From Clostridia bacterium (GTDB taxonomy: Bacteria > Bacillota > TC1 > UBA5767): a stretch of 64,000 nucleotides of DNA. Both the position numbers and the translations under genes were made by a program. The notes under the pieces are model-generated. The model saw only the letters and a program-made list of their open reading frames with translations. It searched no databases and was not told the DNA's origin. The DNA lies in the NCBI GenBank assembly GCA_016887505.1, contig CP069393.1:1164001-1228000 (forward strand), written 5' to 3'. Positions 1 through 64,000 of this stretch are shown in pieces; within the stretch, counting starts at the first letter, position 1, and each line of letters begins with the position of its first letter.

Positions 1-1424
1 AAAAGGATCAGCGGGCTGAAGAAGTTGTAGACATGACCTTTGATTTATTTATCGAATTGGGCGCTACAGAAGAACAGTTGGACTTCCCCATCATCTATGG
101 TGTAGCCAGAGAAGGTATCGCCAAACTGAACATGGAAGATGATAGTGAGAACCTAGACCCCCTGTTCGAACTGATTAAGAAGCACGTTCCGGCCTATCCG
201 GATAAAGATAACGAGCCTCTGCAAATGCAAGTTTCCTCTTTAGGTTACGATGAGTATATCGGTAGACTGGGTATTGGCCGAATTACTAGAGGTATGATTA
301 AGAAGAATCAAAGCATTGTGCTTACTAAGCGTGATGGCGAAATCAAGAACGGAAAAATTGCGAAAGTATTCATCCACCAAGGCTTGAATCGCATAGAAGT
401 TAATGAAGCAAGAAGCGGTGATATGGTTGTCGTTTCTGGTTTGGGTGATATTTCTATCGGTGAAACAATCTGTGATAAAGATCTAGTGGAACCTCTACCA
501 ATGATTGACATTGAAGAACCAACACTATCAATGAATTTTTATATCAATAACTCTCCATTCGCTGGAAGGTCTGGTAAATATGTAACCTCTAGACATCTTC
601 AAGCTCGTTTGGATAAGGAGTTGGAAGTAAACGTAGGATTACGTGTTAGCCCATTGGAAGATACCGACGGTTTTAAAGTATCTGGCCGTGGAGAATTGCA
701 TTTATCAATTCTTCTTGAAAATATGCGCCGTGAATCCTATGAAGTTGCGGTTTCTAAACCGCAAGTATTGTTCCGCAAAATTGATGGAGTACTGCAAGAA
801 CCAGTCGAGAGAGTCATCGTAAATCTCCCGGACCAATATAGCGGTACAATCATTAATAAACTAAATATTCGTAAAGGTAGCATGACTTCCATGCACTCTG
901 AAGATGGATATACAACATTGGAATATTTGGTTCCTACCCGTGGTTTGTTGGGTTACCGTAGTGAGTTCATAAACGAAACACGTGGTGAAGGTACCATGGT
1001 TCGCTCATTCGATAGCTACCAGCCTCATTTGGGTACCATACCCAAGAGAGCCAATGGAGTTCTTGTTTCTTTGAATACTGGTCAAACCATGGCCTATTCT
1101 CTATTCAACCTTAGTGACCGGGCTCAAATGATGGTCGGCCCAGCTACAGACGTCTATGAAGGTATGCTAATTGGAATCAATTCACGACCGGAAGATATGG
1201 TGGTCAACCCTTGCAAGAATAAAAAAATGACCAATGTACGTTCCTCCGGCAATGATGAAGCCATTAAACTGCTGTCTCCTAAGATTTTCACCTTGGAAGA
1301 AGCATTGGAATTCATCGCTGAAGATGAGCTCGTAGAAATTACACCGGATGCTATCCGACTTAGAAAAAAAATTCTCAATGAGCAAGATAGAGCCAAATAC
1401 AACCGAAGCAGAACAAACGATTAA
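1..1424 (+). CDS. typA: Translational GTPase TypA/BipA, 3' part (5' end outside window)
   Basis: BipA/TypA is a ribosome-associated GTPase related to EF-G that helps ribosome assembly and stress adaptation. The reading frame is open from the first bases, so the gene starts upstream. The visible part begins at the end of the G domain (motifs DLFIELGA and DFPIIYGVAREG), then has the EF-Tu-like beta-barrel domain II, the EF-G domain III/V-like modules (SGRGELHLSILLENMRRE) and the BipA-specific C-terminal domain (TRGLLGYRSEF, NPCKNKKMTNVRSS). The Met at position 33 lies inside the protein and is not the real start. The G1-G4 nucleotide-binding motifs are not in view. A strong terminator follows the stop codon directly, so this is the last gene of its transcript. 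Confidence 0.96.
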   Translation, partial: KDQRAEEVVDMTFDLFIELGATEEQLDFPIIYGVAREGIAKLNMEDDSENLDPLFELIKKHVPAYPDKDNEPLQMQVSSLGYDEYIGRLGIGRITRGMIKKNQSIVLTKRDGEIKNGKIAKVFIHQGLNRIEVNEARSGDMVVVSGLGDISIGETICDKDLVEPLPMIDIEEPTLSMNFYINNSPFAGRSGKYVTSRHLQARLDKELEVNVGLRVSPLEDTDGFKVSGRGELHLSILLENMRRESYEVAVSKPQVLFRKIDGVLQEPVERVIVNLPDQYSGTIINKLNIRKGSMTSMHSEDGYTTLEYLVPTRGLLGYRSEFINETRGEGTMVRSFDSYQPHLGTIPKRANGVLVSLNTGQTMAYSLFNLSDRAQMMVGPATDVYEGMLIGINSRPEDMVVNPCKNKKMTNVRSSGNDEAIKLLSPKIFTLEEALEFIAEDELVEITPDAIRLRKKILNEQDRAKYNRSRTND

Positions 1425-1450
1425 AAAAGGGAGCGTAAGCTCCCTTTTTA
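1425..1450 (+). terminator. Intrinsic terminator of typA
   Basis: The stem AAAAGGGAGC pairs with GCTCCCTTTT around a GTAA loop and is followed by T-rich sequence. It starts one base after the typA stop. The symmetric A/T flanks could also stop minus-strand transcripts from the convergent SDR gene. Confidence 0.85.
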
Positions 1451-1476
1451 ATGCAAAAATATGTTTATCCGCCTAA

Positions 1477-2271
1477 TTAGGCACCAACTGCCCCAAATGT
1501 CTCTGGCAAGGTGCTTCCACCATCTATAACAATTTGCGTTCCAACTAGATAAGAGGATTCATCGGAAGCTAGAAAAGCCACTAGGTCACCAATCTCATCC
1601 ATCGTACCGAGTCTTTTGATAGGTACAGCAGCTGCAATTCCATCAATAACGGAATCAGGATTATCAGGATTTGATTCTACGGCAATCTGTTTTGCCATTG
1701 GTGTAAGAATGTATCCTGGACAAATAGCATTAACATTAATATTGTATTTAGCACCTTCAAATGCCAGTGCCTTCGTAAAGCCCCAAATAGCTGCCTTCGT
1801 CGTAGCATAAGCAGTTTCGCCCTCGTCCACCACCATGGTACCGGTGACGGATGACATGTTTACAATCTTGCCATATTTTTTTTCAACCATGTGAGGATAT
1901 ACTGCCTTGGCACAATTCCATACTCCCTTGATATTTACATCAAAGTGGAAGTCTCTATCTTGATCGCTCATTTCCATGAATGACTTAACCCTGATTACAC
2001 CAGCATTGTTAAAAAGAATATCTATGGAACCCTCTTTGGCTACAATTTCATCTACAGCTTTTTTAGCCGCATTGTAATCACGTACATCGAAAACGACACT
2101 CTCTACATCGAATCCTTCATCCCGTAAGCCCTGAGCTGTTTCGTGTACTTTTTCAGAAATATCTGCCAAATACACTTTGGCTCCATTCCTAGCCAAGCCT
2201 CTTGCACCACCATAACCATTGCCCATCGCAGCACCTGTTACTATTGCGATTTTCTGATCCAGTTTACCCAT
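1477..2271 (-). CDS. SDR-family NAD(P)-dependent oxidoreductase
   Basis: This is a classical short-chain dehydrogenase/reductase of 264 residues. It has the N-terminal glycine-rich cofactor motif (TGAAMGNGYG, residues 12-21), the NNAG motif near residue 88, a catalytic Ser at about 140 and the Tyr155-x3-Lys159 pair (YATTK). The C-terminal IDGG motif is typical of the 3-oxoacyl-ACP reductase-like/polyol branch. It has a good ribosome site (GGAGG, 4 nt before ATG). The substrate cannot be told from sequence. The gene stands alone, convergent with typA. A second SDR of the same fold lies at 52749-53495, but the two are not obviously recent duplicates. Confidence 0.9.
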   Translation of the reverse strand: MGKLDQKIAIVTGAAMGNGYGGARGLARNGAKVYLADISEKVHETAQGLRDEGFDVESVVFDVRDYNAAKKAVDEIVAKEGSIDILFNNAGVIRVKSFMEMSDQDRDFHFDVNIKGVWNCAKAVYPHMVEKKYGKIVNMSSVTGTMVVDEGETAYATTKAAIWGFTKALAFEGAKYNINVNAICPGYILTPMAKQIAVESNPDNPDSVIDGIAAAVPIKRLGTMDEIGDLVAFLASDESSYLVGTQIVIDGGSTLPETFGAVGA

Positions 2272-2455
2272 ATTACCTCCTCTATACAGAATAGAATTCT
2301 TGCTCTACTATATTATTATACTTGGTGTACATTATACCTTTGATAATTATTTCATGTTTTAAGCATTTCTTGTGATAGACCTTACACCATTTTTGTAATA
2401 TTTGTTTTGTGCAAGAATTAATGCATCTATTACGAGTAAAAGGACTCCAGCAATC

Positions 2456-2490
2456 AAAAAAGGTGACTACTCCTTCGAGCCATCACCTTT
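2456..2490 (-). terminator. Intrinsic terminator downstream of the lipoprotein gene
   Basis: On the minus strand the stem AAAGGTGA pairs with TCACCTTT. A smaller CTC/GAG helix sits in the loop, and the stem runs into TTTTTT. It lies about 65 nt beyond the stop of the lipoprotein gene. The rest of 2272-2554 shows no gene. Confidence 0.75.
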
Positions 2491-2554
2491 ATATTTTTGA
2501 ATTGAATCACGTCTCCATCCCGATTATCCTTACTAGTGAGTACCAAGAAAGCAA

Positions 2555-3559
2555 TTAATCAAGTTCTGTCCATAAATGAATCTCTGTAATTCTCAAATCA
2601 TCAGGTAATTGGTCATAACTCGTTAGTTCAACATCTTGGTCGAATTCAAAACTTAGTAACCAAGTAGTTCTGCCTCCGGGCGTACTTTTTCCTTCTTCAA
2701 AGTAAAGATAATTGCCGTACACTTCTTTTTCATTATGGCGATCATACATTAAATCAAAGTTTTGGTCGCAATACTTCAAGACCGGTTTTGCTAAGTCTCC
2801 TACTTGAGCGCTAAGAGCAGATAAGGAATATCTATCCGAAGTAATCTGTACATAGTCTGCAACGTTGACATCCGAGAAGGGATATCGATTGTGTGCATAG
2901 CCAAAAGTAATGCCATCATAAGTCATCGTAGTATAGTAATCATAATAGCCACCATCTTCCTTTGTTTCAATTTGGAAGTCTGCTCCTAATAATTCCGTGA
3001 CTTCTTTTTGCGTAAGAACAGCACTAATTTGAAACTCCGGTTCTTGGTATACTTTTTGCATGCCGGGTTTGGTAATACTTACAGCACGAATTATCTCCCC
3101 TTCAAGGGTGCATTTAATATCAAATTTCTCAGTTGAATAAACGGTATAGGTATATTCGCTTCCCGTGTTATCATCGGGCACTTTTTGGCCAACACCGAAT
3201 AAAGCCTCCGCTGCCGCTACCGTATCTCCAATCATTAACCCCTGAACCTGAATTTTATTGTCACCGTATGGTTGGATATAGATTCGTTGTACAATAGACG
3301 CTTCATCAATTTCTAGTCCTAAATGAAATCCATGAAAGTATCCCTCCGTCTCAGCGTTGTTATAATAATAAAGATTTCCCTTTATTTCAGGCTCCGGCAA
3401 CTCGCCTAAAGCATCCACCGCATCTATATCCTGCTCAAGAATTGATAAAAGTTCACTCACATCTTTTTCTTCTGCCGGACTTTGACCAATCTTACCGCAA
3501 CCAACAAATAGTATGGTAATCATTGACAGCATAATAATAATTGATAGTATTTTTTTCAT
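2555..3559 (-). CDS. Putative lipoprotein of unknown function
   Basis: This is a secreted lipoprotein of 334 residues. The N-terminus is MKKIL, a hydrophobic stretch and the lipobox LFVGC, so Cys is the predicted lipidated residue. An acidic linker (AEEKDVSELL) follows. I do not recognise the family. The mature part is rich in beta-prone, Tyr-containing segments and seems to hold two similar halves, each with a GLxIGDTVAAAE- or LTQKEVTELLGA-like turn. The start was chosen at 3559 because GGGGGA lies 6 nt upstream; the in-frame Met 9 codons earlier has no ribosome site and would spoil the signal peptide. It is a single-gene unit with its own terminator. Confidence 0.8.
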   Translation of the reverse strand: MKKILSIIIMLSMITILFVGCGKIGQSPAEEKDVSELLSILEQDIDAVDALGELPEPEIKGNLYYYNNAETEGYFHGFHLGLEIDEASIVQRIYIQPYGDNKIQVQGLMIGDTVAAAEALFGVGQKVPDDNTGSEYTYTVYSTEKFDIKCTLEGEIIRAVSITKPGMQKVYQEPEFQISAVLTQKEVTELLGADFQIETKEDGGYYDYYTTMTYDGITFGYAHNRYPFSDVNVADYVQITSDRYSLSALSAQVGDLAKPVLKYCDQNFDLMYDRHNEKEVYGNYLYFEEGKSTPGGRTTWLLSFEFDQDVELTSYDQLPDDLRITEIHLWTELD

Positions 3560-3672
3560 GCTATTCCCCCTTTTGTTTCTATCCATCTATACTTTAACAT
3601 CCCCATTAGTTGGTTTCAATCCTCTATTCAATCTCCCCTTATTCAGGAACTGTCTGAAATAGTTTTCTTCCC

Positions 3673-4683
3673 TCATTGAATATTTTCACAAGCCATACTT
3701 CGTAAGCTATCCACTTGCGTGCTACGACCCAATACCATCATTATATCGCCTTCATGGAGTGTGGTTTCATAGTTTGGATTGAACCGCAGCCTTTGCTCAC
3801 CTAGCTTACGAATAGCAAGAACAATAAGGCCACTTCTCTCGGGAATCCTGTTTTCCCCTAGCGTTTTACCAGCAAGTTCTGAACCTGCACAGATTGTCAC
3901 CTCTTCCATATCTAGTGATACCTCATCTATCTGGGTAATGATATCTAGGAAGGACTTAATGGTTGGCCGAATAACCATAGCCGCTATACGTCTTCCCCCA
4001 ATCTCATTGGGAGATATCGTATTGTTGGCGCCAGCTCGCAAAAGTTTCCCATGGGCACCTTTTTCAATGGCTTTGGAAATTATATATATTCTTGGGTTAA
4101 TCTGCCTCGCTGTCAACACAGTAAATACATTATCCGCATCATTGGCCAAGGTGCAGACGATGCTCTTCGCCTCCATGATCTTTGCCCTTATTAGGGCATC
4201 TTCGTTCGTTGCATCATCCTTGACAACCAACACATTTTCCTCGATTAATTCCCTACTTCGGTCCTCATTTTTCTCAATAACCACAAAATCTAAGCCCTTC
4301 AAGCGGAATTCTTCGATAACTATCTGTCCAACTTCACCAGCACCACAGACGATATAATGGTCTTTCAGCTCAGATATTTTTTTTAGCATTTTTTTCCTCC
4401 TCCAAGCAACTTGAAACTCTCCTTCAAAAAAAGTGGTTACAATACTGCTAAATCCGTAAGCCACGATACTCAAACCTGAGAAGATAATCCCTATGGTAAA
4501 TAATTTCGATAGAACCGTCATTTCTGCCACTTCGCCATAGCCCACCGTGGAAATCGTAATGGCAGTCATATAAAGTGCATCAATTAAGCTAATGTCTAGA
4601 AGCACCTTATAGCCTAGTACACTGATTACTATCACCAGAAAAAACAGGCTTATGATTCTTAGTAATTTCCGTCTATTATCCAT
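3673..4683 (-). CDS. Two-TM potassium channel with cytoplasmic RCK (TrkA-N/TrkA-C) domains
   Basis: This is a ligand-gated K+ channel subunit of the MthK/Kch type, 336 residues. Transmembrane helix 1 spans about residues 8-28. The pore helix and selectivity filter TVGYG are at 46-50, helix 2 at 61-85, and a basic linker leads into an RCK-N Rossmann domain (IVCGAGEVG). An RCK-C domain (ICAGSELAGKTLGE) completes it. The family assembles as a tetrameric pore with an octameric gating ring. The start at 4683 follows GGAGG by 5 nt; the upstream in-frame Met would add 27 residues without a ribosome site. It lies about 105 nt downstream of the DMT transporter stop and is possibly co-transcribed with it. 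Confidence 0.93.
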   Translation of the reverse strand: MDNRRKLLRIISLFFLVIVISVLGYKVLLDISLIDALYMTAITISTVGYGEVAEMTVLSKLFTIGIIFSGLSIVAYGFSSIVTTFFEGEFQVAWRRKKMLKKISELKDHYIVCGAGEVGQIVIEEFRLKGLDFVVIEKNEDRSRELIEENVLVVKDDATNEDALIRAKIMEAKSIVCTLANDADNVFTVLTARQINPRIYIISKAIEKGAHGKLLRAGANNTISPNEIGGRRIAAMVIRPTIKSFLDIITQIDEVSLDMEEVTICAGSELAGKTLGENRIPERSGLIVLAIRKLGEQRLRFNPNYETTLHEGDIMMVLGRSTQVDSLRSMACENIQ

Positions 4684-4788
4684 GATTACCTCCTGCATTC
4701 TACCCATTCTATGGTATCGGCTACACTTAAACGCGCGAATGATATTACAGCAATACTCTTCCAATCGAACTCCTATAGAATTCCCGAT

Positions 4789-5667
4789 TCAGTTCTTTTT
4801 ATCCTCTTTTTCGCCTACAGTATTAAAGAATAAGCCAATAAATAAGAGTATAACCCCACATATTGAAACAAAGCTTAACCGTTCTCCTAGAAAAAATGTT
4901 CCCAGTAAGGCGGCGGTTAGAGGTTCTGCCAATGTTAACGTTACGGCAGTCGGAGCAGGGACATCTACCAACCCTCTCGTAAACAAGGCATAAGCAGCTG
5001 CTGTGGCAATAAGGCCTAGGTGTAAAACGCCCAAGATGCCAGAAAAAGACACCACCCAATGCAGATCGCTTGTGAATAAAATCGGCGTTAGGATTAATCC
5101 TGCAATTAAGAATAGAAGTCCATTGGCTGCGTCTCTTTCCATAGTATCATATATATGCTGAGATGTTCGCACATAAAATGCATATGAAAACCCTGCCAAA
5201 AGAGCAGCAATACTCCCCGTAAGGTTCACAGACATAGCATCCTGCCCACTGAATAGCAAAATGCATCCCAAAATTGAGATTCCCGTTGCAATCATCCATT
5301 TCTTGCTCAATCTATTTCCAGAAATACGCTCAATAATACCAGAAAATACTGGCGAGCTCCCGATGGCTAGCACTGTGCCAAAAGCCACGCCTGTTAGCGA
5401 AATTCCCGTAAAGAATAGAGGCTGAAAAAGTCCAATACTTACTGCCGCTAAAAGCAGATTTTTCCAATCCACTGATATCTTTTGTTTATAAAATCCTTTT
5501 AGTAAAGCTACCAAGAATAATGCAATACCCCCTACAAGCATACGTAAAGCACCTGCACTCCTGGGTTCTGCTCCAACAGGCAACAGGCTTTGAACTGTAC
5601 CCGATGTACCCCAAAGCATACCTGCTAGGAGGATTAAAATATACGATCCTGTTCTCTTCTTTTTCAT
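4789..5667 (-). CDS. EamA/DMT-family transporter
   Basis: This is an inner-membrane drug/metabolite exporter of 292 residues with about ten transmembrane helices made of two EamA repeats. Typical signatures are GMLWGTSGTVQSLLP at the N-terminus of repeat one and ALFTRGLVDVPAPTAVTLTLAEPL in repeat two, where the AEPL motif is characteristic. The substrate is unknown; relatives export amino acids or other small metabolites. The start at 5667 (MKKKRTG) has an AAAGGGA ribosome site, whereas the longer in-frame start has none. The protein ends with a charged cytoplasmic tail. Confidence 0.9.
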   Translation of the reverse strand: MKKKRTGSYILILLAGMLWGTSGTVQSLLPVGAEPRSAGALRMLVGGIALFLVALLKGFYKQKISVDWKNLLLAAVSIGLFQPLFFTGISLTGVAFGTVLAIGSSPVFSGIIERISGNRLSKKWMIATGISILGCILLFSGQDAMSVNLTGSIAALLAGFSYAFYVRTSQHIYDTMERDAANGLLFLIAGLILTPILFTSDLHWVVSFSGILGVLHLGLIATAAAYALFTRGLVDVPAPTAVTLTLAEPLTAALLGTFFLGERLSFVSICGVILLFIGLFFNTVGEKEDKKN

Positions 5668-5784
5668 TATGTCCCTTTTCTTTCTGCAAAATATAGCCAC
5701 AGATGCCAACTAATAATTCATCAGCAAAGGCTTTCTAGACTATCGCACTATGACCATGCAATTCAATACTTAACCCAATCAAGC

Positions 5785-6345
5785 TCAATTGATTTGATTT
5801 CGACTCCTATCGGCCATAATCGAATATAGTTTCATGGCAAGAAGGCTAGAGATATAGCCTATCAACACCCCGCTTAGCACATCGCTTGGATAATGCACAT
5901 ACAAGTAGAGCCTTGAGAATGCAACCATGCCAGCTAGCAGCATTACGTAGCGATAGAGCTTAACTCTGCCAAGGCAAGTTTTGTTCCTTAGAAACACAAA
6001 TGCTATCGCAAAAGATGATGAAGCATGACCTGACGGAAAAGAGTAGCCACTCGGCGCCTTGATGAGCAATGGAAGATCGACTAGATAGAAGGGTCTCATT
6101 CTACCCACCAAATTCTTTAAAACAATATTTGTTAGGAATACACTACTTAATAGTGATAACGTACATACTATCCCCAGACTTCTCGTTTTCGGACTGATTA
6201 GTAGAATAATGCTAATTGCAATCCAAATGGCACCGACATTTCCCAGACGGGTAATAGCCGACCAGAACTGGTCAAAGAATGCGTTTCTCATGGTTAACTG
6301 GATAAAATCCAGAATCATTAATTCTATGGATGTAAGTAAGCCCAT
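5785..6345 (-). CDS. PAP2-family (undecaprenyl-diphosphatase-like) membrane phosphatase
   Basis: This is an integral membrane phosphatase of 186 residues carrying the three PAP2 motifs in order: KNLVGRMRP (motif 1), PSGHASSSF (motif 2, with the proton-donor His) and SRLYLYVHYPSDV (motif 3, with the nucleophilic His). Such proteins dephosphorylate lipid pyrophosphates such as undecaprenyl-PP (BcrC-like) or phosphatidic acid; sequence alone does not separate these. The start at 6345 follows GGAG by 8 nt. An in-frame Met 35 codons upstream is possible but would add an unconserved polar extension. Confidence 0.9.
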   Translation of the reverse strand: MGLLTSIELMILDFIQLTMRNAFFDQFWSAITRLGNVGAIWIAISIILLISPKTRSLGIVCTLSLLSSVFLTNIVLKNLVGRMRPFYLVDLPLLIKAPSGYSFPSGHASSSFAIAFVFLRNKTCLGRVKLYRYVMLLAGMVAFSRLYLYVHYPSDVLSGVLIGYISSLLAMKLYSIMADRSRNQIN

Positions 6346-6439
6346 CGATTTAGCTCCAATCTTGCTGCTCGTATTATCTGAGACTAGAATTCTCTTTCTT
6401 CCTTCTAGTATACTATATTCTAATGTGTAAAATATATAA

Positions 6440-6471
6440 GAAGGTCCCAAGTAGTTTCACTTGAGACCTTC
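6440..6471 (-). terminator. Hairpin terminator downstream of the SLH protein gene
   Basis: GAAGGTC pairs with GACCTTC and CAAGT with ACTTG, with one mismatch between the two helices. The minus-strand 3' side runs into TTATATATTTT. It is 11 nt beyond the stop of the large SLH gene. The poly-U run is interrupted, so its efficiency is uncertain. Confidence 0.65.
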
Positions 6472-6482
6472 CACTGAATTTG

Positions 6483-8912
6483 CTAAAAACTAGTTACAAT
6501 AGAGACTAGCTTTATCTCCCCTTCTTCAGAATAAACAAATATCTTGTCATCCTTTCTCAACTTATCAAAAGTTGTACGAATCGGATCAGTTAGTCTTGCA
6601 TCCACTACAAATGCCTCTTGACCAATGTCATACACCATACCTCCTACCGTTACGGTATTTCTGGTCGCATTGTAGGCGCTCGTACCTAAAACCCCTTTCA
6701 AAACTACCACACTTTGTATCTTTACTACGTCTCCACTTCCAACGACTTCGACTATTGTTCCTTTTGGATACTTCGGCGTTGCCCCATCATGCTGTAATTC
6801 CTGAAAACCAGTGGAGCTGGTAATCGCCACATAATCATTTTTACCTACCTTCCACGAAGCATCGAAAACAGCATAGTCTGTAGCTAGAGACATTTCTGGT
6901 TCCTCAAATACTAAGTATGTTAAATCTTGTTCAGAATTTGAATATGCATAGGCTGATACCTTTTCATTATTCCTATTTTCAGATATCGCTTCAACCTTCT
7001 CCCAAGTCATTATTTCTGCATCCTTGAAATCCTTGTCGCCATTGGGATCGGCATTCATGATTACGGTATCTGCCGTTGCATAAAACTTACTTCCTGAAAT
7101 ATTCTGTATTCTGTTGTAATTCTGGGTATAAGTATTATCGACATAGACAGGCATGATACTAAATTCTTCAGTGTATGCCATAAAAGAATTAATCTTTCCA
7201 GAGGAATCAAGACCATAGCTTACTAGCGTCCCTGGGTCGAAAGCATCATAGACATCACTGGGATTGAACGATCCTTTGGCTTCTGCAAAGTAATAGGTTG
7301 TGTGGACACCACTTTCTGTAAACAGATCTATTCTATACACATTCTTGCCCCACTCAATAGCTGTTTTTCCAGAATGAACGACAAGTGCCACGCCTTCATT
7401 TTGTGATTCAATATCTCCGGAGATTGCGAACAGGTTTCCATCACCATTTAAGTATGCAGTAACTTCTTTGTTTGAAAATGCAGCCACATCACCATTTTTT
7501 TCGGAAAAATGCTGACCATTGTTTTTAGACTGATAGACTGCGTCAAAGTAATATTTGGAATCACCAATACGGATATAGTTGTTATTAACAAATCTATCCG
7601 CTATTCCTAGCACCACATTCCTATTGGTATATATGGCGTAATCATCTTTGGATGTGCGGTCATATTCATTCCAAGAAAGAATGTCATATTTGTTTAAATC
7701 TAAGTAATAGGATGCAACACCGTGATATCTAAATTGATCATCTTTTAGGTCAATGACAAGCTCATCTTCTGTACTGAAAAATTTGATGGTAAGATCCCTT
7801 TCTCCAATCCGAACGCTTTTCACCAATCCCTCATTCATCTCAGCATAATTAACCAGTTTTGCATAAACTACATTTTTGTTATTTTCCAATATATATTGGA
7901 CCATGGTGTCTTTCCCAGTCGGCACCTCTCTAAGCTCATCATTGATGATACAGATTGCATCATTAGAAAGCTCATATTTTTTATCACCTGAATCAAAACT
8001 TCTGTTATTGTTCAGGTCAAGGTACATAGTAGAGCCTTCAAATTTTAATAATTTTGCAGTACTCACTTTGACAGAATCCTTTATAGCAAAAATCTCATTG
8101 CTTTTATTTAGATAGAAAGTTGATGGAATACCAATATATGGATAGATATCAAAACCCAATGCTACACTATACTTTCTACCGTCAGCAACTACTTCTCTCT
8201 TCGTGTCACTTAGGTCACTTCCAACCATCATATACCCATCTGTAATTGTAATCTCTTCCGTAATACCACTCGTTAAGCCATTGATCGGTTTTGTTTTCGT
8301 TGCATCATCGACAAATGAAAAACTATTAGCATTCCATATCACATAATCCGAGTAGCATGCCGCTTCAGCAATAACAAATACATCGCCTCGTGGTGCAGCT
8401 GCTCTCGGGGCAAAAGCTACAACATCATCCGTTATGTCTAACTTGGCTGCTTGAACTAGATAATTACTTGGCCAAACTCCTGGTAAAGTTCCTTTGCCAT
8501 AGCCCAACAGATTTAGAATCATAGTTATCGCTTCGGAATACGAAACTTCATCATTCGGTCTAAATGTACCATCTGGATACCCTACAACCCATTTTTGCTG
8601 AACAGCAAGATTGATATATCCCGTATACCAAACATTACTTTTTACATCGCTGAATTTGGTCGCCGCATCATTCAAGAATGTGGCTGATTTATCCATATTT
8701 CCGATTTTGGCAAGCACAACAGTCATTTCAGCACGAGTTATTGTGTGGTCAATACCAAGTGATCCATCTGTGTAGCCTACAATAACACCGATATCTTTTA
8801 ATATGGTGCCTGCTCTTTGGGCCTCAATACTTGCGGCAAGCGAAGGACTAGCAAAGCTAAATAATAATGAAAATAGTACTGTAATCGCAATCAATTTGAT
8901 TTGTACTTTCAT
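6483..8912 (-). CDS. S-layer homology (SLH) domain surface protein
   Basis: This is an exported cell-wall-associated protein of 809 residues. A signal peptide (MKVQIKL, hydrophobic core, SPSLAAS) is followed by at least two SLH modules: one centred on VIVGYTDGSLGIDHTITRAE and one on VVGYPDGTFRPNDEVSYSEA. SLH modules usually bind pyruvylated secondary cell-wall polymers. The remaining ~600 residues are beta-rich and Asn/Asp/Tyr-rich, without a family I recognise; segments such as MYLDLNNNRSFDSGDKKYEL look like short stalk-type repeats. It could be an S-layer or surface-array component. The start has GGGAGAAGGA upstream. Transcription appears monocistronic with a hairpin after the stop. Confidence 0.92.
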   Translation of the reverse strand: MKVQIKLIAITVLFSLLFSFASPSLAASIEAQRAGTILKDIGVIVGYTDGSLGIDHTITRAEMTVVLAKIGNMDKSATFLNDAATKFSDVKSNVWYTGYINLAVQQKWVVGYPDGTFRPNDEVSYSEAITMILNLLGYGKGTLPGVWPSNYLVQAAKLDITDDVVAFAPRAAAPRGDVFVIAEAACYSDYVIWNANSFSFVDDATKTKPINGLTSGITEEITITDGYMMVGSDLSDTKREVVADGRKYSVALGFDIYPYIGIPSTFYLNKSNEIFAIKDSVKVSTAKLLKFEGSTMYLDLNNNRSFDSGDKKYELSNDAICIINDELREVPTGKDTMVQYILENNKNVVYAKLVNYAEMNEGLVKSVRIGERDLTIKFFSTEDELVIDLKDDQFRYHGVASYYLDLNKYDILSWNEYDRTSKDDYAIYTNRNVVLGIADRFVNNNYIRIGDSKYYFDAVYQSKNNGQHFSEKNGDVAAFSNKEVTAYLNGDGNLFAISGDIESQNEGVALVVHSGKTAIEWGKNVYRIDLFTESGVHTTYYFAEAKGSFNPSDVYDAFDPGTLVSYGLDSSGKINSFMAYTEEFSIMPVYVDNTYTQNYNRIQNISGSKFYATADTVIMNADPNGDKDFKDAEIMTWEKVEAISENRNNEKVSAYAYSNSEQDLTYLVFEEPEMSLATDYAVFDASWKVGKNDYVAITSSTGFQELQHDGATPKYPKGTIVEVVGSGDVVKIQSVVVLKGVLGTSAYNATRNTVTVGGMVYDIGQEAFVVDARLTDPIRTTFDKLRKDDKIFVYSEEGEIKLVSIVTSF

Positions 8913-9171
8913 CTTCCTTCTCCCTTCTTCTAAATGGTAACAGGCAAATTAGTATCAGCTGGGTCTCTATTAGTTCGGCACAATTAAGCCTTCACCTTTA
9001 AATCAACTTAATATATGTTTTCACAAATAAACGCATGCTCACCATTGTTACTCAAAACAGACATTGGAGCATTTCTCACAACCTATGAATGATTTATCGT
9101 TCTGATTAGTGCATTTTTTTTACCTATTCCGAGCAAATTGAATAGATTCCCTCATTCATTAGGCTCCCTAC
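8913..9171. other. Intergenic region upstream of the SLH gene
   Basis: No gene is visible. It should hold the SLH gene promoter on the minus strand, but I cannot identify a convincing -35/-10 pair. The sequence is very AT-rich. The adjacent stretch 9201-9302, after the next terminator, also shows nothing. Confidence 0.6.
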
Positions 9172-9200
9172 AAAAAAAATCTCATAACAAGTATGAGATT
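9172..9200 (-). terminator. Intrinsic terminator downstream of the papain-like membrane protein
   Basis: This is a perfect 9-bp stem (AATCTCATA / TATGAGATT) with a 5-nt loop, followed on the minus strand by a run of seven or more T. It lies about 100 nt after the stop at 9303. Confidence 0.88.
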
Positions 9201-9302
9201 GGATATCCAAAATATTCCATTCGTAAAAAACATGAGCAGCTCATCCAATGAAAACACCCATACTCCTGATTTGTAGGCACCAATATTACAAAATTGGACT
9301 AG

Positions 9303-10394
9303 CTAGCCTTCATTATGGCTCCTGCCAAGAAAAATCTCATAGCAAAATGAAAGCTTCCGGTGATAATCCAGCTCTACTAAATCAGTTGGTTTTACACGCC
9401 CATCTGACTTTTCAAAATAGGCCAAACCTACGTACTTTAACATATTATAAACAAATTGGGAGCAAAACATAATATTGGGTTTAAGAGATGTTCTAAAGAC
9501 CAAGCCCAACATATTATAAGCACTTCCATTTTTATTAATTTCCCGCACCTTGCTAACCAGTAGTTCTTTTTGTTCACGACTAGCATCAAGCTGGTAAACG
9601 ATCAGCGAAGAATCGGATTTCTTGTTAAAGAACTCAATCATCTCCTGGTTGAGACCTGGTGGATATAATTTCTCGCCTCCATTATAACTGATGACCGTTT
9701 TGAGTTCCCGGTCAAAAGATAAGGAAGCATGGTTGTATTGCTTTCTAGTAAATACCGAAATTATCTCACTAGCAGCGCTACCCGTATTGGACACAACTAT
9801 GTATAAATGAGGATCAGTAATACTTTCCATGGCTTTGTCAAAATAAGCTTCTGTTAATGTCCCATCATTAATGTACTGCGCAGAATTATGTCTTGGCAAG
9901 TCAGTAGCAATTTCCACTAAACGCTCCGCGGTTACGGTCTGCCGCAGTTGCCCCAATCCTTCCATCCTACCCTGCATTAGACCTGCTGCTTCTTTCAGCT
10001 GACCGAAACTCATCGTATTTAAGTCTTGGACTGACGGCAAATAGAATTCTGTAAATTTCTTCACCGTCACCACATGTTCTAAGAGATACGGTAAGGAAAG
10101 GATAAATACTCCAGCAGCATTGCGCAACAAATATAGTGGATAAACATCTTGTGCACTACTCATATAACTTGCATAAAAAATACTTTGCGCAATAAGCATT
10201 AAAACATGAAGAAATATCAAAAAGAAGCGGAAACGCTTCTTTGATTGAATTTTTATAGCTCTTAGAAACATCACCCAAAACATGAGCTGGGAAGCCATGA
10301 TAAAAAGAGGAAAATCCCCATATATCAATAATATTAGAATCAATAATATCCTACTAACCCTAACAATCACTCTATATTGTCCAACATCAGTCAT
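9303..10394 (-). CDS. Membrane protein with C-terminal permuted papain-like (YiiX/NlpC-type) domain
   Basis: This protein has 363 residues. The N-terminal third has about four hydrophobic helices (for example ILLILILLIYGDFPLFIMA and FFLIFLHVLMLIAQSIFYA). The C-terminal half resembles the circularly permuted papain fold of the YiiX/YaeF group: a candidate catalytic His precedes the Cys, in YNHASLSFD and then MFCSQFVYNMLKYVGL. That family includes amidases and lipid or peptide hydrolases; the substrate here is unknown. The start at 10394 follows GAGGA by about 7 nt. It lies ~115 nt downstream of the aldo/keto reductase and could be co-transcribed. The fold assignment comes from motif order only. 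Confidence 0.7.
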   Translation of the reverse strand: MTDVGQYRVIVRVSRILLILILLIYGDFPLFIMASQLMFWVMFLRAIKIQSKKRFRFFLIFLHVLMLIAQSIFYASYMSSAQDVYPLYLLRNAAGVFILSLPYLLEHVVTVKKFTEFYLPSVQDLNTMSFGQLKEAAGLMQGRMEGLGQLRQTVTAERLVEIATDLPRHNSAQYINDGTLTEAYFDKAMESITDPHLYIVVSNTGSAASEIISVFTRKQYNHASLSFDRELKTVISYNGGEKLYPPGLNQEMIEFFNKKSDSSLIVYQLDASREQKELLVSKVREINKNGSAYNMLGLVFRTSLKPNIMFCSQFVYNMLKYVGLAYFEKSDGRVKPTDLVELDYHRKLSFCYEIFLGRSHNEG

Positions 10395-10508
10395 AGTGTC
10401 TTCCTCTTTGTTATTTCCAATTCGCTTACTAAGCAAACGCAACTCTTAGGGCTCCATTCGAAGCTTATTTCTGAAGAGTTTTGAGATAATCATCGTTTTT
10501 GTTTAAAC

Positions 10509-11477
10509 TTAATCTTTGTCCAACCAATCAATGGTCTCTTGGTCCAATTCCAAGTCAATGCTACTTAATGAATCCAATAAATGCTCCATCTTAAGATTAC
10601 CAATCAAGGCAAAACCTTTCACAGGATTAGAGGTAATATATGCAATCGCCAGAGCAGCAGGTGTGCAACCATATTTTTCGCATAAGACTCTTACCTTTTC
10701 AGTCTTTCGGATATTGCGTTCATTTAAAAACATTCTTGCCCTAAAAGATAGCTCCGACTCACCACTTTTCAGGTATTTGGAGAAAAATCCGACTGCCTGC
10801 GTTGAATAAGCCATAACTGGAATTTCTGATTCACGATAACCAGCATATTCGTTTGGATCCATACAATAACATGTATCATCTAGCAGATCCTCTTTGTTGA
10901 AATGAGCCATATTCCATTGAATCTGTGAAACAGTAAATGGTGTTTTGCCATTTCTTATAGCATACTCGTTGGCTTCTTTGATTCTAGCGAGTGACCAATT
11001 CGAAGCCCCCAAGGCTCTAGCTAAGCCCCTTTGTACAAACTCATCCAATGTATCCATAATCTCGGATACCGGTACTGTTGGATCATCCCTATGTAAAAAA
11101 TAAACATCTACCCTGTCCATATCTAAGACTGCAAGCGAGGTACTGATATCGTACTCAAGACAATCCCAGGACAAGCGTGACTTGTGAAGGTCCCTACTTT
11201 CAGGATGTCCGCCCTTGGTAACAATGACCATCTCATCACGCACACCTCTTGCCTTAATCCATTTCCCAACAGCCAACTCACTTTTAGAAGATCCATACGG
11301 AATATAGGAGGCATATACTCTTGCTGTATCGATGGCTCGTCCGCCCAATTCATAATACTTGTCCATAATCTCAAAAGACTGTTCTATGCTAATTTCAGAA
11401 CCATAATTACTAGCACCCAATACAATCTTCGACATTTCAATATTGCCATCTATCGCTTGTATTTTCTCCGTTTTCAT
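10509..11477 (-). CDS. Aldo/keto reductase
   Basis: This is a 322-residue NADPH-type aldo/keto reductase. The catalytic tetrad is visible as Asp50 and Tyr55 (IDTARVYA), Lys88 (IVTKGG) and His129 (YFLHRDDP). The cofactor-binding GASNWS motif and the C-terminal AIAYITSNP segment match the YajO/Tas-like branch of the superfamily. It is cytoplasmic and the substrate is unknown. A GGAGG site lies 5 nt before the start. The RibD-type reductase gene upstream ends 37 nt before this start, so the two probably form one transcript. Confidence 0.92.
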   Translation of the reverse strand: MKTEKIQAIDGNIEMSKIVLGASNYGSEISIEQSFEIMDKYYELGGRAIDTARVYASYIPYGSSKSELAVGKWIKARGVRDEMVIVTKGGHPESRDLHKSRLSWDCLEYDISTSLAVLDMDRVDVYFLHRDDPTVPVSEIMDTLDEFVQRGLARALGASNWSLARIKEANEYAIRNGKTPFTVSQIQWNMAHFNKEDLLDDTCYCMDPNEYAGYRESEIPVMAYSTQAVGFFSKYLKSGESELSFRARMFLNERNIRKTEKVRVLCEKYGCTPAALAIAYITSNPVKGFALIGNLKMEHLLDSLSSIDLELDQETIDWLDKD

Positions 11478-11514
11478 ATCTACCTCCTACAATACTCTAT
11501 GTACACTACCAAAA

Positions 11515-12477
11515 CTATTTATTTGCTTCGATTCCGTATCGCAGAGCATACCTAGTATAAAAGAAATTGGAATCATGCAAGTGCATGGATACCATTTCGG
11601 CATGCGGATGATTTACAGAAGTAAAGGCCTTTTTATCACTGCCAATACTGGTTGCTTGTCCACCAACAAAAACACACGAAGTGTCAATGAATATTTCATC
11701 TAGAAGGCTTTCCGTCATCAACTGATGGCAATAAGCCGGTGATTCCACCAAAACCTTCTCCATCCCCATTGCACTAAGAATTTTCAACAGTTCGTTTGCA
11801 TCTGTCATAGAACCAGAGCCTGTTATGGTCACAGCAATCTTTCCTGGATTGTCCTTCAATAAATCTTCAATTATCCTATAATCTGTTTCATTTTTCGCAG
11901 TCGGTAATAAGAAGAAATCTCTCTTTATTTCTTGCTTTAAATTGAGATATCCCGCCGGAGAAGTCGCAATTAATATGGGAACCTCCTCATAGGAAAAAAC
12001 TGGATTCGCAAAGGGAATATTCTTGCCAGACCTAGTTACAACCACCGTCCAGGGGGCAATTGGTTTACCTGCCTTTCGTCGAGCCTCAATGATATCTCGG
12101 TCATAGGCACTACCTGAATAATCTGGTTCCTTAATAAGGGTACCTGCCCCAATAATAATCCCGTCACAGTTTCCTCTAAGCATATTCAGAATCCAAAAAT
12201 CCGCAAAAGCACCTACCGGATCCAGATAATTATTCTTTGCAATAAGCGGTCCTACCTCATTGTCTTCAAAAGCAATTTTCCCATCGATTGACATGACGTA
12301 GGAGGCATAGGTTATCGGTCTGTCCTCAGGCTTTTGTCTAAATTTCAGTTCTCCATATACTGCTTCGATCTTAGGGCAAGGAAAGCTAGGATGAATATAT
12401 CCCAACTCTTCTGTGCGATCTAATATACAATCCAATTTTATCTTCTTTGCATCAAAAACTACTTCTGGCAATGCCAT
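11515..12477 (-). CDS. RibD C-terminal/dihydrofolate reductase-like domain protein
   Basis: This 320-residue protein has the RibD_C reductase fold. Visible motifs are the family start RPITYASYVMSIDGKIA, the cofactor-side segment CDGIIIGAGTLIKEPDY and the late strand with EKVLVESPAYCHQLM. In RibD the domain reduces a ribosylaminopyrimidine with NADPH. Stand-alone versions outside rib operons act on unknown pterin- or pyrimidine-like substrates. There is no deaminase domain and no other riboflavin gene nearby, so a role in riboflavin synthesis is not supported. It starts 8 nt after GGAGG and is followed by the aldo/keto reductase. Confidence 0.85.
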   Translation of the reverse strand: MALPEVVFDAKKIKLDCILDRTEELGYIHPSFPCPKIEAVYGELKFRQKPEDRPITYASYVMSIDGKIAFEDNEVGPLIAKNNYLDPVGAFADFWILNMLRGNCDGIIIGAGTLIKEPDYSGSAYDRDIIEARRKAGKPIAPWTVVVTRSGKNIPFANPVFSYEEVPILIATSPAGYLNLKQEIKRDFFLLPTAKNETDYRIIEDLLKDNPGKIAVTITGSGSMTDANELLKILSAMGMEKVLVESPAYCHQLMTESLLDEIFIDTSCVFVGGQATSIGSDKKAFTSVNHPHAEMVSMHLHDSNFFYTRYALRYGIEANK

Positions 12478-12710
12478 TTAGTGCGCCTCCTTGAACTATT
12501 AACATCATATTCATCATTTTTCTATCTTGGTTTAGATTATACCATAGTCACCTCTAGAATGTATATACGTCTACCCCGCTTAAACGTCTATCAGATGGTG
12601 CCGGAACAACAGTTTTCTTCCAATATTTCTTCTACTATCTACCCACTTGGTCTCGCCAATCAAGTTTGCTTATGTCCTAATCTTCCTCTTATCTGTCAAA
12701 ATTTTGCAGA

Positions 12711-13523
12711 CTAGTCTAGTATAATTTCCTTGTTTTTTCCACCATCGCTGTATCGCACATAGGTCAAGTATGTTGCTACCTTTAGCAAGATTCTAATAAT
12801 TCCTCCTAAAAACCAACCCGCAAAAAAGAAGACCATCGGTCCAAGGATCATAGAAAAATATCCAATCAGAAAAAAGGAAAGCAAGCTGATTAAAAATACC
12901 GGTTGCATATGATTTTTAGCCAATCTTAAGCTAGCTTTAATACCCTCAAACGTTCCGAGGTCATCTTCGACGATTGCAGTAGTCCACGTAAGAAATAGGG
13001 CACCAAGAAACGTTGCAAGGAAAAGACTACCCCAACCTCCAGTAGGTATAGCAATCAAAATGAAATACAATAATCCTGCCAAAAACCAGATAGGCGTAGA
13101 AAGTAGGACTAGCAAATGAATTATCAGTTTTCCGCTAAACACCTTCCCCATGTATACCCGTATTCCACCTATAAAGTGCTTTTTACTAGGTTTAATCCCT
13201 TGAATCGCTGTTTTGATTAAGCTAATACTCCCTACCTCAATCATACTCCATAACACCAAATATACGATATATACTAAGACAATTGAGAAACCGATTGGCC
13301 TAAAGGTACCCAATAGACTTCGAACGAACACGTCAAAAGTCTTAGCATGAAAGAGGCCACGGAAAGTACCACTAGCAAGACTCGTTACTAGGCCTATCAC
13401 CATAAGGATTCCTAGAACAATATGCATAGCCAGCCGCAAAAATACAGGTACGAATACAGCCTTATATTGGTGGCAGGTGAGCAATGATTGCTTAAAGTCG
13501 TCCATAAGATTATCGAACCACAT
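12711..13523 (-). CDS. Multi-pass membrane protein (paralogue of the upstream gene)
   Basis: This 270-residue protein has about six hydrophobic helices. I cannot name the family; it has the look of glycerophosphoryl-diester-phosphodiesterase-membrane or DUF975-type bundles. It shares a segment with its upstream neighbour (FEGIKASLRLAKNHMQPVFL here, MEGLRNSISFARKQFLPLSV there), which suggests ancient tandem duplication. The start at 13523 is supported by GGAGG 8 nt upstream. It overlaps the neighbour's end by 14 nt, so the two are translationally coupled and probably function together. Confidence 0.75.
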   Translation of the reverse strand: MWFDNLMDDFKQSLLTCHQYKAVFVPVFLRLAMHIVLGILMVIGLVTSLASGTFRGLFHAKTFDVFVRSLLGTFRPIGFSIVLVYIVYLVLWSMIEVGSISLIKTAIQGIKPSKKHFIGGIRVYMGKVFSGKLIIHLLVLLSTPIWFLAGLLYFILIAIPTGGWGSLFLATFLGALFLTWTTAIVEDDLGTFEGIKASLRLAKNHMQPVFLISLLSFFLIGYFSMILGPMVFFFAGWFLGGIIRILLKVATYLTYVRYSDGGKNKEIILD

Positions 13524-14421
13524 ATTCAGTACCTCCATCCCCAACTAAACCTTCTTCTTGATTTTCACTATACATAATAAAAATACACAAACTGAAAAAT
13601 ACTTGGAAAACCATTCGAATCAAAGATGAAACAATAACAGCCACGCTGATAACTGGAAGCAGAATATAAAAAGCCATCTTCAAATACGGCAATATTTCAC
13701 GGTACAAATAGCCGAAAGAAATATTGTTGCCCATCGGTTTGAGATGATTTTTTGCAGATGAAAAGTTTGAGCTGCTCGATCCACCACTTTTTCCACCCAA
13801 CAACTGGGTAAAAGCACTTTGAATCATAATCAGTACACTCAATGGTAGAAACTGTTTTCTTGCAAACGATATACTATTGCGCAATCCTTCCATAACCCTT
13901 GAATCATTCATCACAATATCGACTTTCCACATAGCCGTGAAAATCGTAAAAAGCAGGGGCACTAGGATAAACCCTATCAGTAGGGTTACAATCCCAATAA
14001 ATATAAATGGGATTAGTAGTACCAACCAAGCTGCAATCATCAGTAGGTTTGCGAGCAAAAAGCGAATAAAGTATTTTCGCACACCCTCAAAAAAGGATCC
14101 CTCCGCCAGTGTCCCGGTAACGATACAGGACTTGTACATGTTATATAATCCAGCCTCGACAATAAGCTCTGCGATACTTAGTAACAAGATAATTAGACCG
14201 ATCCAAAAAACAATTCCTTGTACAAATTCCCAGGGGTTGATATCTCGAAAGCTATTGTCTCCTGCAAAAATCATCACTTTGTATAGCATCAAGCCTGTAA
14301 TTATAAAGAATGTTGCTTTCATTAAAATCAGAACAATTTGAGGTTTATACAAACCTCGATTTTCCTTGTTCACGTGAAATGCATCCTTCATATAATCAAA
14401 GATACGTGCAATTCCTTCCAT
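13510..14421 (-). CDS. Multi-pass membrane protein (first gene of a paralogous pair)
   Basis: This 303-residue protein has an amphipathic N-terminus (MEGIARIFDYMKDAFHVNKE) followed by about six hydrophobic helices. A Gly/Ser-rich loop (GGKSGGSSSSNFSS) interrupts the hydrophobic pattern at about residue 205. No enzymatic motif is visible and I do not recognise the family. A GGAGG site lies 7 nt before ATG. It overlaps the next gene by 14 nt and shares a motif with it, so a hetero-oligomeric membrane complex is a reasonable guess but not shown. Confidence 0.75.
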   Translation of the reverse strand: MEGIARIFDYMKDAFHVNKENRGLYKPQIVLILMKATFFIITGLMLYKVMIFAGDNSFRDINPWEFVQGIVFWIGLIILLLSIAELIVEAGLYNMYKSCIVTGTLAEGSFFEGVRKYFIRFLLANLLMIAAWLVLLIPFIFIGIVTLLIGFILVPLLFTIFTAMWKVDIVMNDSRVMEGLRNSISFARKQFLPLSVLIMIQSAFTQLLGGKSGGSSSSNFSSAKNHLKPMGNNISFGYLYREILPYLKMAFYILLPVISVAVIVSSLIRMVFQVFFSLCIFIMYSENQEEGLVGDGGTEYVVR

Positions 14422-14677
14422 ACGAATACCTCCTTCACAATCTTATCCTTGTTCCATTTTCATCACAATGGGCCAATACTTTTTATGGCCAGCACTCTAG
14501 CTAGTCCACAACTTCTCTTAATTATATCACGTTCAAATCAAATCTTAATTCTTAGCATGCAAATCATAATATAAGATTATATCCACCTGCCAATCATTCA
14601 TAAAGATATTGCGAAGTGGATACCCTTTCTCTCTCCTAGCAATCGCTATTTCAAGCCCTTATCCTACTGGTCTTTCA

Positions 14678-14706
14678 TTGACAAGGATATTATTTGGATG
14701 TAGCAT
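14678..14706 (+). promoter_or_regulatory. Candidate sigma-A promoter upstream of rhodanese/TauE
   Basis: A perfect TTGACA -35 box is followed after 17 nt by TAGCAT (4 of 6 match to TATAAT). Transcription from here would give a ~210-nt leader before the rhodanese gene. Confidence 0.45.
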
Positions 14707-14822
14707 TTTCATATAATTATACTAAATATAGAACTTGCCCTTTTTGTGTTTACTTCAACGGTATGCACACCAGGCTGCATCATCATTCTTTCACGCATAT
14801 AAAATAATCAAAAAGGATTAAC

Positions 14823-14864
14823 ATGATAAAAAGATTCTGCAAATGTAAATGGTCCGGTACCTAA
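14823..14864 (+). CDS. Possible 13-residue leader peptide with two Cys codons
   Basis: The reading frame encodes MIKRFCKCKWSGT, with an AAAGGA ribosome site 5 nt before ATG. It lies 57 nt upstream of the rhodanese gene and downstream of the candidate promoter. After it, GTACC can pair with GGTAC across a 19-nt loop. The Cys-Lys-Cys content just before sulfur-related genes suggests a cysteine-sensing leader, but this is inference from one short frame and could be chance. Confidence 0.25.
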   Translation: MIKRFCKCKWSGT

Positions 14865-14921
14865 GTTTCTCTCTTTTGTTGGTACGCACTTAACTACTGT
14901 GATAATAAAAAGGAGAAACAC

Positions 14922-15302
14922 ATGAAACAATTTGACGCCTTTCTAAAAAATATGGATCTAGACTATCTTAGCCAAGGCAAATACAAAATTTCCTTTCCGG
15001 AATACATAGAACTTAAAAACAATGACAACGCAATCTTACTAGATGTTCGGACGCATGAGGAAAATGCTTGGGTTTCCTTTAATTTTGCTAAGCATATTCC
15101 ATTAAATGAACTACCCGATAGAATTGCAGAACTGCCCAAGGATAAAATCATCGCAATATTTTGTTGCACTGCTACTAGGGCCACTATTGCCTATAGCTAT
15201 CTAAGCATATTGGGTTATGATGCTAGGATCCTACCTGAACACATTGGAGATTTAGCCAGCCATATTAAAGCGGGATTTGTTGCAAAAAATCCCCTGTCTT
15301 AG
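14922..15302 (+). CDS. Rhodanese-like sulfurtransferase domain protein
   Basis: This is a single-domain rhodanese of 126 residues. It has the LLDVRTHEEN signature of the substrate-side strand and an active loop CCTATRA, where Cys81 is the expected persulfide-forming residue and Arg86 closes the loop. A short helical N-terminal extension (MKQFDAFLKNMDLDYLS) precedes the domain. Such proteins shuttle sulfane sulfur. The following TauE-type permease starts 15 nt after the stop, so they are co-transcribed and may link sulfane-sulfur handling to export of a sulfur oxyanion. The ribosome site is AAGGAG. Confidence 0.9.
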   Translation: MKQFDAFLKNMDLDYLSQGKYKISFPEYIELKNNDNAILLDVRTHEENAWVSFNFAKHIPLNELPDRIAELPKDKIIAIFCCTATRATIAYSYLSILGYDARILPEHIGDLASHIKAGFVAKNPLS

Positions 15303-15317
15303 GCTGGAAGGCAAGAT

Positions 15318-16121
15318 ATGATTTCAATGATTGTAATGAGCCTAATTATCCTTGTAATCGCCATCTCCATGTCAATGGTAGGAAAAGGTGGGGGAAATTT
15401 CTATGTACTTTCCATGGTTCTGGCAGGAGCTTCTATGCAAGAAGCCGCCACCACTTCCCAGCTCATCATGATGATGACATCCATTACCTCAATGTTAGTA
15501 TTCCATAAGAGCAAAAAAGTGGATTGGAAGCTAGCCTTGGTCATCGACCCACCAACAGACATTATGGCATTTGTCGGCGGTTATTTTGCAGGAAATATGG
15601 ACGGCTCGACCTTAAAAATCATGTTTGCAATCTTGCTTATTGTTATCTCTTTTTTCATGTTCTTTAATGTAAACAAAAAAGCAGTATGTATGGAGAAAAC
15701 AGCTGAAACAAGATTTGGGTTTTGGCATAGGTCATTCGGAGGTTATTCCTATACGGTAAATCTATGGATAACTTTACCTCTAACTGCTTTGGTTGGATTT
15801 TTTGCTGGAGCCGTTGGAATTTCTGGGGGCGCCTTTAAGATTCCTCTTATGGTGATTCTATGCGGGATTCCGATGGAAATAGCGATAGGTACTTCTGCTG
15901 CCATGGTTGCTGCAACAGCCTTAATGGGATTTCTAGGTCACAGTGTTAGTGGCAGTATCAATTTCTTATACACCATTCCATTGGCGATCATGGCAGTTCT
16001 AGGCGGTCTAATCGGTAGCCGCTATGCGGTTCACAGCAAACCCAAACATCTCCAAAAGATTTTTGCTGTCACCAACCTAGTCGCTGCGTTGGTCATGATC
16101 TTTAGTATTCTATTGAAATAG
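15318..16121 (+). CDS. TauE/SafE-family sulfite/organosulfonate permease
   Basis: This is an integral membrane protein of 267 residues with about eight helices in two inverted halves. Family signatures are GKGGGNFYVLSMVLAG near the N-terminus and the repeat-two motif AGAVGISGGAFKIPLMV followed by AIGTSAAMVAATALMGF. TauE/SafE proteins export sulfite, sulfoacetate or related anions, or move other sulfur compounds. It sits directly after the rhodanese gene with GGAAGG upstream of the start, which favours a sulfur substrate. The exact substrate is not determinable. Confidence 0.9.
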   Translation: MISMIVMSLIILVIAISMSMVGKGGGNFYVLSMVLAGASMQEAATTSQLIMMMTSITSMLVFHKSKKVDWKLALVIDPPTDIMAFVGGYFAGNMDGSTLKIMFAILLIVISFFMFFNVNKKAVCMEKTAETRFGFWHRSFGGYSYTVNLWITLPLTALVGFFAGAVGISGGAFKIPLMVILCGIPMEIAIGTSAAMVAATALMGFLGHSVSGSINFLYTIPLAIMAVLGGLIGSRYAVHSKPKHLQKIFAVTNLVAALVMIFSILLK

Positions 16122-16189
16122 AATACTGAAATACGCAGAATAAAATCCAATCTCTTATACTTCAAAAGTATACAATATTTTCAAACATA

Positions 16190-16232
16190 GAAGCCTAGAA
16201 CCATCGGAATTTTTCCAACAGTTCTAGGCTTC
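16190..16232. terminator. Bidirectional hairpin between TauE and rsmH-like genes
   Basis: A perfect 12-bp stem (GAAGCCTAGAAC / GTTCTAGGCTTC) encloses a 19-nt loop between convergent genes. T-runs are short on both sides, so termination strength is uncertain. Confidence 0.65.
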
Positions 16233-16284
16233 AATCTTTCATCTGGTATTTTAGTCTATCTTATCCATTTTCCGTTCCCGGAAT

Positions 16285-17334
16285 TCACGCTTTAATTGCC
16301 CAGCGCATCTTTGTCGAACGAGCACGATTATTAATTTTACATTCTTCTGCTGACGGTCTAATAATGCTAGACGATATTTCCTGGTAAATGCCCTCTCTAT
16401 AGAAACGTTTAAAAGATTTTTTAACCAACCGATCTTCTCCTGAATGAAATGAAAGAATCGCTACCCGTCCGCCCTTCGAAAGGACCGTCGGTAACTTTTC
16501 TAAAAATTCATACAGCACTTCATACTCATTGTTTACATCGATTCGCAAGGCTTGAAAAGACCTTGCACAAGATTTGCGTATTTCTTCCTTCCGCGTATCC
16601 TTTGGGATAAAATTTAATGCCTTTTCAATAACTTTTTGCAATTGTAACGTGGTACTTATGCTTCCATTTTTTTTAATTTCTACAATAATTGCATGCGCAA
16701 TTTCTTTTGCATAAGGTTCATCTGCATTCTCCAGCAGCATGCCTTCCAATTCATCTTCTTCCATTTCTACCAGTCGTTCGGCAGCTGATATTCCTTTATT
16801 GGGATCTAATCTTAAATCCAAGGGACCTTCTTTCTTATATGAAAAGCCTCGTTCGGGATTGTCTATTTGCATTGAAGAAACCCCTAGGTCTGCCAAAACA
16901 AAATCCAAGGGTCCCGATTCCTCATAAAGCTTGTCGATAGCCGAAAAATTCATTTGCCTGATTGTCAAAATTTCGGGTCCATACCCTAGTTTTGCCAAGC
17001 GTTCCCTAGTGCGTGGCAGTTCTATAGGGTCTACATCGAGTGCAAATAAATGTCCCTTGAAATCCAAACACTTGAGCATTTCCTTAGAATGCCCTCCATA
17101 TCCAAGCGTCGCATCCAAGCCGGTTTGTCCTGGTTTAATTTGTAAAAATTCTAGTATTTCTTTCACACAAATCGATAAATGCATCCCTGCCGGTGTACTT
17201 CCTTTTTGAATCACCTTGGTCACAGTTTCTGCATACTTTTCCGGTTGCAGCTCTTTATATTTTTCTTTATAGCTTTTAGGATGCGTGCCCTTATACCGAA
17301 CTCTTCTTTTGTGTTTTTTCCCACTATTCTCCAT
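16285..17334 (-). CDS. rsmH: RsmH-like 16S rRNA C1402 N4-methyltransferase (N-terminally extended form)
   Basis: This is a 349-residue SAM-dependent methyltransferase. The RsmH motifs are present: LDATLGYGGHSKEML (SAM motif I), LADLGVSSMQIDNPERGFSY, FQALRIDVNNE and ILSFHSGEDRLVKKSFKRF. RsmH methylates the N4 of cytosine 1402 in 16S rRNA. Two things differ from the usual ~310-residue enzyme. There is an extra basic N-terminus of about 50 residues (KKHKRRVRYKG), and the gene is not beside ftsL/mraY/mur genes as in the dcw cluster. It may therefore be a second, RsmH-related paralogue. AGGGGA precedes the ATG. Confidence 0.85.
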   Translation of the reverse strand: MENSGKKHKRRVRYKGTHPKSYKEKYKELQPEKYAETVTKVIQKGSTPAGMHLSICVKEILEFLQIKPGQTGLDATLGYGGHSKEMLKCLDFKGHLFALDVDPIELPRTRERLAKLGYGPEILTIRQMNFSAIDKLYEESGPLDFVLADLGVSSMQIDNPERGFSYKKEGPLDLRLDPNKGISAAERLVEMEEDELEGMLLENADEPYAKEIAHAIIVEIKKNGSISTTLQLQKVIEKALNFIPKDTRKEEIRKSCARSFQALRIDVNNEYEVLYEFLEKLPTVLSKGGRVAILSFHSGEDRLVKKSFKRFYREGIYQEISSSIIRPSAEECKINNRARSTKMRWAIKA

Positions 17335-17390
17335 TGTGTTGTCCCCTTCGTATATCTACTTGCTAATTTTTCTTGAACAGAACCTTTAAT

Positions 17391-18470
17391 TTATGCAAAT
17401 ACTTCTTTCAGCACTTCACTCGTTAATTCTCCAAATAAGGGGCCATTATTGAATTGATGAAAACGCATACCTCCATTGCATAGATTTACTTCTATTAGTA
17501 TGGGTTCTCCATCCTTGCCCACAGCGATATCCCAATATATAAGCCTAAAATGTGCAAATTTTTCCTGCTCTCTGATAATCAATTCTTTAATCCTATCATA
17601 AGATGGTACGGTTGTGCCCTTAAATTCAAACCCTTGTGGGTGCTTATTATATGGTTTTCCATATAAGGAGTAGCCAATATCCTTTAATTGTCCATTTTCT
17701 TTGATACCACACATAATTCCACCAGCAGATAGGTTATCTACTTGATTGCCGTCAATGCCCATTCTTAATATTGAAGACAGAAGATGTACCTTTCCTTTGA
17801 AAAGCAAGGATATACTCCGGATTGTATTTACAGAGGAAGGATGGATTCTACTCAAATCATCATGTTGTTGAATAATTTCCTGTACAACCAAGTTTTGATT
17901 TCCTTCAAAAATTAATTTAGTTATGCCTTCTTCTCCCTGTCCTCTGTTTAGAAAAGTAATTCCTGTACTTCTCCCCATACCAACCGACGGCTTAATAATC
18001 AATTGGGGTTGTTCCAGACATAAACGAATAACCTCGTTCTTATCAATGATTGTGTAATTTTCGTTATAATAAATTCCGTTTATCCTTCGCACAACAACCT
18101 TGGCTCTTTTTGTGTTTGGAAACCAAAGGTCATAGTAGTTTTTCTCGTCAACACCAATACTCATTTTCCGATTGTTGAAGTGCTTATCAATATTCGAATA
18201 ATACAAATCATCCGGTATAAACCGAACGTCAGATAAACCAAACTGGGAATAATAGAAGCGATGCCAATCCGTATTGAAGCCTGAAGAATAAGTTTTCCAA
18301 TACTCTTGAATCTCTCTTTTGTAGTCCATCGGCAATTCGCTCATATTTGAAGTATAGCTGTGTTTTAACTTCCAGTTATTATTGTATCGTTCCATATGAT
18401 CCATTGCACTGTCACCAATGCTGGTTAGACCCAATATAGAGTTCTTCACCATGCTTCTAAGTTTATTCAC
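17391..18470 (-). CDS. Sugar-transfer-associated ATP-grasp protein
   Basis: This 359-residue protein resembles the ATP-grasp family linked to polysaccharide biosynthesis. Visible elements are the nucleotide-binding strand LIIKPSVGMGRSTGITFL, the SVNTIRSISLL motif and the late metal-binding segment IYWDIAVGKDGEPILIEVN, whose terminal E-x-N is typical of ATP-grasp metal ligands. These enzymes ligate a carboxylate to an amine or similar group; the substrate is unknown. I chose the GTG at 18470 as start because AGGGGAG lies 8 nt upstream and rlmH ends 13 nt before it. An ATG-independent longer frame would overlap rlmH without a ribosome site. Confidence 0.8.
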   Translation of the reverse strand: MNKLRSMVKNSILGLTSIGDSAMDHMERYNNNWKLKHSYTSNMSELPMDYKREIQEYWKTYSSGFNTDWHRFYYSQFGLSDVRFIPDDLYYSNIDKHFNNRKMSIGVDEKNYYDLWFPNTKRAKVVVRRINGIYYNENYTIIDKNEVIRLCLEQPQLIIKPSVGMGRSTGITFLNRGQGEEGITKLIFEGNQNLVVQEIIQQHDDLSRIHPSSVNTIRSISLLFKGKVHLLSSILRMGIDGNQVDNLSAGGIMCGIKENGQLKDIGYSLYGKPYNKHPQGFEFKGTTVPSYDRIKELIIREQEKFAHFRLIYWDIAVGKDGEPILIEVNLCNGGMRFHQFNNGPLFGELTSEVLKEVFA

Positions 18471-18483
18471 TTGACTTTCTCCC

Positions 18484-19011
18484 CTACTTTCTCGATGTGC
18501 GAATATCCTGCATGTCCACATCTCCGAGACAGCCTTTATGATACGTCTCGTTGTTCATAATTCTAAAGGACCTGTAGACCTGCTCAACTAAAATCACTCT
18601 CATAAGTTGATGAGGAAAAGTCATCGGTGAAAATGACAAAAGAAACTTGCAACGTTTTTTCACAGAATCACTAAGGCCCAGGGAGCCGCCAATAATCCAA
18701 GTAATATGGCTTGTGCCACTCACCGTTAGCGAAGATAGTTTGTTGGATAGTTGTGCACTACTTAGCATCTTTCCCTCTATAGCTAGGGCAATTGGATAAG
18801 ATGAGCTAGGAATTTTTGATAGAATTTTCTCGCCTTCCTTTTGTTTAACAGCCAACATCTGGGCGTTACTCATGCTCTCCGGACATTTTTCATCCGGTAT
18901 CTCTATCAAGTCTATTTTGGCGTAGCGGGTCAAACGCTTCAGATATTCTTTAACCGCTTCCCTGTAAAAACGTTCCTTGACTCGCCCAACTGTAATAATT
19001 GTCATGCGCAT
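18484..19011 (-). CDS. rlmH: 23S rRNA pseudouridine1915 N3-methyltransferase RlmH
   Basis: RlmH methylates pseudouridine 1915 in helix 69 of 23S rRNA. The protein is a SPOUT methyltransferase with the conserved start MTIITVGRVKE, the SAM-knot segment ITWIIGGSLGLSDSV and the C-terminal FPHQLMRVILVEQVYRSFRI. The conserved ending NNETYHK is followed by about 16 extra residues (GCLGDVDMQDIRTSRK), giving 175 instead of the usual ~159. The start at 19011 follows AAGGAG by 7 nt; another ATG two codons later is also possible. The ATP-grasp gene follows after 13 nt. Confidence 0.94.
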   Translation of the reverse strand: MRMTIITVGRVKERFYREAVKEYLKRLTRYAKIDLIEIPDEKCPESMSNAQMLAVKQKEGEKILSKIPSSSYPIALAIEGKMLSSAQLSNKLSSLTVSGTSHITWIIGGSLGLSDSVKKRCKFLLSFSPMTFPHQLMRVILVEQVYRSFRIMNNETYHKGCLGDVDMQDIRTSRK

Positions 19012-19082
19012 GACTTTACTCCTTCTCCCTCTTTTTCTCAATATATGTAAAGTTTTCATTTATATCATTTCAGAAATCAGCC

Positions 19083-19116
19083 AAAAATAAAGGGAGCTAG
19101 AACTACACTAACTCCC
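19083..19116 (-). terminator. Intrinsic terminator of the AI-2E family permease gene
   Basis: The minus-strand stem GGGAGTTAG/CTAGCTCCC (one G-U pair) has a 7-nt loop and is followed by TTTATTTTT. It begins 9 nt after the permease stop. Confidence 0.85.
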
Positions 19117-19125
19117 CCAAACGTA

Positions 19126-20226
19126 CTATTTTCCCTCTGCCTTCTTATCTCTAGCATCAATTCTTTCTTTATAATTAAAGAAAGAGGTAATCAACAATTT
19201 CAATAAAATATAGGCTGGTACAGCAATCAAACCACCCATAAGACCAAACAAAGACGTAATACCAATCACGATAATGATTACCGTTAGCGGGTGAATTGGC
19301 AATCTAGTACTCATAATTCTAGGGCGAATCAAGGAACCTTCAATGTTCTGAGTTACCACCATAACAATGAGTACCTTCACCACCATCCAAATATCCGTCG
19401 TAAGGGCAATAAATAATGCTGGTATAATGCCAAGAGCCGGTCCGATAAAGGGAATAATACTAGTTACCATAGCAAAGATAGCCAAAAATACCTTGGTCGG
19501 CATATCGATTATGGCATAGCCAATAAACATCAATACTCCAATGACTACCGCTACTAGCATCTGTCCCGTTATATAGCTAGAGACAGACTTATCTGCTTCA
19601 ACTAGATAAGCATGAATTTTAACTTCATACTTGTTGGGAAACATGCCGATAAAATCTCCAATGATTTTTCTATCATCTTTTAGGAAGTATACCATAAAGA
19701 TGGGAATCATTATTATCTGGTATCCTACACTGGCCACCGAACTGACTATACCCACGATATTAAGTGTTAGAGAATTAATCCAATCAAACAAATCTTGTTG
19801 TATTTCGAGCAATTTCTCATCAATCTGTGCATTGTCAATAAACGGAATATTCCAATTACTAGGGTCTAGGGGCTGGAAAGTTTTTCCTTCCATCCAAATC
19901 ATAAAATCATCGAAAGCTCTGACTGACTCGTTGACTACTGTAGTGGTGGTATAAAAGATAATTCCAGAAAAAACCACAATCAAGAGCACGACCACTACTA
20001 TCATAGCCACACTGCTATTCAAGAGTTTCATATGCCCCAGTTTGCGGTATAGCGGCCGGAATATATAATAGAATACTGCTGCAAACACAACCGGAGTGAT
20101 AAAAATTTTGAATGCATTGTATATGGGTTCAATCGCAAAATTAATTTGCTTCAAAAGCCAAATAATGACTAGAAGCAAGATTGTGCTCATCCCCACCTTG
20201 AAATACCTACTATTAAAAAATTCCAT
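19126..20226 (-). CDS. AI-2E family (PF01594) membrane permease
   Basis: This 366-residue protein has about eight transmembrane helices and the family hallmarks: an N-terminal pair of helices, a long central extramembrane domain (residues ~105-160), PIFMVYFLKDDRK, SYITGQMLVAVVIGVLMFIGY and the C-terminal LIRPRIMSTRLPIHPLTVII. Members were first linked to autoinducer-2 export (TqsA/YdiK), and others act as Na+/H+ antiporters or have no known substrate. GAGGT lies before the ATG. It forms a single-gene unit ending in a clear terminator. Confidence 0.92.
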   Translation of the reverse strand: MEFFNSRYFKVGMSTILLLVIIWLLKQINFAIEPIYNAFKIFITPVVFAAVFYYIFRPLYRKLGHMKLLNSSVAMIVVVVLLIVVFSGIIFYTTTTVVNESVRAFDDFMIWMEGKTFQPLDPSNWNIPFIDNAQIDEKLLEIQQDLFDWINSLTLNIVGIVSSVASVGYQIIMIPIFMVYFLKDDRKIIGDFIGMFPNKYEVKIHAYLVEADKSVSSYITGQMLVAVVIGVLMFIGYAIIDMPTKVFLAIFAMVTSIIPFIGPALGIIPALFIALTTDIWMVVKVLIVMVVTQNIEGSLIRPRIMSTRLPIHPLTVIIIVIGITSLFGLMGGLIAVPAYILLKLLITSFFNYKERIDARDKKAEGK

Positions 20227-20370
20227 GCTGACCTCTTTTCAAATATGATTGCAATACCATATATCCATTATAGCATTTCAAACTCAAGAAGCGAAAAAAG
20301 CAGGATTGGGTATCACTTCCATGATATTCTTTTATTCCTGATACGCATCCTCTAGAAATAGGGTTAACAA

Positions 20371-21567
20371 TTAAGACAATAGATTTATGGCTAGTCTAGC
20401 ATAAATTCTAGCACAACTTACTAGCTGGTCTACAGAAACAAACTCCGTTGAAGCATGAGCCTGTGCTATGTCCCCAGGACCAAACACGACCGTTTTCGTA
20501 CCCAGACGCGCCAAATGTGCCCCATCAGTCCAATAATCAACTCCGCCCACAGAAGCTTTTTCACCTGTATGAGATTCTATTTCCTCAGCCAAGGCACTAA
20601 TAAGTTCATTGGCCACTCCTGATTCAAGAGCAGATCTTCCTTGCGTTTCCGGTTCTTCTTCTATGATGAAAGCTGAGCCTGGATAGTCGTCCGCTACTTT
20701 CTGAATTGTGTTTCTTATTTCCTCAATAGCACTCTGTACACTTTCACCAGGTATCAAGCGTCGATCCATGGAGAACCAACATTCATCCGGCACTGTATTG
20801 TTCTGTAATCCGCCCTGTATGCGCCCAATACTTAAAGTAGGTGCCGATACATATGGATGAGAACGCTTTGATAAAACTGGTATCAGCTCATCTTCTAAGG
20901 CCACAATCATACGAGAAGCAATCGAAACAGAATTGACACCATTTTGGGGTTTGCTTGCATGGCAAGACTTGCCCTTCACCCGTACTTTTAACCAACTCAT
21001 GCCCTTATGAAAACCAGCCACCTTGAGGCTGGTAGCTTCTCCAACCACTGCATAGTCATACAATTCGCCTCGTTCCACCAATTTCTTAGCTCCTTCAGAA
21101 TTATTGGGGGATTCTTCACCTACTACACCTGCATAGTAAAGGCTTCCCTTTAACTCTATCCCGGAGCGCTTAATTGCGATTAGAGCCATCAGCATGGCAG
21201 CATTTCCACCCTTCATATCCGCTGAGCCTCTTCCCCATAATAATCCATCTTTCAAATCAGCAGCAAATGGTTCATGATCCATTCCGTCTGGTAGTACTGT
21301 ATCAATATGACCACAAAACAGCAATTTTTTGGTGCTTGTATCAGTACCTGGGATACAAGCGTAAACATTTGACCTAGCATCAAATACCGTTTCAGTTTCC
21401 GAACAAATTCCTTCTTCGGTTAGGCGCTTTTGAATATGCTCTGCTACCTGAGTTTCCCCACCTTCCACCTTATAATGACTGGGTATGGAAACCAATTCTC
21501 TGGTGAGTGAAACCACTTCATCTTTTTCTATATGCTGTAATACCTGTTGTTTTTTATTACTACTCAT
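20371..21567 (-). CDS. M20-family metallopeptidase (ArgE/DapE-like)
   Basis: This is a cytoplasmic zinc peptidase/deacylase of 398 residues. Metal-site motifs in order are CGHIDTV (His ligand and Asp), GRGSADMKGG (bridging Asp), VVGEESPN (catalytic Glu and Glu ligand) and the late FGPGDIAQAHASTEFV with the final His. A dimerisation/lid domain lies between residues ~195 and 300 (GKSCHASKPQNGVNS). The family includes acetylornithine deacetylase, succinyl-diaminopimelate desuccinylase and dipeptidases. No arg or dap genes are nearby, so I do not choose among them. GGAG lies before the ATG. Confidence 0.92.
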   Translation of the reverse strand: MSSNKKQQVLQHIEKDEVVSLTRELVSIPSHYKVEGGETQVAEHIQKRLTEEGICSETETVFDARSNVYACIPGTDTSTKKLLFCGHIDTVLPDGMDHEPFAADLKDGLLWGRGSADMKGGNAAMLMALIAIKRSGIELKGSLYYAGVVGEESPNNSEGAKKLVERGELYDYAVVGEATSLKVAGFHKGMSWLKVRVKGKSCHASKPQNGVNSVSIASRMIVALEDELIPVLSKRSHPYVSAPTLSIGRIQGGLQNNTVPDECWFSMDRRLIPGESVQSAIEEIRNTIQKVADDYPGSAFIIEEEPETQGRSALESGVANELISALAEEIESHTGEKASVGGVDYWTDGAHLARLGTKTVVFGPGDIAQAHASTEFVSVDQLVSCARIYARLAINLLS

Positions 21568-21747
21568 GTCTATTCTCCTATCCTTAATCTCAATACCGAA
21601 TACCTTTATATCATCTTTGTCATTATAGCAGAGATAGGACTATGAAGGTAACCTTTTCCCAATAGAGCTAGAGGTTTACTTTGATTGACAAAGGATTTCG
21701 TTTTGTGTAATATTGAATGGAATAATGTGATAATTGGAGGTATTTCC

Positions 21748-22794
21748 TTGAAAATACAAGCATTGAAGATTGATGATCTTATCGCATCCATTCCCATCAT
21801 CCAAGGAGGTATGGGCATAGGTGTTTCCGGGTCATCACTCGCTGCTGCAGTCGCCAATGAAGGTGGCATCGGCATAATATCCGGAGTACAAATCGGTTAT
21901 AGAGAGCCAGATTTCCTCACCAATACGGTAGAAGCCAATAGGCGAGCCCTACGAAAAGAAATACAAAAGGCTAGAGAACTCAGTCCTCATGGCATCATCG
22001 GTGTAAACTTTATGGTAGCTATGAAGAACTACAAAGAAATGGTACGGGTTGCTGTCGAGGAGAAAATCGATTTAATCGTATCTGGCGCAGGACTTCCTTT
22101 GGACTTACCCACATATGTAGAAAATTCCAAGACCAAACTGTTGCCCATTGTTTCTTCTGCCAAAGCAGCTAATATAATCATCAAACGTTGGTTGCGCCAA
22201 GGTAAAGTACCCGATGCTATTGTAGTTGAGGGGCCATTGGCTGGTGGACACCTAGGCTTCAAAAATGAAAACATTCAAAAGGCTGAATATACACTAGAGC
22301 ATTTACTGGAAGAAGTACTGTCACTACTTGAGAAGCTAAATAAAAATATTCCGGTCATTGCAGCTGGTGGCATAGCAAGTGGTCATGATATCGCCAAGTT
22401 ACTCAATTTGGGTGCAAGTGGTGTTCAAATTGGGTCACTATTCGTAACCACAGAAGAATGTGATGCTTCGCTTGCCTTCAAACAGGCTTATGTAAATGCC
22501 AAGGAACAAGATATCCAAATCATCAAAAGTCCCGTTGGACTTCCAGGAAGAGCCATCCGCAATTCTTTTGTGGAACGCATAGAAAAAGACAATCTTCCTG
22601 TAAAGAAATGTTTTCGCTGTCTGGAAACATGCAATCCTGCAGATACGCCCTATTGTATTTCACAGGCATTGATTGATGCCGTTGAAACAGGAGAAGGTTT
22701 GATCTTTTCTGGCGGAAAAGCCTATCTGAATCAAAAAATCACTACTGTAAAAGAAGTCATCAACCGGTTAATCTCTGAATTAAATAAATACTAA
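21748..22794 (+). CDS. Nitronate monooxygenase / FabK-like FMN enzyme
   Basis: This is a TIM-barrel flavoenzyme of 348 residues. FMN-binding and family motifs are IPIIQGGMGIGVSGSSLAAA, GIIGVNFMVAMKNY, VVEGPLAGGHLGF and AAGGIASGHDIAKLLNLGASGVQIGSLF. The family contains nitronate monooxygenases and the FabK-type enoyl-ACP reductase; there are no fab genes around it. The C-terminal Cys-containing segment (CFRCLETCNPADTPYCI) has four Cys in a pattern that could bind metal. The start is the TTG at 21748, 7 nt after GGAGG; an ATG 21 codons upstream has no ribosome site and would add a non-conserved leader. Confidence 0.9.
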   Translation: MKIQALKIDDLIASIPIIQGGMGIGVSGSSLAAAVANEGGIGIISGVQIGYREPDFLTNTVEANRRALRKEIQKARELSPHGIIGVNFMVAMKNYKEMVRVAVEEKIDLIVSGAGLPLDLPTYVENSKTKLLPIVSSAKAANIIIKRWLRQGKVPDAIVVEGPLAGGHLGFKNENIQKAEYTLEHLLEEVLSLLEKLNKNIPVIAAGGIASGHDIAKLLNLGASGVQIGSLFVTTEECDASLAFKQAYVNAKEQDIQIIKSPVGLPGRAIRNSFVERIEKDNLPVKKCFRCLETCNPADTPYCISQALIDAVETGEGLIFSGGKAYLNQKITTVKEVINRLISELNKY

Positions 22795-22803
22795 GCCAAT
22801 TGA

Positions 22804-22828
22804 AAGAAGCCCTATGTGGGCTTCTTTT
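22804..22828 (+). terminator. Intrinsic terminator of the nitronate monooxygenase-like gene
   Basis: AAGAAGCCC pairs with GGGCTTCTT over a 5-nt loop and is followed by TT. It starts 9 nt after the stop. The region from here to 23044 contains no gene. Confidence 0.85.
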
Positions 22829-23044
22829 GATTGGTAGAGTAGCAGATATTTTCTCCAATAGAATCCGTGACCTACATCATCCTAAAGATAGACTTGTCAT
22901 TCCATACATTTCTGGAATATTGTCAACATTGAGCGTGGCAAATTGGCTTTACTTTTTCTTGTACCAATCCAAGAAAGGGCATTCTAGCATTGACTGAATT
23001 ACGACTAAAGGTTGCACTCTTAAACACATGACATCCTGTTTTGT

Positions 23045-23073
23045 TTGTTTTCTCTTTCTTTTCAGTTTATACT
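23045..23073 (+). promoter_or_regulatory. Candidate promoter of the rubredoxin gene
   Basis: TTGTTT and TATACT are separated by exactly 17 nt. Transcription would start near 23080, ~35 nt before the rubredoxin ATG. Confidence 0.5.
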
Positions 23074-23115
23074 ATCTGTATAAGTAGTACAAAACACAGC
23101 TATGGAGGTAAGAAA

Positions 23116-23277
23116 ATGGACAAATATGTATGCACAGTATGTGGTTATGTTTATGACCCTGCAGTAGGTGACCCTGATGCAGGTATTGCACCTGGAACAT
23201 CATTCGCTGACCTGCCTGAAGATTGGGAATGCCCAGACTGCGGTGTGGGGAAAGATGACTTTGAAAAGCAAGCATAA
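23116..23277 (+). CDS. Rubredoxin
   Basis: This is a 53-residue iron protein with the canonical pair of knuckles [10 protein letters not shown] and [12 protein letters not shown], which bind one Fe through four Cys. The acidic composition and length match classical clostridial rubredoxins. It acts as a one-electron carrier in the cytosol, often for oxygen or peroxide detoxification or as a partner of flavoproteins. The ATG follows GGAGG by 7 nt. It is monocistronic, with its own promoter and terminator, and is convergent with the glycine reductase operon. Confidence 0.97.
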
Positions 23278-23327
23278 GCTAACTTAGAAGTCACCGTATC
23301 ATTTCTAATGATTACGTAACTTACATT

Positions 23328-23360
23328 CAAAGCCCCTATCCTTGGATAGGGGCTTTGTTT
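23328..23360 (+). terminator. Intrinsic terminator of rubredoxin
   Basis: A perfect 14-bp stem (CAAAGCCCCTATCC / GGATAGGGGCTTTG) with a 2-nt apex is followed by TTT. It lies ~50 nt after the stop. Confidence 0.88.
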
Positions 23361-23444
23361 ACTCCTCTTCAGAGTTATTGAATAATGCAATAATCAGGTA
23401 TTCCACTATTGTTCATGGCATTTATATGTATATACTGTCACATC

Positions 23445-23488
23445 AAAAAAGATCCCGCTTCACCAATAGGTAGCGCGAGATCTTTTTT
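23445..23488 (-). terminator. Intrinsic terminator of the grd operon
   Basis: AAAAAAGATC pairs with GATCTTTTTT, with a further imperfect CGC/GCG and ACC/GGT helix inside. The minus-strand end is a T6 run. It lies 10 nt past the grdD stop and is symmetric enough to work in both directions. Confidence 0.88.
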
Positions 23489-23497
23489 CTTCCAGTT

Positions 23498-24655
23498 CTA
23501 TATATAATCTTTTTCTTTTAAAATTACTTTGGCCTTTTCTAAGTCTTCTTCTGCCATCATCACAATTGGGCCAGTACATCCCATGCCACTAGAAGCATAG
23601 ATTCCAGCTTTCCAAAGTTCATGCACTGCATCTTCTAAATCCAAGATTTCAATACCTGGGATATCTGCAGTACAAGTTTTTTCAGGTGGGCAAACTATTT
23701 CTTCAGTAGCTTTTTCTGTCTTTTTACTAGCCGTAAGATCAGCCAATAGCTTATCTAAGCCTGCTTTTCTAGCCGATGCAAACTCTGCATCCACCTTCTT
23801 GAGCAATTGTCCTTGCGCACAACTACCCATATAGCGGATAGCACCAGCGATAACAGGGGCTCCTGATGCGCGAGAAATGATACCTATAATGCGGTCATAT
23901 CCCTCACCTACACCTGGGCCATATCCAAATCCTGATGCTTCATAGCTACCACCCGTCGTATATGCAGAGAACATTTTCATCATCACGTTACCTGTTAGTG
24001 AATCCATCACCATGATATCAGGAACTCCTTGTAACAAATCATTGCCTCTCATCACCACACCACCATCAGCTCGTGCTGATTCAGTAAAGGTAATCGGATA
24101 GCCAGCTTCCTTCAGTTTTGTTAAAGCCTTTTCAACTTGTCTTGCACCTTCAATATTTAGAATACCTACAGTAGGTTCCATCTTGCCACAAGCTTTGGCT
24201 ACCGCATTAGAGAAGATTGCATTTTTAATCATTGCAACCACTCTATTGGTGTCAGATGTTCCAGTAGTAGTACCCATGAGCATTTCTTTTCCCTTTGCAG
24301 GTGTAATCACACGGCCAACCGTAGATACCCCAATCGGGAAGCTATAATGCATTGTTACCGCTGAATCCAAACGTCCATCAAGCAGCATTTCATCCATTTT
24401 TTTATGAGCATCCTCATCATCAGCTGCTTCAACTAGTTCCAAATCAGTCGTAACGCCGTTGCCGATAACGACTACTTCTAGGTCAGCATTCTGCGATTGC
24501 GCTAGCTCTGCACCCCGCACGAGTTCCTCAGGACCGTGCTCGCTGCCCAAAATAGTCAGTCCGACTCTGGTTTTTTTACCGAAAGATCCTGTTTCAAGTG
24601 CTACCGCAATCTCTTCAAAGGTCTCTTTTAAGGTTTGTTTAACCATATTTTCCAT
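23498..24655 (-). CDS. grdD: Glycine/sarcosine/betaine reductase complex protein C, subunit alpha (GrdD)
   Basis: GrdD is one of two subunits of protein C, which takes the carboxymethyl-selenoether from GrdA and releases acetyl phosphate, giving ATP through acetate kinase. The 385-residue protein has a PlsX/phosphotransacetylase-like fold. Visible features are GLTILGSEHGPEE near the N-terminus, VMVMDSLTGNVMMKMFSAYTT-type sequence in the middle (GNVMMKMFSAY) and a Cys-containing tail (CPPEKTCTADIPGIEILDLE, then GMGCTGPIVMM). It is the last gene of the operon, 31 nt after grdC, with GGAGG 7 nt before the ATG, and is followed by a strong terminator. Confidence 0.95.
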   Translation of the reverse strand: MENMVKQTLKETFEEIAVALETGSFGKKTRVGLTILGSEHGPEELVRGAELAQSQNADLEVVVIGNGVTTDLELVEAADDEDAHKKMDEMLLDGRLDSAVTMHYSFPIGVSTVGRVITPAKGKEMLMGTTTGTSDTNRVVAMIKNAIFSNAVAKACGKMEPTVGILNIEGARQVEKALTKLKEAGYPITFTESARADGGVVMRGNDLLQGVPDIMVMDSLTGNVMMKMFSAYTTGGSYEASGFGYGPGVGEGYDRIIGIISRASGAPVIAGAIRYMGSCAQGQLLKKVDAEFASARKAGLDKLLADLTASKKTEKATEEIVCPPEKTCTADIPGIEILDLEDAVHELWKAGIYASSGMGCTGPIVMMAEEDLEKAKVILKEKDYI

Positions 24656-24686
24656 GTTGTCACCTCCTTGACTCTAGACAGATTTC

Positions 24687-26228
24687 CTAGTCTAATGAAA
24701 TAGATGCAGCAAAGTTTCTCATAGACTCAGCTACCATCTTTCTCACTTCTTCCTTGTCGAAACTACTAGCTTCTTCGACTACACCGGGGTTCTTCTCTAC
24801 CAAGTAGGATACACCATCAAATAGGTTGGTCAAACGACCCAAGAATAAGGATCCTTTACCGATGATCATAGCTCTTTCGATTTCGCCACTTTCAATCATA
24901 TCCTTTGCGAAACCAAGGAAGGGTACGCCAGATGGAATATGTCCTTGTGTCGGAGCAAATCCAGGCATTCCTTTACTTTTAACTACGTCCATAATTTCCT
25001 TGCGGTCGAATTCGCCTCTTTTTACACCTATAGCAGCAATCATCTTGTAATTGGCTTCCGGTACATCGCCTGCACCAGCCGGTTTGGTAATTTCAGGATT
25101 CTGCATCTCAGGAGCGAACTTATCAATATCTTTTAAGCTCATACCTGCACGGTCTAGGGGATCCGTTACAATAGCAGAGATAACAGCCTGTGGTGAAGAG
25201 CCTGAACCGATGGTATGTCTTCCGATAACATCAGTACGGATAATAGGACTTACGCCATCATTTTCAGATACTATAAAGGCAAATCCACCCAAAACATCCT
25301 CAAGCACGGGAACACCTTTTTCAATATGAGATTTAGAATTCATGCCAAGCTTTGCTGTGCATCCGCCAGCTACTACTAGAACATTTTTGTAAATACCAGA
25401 TTGAACTAGAGCAGCAGCTTCCACAGAGGCATGTGCTGGAGCAGCACAGAAGGAACGTGTGTCAGAACCTGTTGCATTGATCAGATTACATGCTTCTCCG
25501 ATGGATTTTGCAATATTGCCGCCACCACGTTGGTTCATATCGCCACAAGCCTCTTCAGAGCACTCAACGATGTATTCAATATCTTCAGGATTAATATCTA
25601 ATCTATCCAATAGATCCATAACAGTAGCTACAGAAGTTGCCTTACCAGCCAAGTTTTCAAACATAACATGAGCCGTAAGAGCTTGGTCAAACTCATGTGC
25701 ACGTTTTACGCAACCAACAATTTTGCCTTCAAAATATAATGCTTCACCATGTTTTTCAATGGCTGCATTTATTTCTTCTTCCGTAGCACCTTCTTTTTCG
25801 ATGCTGGCAACATTTTTGATCTTAGCAAATTTTGGATTGGCCATAAGTTTCTTAGCTACTTTTTTCTGAAAACTATCCTCAAGGATGACCAAGTCGAAAA
25901 TATCTACAACTTTCATCAATCCAAGTGTTTCATCTTCCGTATAAATCGATCCAAATTTACCGTCTCTAGAAGCGTCCTTAATCTGATTGTCATACCAAGG
26001 AGTAGCCATTTCGTTCAGTTCACCAGGGGTCTTGTTGCCAATATATACTTGGTTGGCAGGATACTCAACTACATCTTGAAAGCTTCTTAATACCTTTGGT
26101 AGAGCTTTTAGATGTTCTGAATCAGGGTTAAGTCTTTTCTCCGATGTCTGTGTCGTTCCTTGATGGATGACCATTTCAGGTGTATGGAACAAGCTATATG
26201 CTGCTCCTTTAATCACTGGAAAATTCAT
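24687..26228 (-). CDS. grdC: Glycine/sarcosine/betaine reductase complex protein C, subunit beta (GrdC)
   Basis: GrdC is the larger subunit of acetyl-phosphate-forming protein C and resembles thiolase/FabH-type enzymes. Conserved segments include GTTQTSEKRLNPDSEHLKAL at the N-terminus, EYIVECSEEACGDMNQRGGG, and RSFCAAPAHASVEAAALVQS, whose Cys is a candidate thiolase-like nucleophile. The C-terminal half has GFAPTQGHIPSGVPFLGFAK. The start at 26228 (MNFPVIKGAAY) follows GGAGG by 7 nt; an in-frame ATG ten codons earlier would place the ribosome site inside the gene. The length is 513 residues. It lies between grdB and grdD. Confidence 0.95.
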   Translation of the reverse strand: MNFPVIKGAAYSLFHTPEMVIHQGTTQTSEKRLNPDSEHLKALPKVLRSFQDVVEYPANQVYIGNKTPGELNEMATPWYDNQIKDASRDGKFGSIYTEDETLGLMKVVDIFDLVILEDSFQKKVAKKLMANPKFAKIKNVASIEKEGATEEEINAAIEKHGEALYFEGKIVGCVKRAHEFDQALTAHVMFENLAGKATSVATVMDLLDRLDINPEDIEYIVECSEEACGDMNQRGGGNIAKSIGEACNLINATGSDTRSFCAAPAHASVEAAALVQSGIYKNVLVVAGGCTAKLGMNSKSHIEKGVPVLEDVLGGFAFIVSENDGVSPIIRTDVIGRHTIGSGSSPQAVISAIVTDPLDRAGMSLKDIDKFAPEMQNPEITKPAGAGDVPEANYKMIAAIGVKRGEFDRKEIMDVVKSKGMPGFAPTQGHIPSGVPFLGFAKDMIESGEIERAMIIGKGSLFLGRLTNLFDGVSYLVEKNPGVVEEASSFDKEEVRKMVAESMRNFAASISLD

Positions 26229-26305
26229 TTTTTCACCTCCATAAAATGAAGGGGACAAACTGAAATCAGCTGTCCCCCATCAATTGCAGTTGTTAATTTT
26301 TTTGA

Positions 26306-27616
26306 TTAGTCATTGAAAACAGTTTGTCCATCTACTTCTGTTTCAAGAGCACGAAGTGCTTTTTTAACCAAGCGTCTTCTTAACTCTTTCTCATCCTTCT
26401 TACTCAGTGTAGGATCACCAAGTGGGTGAGGGATGGCAATAGTAGGAACGATTCTGTTAGCTCCAACTGTCAATGAAATTGGTACTACAGTACACATGTG
26501 TACTACAGGGAATCCATTACTTTCAATTTCTTTTACCATCGTTGCGCCGCAACGTGTGCAGGTTCCTCAGGTAGAAGTCAAAATAACAGCGTCCACATTG
26601 TCTTCTTTTAGGTATTTTACAATTTCTGCAGCATACGCTTTAGAATTAGCAACGGAAGTTCCGTTACCTACTGTAGCATACCAATAGTTATGAAGTGAAC
26701 CGATTTCTCCAGCTGCTTCCATTTCTCTCAAAACATCGACTGGAATAACGCGGTCCAAATCTTCATTTGCATAGCAAGGGTCATATCCACCGTGAGCAGT
26801 TTCACCGTTTGTTTCATTCAAATCAGTGATACCCTCTAGGCTGTAACGGCCAAATTTAGATGCTGATGAAGATTCAATATGGTCAGGATTGCCTTTAGGC
26901 ACAGGACCACCAGATGAAACAATAGCAATCTTAGCTTTGGTGATATCTTTGACTGCTGGTTGTGGCTCTACGCGGTCGAATACTGGCATAGGATACTCAC
27001 TTACGAACTCTTTGCCATTCAGTTTGTCAACTAGCATGGAAACAGCACGTTTAGCGCCTCTTTCTTCCATGAAAGCATTGACACGAACGCCACGCTCTAA
27101 GTAACCTTCTTCTTCACCAGTTCCAATTGCTTCGCCTCTAGCTAGTTTCAAAGCTAGTGGTGCAATTTTAGCAAGAGCATCTTTCATACCTACTGCACTG
27201 TTTCTGGTTTCGATCATGTATGTATATTTTTTAAACATGTCGGCGCCAGGATTCTCGGTATACATACCGGAAACAGTTGGTACACCCAACTCTTCACTGA
27301 CTGCTTTCGCTACAGCACCTGCTGCTACGCCATAACGTCCGGCGTTAAAAGCAGGGCCAGTGACTACTACATCCGGCTCATGTTTCTTGATTAGCTCAAG
27401 AACAGTAGCGGTTGCTTCATCAATGTTTTCGCCAAAATAGGAATCACCACAAACTACGGTGGCAACGATTTCTGCTTCATCACCGAACAATTGTTTCAGA
27501 CCCATACCTGGACCTTTTACGCCCTCAAATTCCATGGGAGCGACATCGGCTTTATCTTCACCACCAATACCAGCGTAGAACTGGTTGATGTAATGAACGA
27601 CTTTAATTTTTCCCAC
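26306..27616 (-). CDS. grdB: Glycine reductase protein B, selenoprotein subunit (GrdB), with in-frame UGA = Sec350
   Basis: GrdB is the substrate-specific selenoprotein that, with GrdE, binds glycine and passes a carboxymethyl group to GrdA. Translation begins at GTG 27616 after GGGGGG and runs 436 residues through an in-frame TGA (27567 is upstream; the codon is at 26567-26569). The context is ILTST-Sec-GTCTRCGATMVKE, the U-x-x-C-x-x-C redox motif of this family. Reading the TGA as stop would give two false fragments of 349 and 77 residues. A compact hairpin lies just after the UGA. The protein starts VVHYINQFYAG, as in GrdB/F/H; pairing with grdE favours glycine over sarcosine or betaine, but this is not decisive. 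Confidence 0.95.
26540..26554 (-). promoter_or_regulatory. SECIS-like hairpin downstream of the grdB UGA
   Basis: On the minus strand a 6-bp stem CGTTGC/GCAACG with a GGC apex begins 12 nt after the in-frame UGA. Position and size fit a bacterial SECIS element, which recruits SelB. The loop differs from the E. coli fdhF loop, as is normal in clostridia. Confidence 0.6.
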
Positions 27617-27650
27617 TGTTTTCCCCCCTTTTCTGGGTATTCTTTTACTA

Positions 27651-28091
27651 CTATCTCAATACAGATACAGCTTCAATAAGAGCGTCCATATCTAGGACCA
27701 TCTCCATCATGCTTATTTGCTCATCATAGATGTCTGCATCGATTTCATCTTTAAGTTCAAAAATATGGAATGCTTTGAGTCCCAACGGAACTCCTGCCAA
27801 CGGACCTGCATAAGTCGGATCTCCAGCTGATACAGTTTCAGCGGCTAGAGCAGAAGCTTCTGCTTCTCCACCACCTAAAACTACAATCAGATCTTCGTTT
27901 CCGTACTCATCAGCCAAATCTTTAATTCTGGCTTGGTTTTCTAAGTCCATTGCGCCTGCGCTTGTTCAGACGAAGCATTCAGTTGTAGAAAATACAACTT
28001 CTGCGCCGGCTGACTTGACACATTCAGCAATCGCATCACCCGGAATACCATCACGGTCTCCGAGGATGGCTACTTTTTTGCCATTCAACAT
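27651..28091 (-). CDS. grdA: Glycine reductase selenoprotein A (GrdA), with in-frame UGA = Sec42
   Basis: GrdA is the small selenoprotein that carries the carboxymethyl group as a selenoether between protein B and protein C and is reduced by thioredoxin. The reading frame from ATG 28091 contains TGA at 27966-27968 in the invariant family motif CFV[14 protein letters not shown]. The product is 146 residues, starting [20 protein letters not shown]. An annotation that stops at the TGA or starts at the later Met (27950) would lose the catalytic residue. An earlier ATG at 28096 is out of frame and hits a stop after three codons. It lies between grdE and grdB with short spacers. Confidence 0.97.
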
Positions 28092-28144
28092 AACATTTTC
28101 CTCCTCAATTTTTTGGTTTTAATTTTTGTTTCTTCTTAATTGTC

Positions 28145-29431
28145 TTAATAAGTTTTAGCGGACAGATAACCGAAGCCCAACTCATTGGTTGCGCCAGTAA
28201 TTACCTGAATTTCAGCTGTTATACTACCGTCTGATGCCAAAGAACCATCAGCACCACCAGCGATTACATCCGCTACTTCTGGGTAACCAATTACAGTGCT
28301 CATTGGGGGCAAAGTAATCAGTTGGTTAGCATTACCACCAGTTACGACTGCATCTCCTACTGGAGTAGAGTCAGCCAATGACTGGGATCCACCATCTTGA
28401 CCGGCATATTCGTCGGTAATCAAAACAGTTTTAATGCCCTTCTTGGTGATTTTGTTACAGTTCATTACTAAGTCAGCATCCGGGTTACCGAAACCTTCTT
28501 CAGAAATGATTACTGCATCAACGCCCAAGTATTCAATCAATTTAGCCGTCATATTGGAAGAACGCTCTTTGTCTGCCAATGTCACGTTTTCATTGGTGAT
28601 TACGCAACCCATGAAGTTGATGTCCTTGCCATGTCTAGCATAAAGCTCTTCAATGACTGGACTATTCATGTGAACATAACTTGGGTTTTTGTCGCAAGCG
28701 GATACGCAGTTACCACTCGCAATTGCACCGTCAAATACTTCTGTGGGATACATGAATGTTGGAACAATCTTCTTGACATCAACACCATAAAAATAGGTGT
28801 CGTGCAACAGTCCTTGAGACTGCAACATATACACATATGCTACTTTAGGTAGTGCAGGGAATTCAGCAGCTTGCTCGATTAGAGGTTTCGTTTCATAAAC
28901 CTTAACCTCGTCGGGCTCTACTTCTTTACCCAGTGTACCTAGATAAGTACCTGCTCTGAAACCAGCCATTCTGACTACAGCTTCATGCTGGTGCTGATCC
29001 AAACCTTCAATAGGTTCAACCTTGACAACTACGTTTAGTGTCTTCGAAAATGGCGTATATTCAGCTCCGGGGCCACTCATGTCAATAATGCCTTCCTGGA
29101 ATCCCACAATTCTTCCTGTGGTCACCAGTGCTGCACCCTTAAGAACATGAGTTCTGCCGTTACCAACTTGCTCAACGCCGCTTATGAAACCAGGTAAGAT
29201 GCCACCGTCTCCTTCGACTTTCACTCTAGGCTCAAGTACGTCTTTGACCGGGATTATCCTTGTTTCCTCACCTGGTTTTGCTAAGTATACGTCCACAGAT
29301 GCGATGCGATCGTCGTCTCCAGTCACCTCAATCAACTCTTCTTTGTTGACAAAAAGCACACCGTTTTCAACTTTTGCTACATCACCGAACTGTACATCTT
29401 TGATAAAAATATTACCTACTTCTAAACGCAA
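28145..29431 (-). CDS. grdE: Glycine reductase protein B pro-subunit (GrdE), pyruvoyl precursor
   Basis: GrdE is a proprotein cleaved between Asn and Cys to give two subunits, the second with an N-terminal pyruvoyl group that binds the amino group of the substrate. The cleavage motif is visible in GAIASGNCVSACDKN. I start the gene at TTG 29431 because GGAGG is 9 nt upstream (it would be only 3 nt from the ATG at 29437). This start gives the family beginning MRLEVGNIFIKDVQFGD and places the processed Cys at residue 242, the position I recall for the characterised clostridial enzyme. The length is 428 residues. It is the second gene of the operon after grdX. Confidence 0.95.
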   Translation of the reverse strand: MRLEVGNIFIKDVQFGDVAKVENGVLFVNKEELIEVTGDDDRIASVDVYLAKPGEETRIIPVKDVLEPRVKVEGDGGILPGFISGVEQVGNGRTHVLKGAALVTTGRIVGFQEGIIDMSGPGAEYTPFSKTLNVVVKVEPIEGLDQHQHEAVVRMAGFRAGTYLGTLGKEVEPDEVKVYETKPLIEQAAEFPALPKVAYVYMLQSQGLLHDTYFYGVDVKKIVPTFMYPTEVFDGAIASGNCVSACDKNPSYVHMNSPVIEELYARHGKDINFMGCVITNENVTLADKERSSNMTAKLIEYLGVDAVIISEEGFGNPDADLVMNCNKITKKGIKTVLITDEYAGQDGGSQSLADSTPVGDAVVTGGNANQLITLPPMSTVIGYPEVADVIAGGADGSLASDGSITAEIQVITGATNELGFGYLSAKTY

Positions 29432-29535
29432 AACCATTCACCTCCTTATATTTGCTTTGCAGCTTAACGCTGCTATATATAATCAGAAACCTCTGTCTCT
29501 AATCATCAAAATTATTATATCCCCTACGGGATTTT

Positions 29536-29931
29536 CTACACTAACTCATAAATAGAGGCGTTTAAACCTTCCACGCCTGAATTCAAGAGGGAAACATCAA
29601 TCGTCTGAAAATCATCCATGATTCTTTCAGGATCAGGCCATTTGTGTTTCTTTTCCTCAAATTTATTAGTCGTTGTAATCGCATTATCAATCAAGTGCAA
29701 GGACTGCATATCCAGTTCCCCCGCTTCAACGGTCATCAATATCGACTTATATTTGGTTTCCTTTGGCTTGACGCTCCCCGATAAAGGATGGGTTATGAGC
29801 TTATGCCCTTTGTGAATCAAATCCCTAGCTTCCTTTATCACATCAATAAATTCGCCATCAATGAAATGTGCTCCAGGATATTGTTTCTTTGCTTTTGGGT
29901 TGTTCGTTAAAACAAATACTTTTGTCCGCAT
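29536..29931 (-). CDS. grdX: GrdX family protein
   Basis: GrdX is a small protein of 131 residues that almost always precedes grd genes; its function is unknown. The visible signature is the start KVFVLTNNPKAKKQY, then a GHKLITHPLSGSVKP segment and a C-terminal DVSLLNSGVEGLNASIYEL. No catalytic motif or signal peptide is seen. It has a GGAG site before ATG and is the first gene of the operon, separated from grdE by about 105 nt. Confidence 0.93.
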   Translation of the reverse strand: MRTKVFVLTNNPKAKKQYPGAHFIDGEFIDVIKEARDLIHKGHKLITHPLSGSVKPKETKYKSILMTVEAGELDMQSLHLIDNAITTTNKFEEKKHKWPDPERIMDDFQTIDVSLLNSGVEGLNASIYELV

Positions 29932-29990
29932 ATCTCTCCATTGCCGCCCAACTTGTGAAATCTAGAACTTGTAGGGCCAAAATTTTTACT

Positions 29991-30009
29991 AGATTCTTTT
30001 CAGGCACCT
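29991..30009. repeat. Direct repeat copy 1 in grd leader
   Basis: The sequence AGATTCTTTTCAGGCACCT resembles copy 2 at 30183-30203. The shared core is AGAT..TTTT..CAGGCACCT. The two copies flank the candidate -10 box and could be protein-binding sites. Confidence 0.4.
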
Positions 30010-30098
30010 GTTTCGTAGTCCCAAAAAACTTTTGCTATGGACGATAAAGAAATTTTATCTTATTTATCTTTACCCTTGTGAAAAAAATCCTTTTCGAG

Positions 30099-30129
30099 AT
30101 TATACTATCACCTAGTACCTTACTTGTAA
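30099..30129 (-). promoter_or_regulatory. Candidate promoter of the grd operon
   Basis: A perfect TATAAT lies at 30104-30099 on the minus strand. The best -35 candidates (TTACAA at 19 nt, ACAAGT at 17 nt) are weak, so an activator may be needed. It would give a ~160-nt untranslated leader before grdX. Confidence 0.35.
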
Positions 30130-30182
30130 ACCCTAAATTTAAGCTTTTTCCCTAGTTATCATGAGAAACTACGAATAAAATA

Positions 30183-30203
30183 GATACCTTTTATCAGGCA
30201 CCT
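30183..30203. repeat. Direct repeat copy 2 in grd leader
   Basis: This imperfect copy of 29991-30009 ends in the identical TCAGGCACCT ten-mer. It lies upstream of the candidate -10 box. Confidence 0.4.
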
Positions 30204-30262
30204 CCCGAATTCTTAATTTCCCTCCTTATTACGCGAGATTGCTAGCTATTTTACCTATTTCG

Positions 30263-30856
30263 TTACTTTCTTTTTGGAAAATTAACCCTATTCTCCTCAT
30301 GACGTTTCAAACGCCCAATATTACTGCGGTGGGTGTAGAAAACGAAAATGGCTACAGCCCATATTGAATACAAAATCAACCCCTCGTATCCAAACAAGGT
30401 TGCACAAATTCCCGCCGTAAGTGCTGCAGACATGGAAGACAAAGAAACATAGCGTCCTAACAGCAATACCACAACAAAAACTGCCATAGCAATTAAAACA
30501 ACCTTTGGCATAATGAAAAGGAAAGCCCCAGCTCCTGTTGCCACCCCTTTTCCACCTTGAAAATGGGTATACACAGGATAAACGTGCCCCACTACAGCTA
30601 CTACGCCTGCCAGCAATGCTACATTCGGTCCTCCCAATAGGTAACCGATATAAGCACTTAAAAATCCCTTGCTCATATCCCCGACTAGCACCAGAATGCC
30701 TATTTTTACCCCTAGAGTCCGCATGGTATTGGTTGTACCTAAATTACCCGATCCATGTTCTCTTATATCGACATTTCTTAGGCCTTTGCCGATTACCAAT
30801 GCAAACGGAATGGCACCCAGCAGGTAGCCCACAATTAGTGCTATAAAGATATTCAT
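30263..30856 (-). CDS. plsY: Acyl-phosphate:glycerol-3-phosphate acyltransferase PlsY
   Basis: PlsY makes lysophosphatidic acid from acyl-phosphate and glycerol 3-phosphate, the first membrane step of phospholipid synthesis. The 197-residue protein has five to seven hydrophobic helices and the three family motifs: GSGNLGTTNTMRTLG, the HVYPVYTHFQGGKGVATGAG block and the later conserved Gly/Ser stretch ending in HRSNIGRLKRHEENR. GAGGA precedes the ATG. It follows the P-type ATPase gene by 25 nt and probably shares its transcript. Confidence 0.96.
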   Translation of the reverse strand: MNIFIALIVGYLLGAIPFALVIGKGLRNVDIREHGSGNLGTTNTMRTLGVKIGILVLVGDMSKGFLSAYIGYLLGGPNVALLAGVVAVVGHVYPVYTHFQGGKGVATGAGAFLFIMPKVVLIAMAVFVVVLLLGRYVSLSSMSAALTAGICATLFGYEGLILYSIWAVAIFVFYTHRSNIGRLKRHEENRVNFPKRK

Positions 30857-30881
30857 ACTAATTCCTCATCTTTCATAATAA

Positions 30882-33530
30882 TTATCTGCTATGCAACCGT
30901 TTCGTAAGGAATTTTTCTACTTCCACAATGAGCAGTGGGCTGAGAACTAAGAGAATAAGAATACGTAATTCGGAAGCTCCTAAAAGCTCAATCTCAAATA
31001 TGGATCTAGTAAACGGAGTCAACGCAACCATCAACTGTAAGGCAGATGAAAGGAAAAAGGCGCCAATGAGTGCCTTATTATTCAAGATGCCCTTCCGTAA
31101 CAGTGAAACCTTCGGTGACTTAACATTAAATGAATGAACCAGCTGAGAAAATGCCAAGGTCATAAAGGCCATGGTACTACCCATCAAGGGCTCTGAAAGT
31201 CCCTTTGCCAAATCAATCTGGTAGCCCCACCAAAAAGCCACCAGGGTAATAAGCCCAATCATGATGCCCTGGTAAGCCACACGCCAACCCAATCCATCCG
31301 AGAAAATTGACGCGTTGGGTTCTCGAGGTGGCACTTCCATAATTCGTCCTTCTTCAGGTTCAAATCCAAGTGCGAGTGCAATGAAACTATCCGTAACAAG
31401 ATTAATCCATAAAATATGAATCGGTCGAAGCGGAGTAGGAAAACCAATCATAATCGCTGCAAATATCACCACAATTTCACCAATATTGCAACCCAGCAGA
31501 AACTGTACTGCCTTCAGTATGTTGCTGAAAATTTGGCGTCCTTCTTTGACAGCCGTTACAATAGTTGCAAAGTTGTCATCATTTATAATCATATCTGAAG
31601 CGCCCTTGGCGACTTCCGTTCCTGTGATGCCCATAGCCACGCCAATATCGGCATTTTTCAGCGCAGGCGCATCATTGACACCATCGCCCGTCATGGCAAC
31701 AATGTCCCCACGTTTCTTCCAGGCCTTAACGATTCGCACTTTGTGTTCAGGAGACACCCGCGCATATACTCGGTACTTATCGATGTCTCGTTCTAATTCC
31801 ATATCAGACATGGCATTCAGTTGAGCACCGGTCACTGCCTGGTTTCCTTCATTCTCGAGTCCCAACTTTTCAGCAATGGCCATGGCTGTAATTCCGTGAT
31901 CGCCTGTAATCATGACGGTCTTAATCCCGGCCTTTTTACAAAGAGCAATGGCTTCTTTCGCTTCCTCTCGAGGTGGATCCATCATAGCAGTCAAACCAAT
32001 AAAGGTAAGCGTATTTTCTAGATAATACTTATCGTTTTCTCCATTTTCATCTAAACGCTTGCAAGCAACTGCTAGAACTCTTAGAGCCCGGCTAGAAAAT
32101 TGTTCATTTTCTTCGAGCAAACGTAACTTATCTTGTGGCTCTAATATTTCAATACGCCCATTTCTCTCAATATGTGTGCATCGATCAATAATTTCATCCG
32201 GTGCTCCTTTGGTAAAAGAATACACCTGGTCTTTGTAACGATGCACCGTAGTCATCATCTTGCGATCTGAATCAAACGGAAGTTCATCAATACGAGGCGC
32301 TAGTTTTCGTTCCTGGGCCACATCCATCCCTTCAGCTATTGCCAAATCTACATAAGCAACTTCTGTTGGATCTCCTGTGACTACCCATTCGTTCTCTATT
32401 CTTTCTACATTGGCATCGTTGCATAATATACCGGCTAAAAGTAAGAAGCGGGCAGGCTCAGCCAACGTATCACCATTGGTCAATTCCAGGACTTCTCCAT
32501 CCACTTGCAAGGCCTGCATGGTCATTTTGTTCATTGTTAGGGTTCCAGTCTTATCGGAACAAATCACTGTTGTAGAACCCAATGTTTCCACTGCCGGCAA
32601 TCTTCTTACAATCGATTTTTTCTTGACCATCCGTTGCATACCAAGCGCCAGCGTTATCGTTACTATAGAAGGAAGTCCCTCAGGAATTGCAGCGACTGCC
32701 AAAGAAATTGAGGTCATGAACATCTCAAAAACTTCATTACCGCGCAATATACCAACAATAAAAATTAAAAAACAAATAGCTAAGGAAACGATTGCCAAAA
32801 CTTTTCCTAGGCTGGCTAGTTTTTTCTGTAACGGCGTTGCCTCTTCTTCTGTCTCTGCAATCATCTTCGCAATAGAACCCATTTGGGTCTTCATTCCCGT
32901 TTCCACTACGATGCCACGGGCACGCCCATAGGTGACCACACTACCCATGAAAGCCATATTAATTCGGTCTCCCAAAGAAACCTCTTTGGCAGATATTGGC
33001 TCATCACTCTTTTCAACTGGCAACGATTCACCGGTAAGACTTGATTCTTCAACCCGCAAGTCCATGACTTGCGTTAACCGAATATCAGCTGGAACAAAAT
33101 CACCAGCTTCTAGCACTACTAGGTCGCCAAACACCAGCTGGTCAACATTTACCGTAACTTGACGTCCCTGTCGGATTACCTTGGTATGCGGGCTGGACAG
33201 TTTTTTCAGGGCTTCTAAGGCTCGCTCAGCCCTTTCTTCTTGAAATACACCCAGTACCGCATTTATAATGACAATCGCCAATATAATCACCGCATCAACT
33301 CGCTCACCCAGCAAAAAAGAGATCCCAGCAGCTACTATGAGCACTAGAATCATAAAATCTTTCATTTGACGCAAGAACCTACTAAGCAAGGAAACCTTTT
33401 TAGTCTCATCCAGCTTATTTAAGCCGTACTTTTCCTGTCGCCTTTCGACCTCATCTTGGTTCAAGCCTTGTTCAATATCTGTTTTGCATTCTAAAGAAAT
33501 ATCTTGATTATTCTTATTATACCAGTCCAT
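30882..33530 (-). CDS. P-type cation-transporting ATPase, Ca2+ type (IIA-like)
   Basis: This membrane ATPase of 882 residues has the full P-type layout: an N-terminal cation-ATPase domain (GLNQDEVERRQEKYGLN), TGES at 166-169, helix-4 motif PEGLP at 283-287, the phosphorylated Asp326 in DKTGTLT, KGAPDE in the nucleotide domain, TGDGVNDAPALKNADIG at the hinge and six C-terminal helices. PEGLP and the NMAFMGS and HILWINLVTDS segments are typical of SERCA/PMR1-like calcium pumps in Firmicutes. The start at 33530 follows GAGGT; an in-frame Met eight codons upstream lacks one. A TTGACA promoter lies ~70 nt upstream. Confidence 0.94.
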   Translation of the reverse strand: MDWYNKNNQDISLECKTDIEQGLNQDEVERRQEKYGLNKLDETKKVSLLSRFLRQMKDFMILVLIVAAGISFLLGERVDAVIILAIVIINAVLGVFQEERAERALEALKKLSSPHTKVIRQGRQVTVNVDQLVFGDLVVLEAGDFVPADIRLTQVMDLRVEESSLTGESLPVEKSDEPISAKEVSLGDRINMAFMGSVVTYGRARGIVVETGMKTQMGSIAKMIAETEEEATPLQKKLASLGKVLAIVSLAICFLIFIVGILRGNEVFEMFMTSISLAVAAIPEGLPSIVTITLALGMQRMVKKKSIVRRLPAVETLGSTTVICSDKTGTLTMNKMTMQALQVDGEVLELTNGDTLAEPARFLLLAGILCNDANVERIENEWVVTGDPTEVAYVDLAIAEGMDVAQERKLAPRIDELPFDSDRKMMTTVHRYKDQVYSFTKGAPDEIIDRCTHIERNGRIEILEPQDKLRLLEENEQFSSRALRVLAVACKRLDENGENDKYYLENTLTFIGLTAMMDPPREEAKEAIALCKKAGIKTVMITGDHGITAMAIAEKLGLENEGNQAVTGAQLNAMSDMELERDIDKYRVYARVSPEHKVRIVKAWKKRGDIVAMTGDGVNDAPALKNADIGVAMGITGTEVAKGASDMIINDDNFATIVTAVKEGRQIFSNILKAVQFLLGCNIGEIVVIFAAIMIGFPTPLRPIHILWINLVTDSFIALALGFEPEEGRIMEVPPREPNASIFSDGLGWRVAYQGIMIGLITLVAFWWGYQIDLAKGLSEPLMGSTMAFMTLAFSQLVHSFNVKSPKVSLLRKGILNNKALIGAFFLSSALQLMVALTPFTRSIFEIELLGASELRILILLVLSPLLIVEVEKFLTKRLHSR

Positions 33531-33598
33531 GATGCACCTCATTATGGCACACACTTCAATTTTGGTGTGCCTATTTCAAATTAGCTAACTTACGACTC

Positions 33599-33627
33599 AT
33601 ATTATTATACCCTAGGATGGTTGTCAA
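33599..33627 (-). promoter_or_regulatory. Candidate promoter of the P-type ATPase gene
   Basis: On the minus strand TTGACA is followed after 17 nt by TAATAT. A second -10-like TATAAT overlaps but is too close to the -35 box. Confidence 0.5.
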
Positions 33628-33664
33628 ACCAATACGGATGGGGCATGCATAGTTGAAAATCAGA

Positions 33665-33673
33665 TGGTATAAT
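33665..33673 (+). promoter_or_regulatory. Extended -10 promoter of the CorC/HlyC-like gene
   Basis: TGGTATAAT is an extended -10 element (TG-n-TATAAT) located 30 nt before the ATG. No good -35 box is present at normal spacing. Confidence 0.5.
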
Positions 33674-33702
33674 AGGTAGAAGAACGTAAAGGAAGGACTT
33701 AT

Positions 33703-35034
33703 ATGAACCGGATTATTACACAAATCATATTGCTATTTTTTTTAATTCTGCTGAATGGGTTCTTTTCCATGACAGAAATCTCTATCATTTCCAGTAAGCC
33801 TTCTATTCTAAAAAGGAAGGCCAACGAAGGCAATAAGCGAGCTCAAACAGCTTTGGAAATGAGCGAAAAGCCTACCCTTCTTTTATCTACAGTGCAGATT
33901 GGGATTACCTTGATTGGACTACTAGCTGGCGCCTTGGGTGGATCATCCTTAGCCGTATCCCTAAGCCAGATTCCCCCTTTTAATCTTTTGGAAAACGCCA
34001 ATTATTCCGTGGCCTTTCTATTGGTTATCATACTCACCACCTATTTTACCATCGTCATTGGTGAACTGGTTCCTAAGCGACTGGGTATGCACAATCCTGA
34101 ACGTGTTGCCTTATTCGCAGCACCAATCATGGACCGGCTTAGCCGGCTACTAAAGCCACTAGTTCGATTGCTCGAGTGCTCGACACTCTTTTTTACACGG
34201 CTCTTCAAAATTACGGAAAATAATTTAAACACGGTATCCGAAGAAGAAATCCGCTCCATTGTAGATGAAGGTGTTCGCTCTGGCTCCATTGAAGATATGG
34301 AAAAGCACCTAGTACATCAGATTCTAGACATGGGTGACCTACAAGCTGTAGATATTATGACCCCAAAATCCCAACTCGTTTGGTTGGATGCTGAAGACAC
34401 ACCTGAACATAACCTAAACATTTTGATGCGCAAACGCCATAGTCAATATCCTGTAGTACGGGGTGGCTTTGAAGCATTTATGGGTATGGTGTCCGAAAGA
34501 GACTATTTCAAGGCGGTCGTCAAAAAACGAGAGAATTTTTTGAATGAGCTAGTTTACAAACCACAATTCACTCCGGAAACGATGGAGGCTCTGAATATTT
34601 TATCACTTTTCAGAACAACGGGTTGTCGGGAAACAGTGGTAGTTGATGAGTATGGCGACATCACCGGACTTATCACGAGAAAGGACTTATTGGAACATAT
34701 CGTGGGAGAAATGAGGGAAGCAGATGAAGAAGAGCTATTTCTTTACCAGGCGGATGGCTCACTGCTGGCATCCGGCCTACTGCCTATTTCTCAACTTAAG
34801 AAGCTATTACACCTGAAAAAACTTCCAGGTGAAAATGAATATGAATTTCACACCTTATCTGGATTCATGATTTCTGCTTTAGGCCAACTGCCCAATACAG
34901 GAGACAGCTACTTTCTCCCGCCTTACCACCTGCGCGTAGAAGAAATGTCAGACGGAATTAAAGTAAAATGGGTTATCATAGAAAGGGAGATACATGAAAA
35001 AGAAACTAAATCGACAGACAAAAAAACCAAATAA
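33703..35034 (+). CDS. CNNM/CorC-HlyC family transporter-associated protein
   Basis: This 443-residue protein has the three-part layout of the hemolysin-C/CorC (YhdP/MpfA-like) family: an N-terminal DUF21/CNNM transmembrane domain (NGFFSMTEISIISS, then three to four helices), a CBS pair (DIMTPKSQLVWLD at ~225, then RETVVVDEYGDITGLITRKDL), and a C-terminal transporter-associated domain. Members mediate Mg2+ efflux or related divalent-cation homeostasis. The ATG follows GGAAGG by 6 nt. The next gene overlaps its last 41 nt. Confidence 0.93.
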   Translation: MNRIITQIILLFFLILLNGFFSMTEISIISSKPSILKRKANEGNKRAQTALEMSEKPTLLLSTVQIGITLIGLLAGALGGSSLAVSLSQIPPFNLLENANYSVAFLLVIILTTYFTIVIGELVPKRLGMHNPERVALFAAPIMDRLSRLLKPLVRLLECSTLFFTRLFKITENNLNTVSEEEIRSIVDEGVRSGSIEDMEKHLVHQILDMGDLQAVDIMTPKSQLVWLDAEDTPEHNLNILMRKRHSQYPVVRGGFEAFMGMVSERDYFKAVVKKRENFLNELVYKPQFTPETMEALNILSLFRTTGCRETVVVDEYGDITGLITRKDLLEHIVGEMREADEEELFLYQADGSLLASGLLPISQLKKLLHLKKLPGENEYEFHTLSGFMISALGQLPNTGDSYFLPPYHLRVEEMSDGIKVKWVIIEREIHEKETKSTDKKTK

Positions 35035-35800
35035 AACTAAGTTCGGTATTATTGGAGGGAGCGGAACCTATGGCTTCGAGGAATACAAAACAGATGAATA
35101 TTCCATCGAAACGCCCTATGGCCGCATCATCATTGAAATGATTCATTATCAAGATATTGAGGTTGCTTTTGCAACTAGACATGGTCGAAAAATTAAATAC
35201 CCGCCCCACCAGACGAACTACAGAGGAAACATTGAAGCACTGGACTCACTCGGTGTTGAATACCTGCTCGCCACCAGTTCAGTAACCTCAGTTAATCCTG
35301 CGTTGAAGCCTGGAGAAATGGTGCTTCTTGAAGATTTCGTAGACTTTACCAAATCTCGCTTCTACACCTTCCACCAGGACGGAGAAGCCATCGGGAATGT
35401 TGAAATGGATGATCCCTATTGTCATCATTTAAGAAAGCAATTAAAAGCTCAAGCTATAAATGAGGACCTTACGCTCACCAAAGAAGTAGTCTACGCCGCC
35501 ACGGAAGGCCCACGTAAAGAAACTAGGGCGGAAGCTTTTTTCTACCGTAAAATGGGATGGGATGTAGTCGGTATGACTAGCGTGCCAGAAGTTATCCTGG
35601 CCAAGGAAAAAGGAATGTGCTATGCCAGTGTGGGATTGGTAACCATGTATAGTACTGCTCTCAAAGAAGATTTCAGTATTAGTTTCGATGAAATGGATGA
35701 ATCCCGCAAACAAATCATCAAGCTTTTTTTACACACTTTCAAAGATCAAGAGATGTGCCATGCAGAATGTTCCTGCTGTAGTGCACTTAGCCTGCCCTAA
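34994..35800 (+). CDS. 5'-methylthioadenosine/methylthioinosine phosphorylase family protein
   Basis: This is a purine-nucleoside-phosphorylase-type enzyme of 268 residues. It has the N-terminal phosphate loop FGIIGGSGTYGFEE, the second loop RHGRKIKYPPHQTNYRGNIEAL and the substrate segment TEGPRKETRAEAFFYRKMGWDVVGMTSVPE. It would cleave 5'-methylthioadenosine or the inosine analogue to a purine base and methylthioribose 1-phosphate, a methionine salvage step. The last residues are Cys-rich (CHAECSCCSAL), which is unusual for the fold's active site and might bind metal. The start lies inside the CorC-like gene (41-nt overlap) after AGGGAG. A basic N-terminal extension (KKKLNRQTKKPNK) precedes the fold. 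Confidence 0.88.
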   Translation: MKKKLNRQTKKPNKTKFGIIGGSGTYGFEEYKTDEYSIETPYGRIIIEMIHYQDIEVAFATRHGRKIKYPPHQTNYRGNIEALDSLGVEYLLATSSVTSVNPALKPGEMVLLEDFVDFTKSRFYTFHQDGEAIGNVEMDDPYCHHLRKQLKAQAINEDLTLTKEVVYAATEGPRKETRAEAFFYRKMGWDVVGMTSVPEVILAKEKGMCYASVGLVTMYSTALKEDFSISFDEMDESRKQIIKLFLHTFKDQEMCHAECSCCSALSLP

Positions 35801-35828
35801 AGAGCAGCAGCTGCATATTGCATCAACG

Positions 35829-35881
35829 AAAAAAAGAGTGCTTTCTGCTGTAATCCCAGCAGAAAGCACTCCTATTTTTTT
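35829..35881. terminator. Strong bidirectional terminator
   Basis: A perfect 15-bp stem (GAGTGCTTTCTGCTG / CAGCAGAAAGCACTC) with a 6-nt loop is flanked by A7 on one side and T7 on the other. It separates two convergent genes. Confidence 0.92.
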
Positions 35882-35883
35882 AC

Positions 35884-37764
35884 CTACCAAATGGAACCGC
35901 AAGGGATCAGTTTGTTATAGTCTTCGACAGACGCATTATCCATAAAGGCATCAATAATTTGTCTACCTAGCGGGTCTAAATCAGGTGTATTGAATTTTTC
36001 CAATTCCTGTCTAAAGAAATCCACTAACATTTGCGCTCCAATATTATATGCTTCTTCACCAACTTCAGGTTGCAACCTTACATCTAGAAGCTCGCGGGGT
36101 AATTTTTTACCATCCAATTTCATTCTAGTAAGATTGTAGCCCAAGATAGCCGTATTATTGGCCTTCAGCTCATCACTCTTAAACTTGGCACTTCCACGTC
36201 TTGCCATATATTCCCGAGCCACCCATTCAGAAGTAAATCCTACCTTATAGGCTCCAATATTTTGGTTTGGAATCAATACATAACGGGTTTCTGGCGTGGC
36301 CACTATCTGTCTCAAAAGAATATTCGCTTGATCAACCATTCTGCCTGTAGCAAACGGCCAATATGAACCAACACCCTCACTACTCATGCCTTCAGTCGTC
36401 GTAATGGACGGGTTGTTATGGCCTCGCGGAGCAACCAGTCTCCATAGCCAAGCAATGCTTGGTGAAAGCACATGCATCAGACCAATTACAGCATAATTGG
36501 GTGATTTTTTACTCGTCGGCGGTGTACGCACACCAAAACTTCTAAGGTCCACCTCAACCTTTTCATTGGGTGTAGTAGGGAAAAATCTTCTTGGCACCAC
36601 AACCCTAGGATTGGGACATGGTTTTCCAGGTGCATCCATCTTGTGCTCCCATATTAGTGCTGTTGAATTGGGAGAGGCATCAATATTATAGAATACCATC
36701 GGTCCTTGGGGATGAATGGTTAGTTCTTCTAATTGTCTTTCCGAACCATAGTGGGTAATATGGTCTACCCGTAAAAACCAGCCGTTTTCCGCATCCGTGA
36801 TGACCATTTTTCGCCCATTTTGAAATTGGGGAGGTGCCATGGCCATATCATCAGCCACAGGCTCTAGGTCTGAGTTTTCTGCCAATTCTAAAAAGAACTC
36901 TTCTTGCGTCACTGTATTGACGCCAAGCTTAATCCGACCATCCGGTTGACGGTGAACTTGTTCTAGCATCTCGGATTTTCCGCCACCACTTGCACCCTCG
37001 TGCATAATTGTAAAAATATTCTCGTATGGTGTGGTCACTTTAACTGCTGACGTATGTAAGGTAGCCCAGTTATCCTTTTCTCCCTTGGTCAAGAGAACAC
37101 TGTAAGCGCCCTTTTTAGCACTGGGGCCTGGATACAGGTTATAGGCAAATATTTCATGGATTGTTTTACCGCGGCGATGTACCACCAACTGCTTAGAACC
37201 ACAATGAGTGTGTCTAAATGGTGGTGCGACATACATGACAGCCTCAGGCGTAAATCCCTCAGGAATTTCCCCACTAGGAATAAAATACTGTAGGTCACCT
37301 AACGAAGTTGCAAAAAACGCTGCATTGGCCGGCACTACCACAATAGAAGGATAGCCAATCTCCGGACCGCCAGTCCAGAAAGGCATCATTAGAACCTCTT
37401 TTTGTTCTGCCAACCATTGGATGGTTTCATCACGCATCGGTTCAAATGACTTGCCATAGCGTTCTTCAAACGTTTCCTTATCTGTTGGCAAATCATCTGC
37501 AATGACCATACAGTCAGGATCTCTTCTTCTCATATAAGGGTCTGTGTAATTCACCGCAATGCCGTTTTTGCATTTAGCCACTGTACATTCGACAATCTTA
37601 CCCATATTGGGTATATTGTAATACACCTCATAGTAATCTGCTTTTTTTCTACCCATAGACAACCTAAACAAGTCATCACGGTCCTTGGCAAAAGTAACTT
37701 TGGTTTTTTCCGCGATATACATCAACTCTTCAGGTAAGTTCATTCCGGAAATTATGCTTTCCAT
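35884..37764 (-). CDS. DUF4914 family P-loop protein (PEP-carboxykinase-like)
   Basis: This 626-residue cytoplasmic protein matches, from memory, the DUF4914 family, whose function is unknown. The sequence shows a Walker A-type loop GASGGGKS at 257-264 in the context EGASGGGKSEMLEQVH, and later segments such as VVPRRFFPTTPNEKVEVDLRS and TGRMVDQANILLRQ. The loop and its position near the middle recall ATP-dependent PEP carboxykinase and HPr kinase. A nucleotide-dependent kinase or carboxykinase role is an inference only. The start at 37764 follows GGAGG by 7 nt. It is a single gene between dinB and a strong terminator. Confidence 0.8.
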   Translation of the reverse strand: MESIISGMNLPEELMYIAEKTKVTFAKDRDDLFRLSMGRKKADYYEVYYNIPNMGKIVECTVAKCKNGIAVNYTDPYMRRRDPDCMVIADDLPTDKETFEERYGKSFEPMRDETIQWLAEQKEVLMMPFWTGGPEIGYPSIVVVPANAAFFATSLGDLQYFIPSGEIPEGFTPEAVMYVAPPFRHTHCGSKQLVVHRRGKTIHEIFAYNLYPGPSAKKGAYSVLLTKGEKDNWATLHTSAVKVTTPYENIFTIMHEGASGGGKSEMLEQVHRQPDGRIKLGVNTVTQEEFFLELAENSDLEPVADDMAMAPPQFQNGRKMVITDAENGWFLRVDHITHYGSERQLEELTIHPQGPMVFYNIDASPNSTALIWEHKMDAPGKPCPNPRVVVPRRFFPTTPNEKVEVDLRSFGVRTPPTSKKSPNYAVIGLMHVLSPSIAWLWRLVAPRGHNNPSITTTEGMSSEGVGSYWPFATGRMVDQANILLRQIVATPETRYVLIPNQNIGAYKVGFTSEWVAREYMARRGSAKFKSDELKANNTAILGYNLTRMKLDGKKLPRELLDVRLQPEVGEEAYNIGAQMLVDFFRQELEKFNTPDLDPLGRQIIDAFMDNASVEDYNKLIPCGSIW

Positions 37765-37869
37765 CTCTTTACCTCCTCTATATATAAATTCATTACTTAT
37801 TCTTTTCAAGGGTTAATTACCCTAGACTAGTATTTTATCTGTTTTACATAATAAAATCAAGAAAACTCC

Positions 37870-39063
37870 TCATTCTGGATATTGTCTTCCTCGCTTAATA
37901 CTATTCTGTCCAAAGCGTTCCTGTAGCTCATCTAATATCCCCTGCAGCTCATCTTCTTTGTCGTCATTAAAAATACTGATTTGCCTGTGTTCCTTTTTCT
38001 CTAGCTTTTCTAACGAAACACCCAACAAACGCACTGGCTCTTTTTGCCACAATTCACGGAGCAGCTCCAAGGCTGTTTGAAAAATTGCTTCCGTAAGGTC
38101 CGTTGGGTTCAACAAAGTACGCGAGTGACTGTTGATTACGAAATTCGTATTCTTAATACTGACGCTGATCCGGCCTGTTACTGCTTTACTTTTTCGCAAG
38201 CGCAAGGCTGTTTTTTCACAAAGTTTGTAGAGCTCTTTCTCCAATTCCTTCCTTGTTGTAAGGTCCATGCTAAAGGTAAGGGAATTACCGATGCTCTTAC
38301 ATTGTTGATATCGTTCTGGGAGAACAAGATCAGACCCCTTCCCCATCGCCTTCTCGATTAGTTCTTTAGCCTGTTTACCCAACAAGCCCGTCAACCATTC
38401 AGCATTCGTTTCAGCAAGGTCACCCACTGTATAGATTGCCAGCTGATTTAAGCGCCTTGCGGTCTTTTCACCTACACCATTCAACTTTCCTACAGCCAGA
38501 GGGTACATCTTTTCCTTTATCTCATGCGGCCATAAAGTAGAGATCCCTCGGGGCTTTTTCAAATCTGCAGCCATTTTTGCTGCAATTCGAGTTTCCCCTA
38601 TACCAACAGAACAGGGTAGGCCCAGTTCCACATCGATTTTCTCTTGTATGAGTCGTGCCGCTTGATATGGAGAGCCAAACAATCGTTTCGTACCAGTCAT
38701 ATCCAAAAAAGCCTCATCTATAGAATTTGGTTCAACTAGCGGTGTGAATTCTCCCAATATTTTACGGATAGACTTAGCATATTTTTGATACAATGCATGG
38801 TCTGGTCGCACTACAATAGCCTCCGGAACCAGTAGTAGTGCTTCATTCAAGGTCATTGCGGTCTTTACCGGACCAATATCCAAACATTCATAGCTCTTAG
38901 CCAGTACAATGCCTTTTCTAGCTTTTGCATCTCCCCCCACGATCACTGGTTTCCCTTTCAGAGTATCATCAAGAGCCTGATGCACGCTTGCAAAATAAGC
39001 ATTCATATCCACTAAAAATATTACTTTCTTCTGCTTGGATTTTGGGGGTTCTGTAACCAACAT
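37870..39063 (-). CDS. dinB: Y-family DNA polymerase IV
   Basis: This translesion polymerase of 397 residues has the family pattern: a palm start VIFLVDMNAYFASVHQ with the first metal Asp, SIDEAFLDMTG with the catalytic Asp-Glu pair, the thumb helix-hairpin-helix (LNGVGEKTARRLNQL), and the little-finger domain. A beta-clamp binding peptide QISIF sits near the C-terminus. It copies damaged DNA in the cytoplasm and is often induced by SOS; I saw no clear LexA box. I prefer ATG 39063, ~10 nt after GGAG; a TTG three codons earlier is too close to it. Confidence 0.93.
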   Translation of the reverse strand: MLVTEPPKSKQKKVIFLVDMNAYFASVHQALDDTLKGKPVIVGGDAKARKGIVLAKSYECLDIGPVKTAMTLNEALLLVPEAIVVRPDHALYQKYAKSIRKILGEFTPLVEPNSIDEAFLDMTGTKRLFGSPYQAARLIQEKIDVELGLPCSVGIGETRIAAKMAADLKKPRGISTLWPHEIKEKMYPLAVGKLNGVGEKTARRLNQLAIYTVGDLAETNAEWLTGLLGKQAKELIEKAMGKGSDLVLPERYQQCKSIGNSLTFSMDLTTRKELEKELYKLCEKTALRLRKSKAVTGRISVSIKNTNFVINSHSRTLLNPTDLTEAIFQTALELLRELWQKEPVRLLGVSLEKLEKKEHRQISIFNDDKEDELQGILDELQERFGQNSIKRGRQYPE

Positions 39064-39105
39064 CTGAGGCAATCTCCTATCTGATTCTTACCTCCCTATT
39101 ATAGC

Positions 39106-39126
39106 AAAAAAAGCGCCCGAAGGCGC
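39106..39126 (-). terminator. Intrinsic terminator of the surface-protein pair
   Basis: GCGCC/GGCGC stem with a TTCG tetraloop on the minus strand, followed by T7. It lies just past the stop at 39131. Confidence 0.88.
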
Positions 39127-39130
39127 CATA

Positions 39131-41530
39131 TTACGGAAAACGTTTTTCTAAATCTCCATATGATGAACCATTCAAATCCAACCAGCACAAAGCCCCAGAA
39201 GGTACATTGTTTGTTTTTTTACAACAGCCATACCAAAAAGAAGAAACAGCTGTATTATTGAATTCGGTCTTCCATTGGCTGAGCTTTTTTCCATCACTTT
39301 CAAGCCAAATATCCAATGACACCAACACCTCTCGAATAGGCTTCCTGTCCCGGATTTCCTTCACTCTATCAACAGTCAGCTCCTCTTGAATCGAGGGACT
39401 AAACATGGCATTGGCTGGGATAGAATAGCGAAGAAGCACCGTATGAGTATTTCCCTTCGAATAGTCAATCCAGCGAATCCTGTCTTTTGTATCATCTGTC
39501 GCTACGCGGTACTCAGCACCTGTAACAATCAAATCTAGTGGTTCATAATCGCTTTCTGTGTTGCGATAAAACCGATCCTCTATACACAACTTATCAAAAT
39601 CAGAATGGCAAAACTTGAATTCAGCAATCAGTACGTATCCTGGATGAAAGCCTTGCTTCGCTTCCGTCTGGTAAAAGGGAAACATATCCTGTCGAATTAC
39701 ATATTCCATATTAAGGTTCCAAAAATCCTCTAGTTTCAATCCCCGCCAAAGGATTTCACCAGGCAGTTTTTCCTTGTCTAAAAAAAGTCCCTCCCAACGT
39801 GGATCTGATAGGTACAATACTTTGAAGTCCCCAATTCCTTCAATCCTGATAGGGCCGAACTCTTGGTAGGTATCATTCCCTGCTTTATCGACCAAGTGAA
39901 TAAACAAATAGCATTCACCTAGATCCACTTCATCGAGTGGGACTTCAAAATATAGTTCATGCTTTCGCATTAAATCATCATGCTCTAAAAAGCTCAATTG
40001 ACGCCACTGTCTTACCGTGGCCTCTTTTTCGGTGGAGATGGCATATTCAACCGTCCGTAATCCACTTAAGTTATCATTTGCTTTAAAACGAAGTTCCATA
40101 TTTTCTGTATAAGATAGATTACAGGGAGCATGTGCTAGTTCTATTCCCGATATATTTAATTCGCTTGCGTATGGTGCCGTAAAATCCAATAAATACAGTC
40201 CGTACTCTTCTTCCCTAGTATTTCCTGCCACATCTTCAGAATGAATATTGATTTGGTAGGCGCCTTCCTGGTCCAAGCTGATTTTTTGTGGATAACCATC
40301 ACCAAACCAGATTTCTTCTTGGCTTGCAGCGCCAAACAAACTCAAGTCCTTTATTTGGCAATGTGTCTGGTAAAGACCAGACAGACCAGGAGCTATTTCT
40401 AGCCCAATATCCAACTTTTGGTTATACCACTCCTTATTCTGCGGCATTATCTTGATTTCTGGTGGCGTAAAATCCAGTCGATACATCCCTGAAGTTGCAA
40501 AAATCTCTGGAAATTGTGGTTTAGGCTGTTCTTGTGCCCTATAAAATCCATAATCAGGAACTATATAATAGGTATCATTTAGGCTTCCCCTCACATCCGC
40601 CTGAGATAACAAGTAACCTGCAAACAGGCTATCATAGTCATGAATCTGTCCCGTTAACCTATACCCCGCTGTTTCTTTGTCCAACAGAATTTTTCTACCT
40701 TCCCGCATCAAGAAGGTCTGTTCTGGACTTTCTACAAGTAGTTTATCCGGACTTAGCCAAAACTTACTTTTTCGCCTCCGCTGCTCGCTGAATGTTTGCT
40801 CATCACTTAATTGCCATGGAGAATAACCCATATTCAACATCGTGCGCACATAGGTTCTTTCACTCCATACATACTCGAAATTGTTTTCTTGATAGTTCGC
40901 AAAGGGTTCTTCTCCTTGATAGGATACCTGGACCATTAGGGGTCTATTATACCATCCTCGCACAGCCCCCTCTGCCTCATCACTACTATTGGGGCTAAAA
41001 AGAATATCACCATGGGCGGTTGGCAAGGCAGAGGCTCCACGCACTTCAACTACGAGTGGAACGATGTACCTAAGCCCCAAAATAGGTGGATCCTGCCAAC
41101 TCTGCGTAATATCTTCTGGCGCTACAATAGACTGTAGTCTTGCTCTTACCCGAACGCAAAGTTCTTGATCTTCACTCAAAAAAACATCTAGGACCTCACC
41201 TGTCGGAATGCTTTCTGCATAATATGGATCCTCTGGAGTTAACGACTCCCAAGAAGCATTCTTAATCGTTAACTCCGCTTCTTGAAACGCTGGTGGTAAC
41301 GGGTAAGGAATAATATAGTCCACATATTCGCCGGGTACGCCGAGAACCTGGGCACCCTGCCCTCCTAGTTCCAATGTCCACTCACCCTTTTCATTGCGCC
41401 AGCAGTCAAAACTGCTTCGAATGTGAAAATCTTGTACGAATTGAACATCTGCTGCATCTACGGGAAATGGTACAAAAAGCAATATCAGGATTTGTAGCAG
41501 TGAAAAAACTGCTCTCCATACCTTCTTCAT
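39131..41530 (-). CDS. Secreted protein with Ig-like repeats, unknown function
   Basis: This 799-residue exported protein has a signal peptide (MKKVWRAVFSLLQILILLFVPFP, cleavage after VDA). The mature part is beta-rich. At least two copies of a bacterial Ig-like module are visible by their boundaries: YRLDFTPPEIKIMP ... HSEDVAGNTREEEYG and YLLDFTAPYASELN ... HLVDKAGNDTYQE. I do not recognise the flanking domains. There is no sortase motif or SLH module, so attachment may come from its partner. Its ATG overlaps the stop of the upstream SLH gene (ATGA), meaning translational coupling and probably equimolar production. A terminator follows. Confidence 0.8.
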   Translation of the reverse strand: MKKVWRAVFSLLQILILLFVPFPVDAADVQFVQDFHIRSSFDCWRNEKGEWTLELGGQGAQVLGVPGEYVDYIIPYPLPPAFQEAELTIKNASWESLTPEDPYYAESIPTGEVLDVFLSEDQELCVRVRARLQSIVAPEDITQSWQDPPILGLRYIVPLVVEVRGASALPTAHGDILFSPNSSDEAEGAVRGWYNRPLMVQVSYQGEEPFANYQENNFEYVWSERTYVRTMLNMGYSPWQLSDEQTFSEQRRRKSKFWLSPDKLLVESPEQTFLMREGRKILLDKETAGYRLTGQIHDYDSLFAGYLLSQADVRGSLNDTYYIVPDYGFYRAQEQPKPQFPEIFATSGMYRLDFTPPEIKIMPQNKEWYNQKLDIGLEIAPGLSGLYQTHCQIKDLSLFGAASQEEIWFGDGYPQKISLDQEGAYQINIHSEDVAGNTREEEYGLYLLDFTAPYASELNISGIELAHAPCNLSYTENMELRFKANDNLSGLRTVEYAISTEKEATVRQWRQLSFLEHDDLMRKHELYFEVPLDEVDLGECYLFIHLVDKAGNDTYQEFGPIRIEGIGDFKVLYLSDPRWEGLFLDKEKLPGEILWRGLKLEDFWNLNMEYVIRQDMFPFYQTEAKQGFHPGYVLIAEFKFCHSDFDKLCIEDRFYRNTESDYEPLDLIVTGAEYRVATDDTKDRIRWIDYSKGNTHTVLLRYSIPANAMFSPSIQEELTVDRVKEIRDRKPIREVLVSLDIWLESDGKKLSQWKTEFNNTAVSSFWYGCCKKTNNVPSGALCWLDLNGSSYGDLEKRFP

Positions 41531-42621
41531 GAAGCATCAGCAGGAGTCCAAGGAAGAACCAGCCATTGCCCAAATAGCGGGTCAAATAAAAGGAGGTAGT
41601 CAATATCCTGTCCATCATAAGATGCCCAATCACAATCTTCGAAATGGTACTCTAACTGGCCCTCATCATTCAATGTAAATGAATCGTATTTTGAAACAAG
41701 AGGATAGTAAATTTTCACTCTATCGTCTTGTAAAAGAAAATACTCTTCAAAGTTGCTTCTTCTAAGAAACCGTTCCCCTCCTCCAGAAATAAGATACACA
41801 TCAAAGCCCTTGGGGCAATGCTTGGCGTATTCCATCTCCAATAAAATCCAACGCCTCCCACTTTCACTCGTATACAATACTGGTGCCCTAAGGACACGTA
41901 GCCGACCCAAATCCACAGGATATTTCAAATCAAAAAGAAAGGTGTCTTTTTTCCCTGGCCGGGGAAAAACGGACCAAGCCCACTGGGAGGAGCGCCCAAA
42001 TGCTTCCGGTTCTACCAAGGTGGCAAGATCAATCGTTTCAAGCATATTGATTGCTCTTTCATCTTTATCTACATACAGTGACTGGAAGAATAGACAACAG
42101 GCTTCTGCGTAATTAAGCATCTTTTGGGGCCTGAACGTTCCATCTGGATAGCCCTGAATTTGATGCTCTTTGCTGAAATAATCTACTAGTAGCTGGTTTT
42201 CTTCTGATAACATTTCGCAGTCGCTGTATCCTATTTTTTCGTTTAGTGCTTCCGGAAGCAGAGGATCTTTGACCCTTGCTATGGCCTGTAGGGCTTCCAT
42301 TCTGCTGATGGTGTCTTCACTTTTTTTCTCTTTCAAAATCCAATCGTCTATATATTTTCGTTTTTTTTGTTCCGCCAAATCTTGGGCCATACCATTACGA
42401 AGATCCCTACTATAAGCAGATAGCATCTTAAAAAAAGACCCGCGTGGAATATCTTCTGATTCTGAAATGCTTGTTTCATCAGTCAAATAGCCAATTCGCT
42501 GCATTTCCTGTACATACGGTTGTGACCAGTTTCCTGCAGCATAGGCCGGAGCAAACATCGGTATAACGAACAGGAAGATAGCTGTGGCGATAGGTATCGG
42601 TAACCATTTGTTTTTTTGCAT
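41527..42621 (-). CDS. Exported SLH-domain protein, partner of the Ig-like protein
   Basis: This 364-residue protein has a signal peptide (MQKNKWLPIPIATAIFLFVIP, then AYAAGNW). The first half has degenerate SLH-like modules; the clearest is IQGYPDGTFRPQKMLNYAEA at about residue 155. The second half has no recognised domain. It is likely held to cell-wall polymer and may present the coupled 799-residue protein. The start codon lies directly after a U-tract of a hairpin that also contains its GGAGG ribosome site. The gene pair is transcribed behind the hydrolase and the cysteine desulfurase-like genes. Confidence 0.82.
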   Translation of the reverse strand: MQKNKWLPIPIATAIFLFVIPMFAPAYAAGNWSQPYVQEMQRIGYLTDETSISESEDIPRGSFFKMLSAYSRDLRNGMAQDLAEQKKRKYIDDWILKEKKSEDTISRMEALQAIARVKDPLLPEALNEKIGYSDCEMLSEENQLLVDYFSKEHQIQGYPDGTFRPQKMLNYAEACCLFFQSLYVDKDERAINMLETIDLATLVEPEAFGRSSQWAWSVFPRPGKKDTFLFDLKYPVDLGRLRVLRAPVLYTSESGRRWILLEMEYAKHCPKGFDVYLISGGGERFLRRSNFEEYFLLQDDRVKIYYPLVSKYDSFTLNDEGQLEYHFEDCDWASYDGQDIDYLLLFDPLFGQWLVLPWTPADAS

Positions 42622-42662
42622 AAAAAAACACCTCCTGTATGCCTATTCTACACAGGAAGTGT
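42622..42662 (-). terminator. Terminator-like hairpin whose 3' arm is the next gene's ribosome site
   Basis: On the minus strand an 11-bp stem (ACACTTCCTGT with ACAGGAGGTGT, one G-U pair) has a 13-nt loop and is followed by T7 and then the ATG of the SLH gene at 42621. The 3' arm contains GGAGGTG, the only ribosome site. The structure should both terminate the hydrolase transcript and hide the ribosome site. Confidence 0.7.
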
Positions 42663-42683
42663 AATCCTTCATCCATTGGTCTT

Positions 42684-43511
42684 TTAGCGTTGTTTCATCG
42701 TTTCTGTGGCGCTTTCCATCCACTGTAGTATCTGTGAACAGAAATCTTCTTTGGTCGCACCTCTATGCAAGGTATGCTCACCTGTATCGTAACTGATGAG
42801 TCTCCCTCCATTTCGTTCAATATAGTCCGCCGTTCCTCTATAGTCCGTTAATGGATCCCTTCGGTCATGAATGGCCAATAAAGGCAATCCCATTCCTCCG
42901 GACGCTTGATTCAACTTGCTAGCACTTTTTTCTAGCATATGCATCAGTCTCAGGCTAACTAGCTTGTGGTTATACGGGTCTTTTCGACTATTCGAAATTT
43001 CAGGTTTCTTCCCTTTTTCGATGCGCCTTATATCCATTTTTAATTGGTACTTGGGAAAGATTTGGTGCAAAAACAGAATATATTTACCTGGTTTTCCTTT
43101 TTGGTTACTGTTACGAATATATGGGCTGGATGCAATCATTCCATCCGCTTGAATTAACCCTGCATGCACCGCGTGTAGCAGAATATTTCCACCCATACTG
43201 TGCCCCATTAAAAAGACGGGACAGTCATCCTTCGCCAAATCCTTGGTTGCCTTCAAACCAGCCTGAAGGTCTTGTTCAAGCTCCAACATACTGTTTGCAT
43301 GGCCTCTAGTTCCTTCTGACTTACCAAATCCTCTCCAGTCTAAACCAGCAACAGAGACTCCTTGCGCATTCAGGCATTTTGCCAATGAAATATATTTTCT
43401 TCCGTATTCACCCAAACCGTGTAAAATGAGCAGCATGGCCCTCTCCGGTTCTGCCTTCCAATAATGAAGTGCCAGTCTTGTGCCATCTGCAGATGTGATG
43501 CCCTTCTCCAT
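42684..43511 (-). CDS. Alpha/beta hydrolase (monoacylglycerol lipase-like)
   Basis: This is a cytoplasmic serine hydrolase of 275 residues of the lysophospholipase/monoglyceride-lipase branch. It shows ILHGLGEYGRKY (oxyanion loop), LDWRGFGKSEGTRGH, the nucleophile elbow GHSMGG with Ser105, an Asp in AIHDRRDPLTDY and the His in TGEHTLHRG. The start comes directly after the stop of the cysteine desulfurase-like gene, so the two are co-transcribed. The reason for that link is unclear. A second hydrolase of this type lies at 60220-61155. Confidence 0.9.
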   Translation of the reverse strand: MEKGITSADGTRLALHYWKAEPERAMLLILHGLGEYGRKYISLAKCLNAQGVSVAGLDWRGFGKSEGTRGHANSMLELEQDLQAGLKATKDLAKDDCPVFLMGHSMGGNILLHAVHAGLIQADGMIASSPYIRNSNQKGKPGKYILFLHQIFPKYQLKMDIRRIEKGKKPEISNSRKDPYNHKLVSLRLMHMLEKSASKLNQASGGMGLPLLAIHDRRDPLTDYRGTADYIERNGGRLISYDTGEHTLHRGATKEDFCSQILQWMESATETMKQR

Positions 43512-44660
43512 TTAAAGCCTTTCTCCAATCTGTTTCAAGGCGTCTATCGTGTACTCTATTTCTTCCATCGTAGTCTCATTACCCACAGAAAAACGCATCA
43601 CGCCTTCTGGATATGTGCCCAAAGTTTGGTGGCCTAACGGGGAACAGTGAAGACCAGGTCTTCCCATAATGCCGAATTTTTTATCCAGGACGTAGCATAG
43701 TTCTGAATTGTCTACACCCGCCATATTAAAGGCAACCGTACCCGTACGTTGTTCTAAATTCATCGTGCCATAGATTGTAAGGGCTCCAATCTCCTTCATT
43801 CCCTCTAGCAGTTTCGAGGTAAGAGCCATCTCTTTTTTTCGTTCTTCGGAAATTCCAAATTGAAGCAGATGTTCCATACCTGCTTTCAATCCCATAATAC
43901 CCACGGTATTCAAGGTACCACTTTCAAATTTATCCGGCATAAAATCAGGCTGATCCGCAAGGTGGGAAAGGCTTCCAGTTCCTCCCCTAAGGATTGGCTT
44001 CATGGTGTGAGCTGCTTCTTCACTCAAAACAAATCCTCCGGTTCCGTTTGGTCCCAATAGATGTTTATGACCAGTAAAAGCAAGTACGTCAATATTCTTT
44101 ACCGTTAAGGGTAAAACGCCAGCCGTCTGGGCTGTGTCTACAATCGTGAGAATATTTCTTTCTTTAGCTAAACGCACTACTTCTTCAAGAGGAAATATAT
44201 TGCCACATACATTGGAAGCATGGGACACAACAATCATCTTGGTATTGTGTTTGATGCACTTTGAAAAATCCTCCGGGTCCGTGATTCCATCCTCAGAAGC
44301 CGGAATCACATCGTAGCTAATCTTACCTTCCTTGGCCAAAGCATATACTGGCCGGTATACTGCATTATGCTCCATTCCTGAAATAATGACATGGTCTCCA
44401 GAATCCGCCAGACCCTGTATGGCCATATTAAGGGCCATGGTCACGTTCTGGGCAAAGACCACGTGATCTTCCCTCTCAGCAGAGAAAAAATCTGCTACCG
44501 TCTGTCTTGCAGAAAGCATCCTACGCCCAGCTTCTAAGGAACGTTCATAGCCGCCCCGTCCTGGGTTGGCATTATGGTTCACGAGAAAATCATTCATAGC
44601 TTCTAATACGCAAGCAGGCTTTTTGAAGCTAGTGGCAGCATAATCTAAATACACATTCAT
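43512..44660 (-). CDS. Cysteine desulfurase-like / selenocysteine lyase-like PLP enzyme
   Basis: This is a class-V aminotransferase-fold enzyme of 382 residues. The PLP site is visible as FTGHKHLLGPNGTGG (Lys in GHKH), SHASNVCGNIFPLEEV and IVDTAQTAGVLPL. The Cys in RPGLHCSPLGHQTLGTYPEG is the expected persulfide/perselenide residue of group II desulfurases. This subfamily usually sits beside YedE, TusA-like and DUF3343 genes in selenium-using bacteria, and that is the case here, with yedE diverging from it. It may mobilise sulfur or selenium for selenophosphate synthesis. AAGGGA precedes the start. Confidence 0.9.
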   Translation of the reverse strand: MNVYLDYAATSFKKPACVLEAMNDFLVNHNANPGRGGYERSLEAGRRMLSARQTVADFFSAEREDHVVFAQNVTMALNMAIQGLADSGDHVIISGMEHNAVYRPVYALAKEGKISYDVIPASEDGITDPEDFSKCIKHNTKMIVVSHASNVCGNIFPLEEVVRLAKERNILTIVDTAQTAGVLPLTVKNIDVLAFTGHKHLLGPNGTGGFVLSEEAAHTMKPILRGGTGSLSHLADQPDFMPDKFESGTLNTVGIMGLKAGMEHLLQFGISEERKKEMALTSKLLEGMKEIGALTIYGTMNLEQRTGTVAFNMAGVDNSELCYVLDKKFGIMGRPGLHCSPLGHQTLGTYPEGVMRFSVGNETTMEEIEYTIDALKQIGERL

Positions 44661-44908
44661 AGTTTTCCCTTTCTTTCTCGTTTCATCTAACTAGTCCAAA
44701 TATTGCTTTTCTACTGCTAATATATCACAGAGCCCTAACGATTCCACTATCTAAGCAAAAATAGTTTTTAGCATAGGAAATACTTATGTTTCCAAGGTCT
44801 TGATAGAGAGTTTCTATCGGGGCCATAATCCCCTTTACCACCGCATTTTTTGCAATTATTATGAAGATGCAATAATCAATACTATTTATGTCAAGAAAGG
44901 AACTATTC

Positions 44909-45952
44909 ATGACCAACATTCAGAAAAAACTAATTGTTACCGGCAGTTTCATTGGCCTCATGGCCTCCCTGCTGATGAAGTATGGAAACCCTGGCAACAT
45001 GGGGATTTGTGTCGCTTGCTTTATACGAGATATTGGAGGGGCCTTAGGACTGCATTCAGTGGAAAAACTGAGTTACCTGCGTCCAGAAATTATTGGATTC
45101 ATTCTAGGATCCTTTTTGGCTGCTTTGGCCTTTAAGGAATTTAGGCCCCGAGGTGGTAGCTCACCGGCCACCCGCTTCCTATTAGGCATGATCATGATGA
45201 TTGGGGCCTTGGCCTTCTTGGGTTGTCCGCTCAGGATGTTACTGCGTATGGCCGGCGGAGACTTAAACGCTCTAGTGGGCCTAGCTGGATTCTTAGCTGG
45301 TATCTACATCGGGATCCGGTATTTGAAAAAAGGCTTTTCGCTCGGCAGAAGTTATTCCCAGCACAAAGTAAATGGTGGGATTCTCCCAGTCATAGGAATC
45401 TTCCTACTAATTGGTTTACTACTAGCACCAGCTTTCATCGGTGCTGGCGCAGCACATGCACCGATGATTTTTTCCTTACTAGTTGGTCTGGTAATCGGTG
45501 CCGCCGCACAACGAACCCGTCTATGCACTGCTGGCGCCTTCCGTGATGTCATGTTAATTCGTGATTTTACACTTTTTTATGGTGTCGTTGCCATCTTTGT
45601 GGCCGCCCTTATTGGAAATCTAGTGTTCAATCCAGGATTCTTTCATCTTTCATTTCTTGAGCAACCCGCAGCCCATACCGATGGACTATGGAACTTCTTG
45701 GGTATGCTAGTCGTTGGATTCTCCGCTACCTTGTTGGGTGGATGTCCGCTGCGTCAGACTATACTGGGCGGCGAAGGTGACTCAGACAGTGCCATTACTT
45801 TCTTTGGCCTTTTAACTGGAGCTGCTATCAGCCATAACCTAGGAATGGCTGGTTCTGGAACTGGTCTTGCCATAAACGGCCAAGTGGGCGTCATCGTCTG
45901 TCTCCTTCTTCTGTTTATAGTCGCTACCATGTACAGCCGGGAAACAGCCTAA
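44909..45952 (+). CDS. yedE: YedE-family putative selenium transporter
   Basis: This membrane protein of 347 residues has about nine helices in two repeats of the YeeE/YedE type. Each half has the hallmark GCPLR motif: LGCPLRMLLRMAGGD and GGCPLRQTILGGEGDSDS. Other conserved Cys lie in GICVACFIRD and TRLCTAGAFRD. Relatives move thiosulfate or selenium species; those next to TusA/DUF3343 genes are called putative selenium transporters. The start at 44909 follows AAAGGA by 7 nt; a Met seven codons upstream has no ribosome site. It leads a three-gene operon. Confidence 0.9.
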   Translation: MTNIQKKLIVTGSFIGLMASLLMKYGNPGNMGICVACFIRDIGGALGLHSVEKLSYLRPEIIGFILGSFLAALAFKEFRPRGGSSPATRFLLGMIMMIGALAFLGCPLRMLLRMAGGDLNALVGLAGFLAGIYIGIRYLKKGFSLGRSYSQHKVNGGILPVIGIFLLIGLLLAPAFIGAGAAHAPMIFSLLVGLVIGAAAQRTRLCTAGAFRDVMLIRDFTLFYGVVAIFVAALIGNLVFNPGFFHLSFLEQPAAHTDGLWNFLGMLVVGFSATLLGGCPLRQTILGGEGDSDSAITFFGLLTGAAISHNLGMAGSGTGLAINGQVGVIVCLLLLFIVATMYSRETA

Positions 45953-45985
45953 TTGATATTAAAAAATGAAAAGAGGTATGATAAA

Positions 45986-46195
45986 ATGATTGAAGTAGAT
46001 GCAAGAGGAAGAAGCTGTCCGGAACCCGTCGTAATGACCAAAAAGGCTCTTGATCGCTACGATGGTCAAGAAATTGTAGTTTTGGTTGATACCAACGTGG
46101 CCAAAGAAAACGTAAGCCGTTTGGCTAAAAATTCAGGTTTTACGATTTCACTTACGCAAGAAGGTGAAGATATCCGGATTACGTGCACCAAATAG
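45986..46195 (+). CDS. TusA-like sulfur/selenium carrier protein
   Basis: This 69-residue protein has the TusA fold with the persulfide-carrying Cys in SCPEPVVMTKKAL (CPxP motif). In the related YedF proteins this domain is fused to a DsrE-like domain; here it is alone. It probably hands sulfur or selenium between the transporter or desulfurase and acceptor proteins. The start at 45986 (MIEVDARGR) uses AGAGG ~9 nt upstream. It lies 33 nt after yedE and 14 nt before the DUF3343 gene. Confidence 0.88.
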   Translation: MIEVDARGRSCPEPVVMTKKALDRYDGQEIVVLVDTNVAKENVSRLAKNSGFTISLTQEGEDIRITCTK

Positions 46196-46209
46196 TAAGG
46201 AGCAAAACG

Positions 46210-46467
46210 ATGATTAAAGGATACGTAACCTTTCATTCTGTCTCAGATTCACTGAAATTTGAGAAGACTGTCAAAGAAAGTGGCTTAGAAGTTCAGTTGG
46301 TACCCGTTCCTAGGGAAATTAGTTCCAGTTGCGGTGTTGCCGCCATGTTTCCATCTGAAATGGAACAGGCCGTGCGGGATTTCATTCAAGGTCATAATCT
46401 AGAAGTAGCGGATATCCATATGCTAGAGCAAGCAGGAAAGAAGAAAGGCTTACTCGACCGATTTTAA
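46210..46467 (+). CDS. DUF3343 family protein (putative Se/S carrier)
   Basis: This 84-residue protein matches the small DUF3343 family found with YedE and TusA genes. The conserved part is SLKFEKTVKESGLEVQLVPVPREISSSCGVAA, whose Cys is the likely sulfur- or selenium-binding residue. No biochemical role is known to me. The start at 46210 follows AAGGAG by 7 nt. It is the last gene of the plus-strand selenium operon and is followed by a terminator. Confidence 0.86.
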   Translation: MIKGYVTFHSVSDSLKFEKTVKESGLEVQLVPVPREISSSCGVAAMFPSEMEQAVRDFIQGHNLEVADIHMLEQAGKKKGLLDRF

Positions 46468-46486
46468 ATCGTCACCATTCACCCAA

Positions 46487-46519
46487 AAGAAGCGCTCCCT
46501 GCGGGGAGCGCTTCTTGTA
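46487..46519. terminator. Bidirectional terminator between selenium and sulfur operons
   Basis: AAGAAGCGCTCC pairs with GGAGCGCTTCTT over a short GC-rich apex. It lies between convergent genes and has T-rich flanks on both sides. Confidence 0.85.
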
Positions 46520-46556
46520 TTACAAATTTTTTGTTTCGGTCTCACCAATTTAATCC

Positions 46557-47852
46557 TTAATTCTGTCTTTGATCCAACATATCCAAAACCGTTTGGTCCA
46601 TGCGTTGCATCCCTTGGCTGCTAACAGCCTCTAGATTGGCAATCGATGCTTCCGTGGATACTTCTACTATTCCTTGTACATCGTTCAAATAGACCCCATT
46701 TACGGACATCATAGCATACGTAAAGGCTTCCACTGCCGCAGTCTCAAGTTTAAGAGCACAAGTACCTTTCGCACCATCGCACAAGGTTCCAGTCAGGTTG
46801 GCTATCATTCCCTTAATCGCGCCTTCAATCTGAGCTAATGAGCCACCAGCAAGCCAAGATAATCCTGCCGCCGCACCCAATCCTGCCGAAACACTACAGC
46901 CACATAGAGGAGATAGTTTCCCCAAGTAGGATTTTGCCAATGCATTGGTCAAATTGGCAATGGCCAAGGCACGAAGTAAATCCTCCCGAGATTTCGAATT
47001 GTACTCGCAATAGGCATGTAAAGGAAGTGTAATCAAAAGTCCTTGGTTACCACTGCCACAGCTAGTCATAACCGGCAACTTGGCACCGCCCATCCGTGCA
47101 TCTGCTGCTGCTGAAACCTGGATGCGGATCTTTGTCAAAAGATCATCACAAAGCAAGCCTTGATCAACCAATTGTTTCAAGCCCCTGCCGATACCCAAAC
47201 CGTACGCTTTCTTTTGCCCTAATTCTGAAATTTTGCTGTTCATTTGAACGGCCTCTTCCAGCCAAGCAATGTCTTCTAGGGGTGTTGAAGTCGCAAAATC
47301 GAGTATTTGGGAAATCGTAACTTTTCTCATGGCTGCTAAAGTATCTTCTGCAGCAAGCTTTGGCGAACCAGCTTTATTATCACCGTCTTCTTGCAAAATT
47401 TGTCCGTTTACAGAAACCTGAATAAAACGGTCATGGCTACCCCCGATGATGGCCGTTGCTTCGCCCTCAGACGTCTTAAGTGTTGCTTTGACATAAACAT
47501 CGTAATCGGATTCAGTATACCCTAATTCCAAAATATTCTTCTTAACATATGCCCTGGCTTCTTCTTTTTCTGCATCAGAAGCGACTTCAAGAATCCTCAT
47601 ACCCAACTCAGGTTTTTTCACCAATACACCCATGAAAGCAGCCATGCCAATACCCTTTTCATCTGTTCCAGGTATACCAACTGCACTAGCATTCTTGTAT
47701 AGTCCCTTGCTGGCTACGATATGCAGTGATTGTATTTCACCAGAAATGAGACTTGCAGCTTTGGCACAGGCCAAAGCAATCGCTACTGGTTCAGTACATC
47801 CTGTTGCAGGCTTTACTTGTTCTGTGAGCACTTGGTTGAAATATGTATTCAT
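46557..47852 (-). CDS. cyuA: L-cysteine desulfidase family protein (CyuA/UPF0597)
   Basis: This iron-sulfur enzyme family degrades L-cysteine to sulfide, ammonia and pyruvate (CdsB/CyuA, related to serine dehydratase alpha). The 431-residue sequence has the motif TGCTEPVAIALACAKA at residues ~17-32, the central MTSCGSGNQGLLITLPL, and the Cys-rich PLCGCSVSAGLGAAAGL and CDGAKGTCALKLETAA segments whose Cys should hold the 4Fe-4S cluster. It is the last gene of the sulfur operon, 15 nt after the UPF0280 gene, with AAGGAG before the start. Its product sulfide is the substrate expected for the upstream homocysteine genes. Confidence 0.9.
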   Translation of the reverse strand: MNTYFNQVLTEQVKPATGCTEPVAIALACAKAASLISGEIQSLHIVASKGLYKNASAVGIPGTDEKGIGMAAFMGVLVKKPELGMRILEVASDAEKEEARAYVKKNILELGYTESDYDVYVKATLKTSEGEATAIIGGSHDRFIQVSVNGQILQEDGDNKAGSPKLAAEDTLAAMRKVTISQILDFATSTPLEDIAWLEEAVQMNSKISELGQKKAYGLGIGRGLKQLVDQGLLCDDLLTKIRIQVSAAADARMGGAKLPVMTSCGSGNQGLLITLPLHAYCEYNSKSREDLLRALAIANLTNALAKSYLGKLSPLCGCSVSAGLGAAAGLSWLAGGSLAQIEGAIKGMIANLTGTLCDGAKGTCALKLETAAVEAFTYAMMSVNGVYLNDVQGIVEVSTEASIANLEAVSSQGMQRMDQTVLDMLDQRQN

Positions 47853-47867
47853 TCGTCCTCTCCTTGT

Positions 47868-48605
47868 CTAAATCCTTGTCAACAACATCTGTCCAACTAC
47901 GACCAATTGATCGCGCCGTACTGCTAAAATTCCATCTATCCCATCATATTTCAGATACTTCTCTAAAATTGGCTCTATTGGCTGGCTTTCTCCAATTTGA
48001 TTACAAATGGCGGTGGCCATGGCATCTGCCAAAGCGCCCTCTTTCGCTTTCACCACTACAGCATCTGCTTTGCCAAACGAAAAAGAATGCCCTACAGTCC
48101 CCGACGAGGTACATAGGGATATCGGCATCTCTGTAGCTCGTATTGTCAGTCCAATGCGGTTGGAAAAAGGTGAATCGCCAGCATAGATTGCTATGACTAA
48201 GTCCTCTGCACAATCTACGAATAGGTCACCGCCGTTCTCGGCAATCACTTCTGCCACACCCATACATTTCGCCTGTTCTGCAATACATTGGGCAAAGGTG
48301 CCGGCTACAGCAGCCATCGGTCCCGTTCCAGCAATTTTTCCGGCTTGAATCATCGTTTGAACGATAGCCGGTGCTGAAGGATCCTCCGCAATGGGGTTCA
48401 AAGAAATATTAAACTCTGGTCGCACCTCAATATAGCAATCTAAGAGCGTGTACAAACTTTTTTGTAGTTTTTTGAGTGAGATTTCCAGTCTTTCAGGTTC
48501 TTGCACCTCTCCCAAACCTACCCAAATATCACTCGCCTGGTGTTTAAGCAGAAAATGATGGGGAAAACGTTTCCCCATCCATTCTCTGTATGTCCTCTCT
48601 TGCAT
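47868..48605 (-). CDS. UPF0280 family protein (ApbE-like fold)
   Basis: This 245-residue protein is of the UPF0280/COG2122 family, related in fold to the FAD-transferase ApbE. Typical segments are GTGPMAAVAGTFAQCIAEQA, EVIAENGGDLFVDC and GLTIRATEMPISLCTSSGTVGHSF. In methanogens this family has been linked genetically to homocysteine biosynthesis with DUF39 and NIL-ferredoxin proteins; its chemistry is unknown. The ATG at 48605 overlaps the stop of the ferredoxin gene (TAATG), so I take it as the start, although the frame is open further upstream. Confidence 0.86.
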   Translation of the reverse strand: MQERTYREWMGKRFPHHFLLKHQASDIWVGLGEVQEPERLEISLKKLQKSLYTLLDCYIEVRPEFNISLNPIAEDPSAPAIVQTMIQAGKIAGTGPMAAVAGTFAQCIAEQAKCMGVAEVIAENGGDLFVDCAEDLVIAIYAGDSPFSNRIGLTIRATEMPISLCTSSGTVGHSFSFGKADAVVVKAKEGALADAMATAICNQIGESQPIEPILEKYLKYDGIDGILAVRRDQLVVVGQMLLTRI

Positions 48606-49003
48606 TAGATTCCTAGTGTAATGGCTCTTCTCGGACATGCTTTCACACACATTCCGCAGGCCACACATAAATCTGGTTTCAACTCCACCTCTGAGGTGCG
48701 ACGATTAATAGTTAATGCACCCACCGGGCAAACAGCAGTGCATGAACCGCAATCTACACAAAGATTACGATCCAACTCGATTTCTTCACTCATACGGTGA
48801 ATGGCAACACCTTCTGCCTTGATGAAGGCGATGGCTTCATCTAACCTCTTACCATTCATCTCAAGAACCAGTACACCTTCTTCACCGGCTTCTATCTTGG
48901 CTGAGATAATATTAATCTTAATATCGAAATCCTTAACCAAAAGATAGGTGATTGGCTTTTCAGTAGCCTTCTGATGAAAGTTAAGGATATATTTCTTACT
49001 CAT
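48605..49003 (-). CDS. NIL-domain ferredoxin (2x 4Fe-4S), putative homocysteine-synthesis subunit
   Basis: This 132-residue protein combines an N-terminal NIL domain (KYILNFHQKATEKPITYLLV) with two 4Fe-4S sites, CVDCGSCTAVCP and CVACGMCVKACP. The same pairing with a DUF39 protein is implicated in making homocysteine from aspartate semialdehyde and sulfide in methanogens and other anaerobes, where the ferredoxin supplies electrons or carries sulfur. The start at 49003 overlaps the DUF39 gene's last 8 nt (ATGAGTAA) and follows GGAGG by 8 nt, so the two are coupled. Confidence 0.9.
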   Translation of the reverse strand: MSKKYILNFHQKATEKPITYLLVKDFDIKINIISAKIEAGEEGVLVLEMNGKRLDEAIAFIKAEGVAIHRMSEEIELDRNLCVDCGSCTAVCPVGALTINRRTSEVELKPDLCVACGMCVKACPRRAITLGI

Positions 49004-50171
49004 CGTTGCTGCCTCCATTTCCGCCCAGATTCTTTAGACTTGTATTTTCAGGGAACATGCGTACCGGTTCTGTCAAAGTAAAGTCACCAGCCATGATCCA
49101 TTCTTTTAAGGTTTGCGCAATCTTTCGTGCCTTGGGAATACTAGACATCGGTGCAGTCCGTACTTTTTTGCCGTTCAATTCCACTGTACCACTCTTTAGG
49201 CTCTTGTAATCGATACGACCATAAGTAGGCTTATCTCGTTTAGGCACACTATAATCTACGATAGTCGTAAAAATTTCCTCATCACGTACACAAACATTTT
49301 TTAGTATATCCATATCTAGTAGAGGAATCGGCAATCCCATTCCAATATAAATCGATACCCCGTAACGTTCCATGACTGCCGACTGAATAAACTCAGCACT
49401 CATCTCTTTTAAGTCACCAATCAAGCTTAAGGTCGCCGCTGGCGCTACTGGTATCCCGTTTTCTAAACGTTCAACATTGGTCTTAAATTGAGTTCCATTC
49501 CAGGCAATATGTCCTTGGGCACCACCCAAGAAAATCTTGGTTCCCACTCCTATGGTGCGGTAAGTAGGATCATTCAAGAGTGGACTTAATTGACCGGACG
49601 TCGCATAATTCATATTCTTAAAATTGGGATATAAAATGCCCATATAGGTGTAAATCGTCTTTTGTGAGCCATTAACTGCTGCCGCATAGTTTTGGTAACA
49701 GTTCCTAGGATTGAACATGATGGCCTCGTTGATGGAATCCAAGGTAATCTTATAATTGCATTCACGGCCGGGATAGCAATCTGTAACCGAGCCCGTAGCA
49801 TATAAGTCAATTTCTTCACCCTTTAGCAAGGATTCAATGACATGGGCGCCACCGTACAAATCATCTCCATGATGGTCCTCAGCCAACTCACCAGCACCCA
49901 AAAATGCATCTACTGCCGCAAGCCCCGCATAAGCCGGAACACCGTTTAACAGCGTCTTATTCATTTTAATAGGTGGATCATCGTGCCCAAAATTTAAAAA
50001 TACACCAGAGGAACACATGGGGCTAAACGTTCCTGTGGTTACTACGTCTACTTTTTCAAATGTTTTTTCCATTCCGTCTTTATCGACTAAATCAATAATC
50101 TCTTCTGCTGTCACAGCAACCGCCTTGCCGCTCAAGATTCTTTCATTTATCTCTTGTATGGTTTTCTTCAT
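48996..50171 (-). CDS. DUF39/COG1900 homocysteine biosynthesis protein
   Basis: This 391-residue protein belongs to the DUF39 family (COG1900), the main subunit proposed to convert aspartate semialdehyde and sulfide to homocysteine. Conserved elements include TTGTFSPMCSSGVFLNFGHDDPP with a Cys, YGGAHVIESL, TDCYPGRECNYKI with two Cys, and FLGGAQGHIAWNGTQF. This variant lacks C-terminal CBS or ferredoxin extensions, which agrees with a separate NIL-ferredoxin gene directly downstream. The start at 50171 uses AGGAGA. It is gene three of the six-gene operon. Confidence 0.9.
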   Translation of the reverse strand: MKKTIQEINERILSGKAVAVTAEEIIDLVDKDGMEKTFEKVDVVTTGTFSPMCSSGVFLNFGHDDPPIKMNKTLLNGVPAYAGLAAVDAFLGAGELAEDHHGDDLYGGAHVIESLLKGEEIDLYATGSVTDCYPGRECNYKITLDSINEAIMFNPRNCYQNYAAAVNGSQKTIYTYMGILYPNFKNMNYATSGQLSPLLNDPTYRTIGVGTKIFLGGAQGHIAWNGTQFKTNVERLENGIPVAPAATLSLIGDLKEMSAEFIQSAVMERYGVSIYIGMGLPIPLLDMDILKNVCVRDEEIFTTIVDYSVPKRDKPTYGRIDYKSLKSGTVELNGKKVRTAPMSSIPKARKIAQTLKEWIMAGDFTLTEPVRMFPENTSLKNLGGNGGSNDE

Positions 50172-50219
50172 AAACGATTGTCTCCTTTTCTCGATTGCTC
50201 CCATTATATCACTCGGCTC

Positions 50220-50663
50220 CTAGAATTCAATGGAACCCGGAAATAAGCTCCTATCCTTATAGATCATGACTGTTCCGGTCATCTTAGAACAAAGTTGACC
50301 CTCTTCATCACGTAAGCACATTTCGTAAATACCCAATGTCCTACCACGTTTTATTTCCACAGCTTGAACCTCTAGTTTTTCACTTTTAGGTGCTCTTAGC
50401 AAATGAAAATCCATCTGTGTCCCTATCGCCATACAACCATAGGAATTAGAAGCCGCAGCAAATGCAAAGTCACACAAGGTAAACAGTGCGCCTCCCATCA
50501 CCATACCAGCTGCATTTAGGTGGCTGGCATTGACTTTCATGCTAGCCTTAGCCCATCCAAAGTCAATATCTTCTAAAAGCATTCCATTCTCCCCAGCAAA
50601 ACGGTCCTGCAGAAAATAGTTGATGAATGCCTCTTTTCTTTTTTGGGTAAATACCCCTTTCAT
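50220..50663 (-). CDS. PaaI-family hotdog thioesterase
   Basis: This 147-residue protein has the hotdog fold of PaaI-type acyl-CoA thioesterases. It shows the active-site region NAAGMVMGGALFTLCDFAFA, followed by GTQMDFHLLRAPKSEKLEVQ. The substrate acyl group is unknown. The gene lies 3 nt after the HD-domain gene and 48 nt before the DUF39 gene, so it is in the sulfur operon, perhaps by chance of gene order. GAGGT precedes the ATG. Confidence 0.88.
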   Translation of the reverse strand: MKGVFTQKRKEAFINYFLQDRFAGENGMLLEDIDFGWAKASMKVNASHLNAAGMVMGGALFTLCDFAFAAASNSYGCMAIGTQMDFHLLRAPKSEKLEVQAVEIKRGRTLGIYEMCLRDEEGQLCSKMTGTVMIYKDRSLFPGSIEF

Positions 50664-50666
50664 ATT

Positions 50667-51218
50667 CTACCTCGTTTCCACTCTTTTAGGAATAAATTTT
50701 TTAAAAGACCAAGGCAGAGACTCTTGATTTTTTATTGGAGCCAACTCCTCTTGAAGCTGTTTCAAGCGCAAACGCTTAGATGCACTTAGGTTTTTACCAG
50801 GTTCTTCATAGTAACGACTCATAAGGTCTGCGTCCTTGATCAGCTCAGCATAGCTAGCTAGTTCCACCTTATCCTTTCGGTTATGACGTTTAATGGCCTT
50901 CTTAATAATTTTCAACTCCGTATCATTAAATAGGCCCGTATCCGCAAGGATTTTTTTCGCTAGCTTGGCCCCTTCGGAAACATGTTTTTCACCATCCCAG
51001 CCCATCTCAATACGGCCGATGTCATGCATCAGACCAATTACACAAGCTATATCTGGCACTAAGCCACGTCGGTAGGCTAGGTGCTGCGACCACTGGGAAA
51101 CACCATATAGATGATGTAATTCTTCCAAGAATTGTTTGCGGCTCATGCGCTTTTCTTCATAAGCACTCCAAATACATTTTTCCATTATGGAGCGAACCAC
51201 AACCACGCGTTTTTTCAT
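50667..51218 (-). CDS. HD-domain phosphohydrolase-like protein
   Basis: This 183-residue protein has an HD metal site: first His in SQHLAYRRG, HD in LMHDIGRIEMG, a later His in KRHNRKD and Asp in LIKDADLMSRYY. Similar proteins hydrolyse nucleotides or cyclic dinucleotides, for example YqeK/YedJ-like. The substrate is unknown. AAGGAG lies 5 nt before the ATG. It is the first gene of the sulfur operon and its promoter region is adjacent to the IS110-like element. Confidence 0.85.
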   Translation of the reverse strand: MKKRVVVVRSIMEKCIWSAYEEKRMSRKQFLEELHHLYGVSQWSQHLAYRRGLVPDIACVIGLMHDIGRIEMGWDGEKHVSEGAKLAKKILADTGLFNDTELKIIKKAIKRHNRKDKVELASYAELIKDADLMSRYYEEPGKNLSASKRLRLKQLQEELAPIKNQESLPWSFKKFIPKRVETR

Positions 51219-51342
51219 ATTTTCTCCTTGTATTATGAACTTATAGCAAGCTATAGTTCAAAAGTATTTTGATATAATTTACATAGTGCTGTGGATTAGT
51301 GCTTTCTCCTATAGCTTTGACTATTTCGTAAAGGCTCTAACC

Positions 51343-51461
51343 ACATCTCTATGTTTTTTTGTTAATGAGTTAGATAACACGTAGATGTTTTATCTCGGGC
51401 AAGGTTACATGACATAGATGCTTGTGGAGCGCAGCAACTTTTTAGTAAAGGATGTGTCACT
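51343..51461 (+). ncRNA. Candidate IS110 bridge RNA region
   Basis: The non-coding left end can form two stem-loops. In the first, ACATCT (51343-51348) pairs with AGATGT (51383-51388), enclosing a second helix TGTTA/TAACA (51360-51364 with 51375-51379) across an internal loop. In the second, CAAG (51400-51403) pairs with CTTG (51421-51424). This layout fits the bridge RNAs of IS110 elements, which pair with target and donor through internal loops. No guide matching was done. Confidence 0.35.
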
Positions 51462-52625
51462 ATGATCTATGTTGGTATCGATGTCGCCAAGAATAAACAT
51501 GACTGCTTTATTGTTGATTCGGAGGGTGAAATCATCCATAACGTATTCACCTTCAAAAACTCTCGCCAGGGTTTCAACCTATTACTGCAAACCATTCCTG
51601 ACGTGAGTCACTCGCAAATACTAATAGGACTTGAAGCCACTGGACATTACAGCAATAATCTCATCAACTTCCTGACAGAAAACAATCTTCCCGTGATTAT
51701 TCTCAATCCTCTGCAAACCAGTCTTTTCAGAAAAGCTCAAACGCTTAGAAAGACCAAAACAGATTCGGTTGATGCAAAAACCATTACTATGATGCTCAGA
51801 ACAGGTGACTTCAAATCCCACTCACCTGTATCTTACCACCATAGAGAGCTCAAGTCACTTTCTAGACACCGATCGCGTCTTGTCAAAACCAGAGCTTCTT
51901 ACAAAATGTCCATCACTAGATTGTTAGATATCGTTTTCCCGGAGCTCCCAGCCTTGGTCTGGTCTATCCATCAGGCTTCTGTCTATCAGCTCCTACTGGC
52001 TTTTCCTAACACTCGAGAAATTGCCGATGCTCACCTAACCAAGCTTACTCATGTCCTTAGTAAAGCTTCCCATGGACGTTATGGAAAAGAAGAAGCTGTA
52101 GCTATTCGTGATTCTGCCAGAACATCTATTGGCACATGTTCACCATCTTTATCCTATGAACTTAAGCAAACCATTCACTTGATACAAAACCTGCAGAACG
52201 AGATTAAAGAGCTGGATCAAATAATTGAACAGCTTGTTGGTGAACTGAATTCTCCCTTGCTCAGCATACCTGGCATTTCCCATCGGTTGGCAGCTGTCAT
52301 CCTCTCGGAAATCGGAGACATCACCAGGTTTGAATCTCCCGCTAAGCTGCTTGCCTTCGCAGGGTTGGATCCATCCACACATCAGTCTGGCAAGTTCACA
52401 GCGACTCAAACCAGAATGGTCAAGCGAGGATCCCCTTACTTGCGCTGGGCCCTCCTGCAAGCCGCCAGGTTGATTGTGATGCGAGATGCGACCTTCAAAG
52501 AGTACTATAAGAAGAAACGTTCTGAAGGCAAACATCACTATGTCGCTCTGTCTCATACAACTAAAAAGCTGATCCGGGTCATCTTTAAACTATTGTCTAG
52601 CAACCAGAACTATGTCGAGCAGTAG
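51462..52625 (+). CDS. IS110-family transposase/recombinase
   Basis: This 387-residue recombinase has an N-terminal RuvC-like DEDD domain (IYVGIDVAKNKHDCFIVD with the first Asp, LIGLEATGHYSNNL with Glu, and KTDSVDAKTI with the last Asp pair). The C-terminal Tnp_20 domain has SIPGISHRLAAVILSEIGDI, LLAFAGLDPSTHQSG and RGSPYLRWALLQAARLI, which contains the conserved Ser. The frame is intact, so the element may still be active. The start at 51462 follows AAAGGA. In this family a bridge RNA from the element directs target choice. The gene is opposite in strand to its neighbours. Confidence 0.95.
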   Translation: MIYVGIDVAKNKHDCFIVDSEGEIIHNVFTFKNSRQGFNLLLQTIPDVSHSQILIGLEATGHYSNNLINFLTENNLPVIILNPLQTSLFRKAQTLRKTKTDSVDAKTITMMLRTGDFKSHSPVSYHHRELKSLSRHRSRLVKTRASYKMSITRLLDIVFPELPALVWSIHQASVYQLLLAFPNTREIADAHLTKLTHVLSKASHGRYGKEEAVAIRDSARTSIGTCSPSLSYELKQTIHLIQNLQNEIKELDQIIEQLVGELNSPLLSIPGISHRLAAVILSEIGDITRFESPAKLLAFAGLDPSTHQSGKFTATQTRMVKRGSPYLRWALLQAARLIVMRDATFKEYYKKKRSEGKHHYVALSHTTKKLIRVIFKLLSSNQNYVEQ

Positions 52626-52651
52626 TAACTAGTTGAAATTGTTTGCCACAT

Positions 52652-52675
52652 GTAGCAAAATTGCTACGTCTTTTT
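52652..52675 (+). terminator. Terminator-like hairpin after the transposase
   Basis: GTAGCA/TGCTAC stem with an AAAT loop, followed by GTCTTTTT. It lies 26 nt after the transposase stop, inside the proposed right end. Confidence 0.65.
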
Positions 52676-52748
52676 ATGATGCGAAAATCCCCATTATAGT
52701 TCTCTTGAACAATTAAATGTTTTGCTTGACTTCATATAGTTAGTCTTA

Positions 52749-53495
52749 TCAGATGGCTGTAAACCCACCATCTGAAATCAATGTTGCCCCGTATACAAAG
52801 CTAGAATCATCACTTGCCAAGAATAAGGCCGCACCAGCAATCTCATCTGCCTCAGCCATCCTCTTTGCAGGAATCAATTTGGCAAATTCCTGTAGGCCTT
52901 CTTCTCCCAATCCATCCATCATTGGTGTCATCGTTGCACCTGGACACAAACAGTTAGCGCGGATATTTTCCTTAGAATAATCGGCAGCCATACTCTTCGT
53001 CAATAACACGACAGCCCCTTTGGAAGAACTATATGCATGCAATCCATCCGCGCCTACGGTACCTGCAGTTGAGGCCACATTGATGATATTGCCACCGCCC
53101 CTTTTACGCATTACGGGTACTGCCCACTTACAAAAAGCAAAGGTTGAGCGCACGTTCACGTTAAAAATATAGTCCCAATCCTCATAGCTTAAGTTCTCTA
53201 TGGTACCTGCGGTTGCGATGCCAGCACAGTTTAGTAAAATGTCTATCCCCTCAAACTCTATATCAATTGTTTGGGTTAGTGCGTCGATATCCGCCAAAGC
53301 AGAAACATCGCAACGATAAAAAACTGCTGTATGTCCCATTCCCTTAATAGTTTCAACTAAGTCTTTACCACTTTTTTCGTTTCTTCCTGTCAAAATTAAG
53401 CTGGCGCCTTCTTTGGCAAAACGCAAGGCTGTTGCCTTACCAATGCCCGAAGTAGCCCCTGTGATCATGGCAATTTTTCCTTCTAGTTTACCCAT
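52749..53495 (-). CDS. SDR-family oxidoreductase (FabG-like)
   Basis: This is a classical short-chain dehydrogenase of 248 residues. It has TGATSGIGKATALRF at residues 12-26, LLNCAG (in place of the usual NNAG) at 87-92, a catalytic Ser at ~142 and Tyr155-x3-Lys159 (YSSSK). It resembles 3-oxoacyl-ACP reductase and glucose/sorbitol dehydrogenases, but no fatty-acid genes are near. GGAGG lies 5 nt before ATG. It follows the VOC gene by 9 nt and is the last gene of the RNA-processing operon before the IS110 element. No terminator is seen after it. Confidence 0.9.
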   Translation of the reverse strand: MGKLEGKIAMITGATSGIGKATALRFAKEGASLILTGRNEKSGKDLVETIKGMGHTAVFYRCDVSALADIDALTQTIDIEFEGIDILLNCAGIATAGTIENLSYEDWDYIFNVNVRSTFAFCKWAVPVMRKRGGGNIINVASTAGTVGADGLHAYSSSKGAVVLLTKSMAADYSKENIRANCLCPGATMTPMMDGLGEEGLQEFAKLIPAKRMAEADEIAGAALFLASDDSSFVYGATLISDGGFTAI

Positions 53496-53504
53496 TATGT
53501 CCTC

Positions 53505-53879
53505 CTAGTTTCTTTTTCTCTGCATGATTTCTATGCGTTCTTTGTTCGGGCCTCTGAAAAAGAAATAGGCCACATCGTCATTGTCCTCTAGTTCTTCATC
53601 AATCTCATATCCGCCAGACACAATTCGGTCATATTCCGCCTTTGCATCGTTCGCATGAAAACACAAATGATTAACCGGTCCATCACAAGTTGGAACCATA
53701 CCTGCCTGTTTCACCAATTCAATGTCGAAATCTCCAAATAAAACATGTTGGATTATAAGATCTTTTGCTAAAACCAATTTTTCTTGTAAACTTCCACCTA
53801 AAACTTCTTGGTAAAATTTTGCAGATACTGACAAATCATCTACAAAAATCCCCACATGTCCTTGCGTTAATTTACTCAT
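53505..53879 (-). CDS. VOC/glyoxalase-fold protein
   Basis: This 124-residue protein has the vicinal-oxygen-chelate fold: GHVGIFVDDLSVSAKFYQEVLGG at the start with a metal-ligand His, VNHLCFHANDAKAEYDRIVSGG in the middle with further His, and FFFRGPNKERIEIMQ with the Glu ligand. Members include lactoylglutathione lyase, methylmalonyl-CoA epimerase and many unassigned enzymes. The ATG overlaps the last 8 nt of the RlmL-like gene (ATGAGTAA), showing translational coupling. GGAGA is the ribosome site. Confidence 0.88.
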   Translation of the reverse strand: MSKLTQGHVGIFVDDLSVSAKFYQEVLGGSLQEKLVLAKDLIIQHVLFGDFDIELVKQAGMVPTCDGPVNHLCFHANDAKAEYDRIVSGGYEIDEELEDNDDVAYFFFRGPNKERIEIMQRKRN

Positions 53880-55011
53880 TTATATCTCCTTTCGGGGGTC
53901 TAGGCCCATAATATTGATAGTAATTACACTGAATACGCCCATTATATAGTTTACGCTTCCTGTCGGCATTTTTTCTTGCCAATCTTTCAAATCCTCGATG
54001 TGAGGTAATTACATATTTGGACCAAGTAGGAAGTGTTCGAAATAAATCCCCCATATCCCGGTACATCGCTTCAACTTCATCCTTTTCGCCCATCCGTTCG
54101 CCGTAGGGCGGATTACAGATGATGACACCATAGTCCCCTTTGAAAGGCATTTTATGAAAATCCGCATGAACTAGCCTAATTTGGTCTTCTACACCTGCCC
54201 TTTTAATGTGGCGTTCAGCTAACTTTAGGGCATTTAAATCTCGGTCCGAACCCACTATATTCAGTTTAGCATCCCAGTCGGTTGCATCCACTGCCTCGTC
54301 ACGCATATCACTGTAAATATCCTTCGGAAAATTAGACCAACTTTCAAAGGCAAATTCCCGATTCAATCCTGGCGCCATGTTCATACCTATCAGTGCGGCT
54401 TCAATTAGAATTGTCCCTGAACCGCAAAAAGGATCAACCAAGGGCCGGTTTTTATCCCAATAGCTTAGCTTCACCATCGCTGCAGCTAGCGTTTCCTTTA
54501 GTGGTGCAATCGCATTATAGTCACGGTAGCCACGTTTATGTAATCCGACTCCGCTCGTGTCAATGGTTAGCGTCGCAATATCTTTTAGTAAGGATACCTG
54601 AATCTTATAAAGAGAGTCCGTTTCATCCAGCCACTCCATACCATAGGCCTGGCCTAGACGCGCTGCAACAGCCTTCTTGGTGATGCGCTGGCAGTCAGAA
54701 ACACTAAACAGTGTAGATTTTACCGATTTTCCTTCTACCGGGAAAATACCATTCTTATGAATCCAGTCCTCCCAAGGCAAGGCACGCACGCCCTCAAATA
54801 ACTCATCAAACGTCCTGGCAGGAAAAGTTCCCATCTCCAAGAGTACACGATCCGAAGTACGAAGCCAAAAATTGGCCTTGACCATCTCCGGATAGCCACC
54901 AGCAAAGTAGACCTTCCCGTTTTCAACTAATAAGGGCTCAAGCCCCAGTTCTTCCAATTCCCTTTTTACGATGGCTTCTAACCCGAAAGCCGCGGTCGCA
55001 ATCAATCTCAT
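53872..55011 (-). CDS. THUMP-domain 23S rRNA methyltransferase (RlmL/YpsC-like)
   Basis: This 379-residue protein has an N-terminal ferredoxin-like/THUMP region (MRLIATAAFGLEAIVKREL ... SDCQRITKKAVAARL) and a SAM methyltransferase domain with VDPFCGSGTILIEAAL (motif I), VGSDRDLNALKLAERH and the base-binding NPPYGER (motif IV). E. coli RlmL methylates N2 of G2445 in 23S rRNA; the Bacillus YpsC group has this N-terminal half alone, as here. It lies 8 nt after the YhaM-like gene. Its end overlaps the VOC gene. Confidence 0.92.
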   Translation of the reverse strand: MRLIATAAFGLEAIVKRELEELGLEPLLVENGKVYFAGGYPEMVKANFWLRTSDRVLLEMGTFPARTFDELFEGVRALPWEDWIHKNGIFPVEGKSVKSTLFSVSDCQRITKKAVAARLGQAYGMEWLDETDSLYKIQVSLLKDIATLTIDTSGVGLHKRGYRDYNAIAPLKETLAAAMVKLSYWDKNRPLVDPFCGSGTILIEAALIGMNMAPGLNREFAFESWSNFPKDIYSDMRDEAVDATDWDAKLNIVGSDRDLNALKLAERHIKRAGVEDQIRLVHADFHKMPFKGDYGVIICNPPYGERMGEKDEVEAMYRDMGDLFRTLPTWSKYVITSHRGFERLARKNADRKRKLYNGRIQCNYYQYYGPRPPKGDINE

Positions 55012-55019
55012 ATAAACCC

Positions 55020-55964
55020 CTATTTCTTATATCGGTATACTCGCCTATTATCCAAAGAGAACACACGCTCGCTCATTTCTCCAGGTTCAACATCCTTCAA
55101 AGCATCTTCAAAACTGTATAGTCTCGCATCCATCATATCGATATAGTGGAGCATTTCTGCTTCGGGAATCATGGGCATTTTGGGACTTCCATATTCCGGT
55201 CGCTGATGATGTGACAAAACCATATGTTGTAAAACTAGCGATTTTTCCTTAGGAATATTGGCTTCATCGCAGTATTTTTCGATGTTCTTGACCCCCATAA
55301 CAAGGTGCCCCAGCAATTCACCCTCCAAGGTATATTCCGCAAGGCCTAATTCATCCGACGATAGTTCTCCCACTTTTTCTATATCATGCAGGATGACCCC
55401 CGCAAAAAGCAAATCCCTATCCAAGTTTGTATATACTTTACTCACGCCTTCAGCTACTTGTAGCATGCGCAATACATGATAGAGCAAACCACTCCGAATC
55501 GCATGGTGCATCGCCTTTGCTGCTGGATAATACATAAGCTCCTTGCGGTTGCTTTCTAAGAAATTAAAACATACTTTACGAATATCTGGATCTTCTATTT
55601 TTCTGGCAAATTCCGTAACGCTCTCATACATATCCTTACCCGAAAACGGTGCAGCGGCTACAAAATCTTCCACCTTTACGCCATCTTCTTCATTGGCCTT
55701 GCGTATTTTCACAATATTCATTTGAGCCTTACCCCTAAACTCGGCAATTCTTGCCATGACTTTTACTAGAGTTCCCTTGCGATATTTGTTGGCATCCTTA
55801 GGATCACATTTCCATACTTTGGCATTAATGACACCTGTGGGATCAGACAAAGTAATATCTAAATAGCAGCCGTTCGCCCCCTCTTTCAGTGTCATTTCCT
55901 TGACCAAGTAGTAACCAATCACCTCCTGATTGGTCTTTAAATCGCTGATCTGTGAATTTTCCAT
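55020..55964 (-). CDS. YhaM-like 3'-5' exoribonuclease (OB fold plus HD)
   Basis: This 314-residue protein has an OB-fold nucleic-acid-binding domain at residues ~15-100 (DITLSDPTGVINAKVW) and an HD phosphohydrolase domain with HHAIRSGLLYHVLRML, GVILHDIEKVGEL and HHQRPEYGSPKMPMIPEA. This is the layout of Bacillus YhaM and staphylococcal CbfA, which degrade short RNA and single-stranded DNA from the 3' end. It follows the CCA-adding enzyme gene directly and precedes the rRNA methyltransferase gene, so the operon is for RNA maturation. Confidence 0.93.
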   Translation of the reverse strand: MENSQISDLKTNQEVIGYYLVKEMTLKEGANGCYLDITLSDPTGVINAKVWKCDPKDANKYRKGTLVKVMARIAEFRGKAQMNIVKIRKANEEDGVKVEDFVAAAPFSGKDMYESVTEFARKIEDPDIRKVCFNFLESNRKELMYYPAAKAMHHAIRSGLLYHVLRMLQVAEGVSKVYTNLDRDLLFAGVILHDIEKVGELSSDELGLAEYTLEGELLGHLVMGVKNIEKYCDEANIPKEKSLVLQHMVLSHHQRPEYGSPKMPMIPEAEMLHYIDMMDARLYSFEDALKDVEPGEMSERVFSLDNRRVYRYKK

Positions 55965-57161
55965 CTATTTTCCCCTCTCAAGTAATAATTGTATTAGTTT
56001 ATCTCTTTCATTCAAGGATTCATCCAAATACACCTGTTGAAGCAACCAACGTAGGCCAGAGCCAATTTGTTCCTTTCGCAAACCGAGTGCGATAAGTTCT
56101 TTCGCATCTATATCCAAATCGTACACAGTGATGGCCTCATGCTTCTCACATATTCTAACATACAGCGGTGTTTTTTTTGCATAAAACTGTGTATACAACC
56201 GACAAACTAGCCTCCGCTCTTTTTCATCCAAATTTGAAAGTTCTGTCTTGGCTAGTTCAATTGCGTCACCACCAAGCAATCTAGTGGCATGATACATTTT
56301 TTCAGCCTTTTTCCAGTATTTTTTGTTATAGCCTAGTCCATCATAGAGAATCATGGGTGGAATGCCAACACAACTAGCAAATTGAGCCAGTTTCATCGTA
56401 AATGGCTGATGACCGTTCAAGCACGACATATCTGTTGATATTTGTTGGCCCCAAATAGCTGGAAATATAAGTTGAAAAACATCCAAATCCGCAATACAAG
56501 AAAAGGTATCCCCGGTATTGGATTCATTCCATATTTTCAGAAGTTCCCGATGTACTACTTCCTTCCGAAGAAGCGATATTTGACTACGAAAAGAGCATAG
56601 CGCTTGTTTTATTTCCTGGGAAAACTCGGCTTGTCTGACTAAAGACACGCGCCCGAATAAACGGAGTGCCCGAATCATTCTCAAAGCATCTTCTTGAAAG
56701 GAAATGGCCGCAGGTCGAGTTGTTCTGATATCTATCGGTCTTTTCCCCAAATCTTCTCGCGCCTTAAATGGGTCTACGATTTCTTTTGTGCTACAATCGT
56801 AAGCCATACTATTGAGCACAAAATCACGGCGCAAAAGATCTTCTTCTAATTCAGCATTGAAGCTAATCTCAAGGGGATGTCTTGCATCTGTGTAACTTTC
56901 TTCCTTACGAAACAGGCTAATTTCAACTTTCATTTCCAGAAAGTGCATGGACAAGGTCCCGTGGATGCGGTCAATCCTACTAGTATGGTAATTTTTTGCA
57001 ATCGTTTCCAATAAGTCAAGATTACCTTTAAAAGCGATATCGTAATCTAGCGGTACCATGCCCAAAAGCAAGTCCCTCAGAGCTCCGCCCACGATATAAG
57101 ATCTGACCCCCAATTTATGCAATTCCTCTACCAATGCATTCACTTCTTTTGGCATCATCAT
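55965..57161 (-). CDS. CCA tRNA nucleotidyltransferase / poly(A) polymerase family
   Basis: This class-II nucleotidyltransferase has 398 residues. The active-site start IVGGALRDLLLG is followed by the LDYDIAF pair of Asp that bind metal. Then come RRDFVLNSMAYD, EDALRMIRALRLFGR (helical neck) and an all-helical tail. It adds CCA to tRNA 3' ends, or A alone if it is the A-adding half of a split system; sequence alone does not settle this. The start is the first of three consecutive Met codons, 8 nt after AGAGG. It is the first gene of a five-gene operon. Confidence 0.92.
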   Translation of the reverse strand: MMMPKEVNALVEELHKLGVRSYIVGGALRDLLLGMVPLDYDIAFKGNLDLLETIAKNYHTSRIDRIHGTLSMHFLEMKVEISLFRKEESYTDARHPLEISFNAELEEDLLRRDFVLNSMAYDCSTKEIVDPFKAREDLGKRPIDIRTTRPAAISFQEDALRMIRALRLFGRVSLVRQAEFSQEIKQALCSFRSQISLLRKEVVHRELLKIWNESNTGDTFSCIADLDVFQLIFPAIWGQQISTDMSCLNGHQPFTMKLAQFASCVGIPPMILYDGLGYNKKYWKKAEKMYHATRLLGGDAIELAKTELSNLDEKERRLVCRLYTQFYAKKTPLYVRICEKHEAITVYDLDIDAKELIALGLRKEQIGSGLRWLLQQVYLDESLNERDKLIQLLLERGK

Positions 57162-57202
57162 ATCAAATACCTCTTTTTTATTATAGCACTAGAAGCCAAG
57201 AG

Positions 57203-57225
57203 AAAAACCACCCGAAGGTGGTTTT
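57203..57225 (-). terminator. Intrinsic terminator of the ppk-glpK operon
   Basis: AAAACCACC pairs with GGTGGTTTT over a TTCG tetraloop on the minus strand, followed by TCT. It lies directly after the stop at 57227. Confidence 0.85.
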
Positions 57226-57226
57226 A

Positions 57227-58282
57227 TTATTGTACGATAATGTTGCTAACTACAGGACGCTCTACGCCATCACTAGGCTTGTTCAATACCTCTCCATTAA
57301 ATACCATAGAAGTCGAACCACCCCCATCAAGATTATACGCTTCCTTAATACCCAACTGGATAAGCACATCCTGTGCTTCTTCTAGGGTAACGCCAGACGA
57401 CCAATCCGATTGACGTCCATCGATAACAATCATCAGTATATCCTTGTTGGGATACTCACCCACAATCGTTCTAGGCTGCTTTGCAGCTGCCCATTGGGAT
57501 GGGATTGCCGTTTTCTTGCCTCCAGAAAGTAACTGGGGAACGAATGTCACGCCAGCATAAGGTTCTGTGTCCATCAATTCTTCCTTCGTTTCAAATTCAC
57601 CACCGATTAATTTCCCAGAATTGGTAAATCCTGTAAAGGTTAGATTCTTGTATGTAGGAACAAAATCTCCGACTAATTCCCCCGCTACTACCGTATTTCC
57701 TAGTGGCAGGTATACGGTTTTACCTTGGGATACAGCACTATAAAAGCCACCTCCATTGATTGCTAAAACTCCACCCGCCCTTTTAAGGGCCACCGAAGTC
57801 GTCTCCCGCTGACTATTTTCCGCCATGCGTACCGATATGGCTTTTTGCTGTTTGGGCGTTACTTTGGCTACAAATCCCCGGTAGTCTATCTTATAAAAGT
57901 CGAACACCATAATACTCGATGACTTGGTATTGGAAAATCCAACGGGATCACCTAACAGTGAGATAATCTTCGCCTCATAGATATCATCGCTAGATTCCTT
58001 GTAATCTTGGGCATTTTTAGCCAATTGCTGCAATTTTTCCCGTTGGGCAGCATATTCTTCAGCTTGTTGTTCTAAATTACCATTAATTGACTCCACGTCT
58101 AGACGTAGCTCATTCAAGTCGTCTGCTAGGATGTCTAACGATTGGTGTATAGAGGCCGTGTCTATGGTTCCTGGACTAGCAGACAAGGCCATATTGCCTG
58201 GATTTTTTAACAAAGCAAAAGATAACATTAGCCCCAATGTCAATGAAAGGACTATGGGCATCAATATCCATATTTTTCTCAT
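57227..58282 (-). CDS. Membrane-anchored phosphodiester glycosidase (NAGPA domain) protein
   Basis: This 351-residue protein has an N-terminal signal anchor (IWILMPIVLSLTLGLMLSFAL), a coiled-coil stretch (residues ~45-100, rich in Leu/Glu/Gln), and a C-terminal domain of the N-acetylglucosamine-1-phosphodiester glycosidase family. The latter shows GVLAINGGGFY, FVPQLL and NLDGGGSTSMVFNGEVLN. Bacterial members are thought to act on cell-surface glycan phosphodiesters. The ATG overlaps the upstream gene's stop (ATGA). It is the last gene of the operon and probably faces the outside of the membrane with its coiled-coil neighbour. Confidence 0.88.
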   Translation of the reverse strand: MRKIWILMPIVLSLTLGLMLSFALLKNPGNMALSASPGTIDTASIHQSLDILADDLNELRLDVESINGNLEQQAEEYAAQREKLQQLAKNAQDYKESSDDIYEAKIISLLGDPVGFSNTKSSSIMVFDFYKIDYRGFVAKVTPKQQKAISVRMAENSQRETTSVALKRAGGVLAINGGGFYSAVSQGKTVYLPLGNTVVAGELVGDFVPTYKNLTFTGFTNSGKLIGGEFETKEELMDTEPYAGVTFVPQLLSGGKKTAIPSQWAAAKQPRTIVGEYPNKDILMIVIDGRQSDWSSGVTLEEAQDVLIQLGIKEAYNLDGGGSTSMVFNGEVLNKPSDGVERPVVSNIIVQ

Positions 58283-58722
58283 GGCCTTTGTGACAAGATC
58301 TGCAAGCTTTCTTCTAACGATTTCAACTGCTCATCCAGATCTTCTATCCTTTCACTAAGTTCTCTGCTGGTATCTTGGCTCATATCCAAAGTTTCATCCG
58401 CATTATCCAAAACATCGGCCAACTCTTTTATCTCATTTTTGAGTCCATCAACTCTCTCCTCAACTTCAGCAAGAGTCATTTCTGTATCTGCACGGAATAC
58501 TTCCATTTCACTTGCAAGTTCCTGTTGAAATTCTTCTTGAATACGCGTTTCCATAGCTGAAATTTTCTGGTCTACCATATAAATGGAACCATAAATTAAT
58601 CCAGCACAAATAAGCAAAAAGAGACATACTAGCGCTACTTCTTGAATGATTTTCTTTTCTTTTCTACTCATTCGCTTCTTGTTTTCTGTTGGTTTTTTTG
58701 TGTTCACTTGTTTATTTTCCAT
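58279..58722 (-). CDS. Single-pass membrane protein with long coiled coil
   Basis: This 147-residue protein has a basic N-terminus ([16 protein letters not shown]), one transmembrane helix ([21 protein letters not shown]) and an acidic extracellular coiled coil of ~90 residues built from Glu/Leu heptads. There is no enzymatic motif. The start at 58722 lies 6 nt after AGGG and overlaps the glpK end by 11 nt. Its own end overlaps the glycosidase gene by 4 nt. It probably pairs with the coiled-coil part of the glycosidase. Confidence 0.82.
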
Positions 58723-60217
58723 ACACATCCCTATTTTCTATCCAGTGCTGTGAACGTTCCACAGCCCGCCTCCACTCATGATAATATTGCTCTCGTAATT
58801 CAGTTTGTATTTCAGGTTTGAAAACTCGGTCGATTGCTAGTGTCTCATCTAGGTCTTCCATACCGCTATAAAAGCCTGTAGCAAGACCAGCCAATGTTGC
58901 CGCACCAAATGCCGTTGTTTCTACTAGCTTAGGTCTAATCACAGGAGTATCCAACATTTGACTTTGAAATTGCATTAGAAAATCATTGGTAACTGCGCCA
59001 CCATCTACTCTCAGTTTACGTAGTGGAACTCCAGATTCTTCCATCATCAAATCAAGGACATCTTTCACCTGATAGCAAATTGCTTCCAAGGCCGCTCTTA
59101 CAAGATGATTTTTGTTTGAGCCTCGAGTCAAACCCACAATAATTCCTCTAGCATCCATATCCCAATAGGGTGCCCCTAGTCCTGTAAATGCCGGCACCAA
59201 ATAAACACCACCATTGTCTAAAACACTCTTCGCCATCTGTTCACTTTCAGAAGCATGCTTTAGCAAACCCATCTCATCTCTGAGCCATTGGATTAGGGCA
59301 CCAGCAATAAAGATACTACCTTCTAAAGCATAGGTTATCTGACCATCAAGCTTCCAAGCCACCGTAGTAAGAAGTCCTCTTTCACTATACACCGGCACTT
59401 TGCCCGTATTCATAAGAAGAAAGCAACCTGTTCCATATGTGATTTTCGCACTTCCTTTTGCAAAGCAACGCTGACCAAATAGCGCCGCCTGTTGATCTCC
59501 AATCATTCCTCCTATGGGAATACCCGCGAGTCTTTCCTCTGTTGCAACACCATAAAGATAGGATGAATCATGTAGTTCTGGCAACATGCTACGCGGTATG
59601 TCAAACAACGTAAGCAATTCCTCATCCCAGTCTCCTTTATGAATATTAAAAAGCATGGTACGGGATGCATTACTGCAGTCAGTTGCATGCACTTTCCCCT
59701 TCGTCAAACGATACAAAAGCCAAGTATCTATGGTACCAAAAAGCAGTTCACCTGCATTCGCCCTCGACCTTGCTTCTGGCACATGGTCCAAAATCCATTT
59801 AATCTTTGTTGCTGAAAAATAGCTATCCACCACCAAGCCTGTCTTTTGCTGGATCATCGGTGCATAACCTTCTTTGACCAAACGTTGACATTCTTCTTTG
59901 GTGCGCCGGCACTGCCACACGATAGCATTATATATTGGTTCCCCCGTTACTCTATCCCAAACCAATACTGTTTCCCGTTGGTTGGATATTCCGATTGCTG
60001 CAATTTTCTGACTCTCCCCTAGCTGATTTTTAGCATCTTCTGCTACCGCAATCTGAGTTTCCCAAATCACCATCGGGTCATGTTCTACCCAACCCGGCTC
60101 AGGATAAATCTGTGGAAATTCCTGTTGTGCTTTGGCAATAATATTCCCCTGGGCATCAAATACTATCGCTCGTGACGACGTGGTCCCTTGGTCTAATGCT
60201 AAGATGTATTCCTGCAT
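58712..60217 (-). CDS. glpK: Glycerol kinase
   Basis: GlpK phosphorylates glycerol to glycerol 3-phosphate in the cytoplasm. The 501-residue FGGY-family sequence has [18 protein letters not shown] at the start, [50 protein letters not shown] and the C-terminal [19 protein letters not shown]. The start at 60217 follows AAGGA and is only 2 nt after the stop of the lipase gene. The usual partner genes glpF and glpD are absent. The lipase next door suggests that the glycerol comes from glycerides. Confidence 0.96.
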
Positions 60218-60219
60218 AT

Positions 60220-61155
60220 CTATCCTTCCCACCCGATAATTGCTTCATCCATCCAGTTCTCTACATCCTGAAAAACCTCTTTGCGGTTTATTTCATTGAA
60301 TACTTCATGACGAGCACCCGTATACATTTGCACCGTCACCCGTTTAACACCAGCATCCTGGTAGGCTTTTTTGGCTTCCTTTACTCCTTGTCCATAGCCA
60401 CCAACCGGATCATCTGTACCGCTCAAGAAAAGAAACGGTAGATTTTTGGATGTATGATCACAAGTTTTCTGCCTCCATGCCTTTTGAGCACCACTGATTA
60501 AATCATAGTAAAAAGAAGGAGGGCAAATAAAACCACAATATTCATCAGATACATAATCATCCACGCGTTCATCGTCTCTTGAGAGCCAATCATAACTAGT
60601 TCGTTTTGGTTCAAAGCGTTCGTTATGATTTTTAAATAACATTTCAGATAAGAATGGGCTAGGCTTCTTCTTATCACCAAAGAAATTAATCAAACCTGCA
60701 ATACGTTTGCCTACGGCACCCATAGTCCCAGGATTTTTAGGCGTTCCTGAAAGTATTACACCAGCCAAATCTTCTTTCTTTGTAGAGGCAACGCTTCTTG
60801 CCAATAAACTACCCATACTATGGCCTAACAAAAATTGGGGCAAATCATCGTGCCTAGCGTGGATGAGTCCCAACATTTGATTGGCGTCTTCCTCCAAAAG
60901 TTCCCAGCCATGTTGGTAGGCGATCATCCCTTTGGGGAAATCCAACACCTGCGTTTCTCCACATCCGCGTTGATCATATATGTACACCTTAAAGCCTCTA
61001 TCTGCCAAATAAGTACATAGTTCCTTATATCTTCCCTTATGCTCGGCCATGCCATGGAGCACCAATAGGGTAGCTCTGGGGTCCATTTTGGGATGATATA
61101 CATCCACATGCAGTGCTACCTTTTCTCTTGTCTTGACTGTGAAATGTTCTACCAT
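60220..61155 (-). CDS. Alpha/beta hydrolase, monoacylglycerol lipase-like
   Basis: This 311-residue serine hydrolase has the oxyanion segment [24 protein letters not shown], the nucleophile elbow GHSMGS with Ser113, an Asp in [13 protein letters not shown] and a catalytic His in [12 protein letters not shown]. This matches the lysophospholipase/monoglyceride lipase group. The GGAGG site is 4 nt before the ATG. The gene lies 22 nt after ppk1 and 2 nt before glpK, so it may release glycerol for GlpK. It has no signal peptide, so it works inside the cell. Confidence 0.92.
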
Positions 61156-61177
61156 GTCTCCTCCTTGCATCATGCTC

Positions 61178-63202
61178 TTAAATGCTCTGCTCTAGGAATA
61201 TTTCTTGGCTATTGATACTTTCAGCGCCTTGGGGTTTTCTACGATAAATTCCATCATCCCCCAATACTCTACACTTTACATTGTCCGCAAAATGTAAGGC
61301 CAATATCCGTTCCAAACGTTCTTTGGCCTTATTCTCTAAGATAGGAAACAAGGTTTCCACCCTCCGGTCTAAGTTACGTCGCATCCAGTCGGCACTCGAA
61401 AGAAAATAAAGTGGATCCCCGGCGTTGCCAAATTTGAAAATACGAGAATGCTCCAGAAAACGGCCCACAATGCTATATACCTCTATGTTCTCACTTAGCC
61501 CCTTTTTGCCTGGTAGTAACCCACATATTCCTCTTACCATAAGACGAATTTTCACACCTGCTTTTGAAGCCTCGTACAGTTTTTCGGTTATTTCTTCGTC
61601 AATCAAAGAATTAATTTTCACTTCTATGGAAGCAGGCAAACCATTTTTCGCATTTTCAATTTCCTTGTCGATTAATTGGTAGAATTTAGACCTCAGATTT
61701 TCGGGTGCTGTGGCCATACACTGCAGATGATTTACCTTGGTGTATCCCGACAAAGAATTAAAGATTGCACTCACATCCTCCCCAATCTTCTTATTGCTTG
61801 TCATAAGGCCCAAATCCACATACAGCTTTGCTGTCACATCATTGTAGTTCCCTGTAGATAGGTGCACATAGCGCTCTATGGTATCGTGTTCCTTGCGCAC
61901 CACCAAGAGCAATTTACAATGCGTTTTTAGGCCTACCAAACCATAGATGACGTGCGCGCCCGCTTTTTCCAATTTCTTAGCCCATATGATATTGCTTTCT
62001 TCGTCAAAGCGAGCTTTCAGTTCTACTAGAACTGTCACCTGCTTTCCGTTTTCTGCCGCTGTAGCCAAGGCTTCAATGATGGGAGAATTACCACTTACCC
62101 GGTAGAGTGTCATTTTAATTGCTAGAACATTCGAATCACTAGCCGCATAACGCACCATATCGATAACGGGTGTAAATGAATCGTATGGATGGTGCAGTAA
62201 TACATCCTTCTTTCGCAGCTTTTTAAAGAAACTCGAGGCGTCCTTGTAGGTCATCGCTTGATGGGACGTGAATGGCTTATATGCCTCCGCTTGTAGTGGA
62301 ACCTCGCGGACGAATTTCATCAAGAATGTTAAATCGATGGAGTGCAGTACCCTAAACGTCTCACGAGCGCTGACCTCTAAACGTTCTTGAAGAATGCGGA
62401 GTAAACGAAGATCCATATCCGACTGCACTTCTAGACGAACCACCTTGCCCCATTTACGCATTTTCAGTGTCTCCTGAATGGTCGCCAAAAGGTCTTCTGC
62501 TTCTTCCTCGTCATAGCCCAAATCGGCGTTTCTAGTAATACGATAGTGACCATACGCTAAAATCTTGTGGTTATCGAATAATTCACCCAAATGTTCCTTA
62601 ATAATCTTTTCCAACAAGATAAAGCAACGCTTTCCTCCAGAGGATGGCACCTCAATATAGCGTGGTAGCACTGATGGTGTTTGTACCGTTGCAAAAAGAT
62701 ATTTGTCCCTATGCTTCTGACTTTGCAGCAAAAGGCCCACATTAAGTGTCTTGTTTTGAATTAAAGGAAATGGCCTTGACTGATCTACGACCAAAGGCGT
62801 AAGTACAGGGTAGACCATCTCTTTATAATAACGTTCTGCAAAGTCTTTTTGTTCCTTATTCAATTCCCGATATCGATAAAAACGTACCTGCTTTTTCTTT
62901 AGGTCATCCAATAACTGAAAATAGGCATTATACTGACGAGTATACATCTCGTGTACTTTTTTGTTGATAACCTCTATTTGCTTAAGAGGATTCATCCCAG
63001 AGGGGTCCTCAATCTTAACTCCTGCTTCAACTTGATCCCACAGTGAACCTACACGAATCATATAAAATTCATCTAAATTAGAGCTCACAATAGATATGAA
63101 TTTTAGGCGTTCCAATAAGGGGCTATTTCGGTCCTCTGCTTCTTCCACCACGCGGCTGTTGAAGGCCAGCCAACTAAGCTCTCGGTTAATATATTTATTC
63201 AT
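61178..63202 (-). CDS. ppk1: Polyphosphate kinase 1
   Basis: PPK1 makes inorganic polyphosphate from ATP reversibly at the membrane. The 674-residue sequence has the N-terminal domain (INRELSWLAFNSRVVEEA), the head domain and two phospholipase-D-like catalytic domains. The phosphorylated His is in GLKTHCKLLLV and the second His in LEHSRIFKFGNAG. The length is normal for the family. AAGGAG lies 6 nt before the ATG. It is the first gene of a five-gene operon with a lipase and glpK, an uncommon combination. Confidence 0.95.
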   Translation of the reverse strand: MNKYINRELSWLAFNSRVVEEAEDRNSPLLERLKFISIVSSNLDEFYMIRVGSLWDQVEAGVKIEDPSGMNPLKQIEVINKKVHEMYTRQYNAYFQLLDDLKKKQVRFYRYRELNKEQKDFAERYYKEMVYPVLTPLVVDQSRPFPLIQNKTLNVGLLLQSQKHRDKYLFATVQTPSVLPRYIEVPSSGGKRCFILLEKIIKEHLGELFDNHKILAYGHYRITRNADLGYDEEEAEDLLATIQETLKMRKWGKVVRLEVQSDMDLRLLRILQERLEVSARETFRVLHSIDLTFLMKFVREVPLQAEAYKPFTSHQAMTYKDASSFFKKLRKKDVLLHHPYDSFTPVIDMVRYAASDSNVLAIKMTLYRVSGNSPIIEALATAAENGKQVTVLVELKARFDEESNIIWAKKLEKAGAHVIYGLVGLKTHCKLLLVVRKEHDTIERYVHLSTGNYNDVTAKLYVDLGLMTSNKKIGEDVSAIFNSLSGYTKVNHLQCMATAPENLRSKFYQLIDKEIENAKNGLPASIEVKINSLIDEEITEKLYEASKAGVKIRLMVRGICGLLPGKKGLSENIEVYSIVGRFLEHSRIFKFGNAGDPLYFLSSADWMRRNLDRRVETLFPILENKAKERLERILALHFADNVKCRVLGDDGIYRRKPQGAESINSQEIFLEQSI

Positions 63203-63231
63203 ACGTCACTCCTTCCGTCGAGAATTGACAG

Positions 63232-63260
63232 TTTACCTTGTCCTATGCATCAATTATACT
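63232..63260 (+). promoter_or_regulatory. Candidate promoter of the ModE-like regulator, overlapping a divergent -10 box
   Basis: TTTACC and TATACT are 17 nt apart on the plus strand. A minus-strand TATAAT (63258-63253) overlaps the plus -10 box; its -35 is poor. Transcription in the two directions may therefore exclude each other. Confidence 0.45.
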
Positions 63261-63283
63261 ATAACTGAAGGAGGATTTCTGCC

Positions 63284-63637
63284 ATGAAAAATAAACTTAA
63301 CTTAAAATTCAAGATATGGTTGGAGAACGACGGTAAAGCATTCGGTGATGGACCTTATCAGCTACTGATTGGCGTTAATAATCTAGGTTCTCTAAGAAAG
63401 GCTGCTCAGGATATGAATATGTCCTATAGCCTTGCCCACAAACTTATTAAAAGCCTAGAGGTAGAATTGGGTTATCCCTTGATTGAGCGCACTGTGGGCG
63501 GAGCAGGCGGCGGCGGTAGCAGTCTTACCAAGGAAGCCAAAGACTTAATGCAGAACTATCATTCCTTCATTCAAGAAGCAGAAGCAGCATTAAACCAGCT
63601 TTTCCATAAATATTTTGCAAAAACAAACATCTCGTAG
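63284..63637 (+). CDS. ModE-like winged-helix (LysR-type HTH) regulator, no ligand domain
   Basis: This 117-residue DNA-binding protein has the ModE N-terminal winged helix-turn-helix: KIWLENDGKAFGDGPYQLL, NNLGSLRKAAQDMNMSYSLAH (recognition region) and LGYPLIERTVGGAGGGGSSL. The C-terminal molybdate-binding TOBE (MOP) domains are absent, so it is a short form whose ligand is unknown. A helical dimerisation segment ends the protein. GGAGG is 9 nt before the ATG. It is divergent from the ppk1 operon and could regulate it or itself. Confidence 0.9.
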   Translation: MKNKLNLKFKIWLENDGKAFGDGPYQLLIGVNNLGSLRKAAQDMNMSYSLAHKLIKSLEVELGYPLIERTVGGAGGGGSSLTKEAKDLMQNYHSFIQEAEAALNQLFHKYFAKTNIS

Positions 63638-63687
63638 CAATTCAAGAATCATGAAAGTCGGGCACTGGATTCGATTCTTCCAGTACA

Positions 63688-63711
63688 AAAAAGAGGCTCT
63701 TGCGAGCCTCC
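63688..63711 (-). terminator. Intrinsic terminator after the Mrp-like gene (bidirectional)
   Basis: GAGGCTC/GAGCCTC stem with a 4-nt loop, followed on the minus strand by T6. It lies between convergent genes. Confidence 0.85.
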
Positions 63712-63715
63712 TCTA

Positions 63716-64000
63716 CTATCCTACAAATTTTTCCACTTGCTCCACAATCGATAGTATCTCCGGTGTAGCTTGGTACTCATGAATTTTTCCCTCATCGGAA
63801 AGGCGAGTGAATTCCGGATCGATGGGCACTCTTCCCAGCACAGGCAGATTGAACTTATTAGCCAGTTCCTCCCCATGTCCCTTACCGAAAATCTCAATTT
63901 TTGTACCACATTCAGGGCACATTGCATAGCTCATATTTTCGATGATACCAATTACTTTCTTGTCCATTTTTTCAGCCATGTGAACGGCTTTCCCTACTAC
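63716..64000 (-). CDS. mrp: Mrp/NBP35 family P-loop ATPase, C-terminal part
   Basis: This is the end of an iron-sulfur carrier/ATPase of the Mrp/ApbC group; the frame is open to the window edge, so the gene continues outside. Visible are VVGKAVHMAEKMDKKVIGIIENMSY, the CPECG motif that carries the bridging 4Fe-4S cluster in dimers, IEIFGKGHGEELANKF and the end VLGRVPIDPEFTRLSDEGK. The Walker motifs are not in view. The protein delivers Fe-S clusters to apo-proteins. A strong terminator follows the stop. Confidence 0.94.
   Translation of the reverse strand, partial: VVGKAVHMAEKMDKKVIGIIENMSYAMCPECGTKIEIFGKGHGEELANKFNLPVLGRVPIDPEFTRLSDEGKIHEYQATPEILSIVEQVEKFVG

Follow-up and report, generated by a model that had tools for sequence, protein, structure and literature searches.

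Probable insertion of a known homocysteine cassette into an existing cysteine desulfidase operon in one genus of Clostridia

INTRODUCTION

Formation of homocysteine in Desulfovibrio vulgaris requires a DUF39 protein, a NIL-domain ferredoxin (NIL-Fd) and COG2122, with homoserine excluded as an intermediate; COG2122 mutants require methionine, and the homology of COG2122 to ApbE seemingly stops short of the flavin-binding region (PMC5764234). The corresponding pair of DUF39 and NIL-Fd proteins from Methanosarcina acetivorans (MA1821–MA1822) has been named L-aspartate semialdehyde sulfurtransferase, and a COG1900 relative is responsible for coenzyme M synthesis (PMC12068725). MA1715 of M. acetivorans is counted here with MA1821–MA1822 in the same known pathway. 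Direct sulfhydrylation by MetA–MetY likewise combines sulfide with a carbon skeleton of the aspartate family to give homocysteine but, unlike the DUF39 cassette, uses activated homoserine and PLP.

The second system relevant here is the 4Fe-4S L-cysteine desulfidase CyuA. The Methanococcus maripaludis enzyme hands cysteine sulfur to 4Fe-4S tRNA-sulfuration enzymes in vitro, allows slow growth with cysteine as the sole sulfur source, and accepts selenocysteine (PMC12647591), while the use of CyuA in Escherichia coli is catabolic (PMC9040844). In the window analysed here, a stretch of 64 000 nucleotides from a Clostridia bacterium (contig CP069393.1), genes of both systems lie in one operon. An earlier note, made from the sequence of the window, had suggested that together they form a bypass carrying cysteine sulfur to homocysteine without cystathionine. 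We have compared this locus with its counterparts in other genomes and find that the CyuA linkage is confined to one genus, in which a known homocysteine cassette was probably inserted into an existing CyuA operon.

RESULTS

Organization of the locus

Six open reading frames, encoding an HD-domain protein, a thioesterase (TE), DUF39, NIL-Fd, UPF0280 (COG2122) and CyuA, follow one another on the minus strand, within the span given in the earlier note (Table 1). When the junctions were read base by base, three program-called starts appeared to be slightly too early, but the overlaps are correct, as is the gap of 15 nt before cyuA. DUF39 probably starts not at 50204 but at the ATG at 50171, which gives the MKKT also found in the genus mates. 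With NIL-Fd starting at MSKK, it overlaps DUF39 by 8 nt; with UPF0280 starting at MQERT, it shares a single base with NIL-Fd (TAATG); and the 15 nt separating UPF0280 from cyuA contain AAGGAG. The junctions thus bear out the tight operon described in the earlier note, with genes overlapping or at most 15 nt apart, and the tightness is kept in three species. The six-gene order is identical in both other species of the genus, so the arrangement is not due to chance. A candidate internal promoter just before DUF39 (50230–50203, extended −10) recurs in one other genome (G188) but is absent from another (G163), and was not relied on.

Table 1. Features of the CyuA operon and its surroundings (positions within the window)
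Feature	Position	Strand	Basis and remarks
Convergent selenium/sulfur module: YedE, TusA-like protein, Se/S carrier	44888..46467	+	TIGR04112, PF01206, PF11823
13-bp perfect terminator-like hairpin	46487..46516		Read from sequence
CyuA, predicted 4Fe-4S L-cysteine desulfidase	46557..47852	-	PF03313 (SDH_alpha), 9fsl, key residues
UPF0280/COG2122	47868..48668	-	PRK04334 family, PDB 2o34; probable true start 48605
NIL-domain ferredoxin	48605..49018	-	PF09383, Fer4; probable start MSKK
DUF39/HcyBio, predicted COG1900a-type aspartate-semialdehyde sulfurtransferase	48996..50204	-	PF01837, 489 bits; probable true start 50171
Hotdog-fold (PaaI-like) thioesterase (TE), 147 aa	50220..50663	-	PF03061 (4HBT), TIGR00369
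HD-domain protein, 183 aa	50667..51218	-	PF01966; adjoins CyuA in the sister genus too, without the cassette (L228)
IS110-family transposase	51462..52625	+	PF01548, PF02371
SDR, glyoxalase-like, RlmK/L-type methyltransferase, OB-HD protein, CCA-type nucleotidyltransferase	52749..57161	-	Pfam

The terminator-like hairpin closes the CyuA unit and sits between it and the convergent YedE–TusA–carrier operon, a separate unit. At the other end, an IS110 element of about 1.5 kb, present in three near-identical copies in the genome, parts the HD gene from the upstream SDR gene in the window's genome only; HD directly follows SDR in both genus mates (L048 and L049). The five genes beyond the element keep their order in the genus mates and, minus the glyoxalase-like gene, in a sister genus (L228), and are the former upstream part of the CyuA operon.

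Identity of the encoded proteins

The best solved chain for CyuA was the L-cysteine desulfidase 9fsl (E 4e-29), an L-serine dehydratase reaching only E 0.009. Aligned with 9fsl, residues Cys19, Glu21, Cys317, Cys358 and Cys365 match the catalytic and cluster residues (roles from PMC12647591), so that both catalytic residues of the GCTE motif (Cys and Glu) are present, as are the three cluster cysteines. The sequence therefore favours a genuine desulfidase, as had been proposed, over a serine dehydratase. The protein belongs to the same family as CyuA of E. coli and M. maripaludis and shares their cluster-binding and catalytic residues, yet its gene differs from theirs in lying directly after a homocysteine cassette, and no importer gene cyuP accompanies it in the operon.

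DUF39 gave a full-length HcyBio match (PF01837, 489 bits, profile positions 1–349 of 349) above the curated cut-off. Among 57 aligned sequences Cys64 is invariant and Cys143 at least 90 % conserved, and the two match the conserved family cysteines Cys54 (essential) and Cys131 of M. acetivorans, with which they were equated by conservation and spacing rather than by alignment to MA1821 itself. An assignment to coenzyme M synthase (methanogenesis marker 16, COG1900d) was rejected, the TIGR03287 score being 135.6 bits against a cut-off of 363.95. The AlphaFold model of DUF39 is confident (pLDDT 93.5, pTM 0.91), and comparison with the PDB gave no match reaching E 0.001 and hence no clue to mechanism. 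NIL-Fd contains PF09383 and two 4Fe-4S motifs with eight cysteines. UPF0280 matches the PRK04334 family (PRK04334.1-3) at E 2e-72, its 243.5 bits falling below the cut-off of 271, and PDB 2o34 at E 5e-33.

The three proteins constitute the homocysteine cassette already published. The same three families as in D. vulgaris and M. acetivorans are present and both DUF39 cysteines are kept; the genes are adjacent, in the fixed order of most Bacillota loci, and the DUF39 protein lacks the C-terminal CBS domain of the methanogen enzyme. The claim that DUF39 and NIL-Fd turn sulfide into homocysteine agrees with both the HcyBio and NIL matches and published genetics (PMC5764234, PMC12068725), and in the window's organism DUF39 would make homocysteine from aspartate semialdehyde and sulfide. 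However, the suggestion that UPF0280 is a flavin-loading factor of otherwise unknown role is not favoured: D. vulgaris strains mutated in COG2122 require methionine, and the homology seemingly ends before the ApbE flavin region (PMC5764234). As a member of the published cassette, UPF0280 has a genetic role.

Distribution of the cassette and of its linkage to CyuA

Of 348 genomes sampled from the phylum, 117 carry PF01837, and 100 of these loci were compared, 98 from outside the genus and two from the window's genus mates; the window's own genome contributed none. A COG2122 gene comes after DUF39, in the same orientation, in 99 of the 100, and the full trio was scored in 87. Outside the genus, DUF39, NIL-Fd and COG2122 occur in order at 85 of the 98 loci; another 12 have DUF39 and COG2122 with NIL-Fd under the score limit, and one has DUF39 alone. 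None of the 98 carries CyuA, TE or HD. The same three genes were likewise absent, within the flanks examined, from a second collection of 80 further DUF39 loci spanning Bacillota, Bacteroidota, Spirochaetota, Actinomycetota, Deltaproteobacteria, Atribacteria and archaea, three of which were contigs of the first set; the flanks reached at least 3 kb downstream of DUF39 in 90 loci of the first set (100) and 62 loci of the second (80). CyuA, TE and HD are therefore joined to the cassette in all three species of the genus and in 0 of 175 distinct other loci, and a TE at such a place is found only in this genus. Among ten genomes sampled from the window's taxonomic order, only the three genus members have DUF39.

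Strong CyuA homologues were detected in 88 of the 348 genomes. Genome lists compiled by hand from the result tables place DUF39 and CyuA together in 23 genomes, against 29.6 expected (odds ratio 0.62, P 0.09), so the two do not co-occur above chance. In the 20 co-carriers outside the genus, their coordinates put CyuA and DUF39 on different contigs or more than 30 kb apart. The cassette is thus widespread in Bacillota, whereas its link to CyuA belongs to one genus and does not recur across independent lineages.

Regulation and neighbours of the cassette

SAM riboswitches were present in 16/20 and 10/11 other DUF39 loci (26/31 together), mostly just upstream of DUF39, and at other loci the cassette has MetH, MTHFR, aspartate-semialdehyde dehydrogenase and GHMP kinases among its neighbours. 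Both the riboswitches and these neighbours speak for a general role of the cassette in methionine metabolism. Unlike most Bacillota loci, the window's cassette lies outside SAM riboswitch control: no such element turned up in the window, in the genus-mate and sister loci, at metY or anywhere in the window's genome.

Other routes to homocysteine

The search for a standard homocysteine route, proposed in the earlier note, found hom (homoserine dehydrogenase) and metA–metY. MetY scores above its cut-off, its gene overlapping metA elsewhere in the genome (L003), and MetA lies 4.5 bits below the acetyltransferase cut-off. The genome also encodes asd (aspartate-semialdehyde dehydrogenase), metH and a CysK gene overlapping that of CysE, the latter named from its sequence. 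With these genes, the standard routes from sulfide to homocysteine and from sulfide to cysteine look complete, a setting that distinguishes the window's cassette from the known DUF39 pathway, as does its sharing an operon with HD, TE and CyuA. Carrying both the DUF39 and MetY routes is common, MetY being above cut-off in 52 of 117 DUF39 genomes, compared with 145 of 231 without DUF39 (counts compiled by hand from tables). Redundancy with metA–metY, the lack of a SAM riboswitch from the genome and the synthesis of coenzyme M by a related COG1900 protein (PMC12068725) might be taken to mean that this cassette does not supply methionine and acts on another aldehyde. We consider this very unlikely, given the full HcyBio match, the conserved family cysteines, the score far short of the coenzyme M family cut-off and the frequency of genomes with both routes.

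Origin of the operon

Both genus mates have the order SDR, HD, TE, DUF39, NIL-Fd, COG2122, CyuA, and upstream of SDR lie genes for a methyltransferase, an OB-HD protein and a nucleotidyltransferase. The sister genus (G262, L228) has nucleotidyltransferase, OB-HD, methyltransferase, SDR, HD and CyuA; there HD and CyuA overlap, with neither TE nor cassette between them. Since the same operon thus exists without the cassette, HD leading directly into CyuA, TE and the cassette were probably inserted between HD and cyuA in an ancestor of the genus. Loss of the cassette in the sister genus is a lesser possibility, kept in view because G262 is a draft (86 % complete, 6 % contamination). The DUF39 proteins of the genus form one clade (support 100), but their wider placement, in a group with Bacteroidota and Spirochaetota members, is weak (support 66) and points to no particular donor. 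The CyuA proteins of the genus mates are 66–81 % identical to that of the window, yet the six-gene order with core junctions of 1–15 nt is kept in all three species, which makes selection for joint expression plausible.

DISCUSSION

The explanation that we prefer, at a probability of about 0.6, is that a known homocysteine cassette was inserted, together with a thioesterase gene, into the existing CyuA operon of one genus. The reactions, flux and regulation proposed below for the window's organism are predictions from its genes. Cys64 of DUF39 would take up sulfide or a persulfide and transfer the sulfur to L-aspartate semialdehyde, COG2122 assisting the sulfur loading, and NIL-Fd would reduce the thio-intermediate to homocysteine, for conversion to methionine by MetH. 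CyuA would split cysteine to pyruvate, ammonia and sulfide, probably within amino-acid fermentation, and its sulfide would join a shared pool open to DUF39, MetY and CysK. A gene for a GrdB-like selenoprotein, accompanied by a SECIS element, is in keeping with an amino-acid fermenter, and by analogy with E. coli the organism may use CyuA catabolically. Expression of the cassette would be expected to follow that of the cyuA operon in place of the SAM riboswitch used elsewhere.

The earlier proposal joined CyuA and the cassette in a dedicated module from cysteine to homocysteine without cystathionine, perhaps, we would add, with direct passage of sulfide from the CyuA cluster to DUF39. It was called a reverse trans-sulfuration bypass, a label that does not apply, as cysteine to homocysteine is the forward direction of trans-sulfuration. 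The order tightly kept in three species speaks for such a module, as do the delivery of sulfur by M. maripaludis CyuA to tRNA-sulfuration enzymes in vitro and the slow growth that this enzyme allows with cysteine as the sole sulfur source (PMC12647591). On the other hand, CyuA is linked to none of the 175 distinct other DUF39 loci, the two families do not co-occur above chance, CyuA occupies the corresponding operon position in the sister genus, where the cassette is lacking, and hom–metA–metY and cysK–cysE are also encoded. The note itself had named a complete and active metB/metC or metY route without a methionine phenotype in mutants, or the absence of CyuA near the cassette in all relatives, as findings that would count against its proposal. 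These are borne out in part: the metY route is complete by gene content, and CyuA is absent from the neighbourhood of the cassette in nearly all relatives. A dedicated bypass in the genus is therefore possible but less likely than had been assumed, and on balance we regard it as unlikely. The locus had also been put forward as a candidate for an under-described system; its core was already known, and the CyuA link is a genus-level arrangement. A more specific form of the idea would have CyuA act in this genus as dedicated donor, passing cluster-bound cysteine sulfide straight to DUF39, with homocysteine synthesis driven by cysteine and free of the SAM riboswitch. Such a hand-over could occur, since CyuA supplies tRNA-sulfuration enzymes in vitro (PMC12647591), although we think this version distinctly less probable still.

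A further alternative is that CyuA works with the selenium/sulfur module (YedE, TusA-like protein, Se/S carrier and a desulfurase-like enzyme), freeing sulfide or selenide from cysteine or selenocysteine, and that the cassette is a passenger. Module genes adjoin CyuA in the sister genus (L228) and lie near the closest CyuA outside the family (L229), CyuA accepts selenocysteine (PMC12647591) and the organism encodes a selenoprotein. However, the module is convergent and cut off by the terminator-like hairpin, and no module gene lies near CyuA in the other 18 CyuA loci compared; we judge this partnership improbable, if slightly more credible than a cassette unconnected with methionine.

Insertion of the cassette into a CyuA operon remains our preferred account. 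If the link between the two is functional, cysteine sulfur would reach homocysteine by a cystathionine-free path, and the sulfide source of the DUF39 system would be a defined one. The survey also backs the methionine role of the cassette across Bacillota, through its regulation (SAM riboswitch) and its neighbours (MetH, MTHFR). The main lesson is that a widespread, poorly annotated homocysteine cassette can enter another operon and lose its usual SAM control.

Genetic context of the CyuA operon and methionine genes

In the window's genome the ancestral operon has been split between the SDR gene and the HD gene by insertion of an IS110-family element, of which three near-identical copies are present there. 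At the metA-metY locus elsewhere in this genome (L003), no Rfam leader was found upstream of metY-metA at the gathering threshold, and no SAM riboswitch was found across the whole genome. At another locus (L002), a methionine gamma-lyase-like gene stands in line with genes for an MtnA-like protein, a class II aldolase-like protein and an amidohydrolase similar to MTA deaminase; the row resembles a methylthioadenosine salvage cluster.

The AlphaFold model of DUF39 was confident (pLDDT 93.5) and its comparison with the PDB gave zero matches at E 0.001 or better, so that a solved relative of this predicted fold may not exist.

The in-frame TGA of the GrdB-like gene (window 26567-26569), at which mechanical ORF calling ends the ORF, is taken as a selenocysteine codon; a SECIS_4 match lies within the gene at window 26529-26566. 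Parts of the selenium/sulfur module again lie close to CyuA in the sister-genus locus (L228) and in that of the closest CyuA outside the family (L229).

Positions of the features discussed
Feature	Position	Context
IS110-family element	window 51219-52748	between SDR and HD
metY, metA	L003:1465-3686	overlapping genes
DUF39	window 48996-50204	
GrdB-like reductase protein	window 26306-27616	in-frame TGA and SECIS_4 match
Selenium/sulfur module (desulfurase-like enzyme, YedE, TusA-like, Se/S carrier)	window 43512-46467	convergent with CyuA operon
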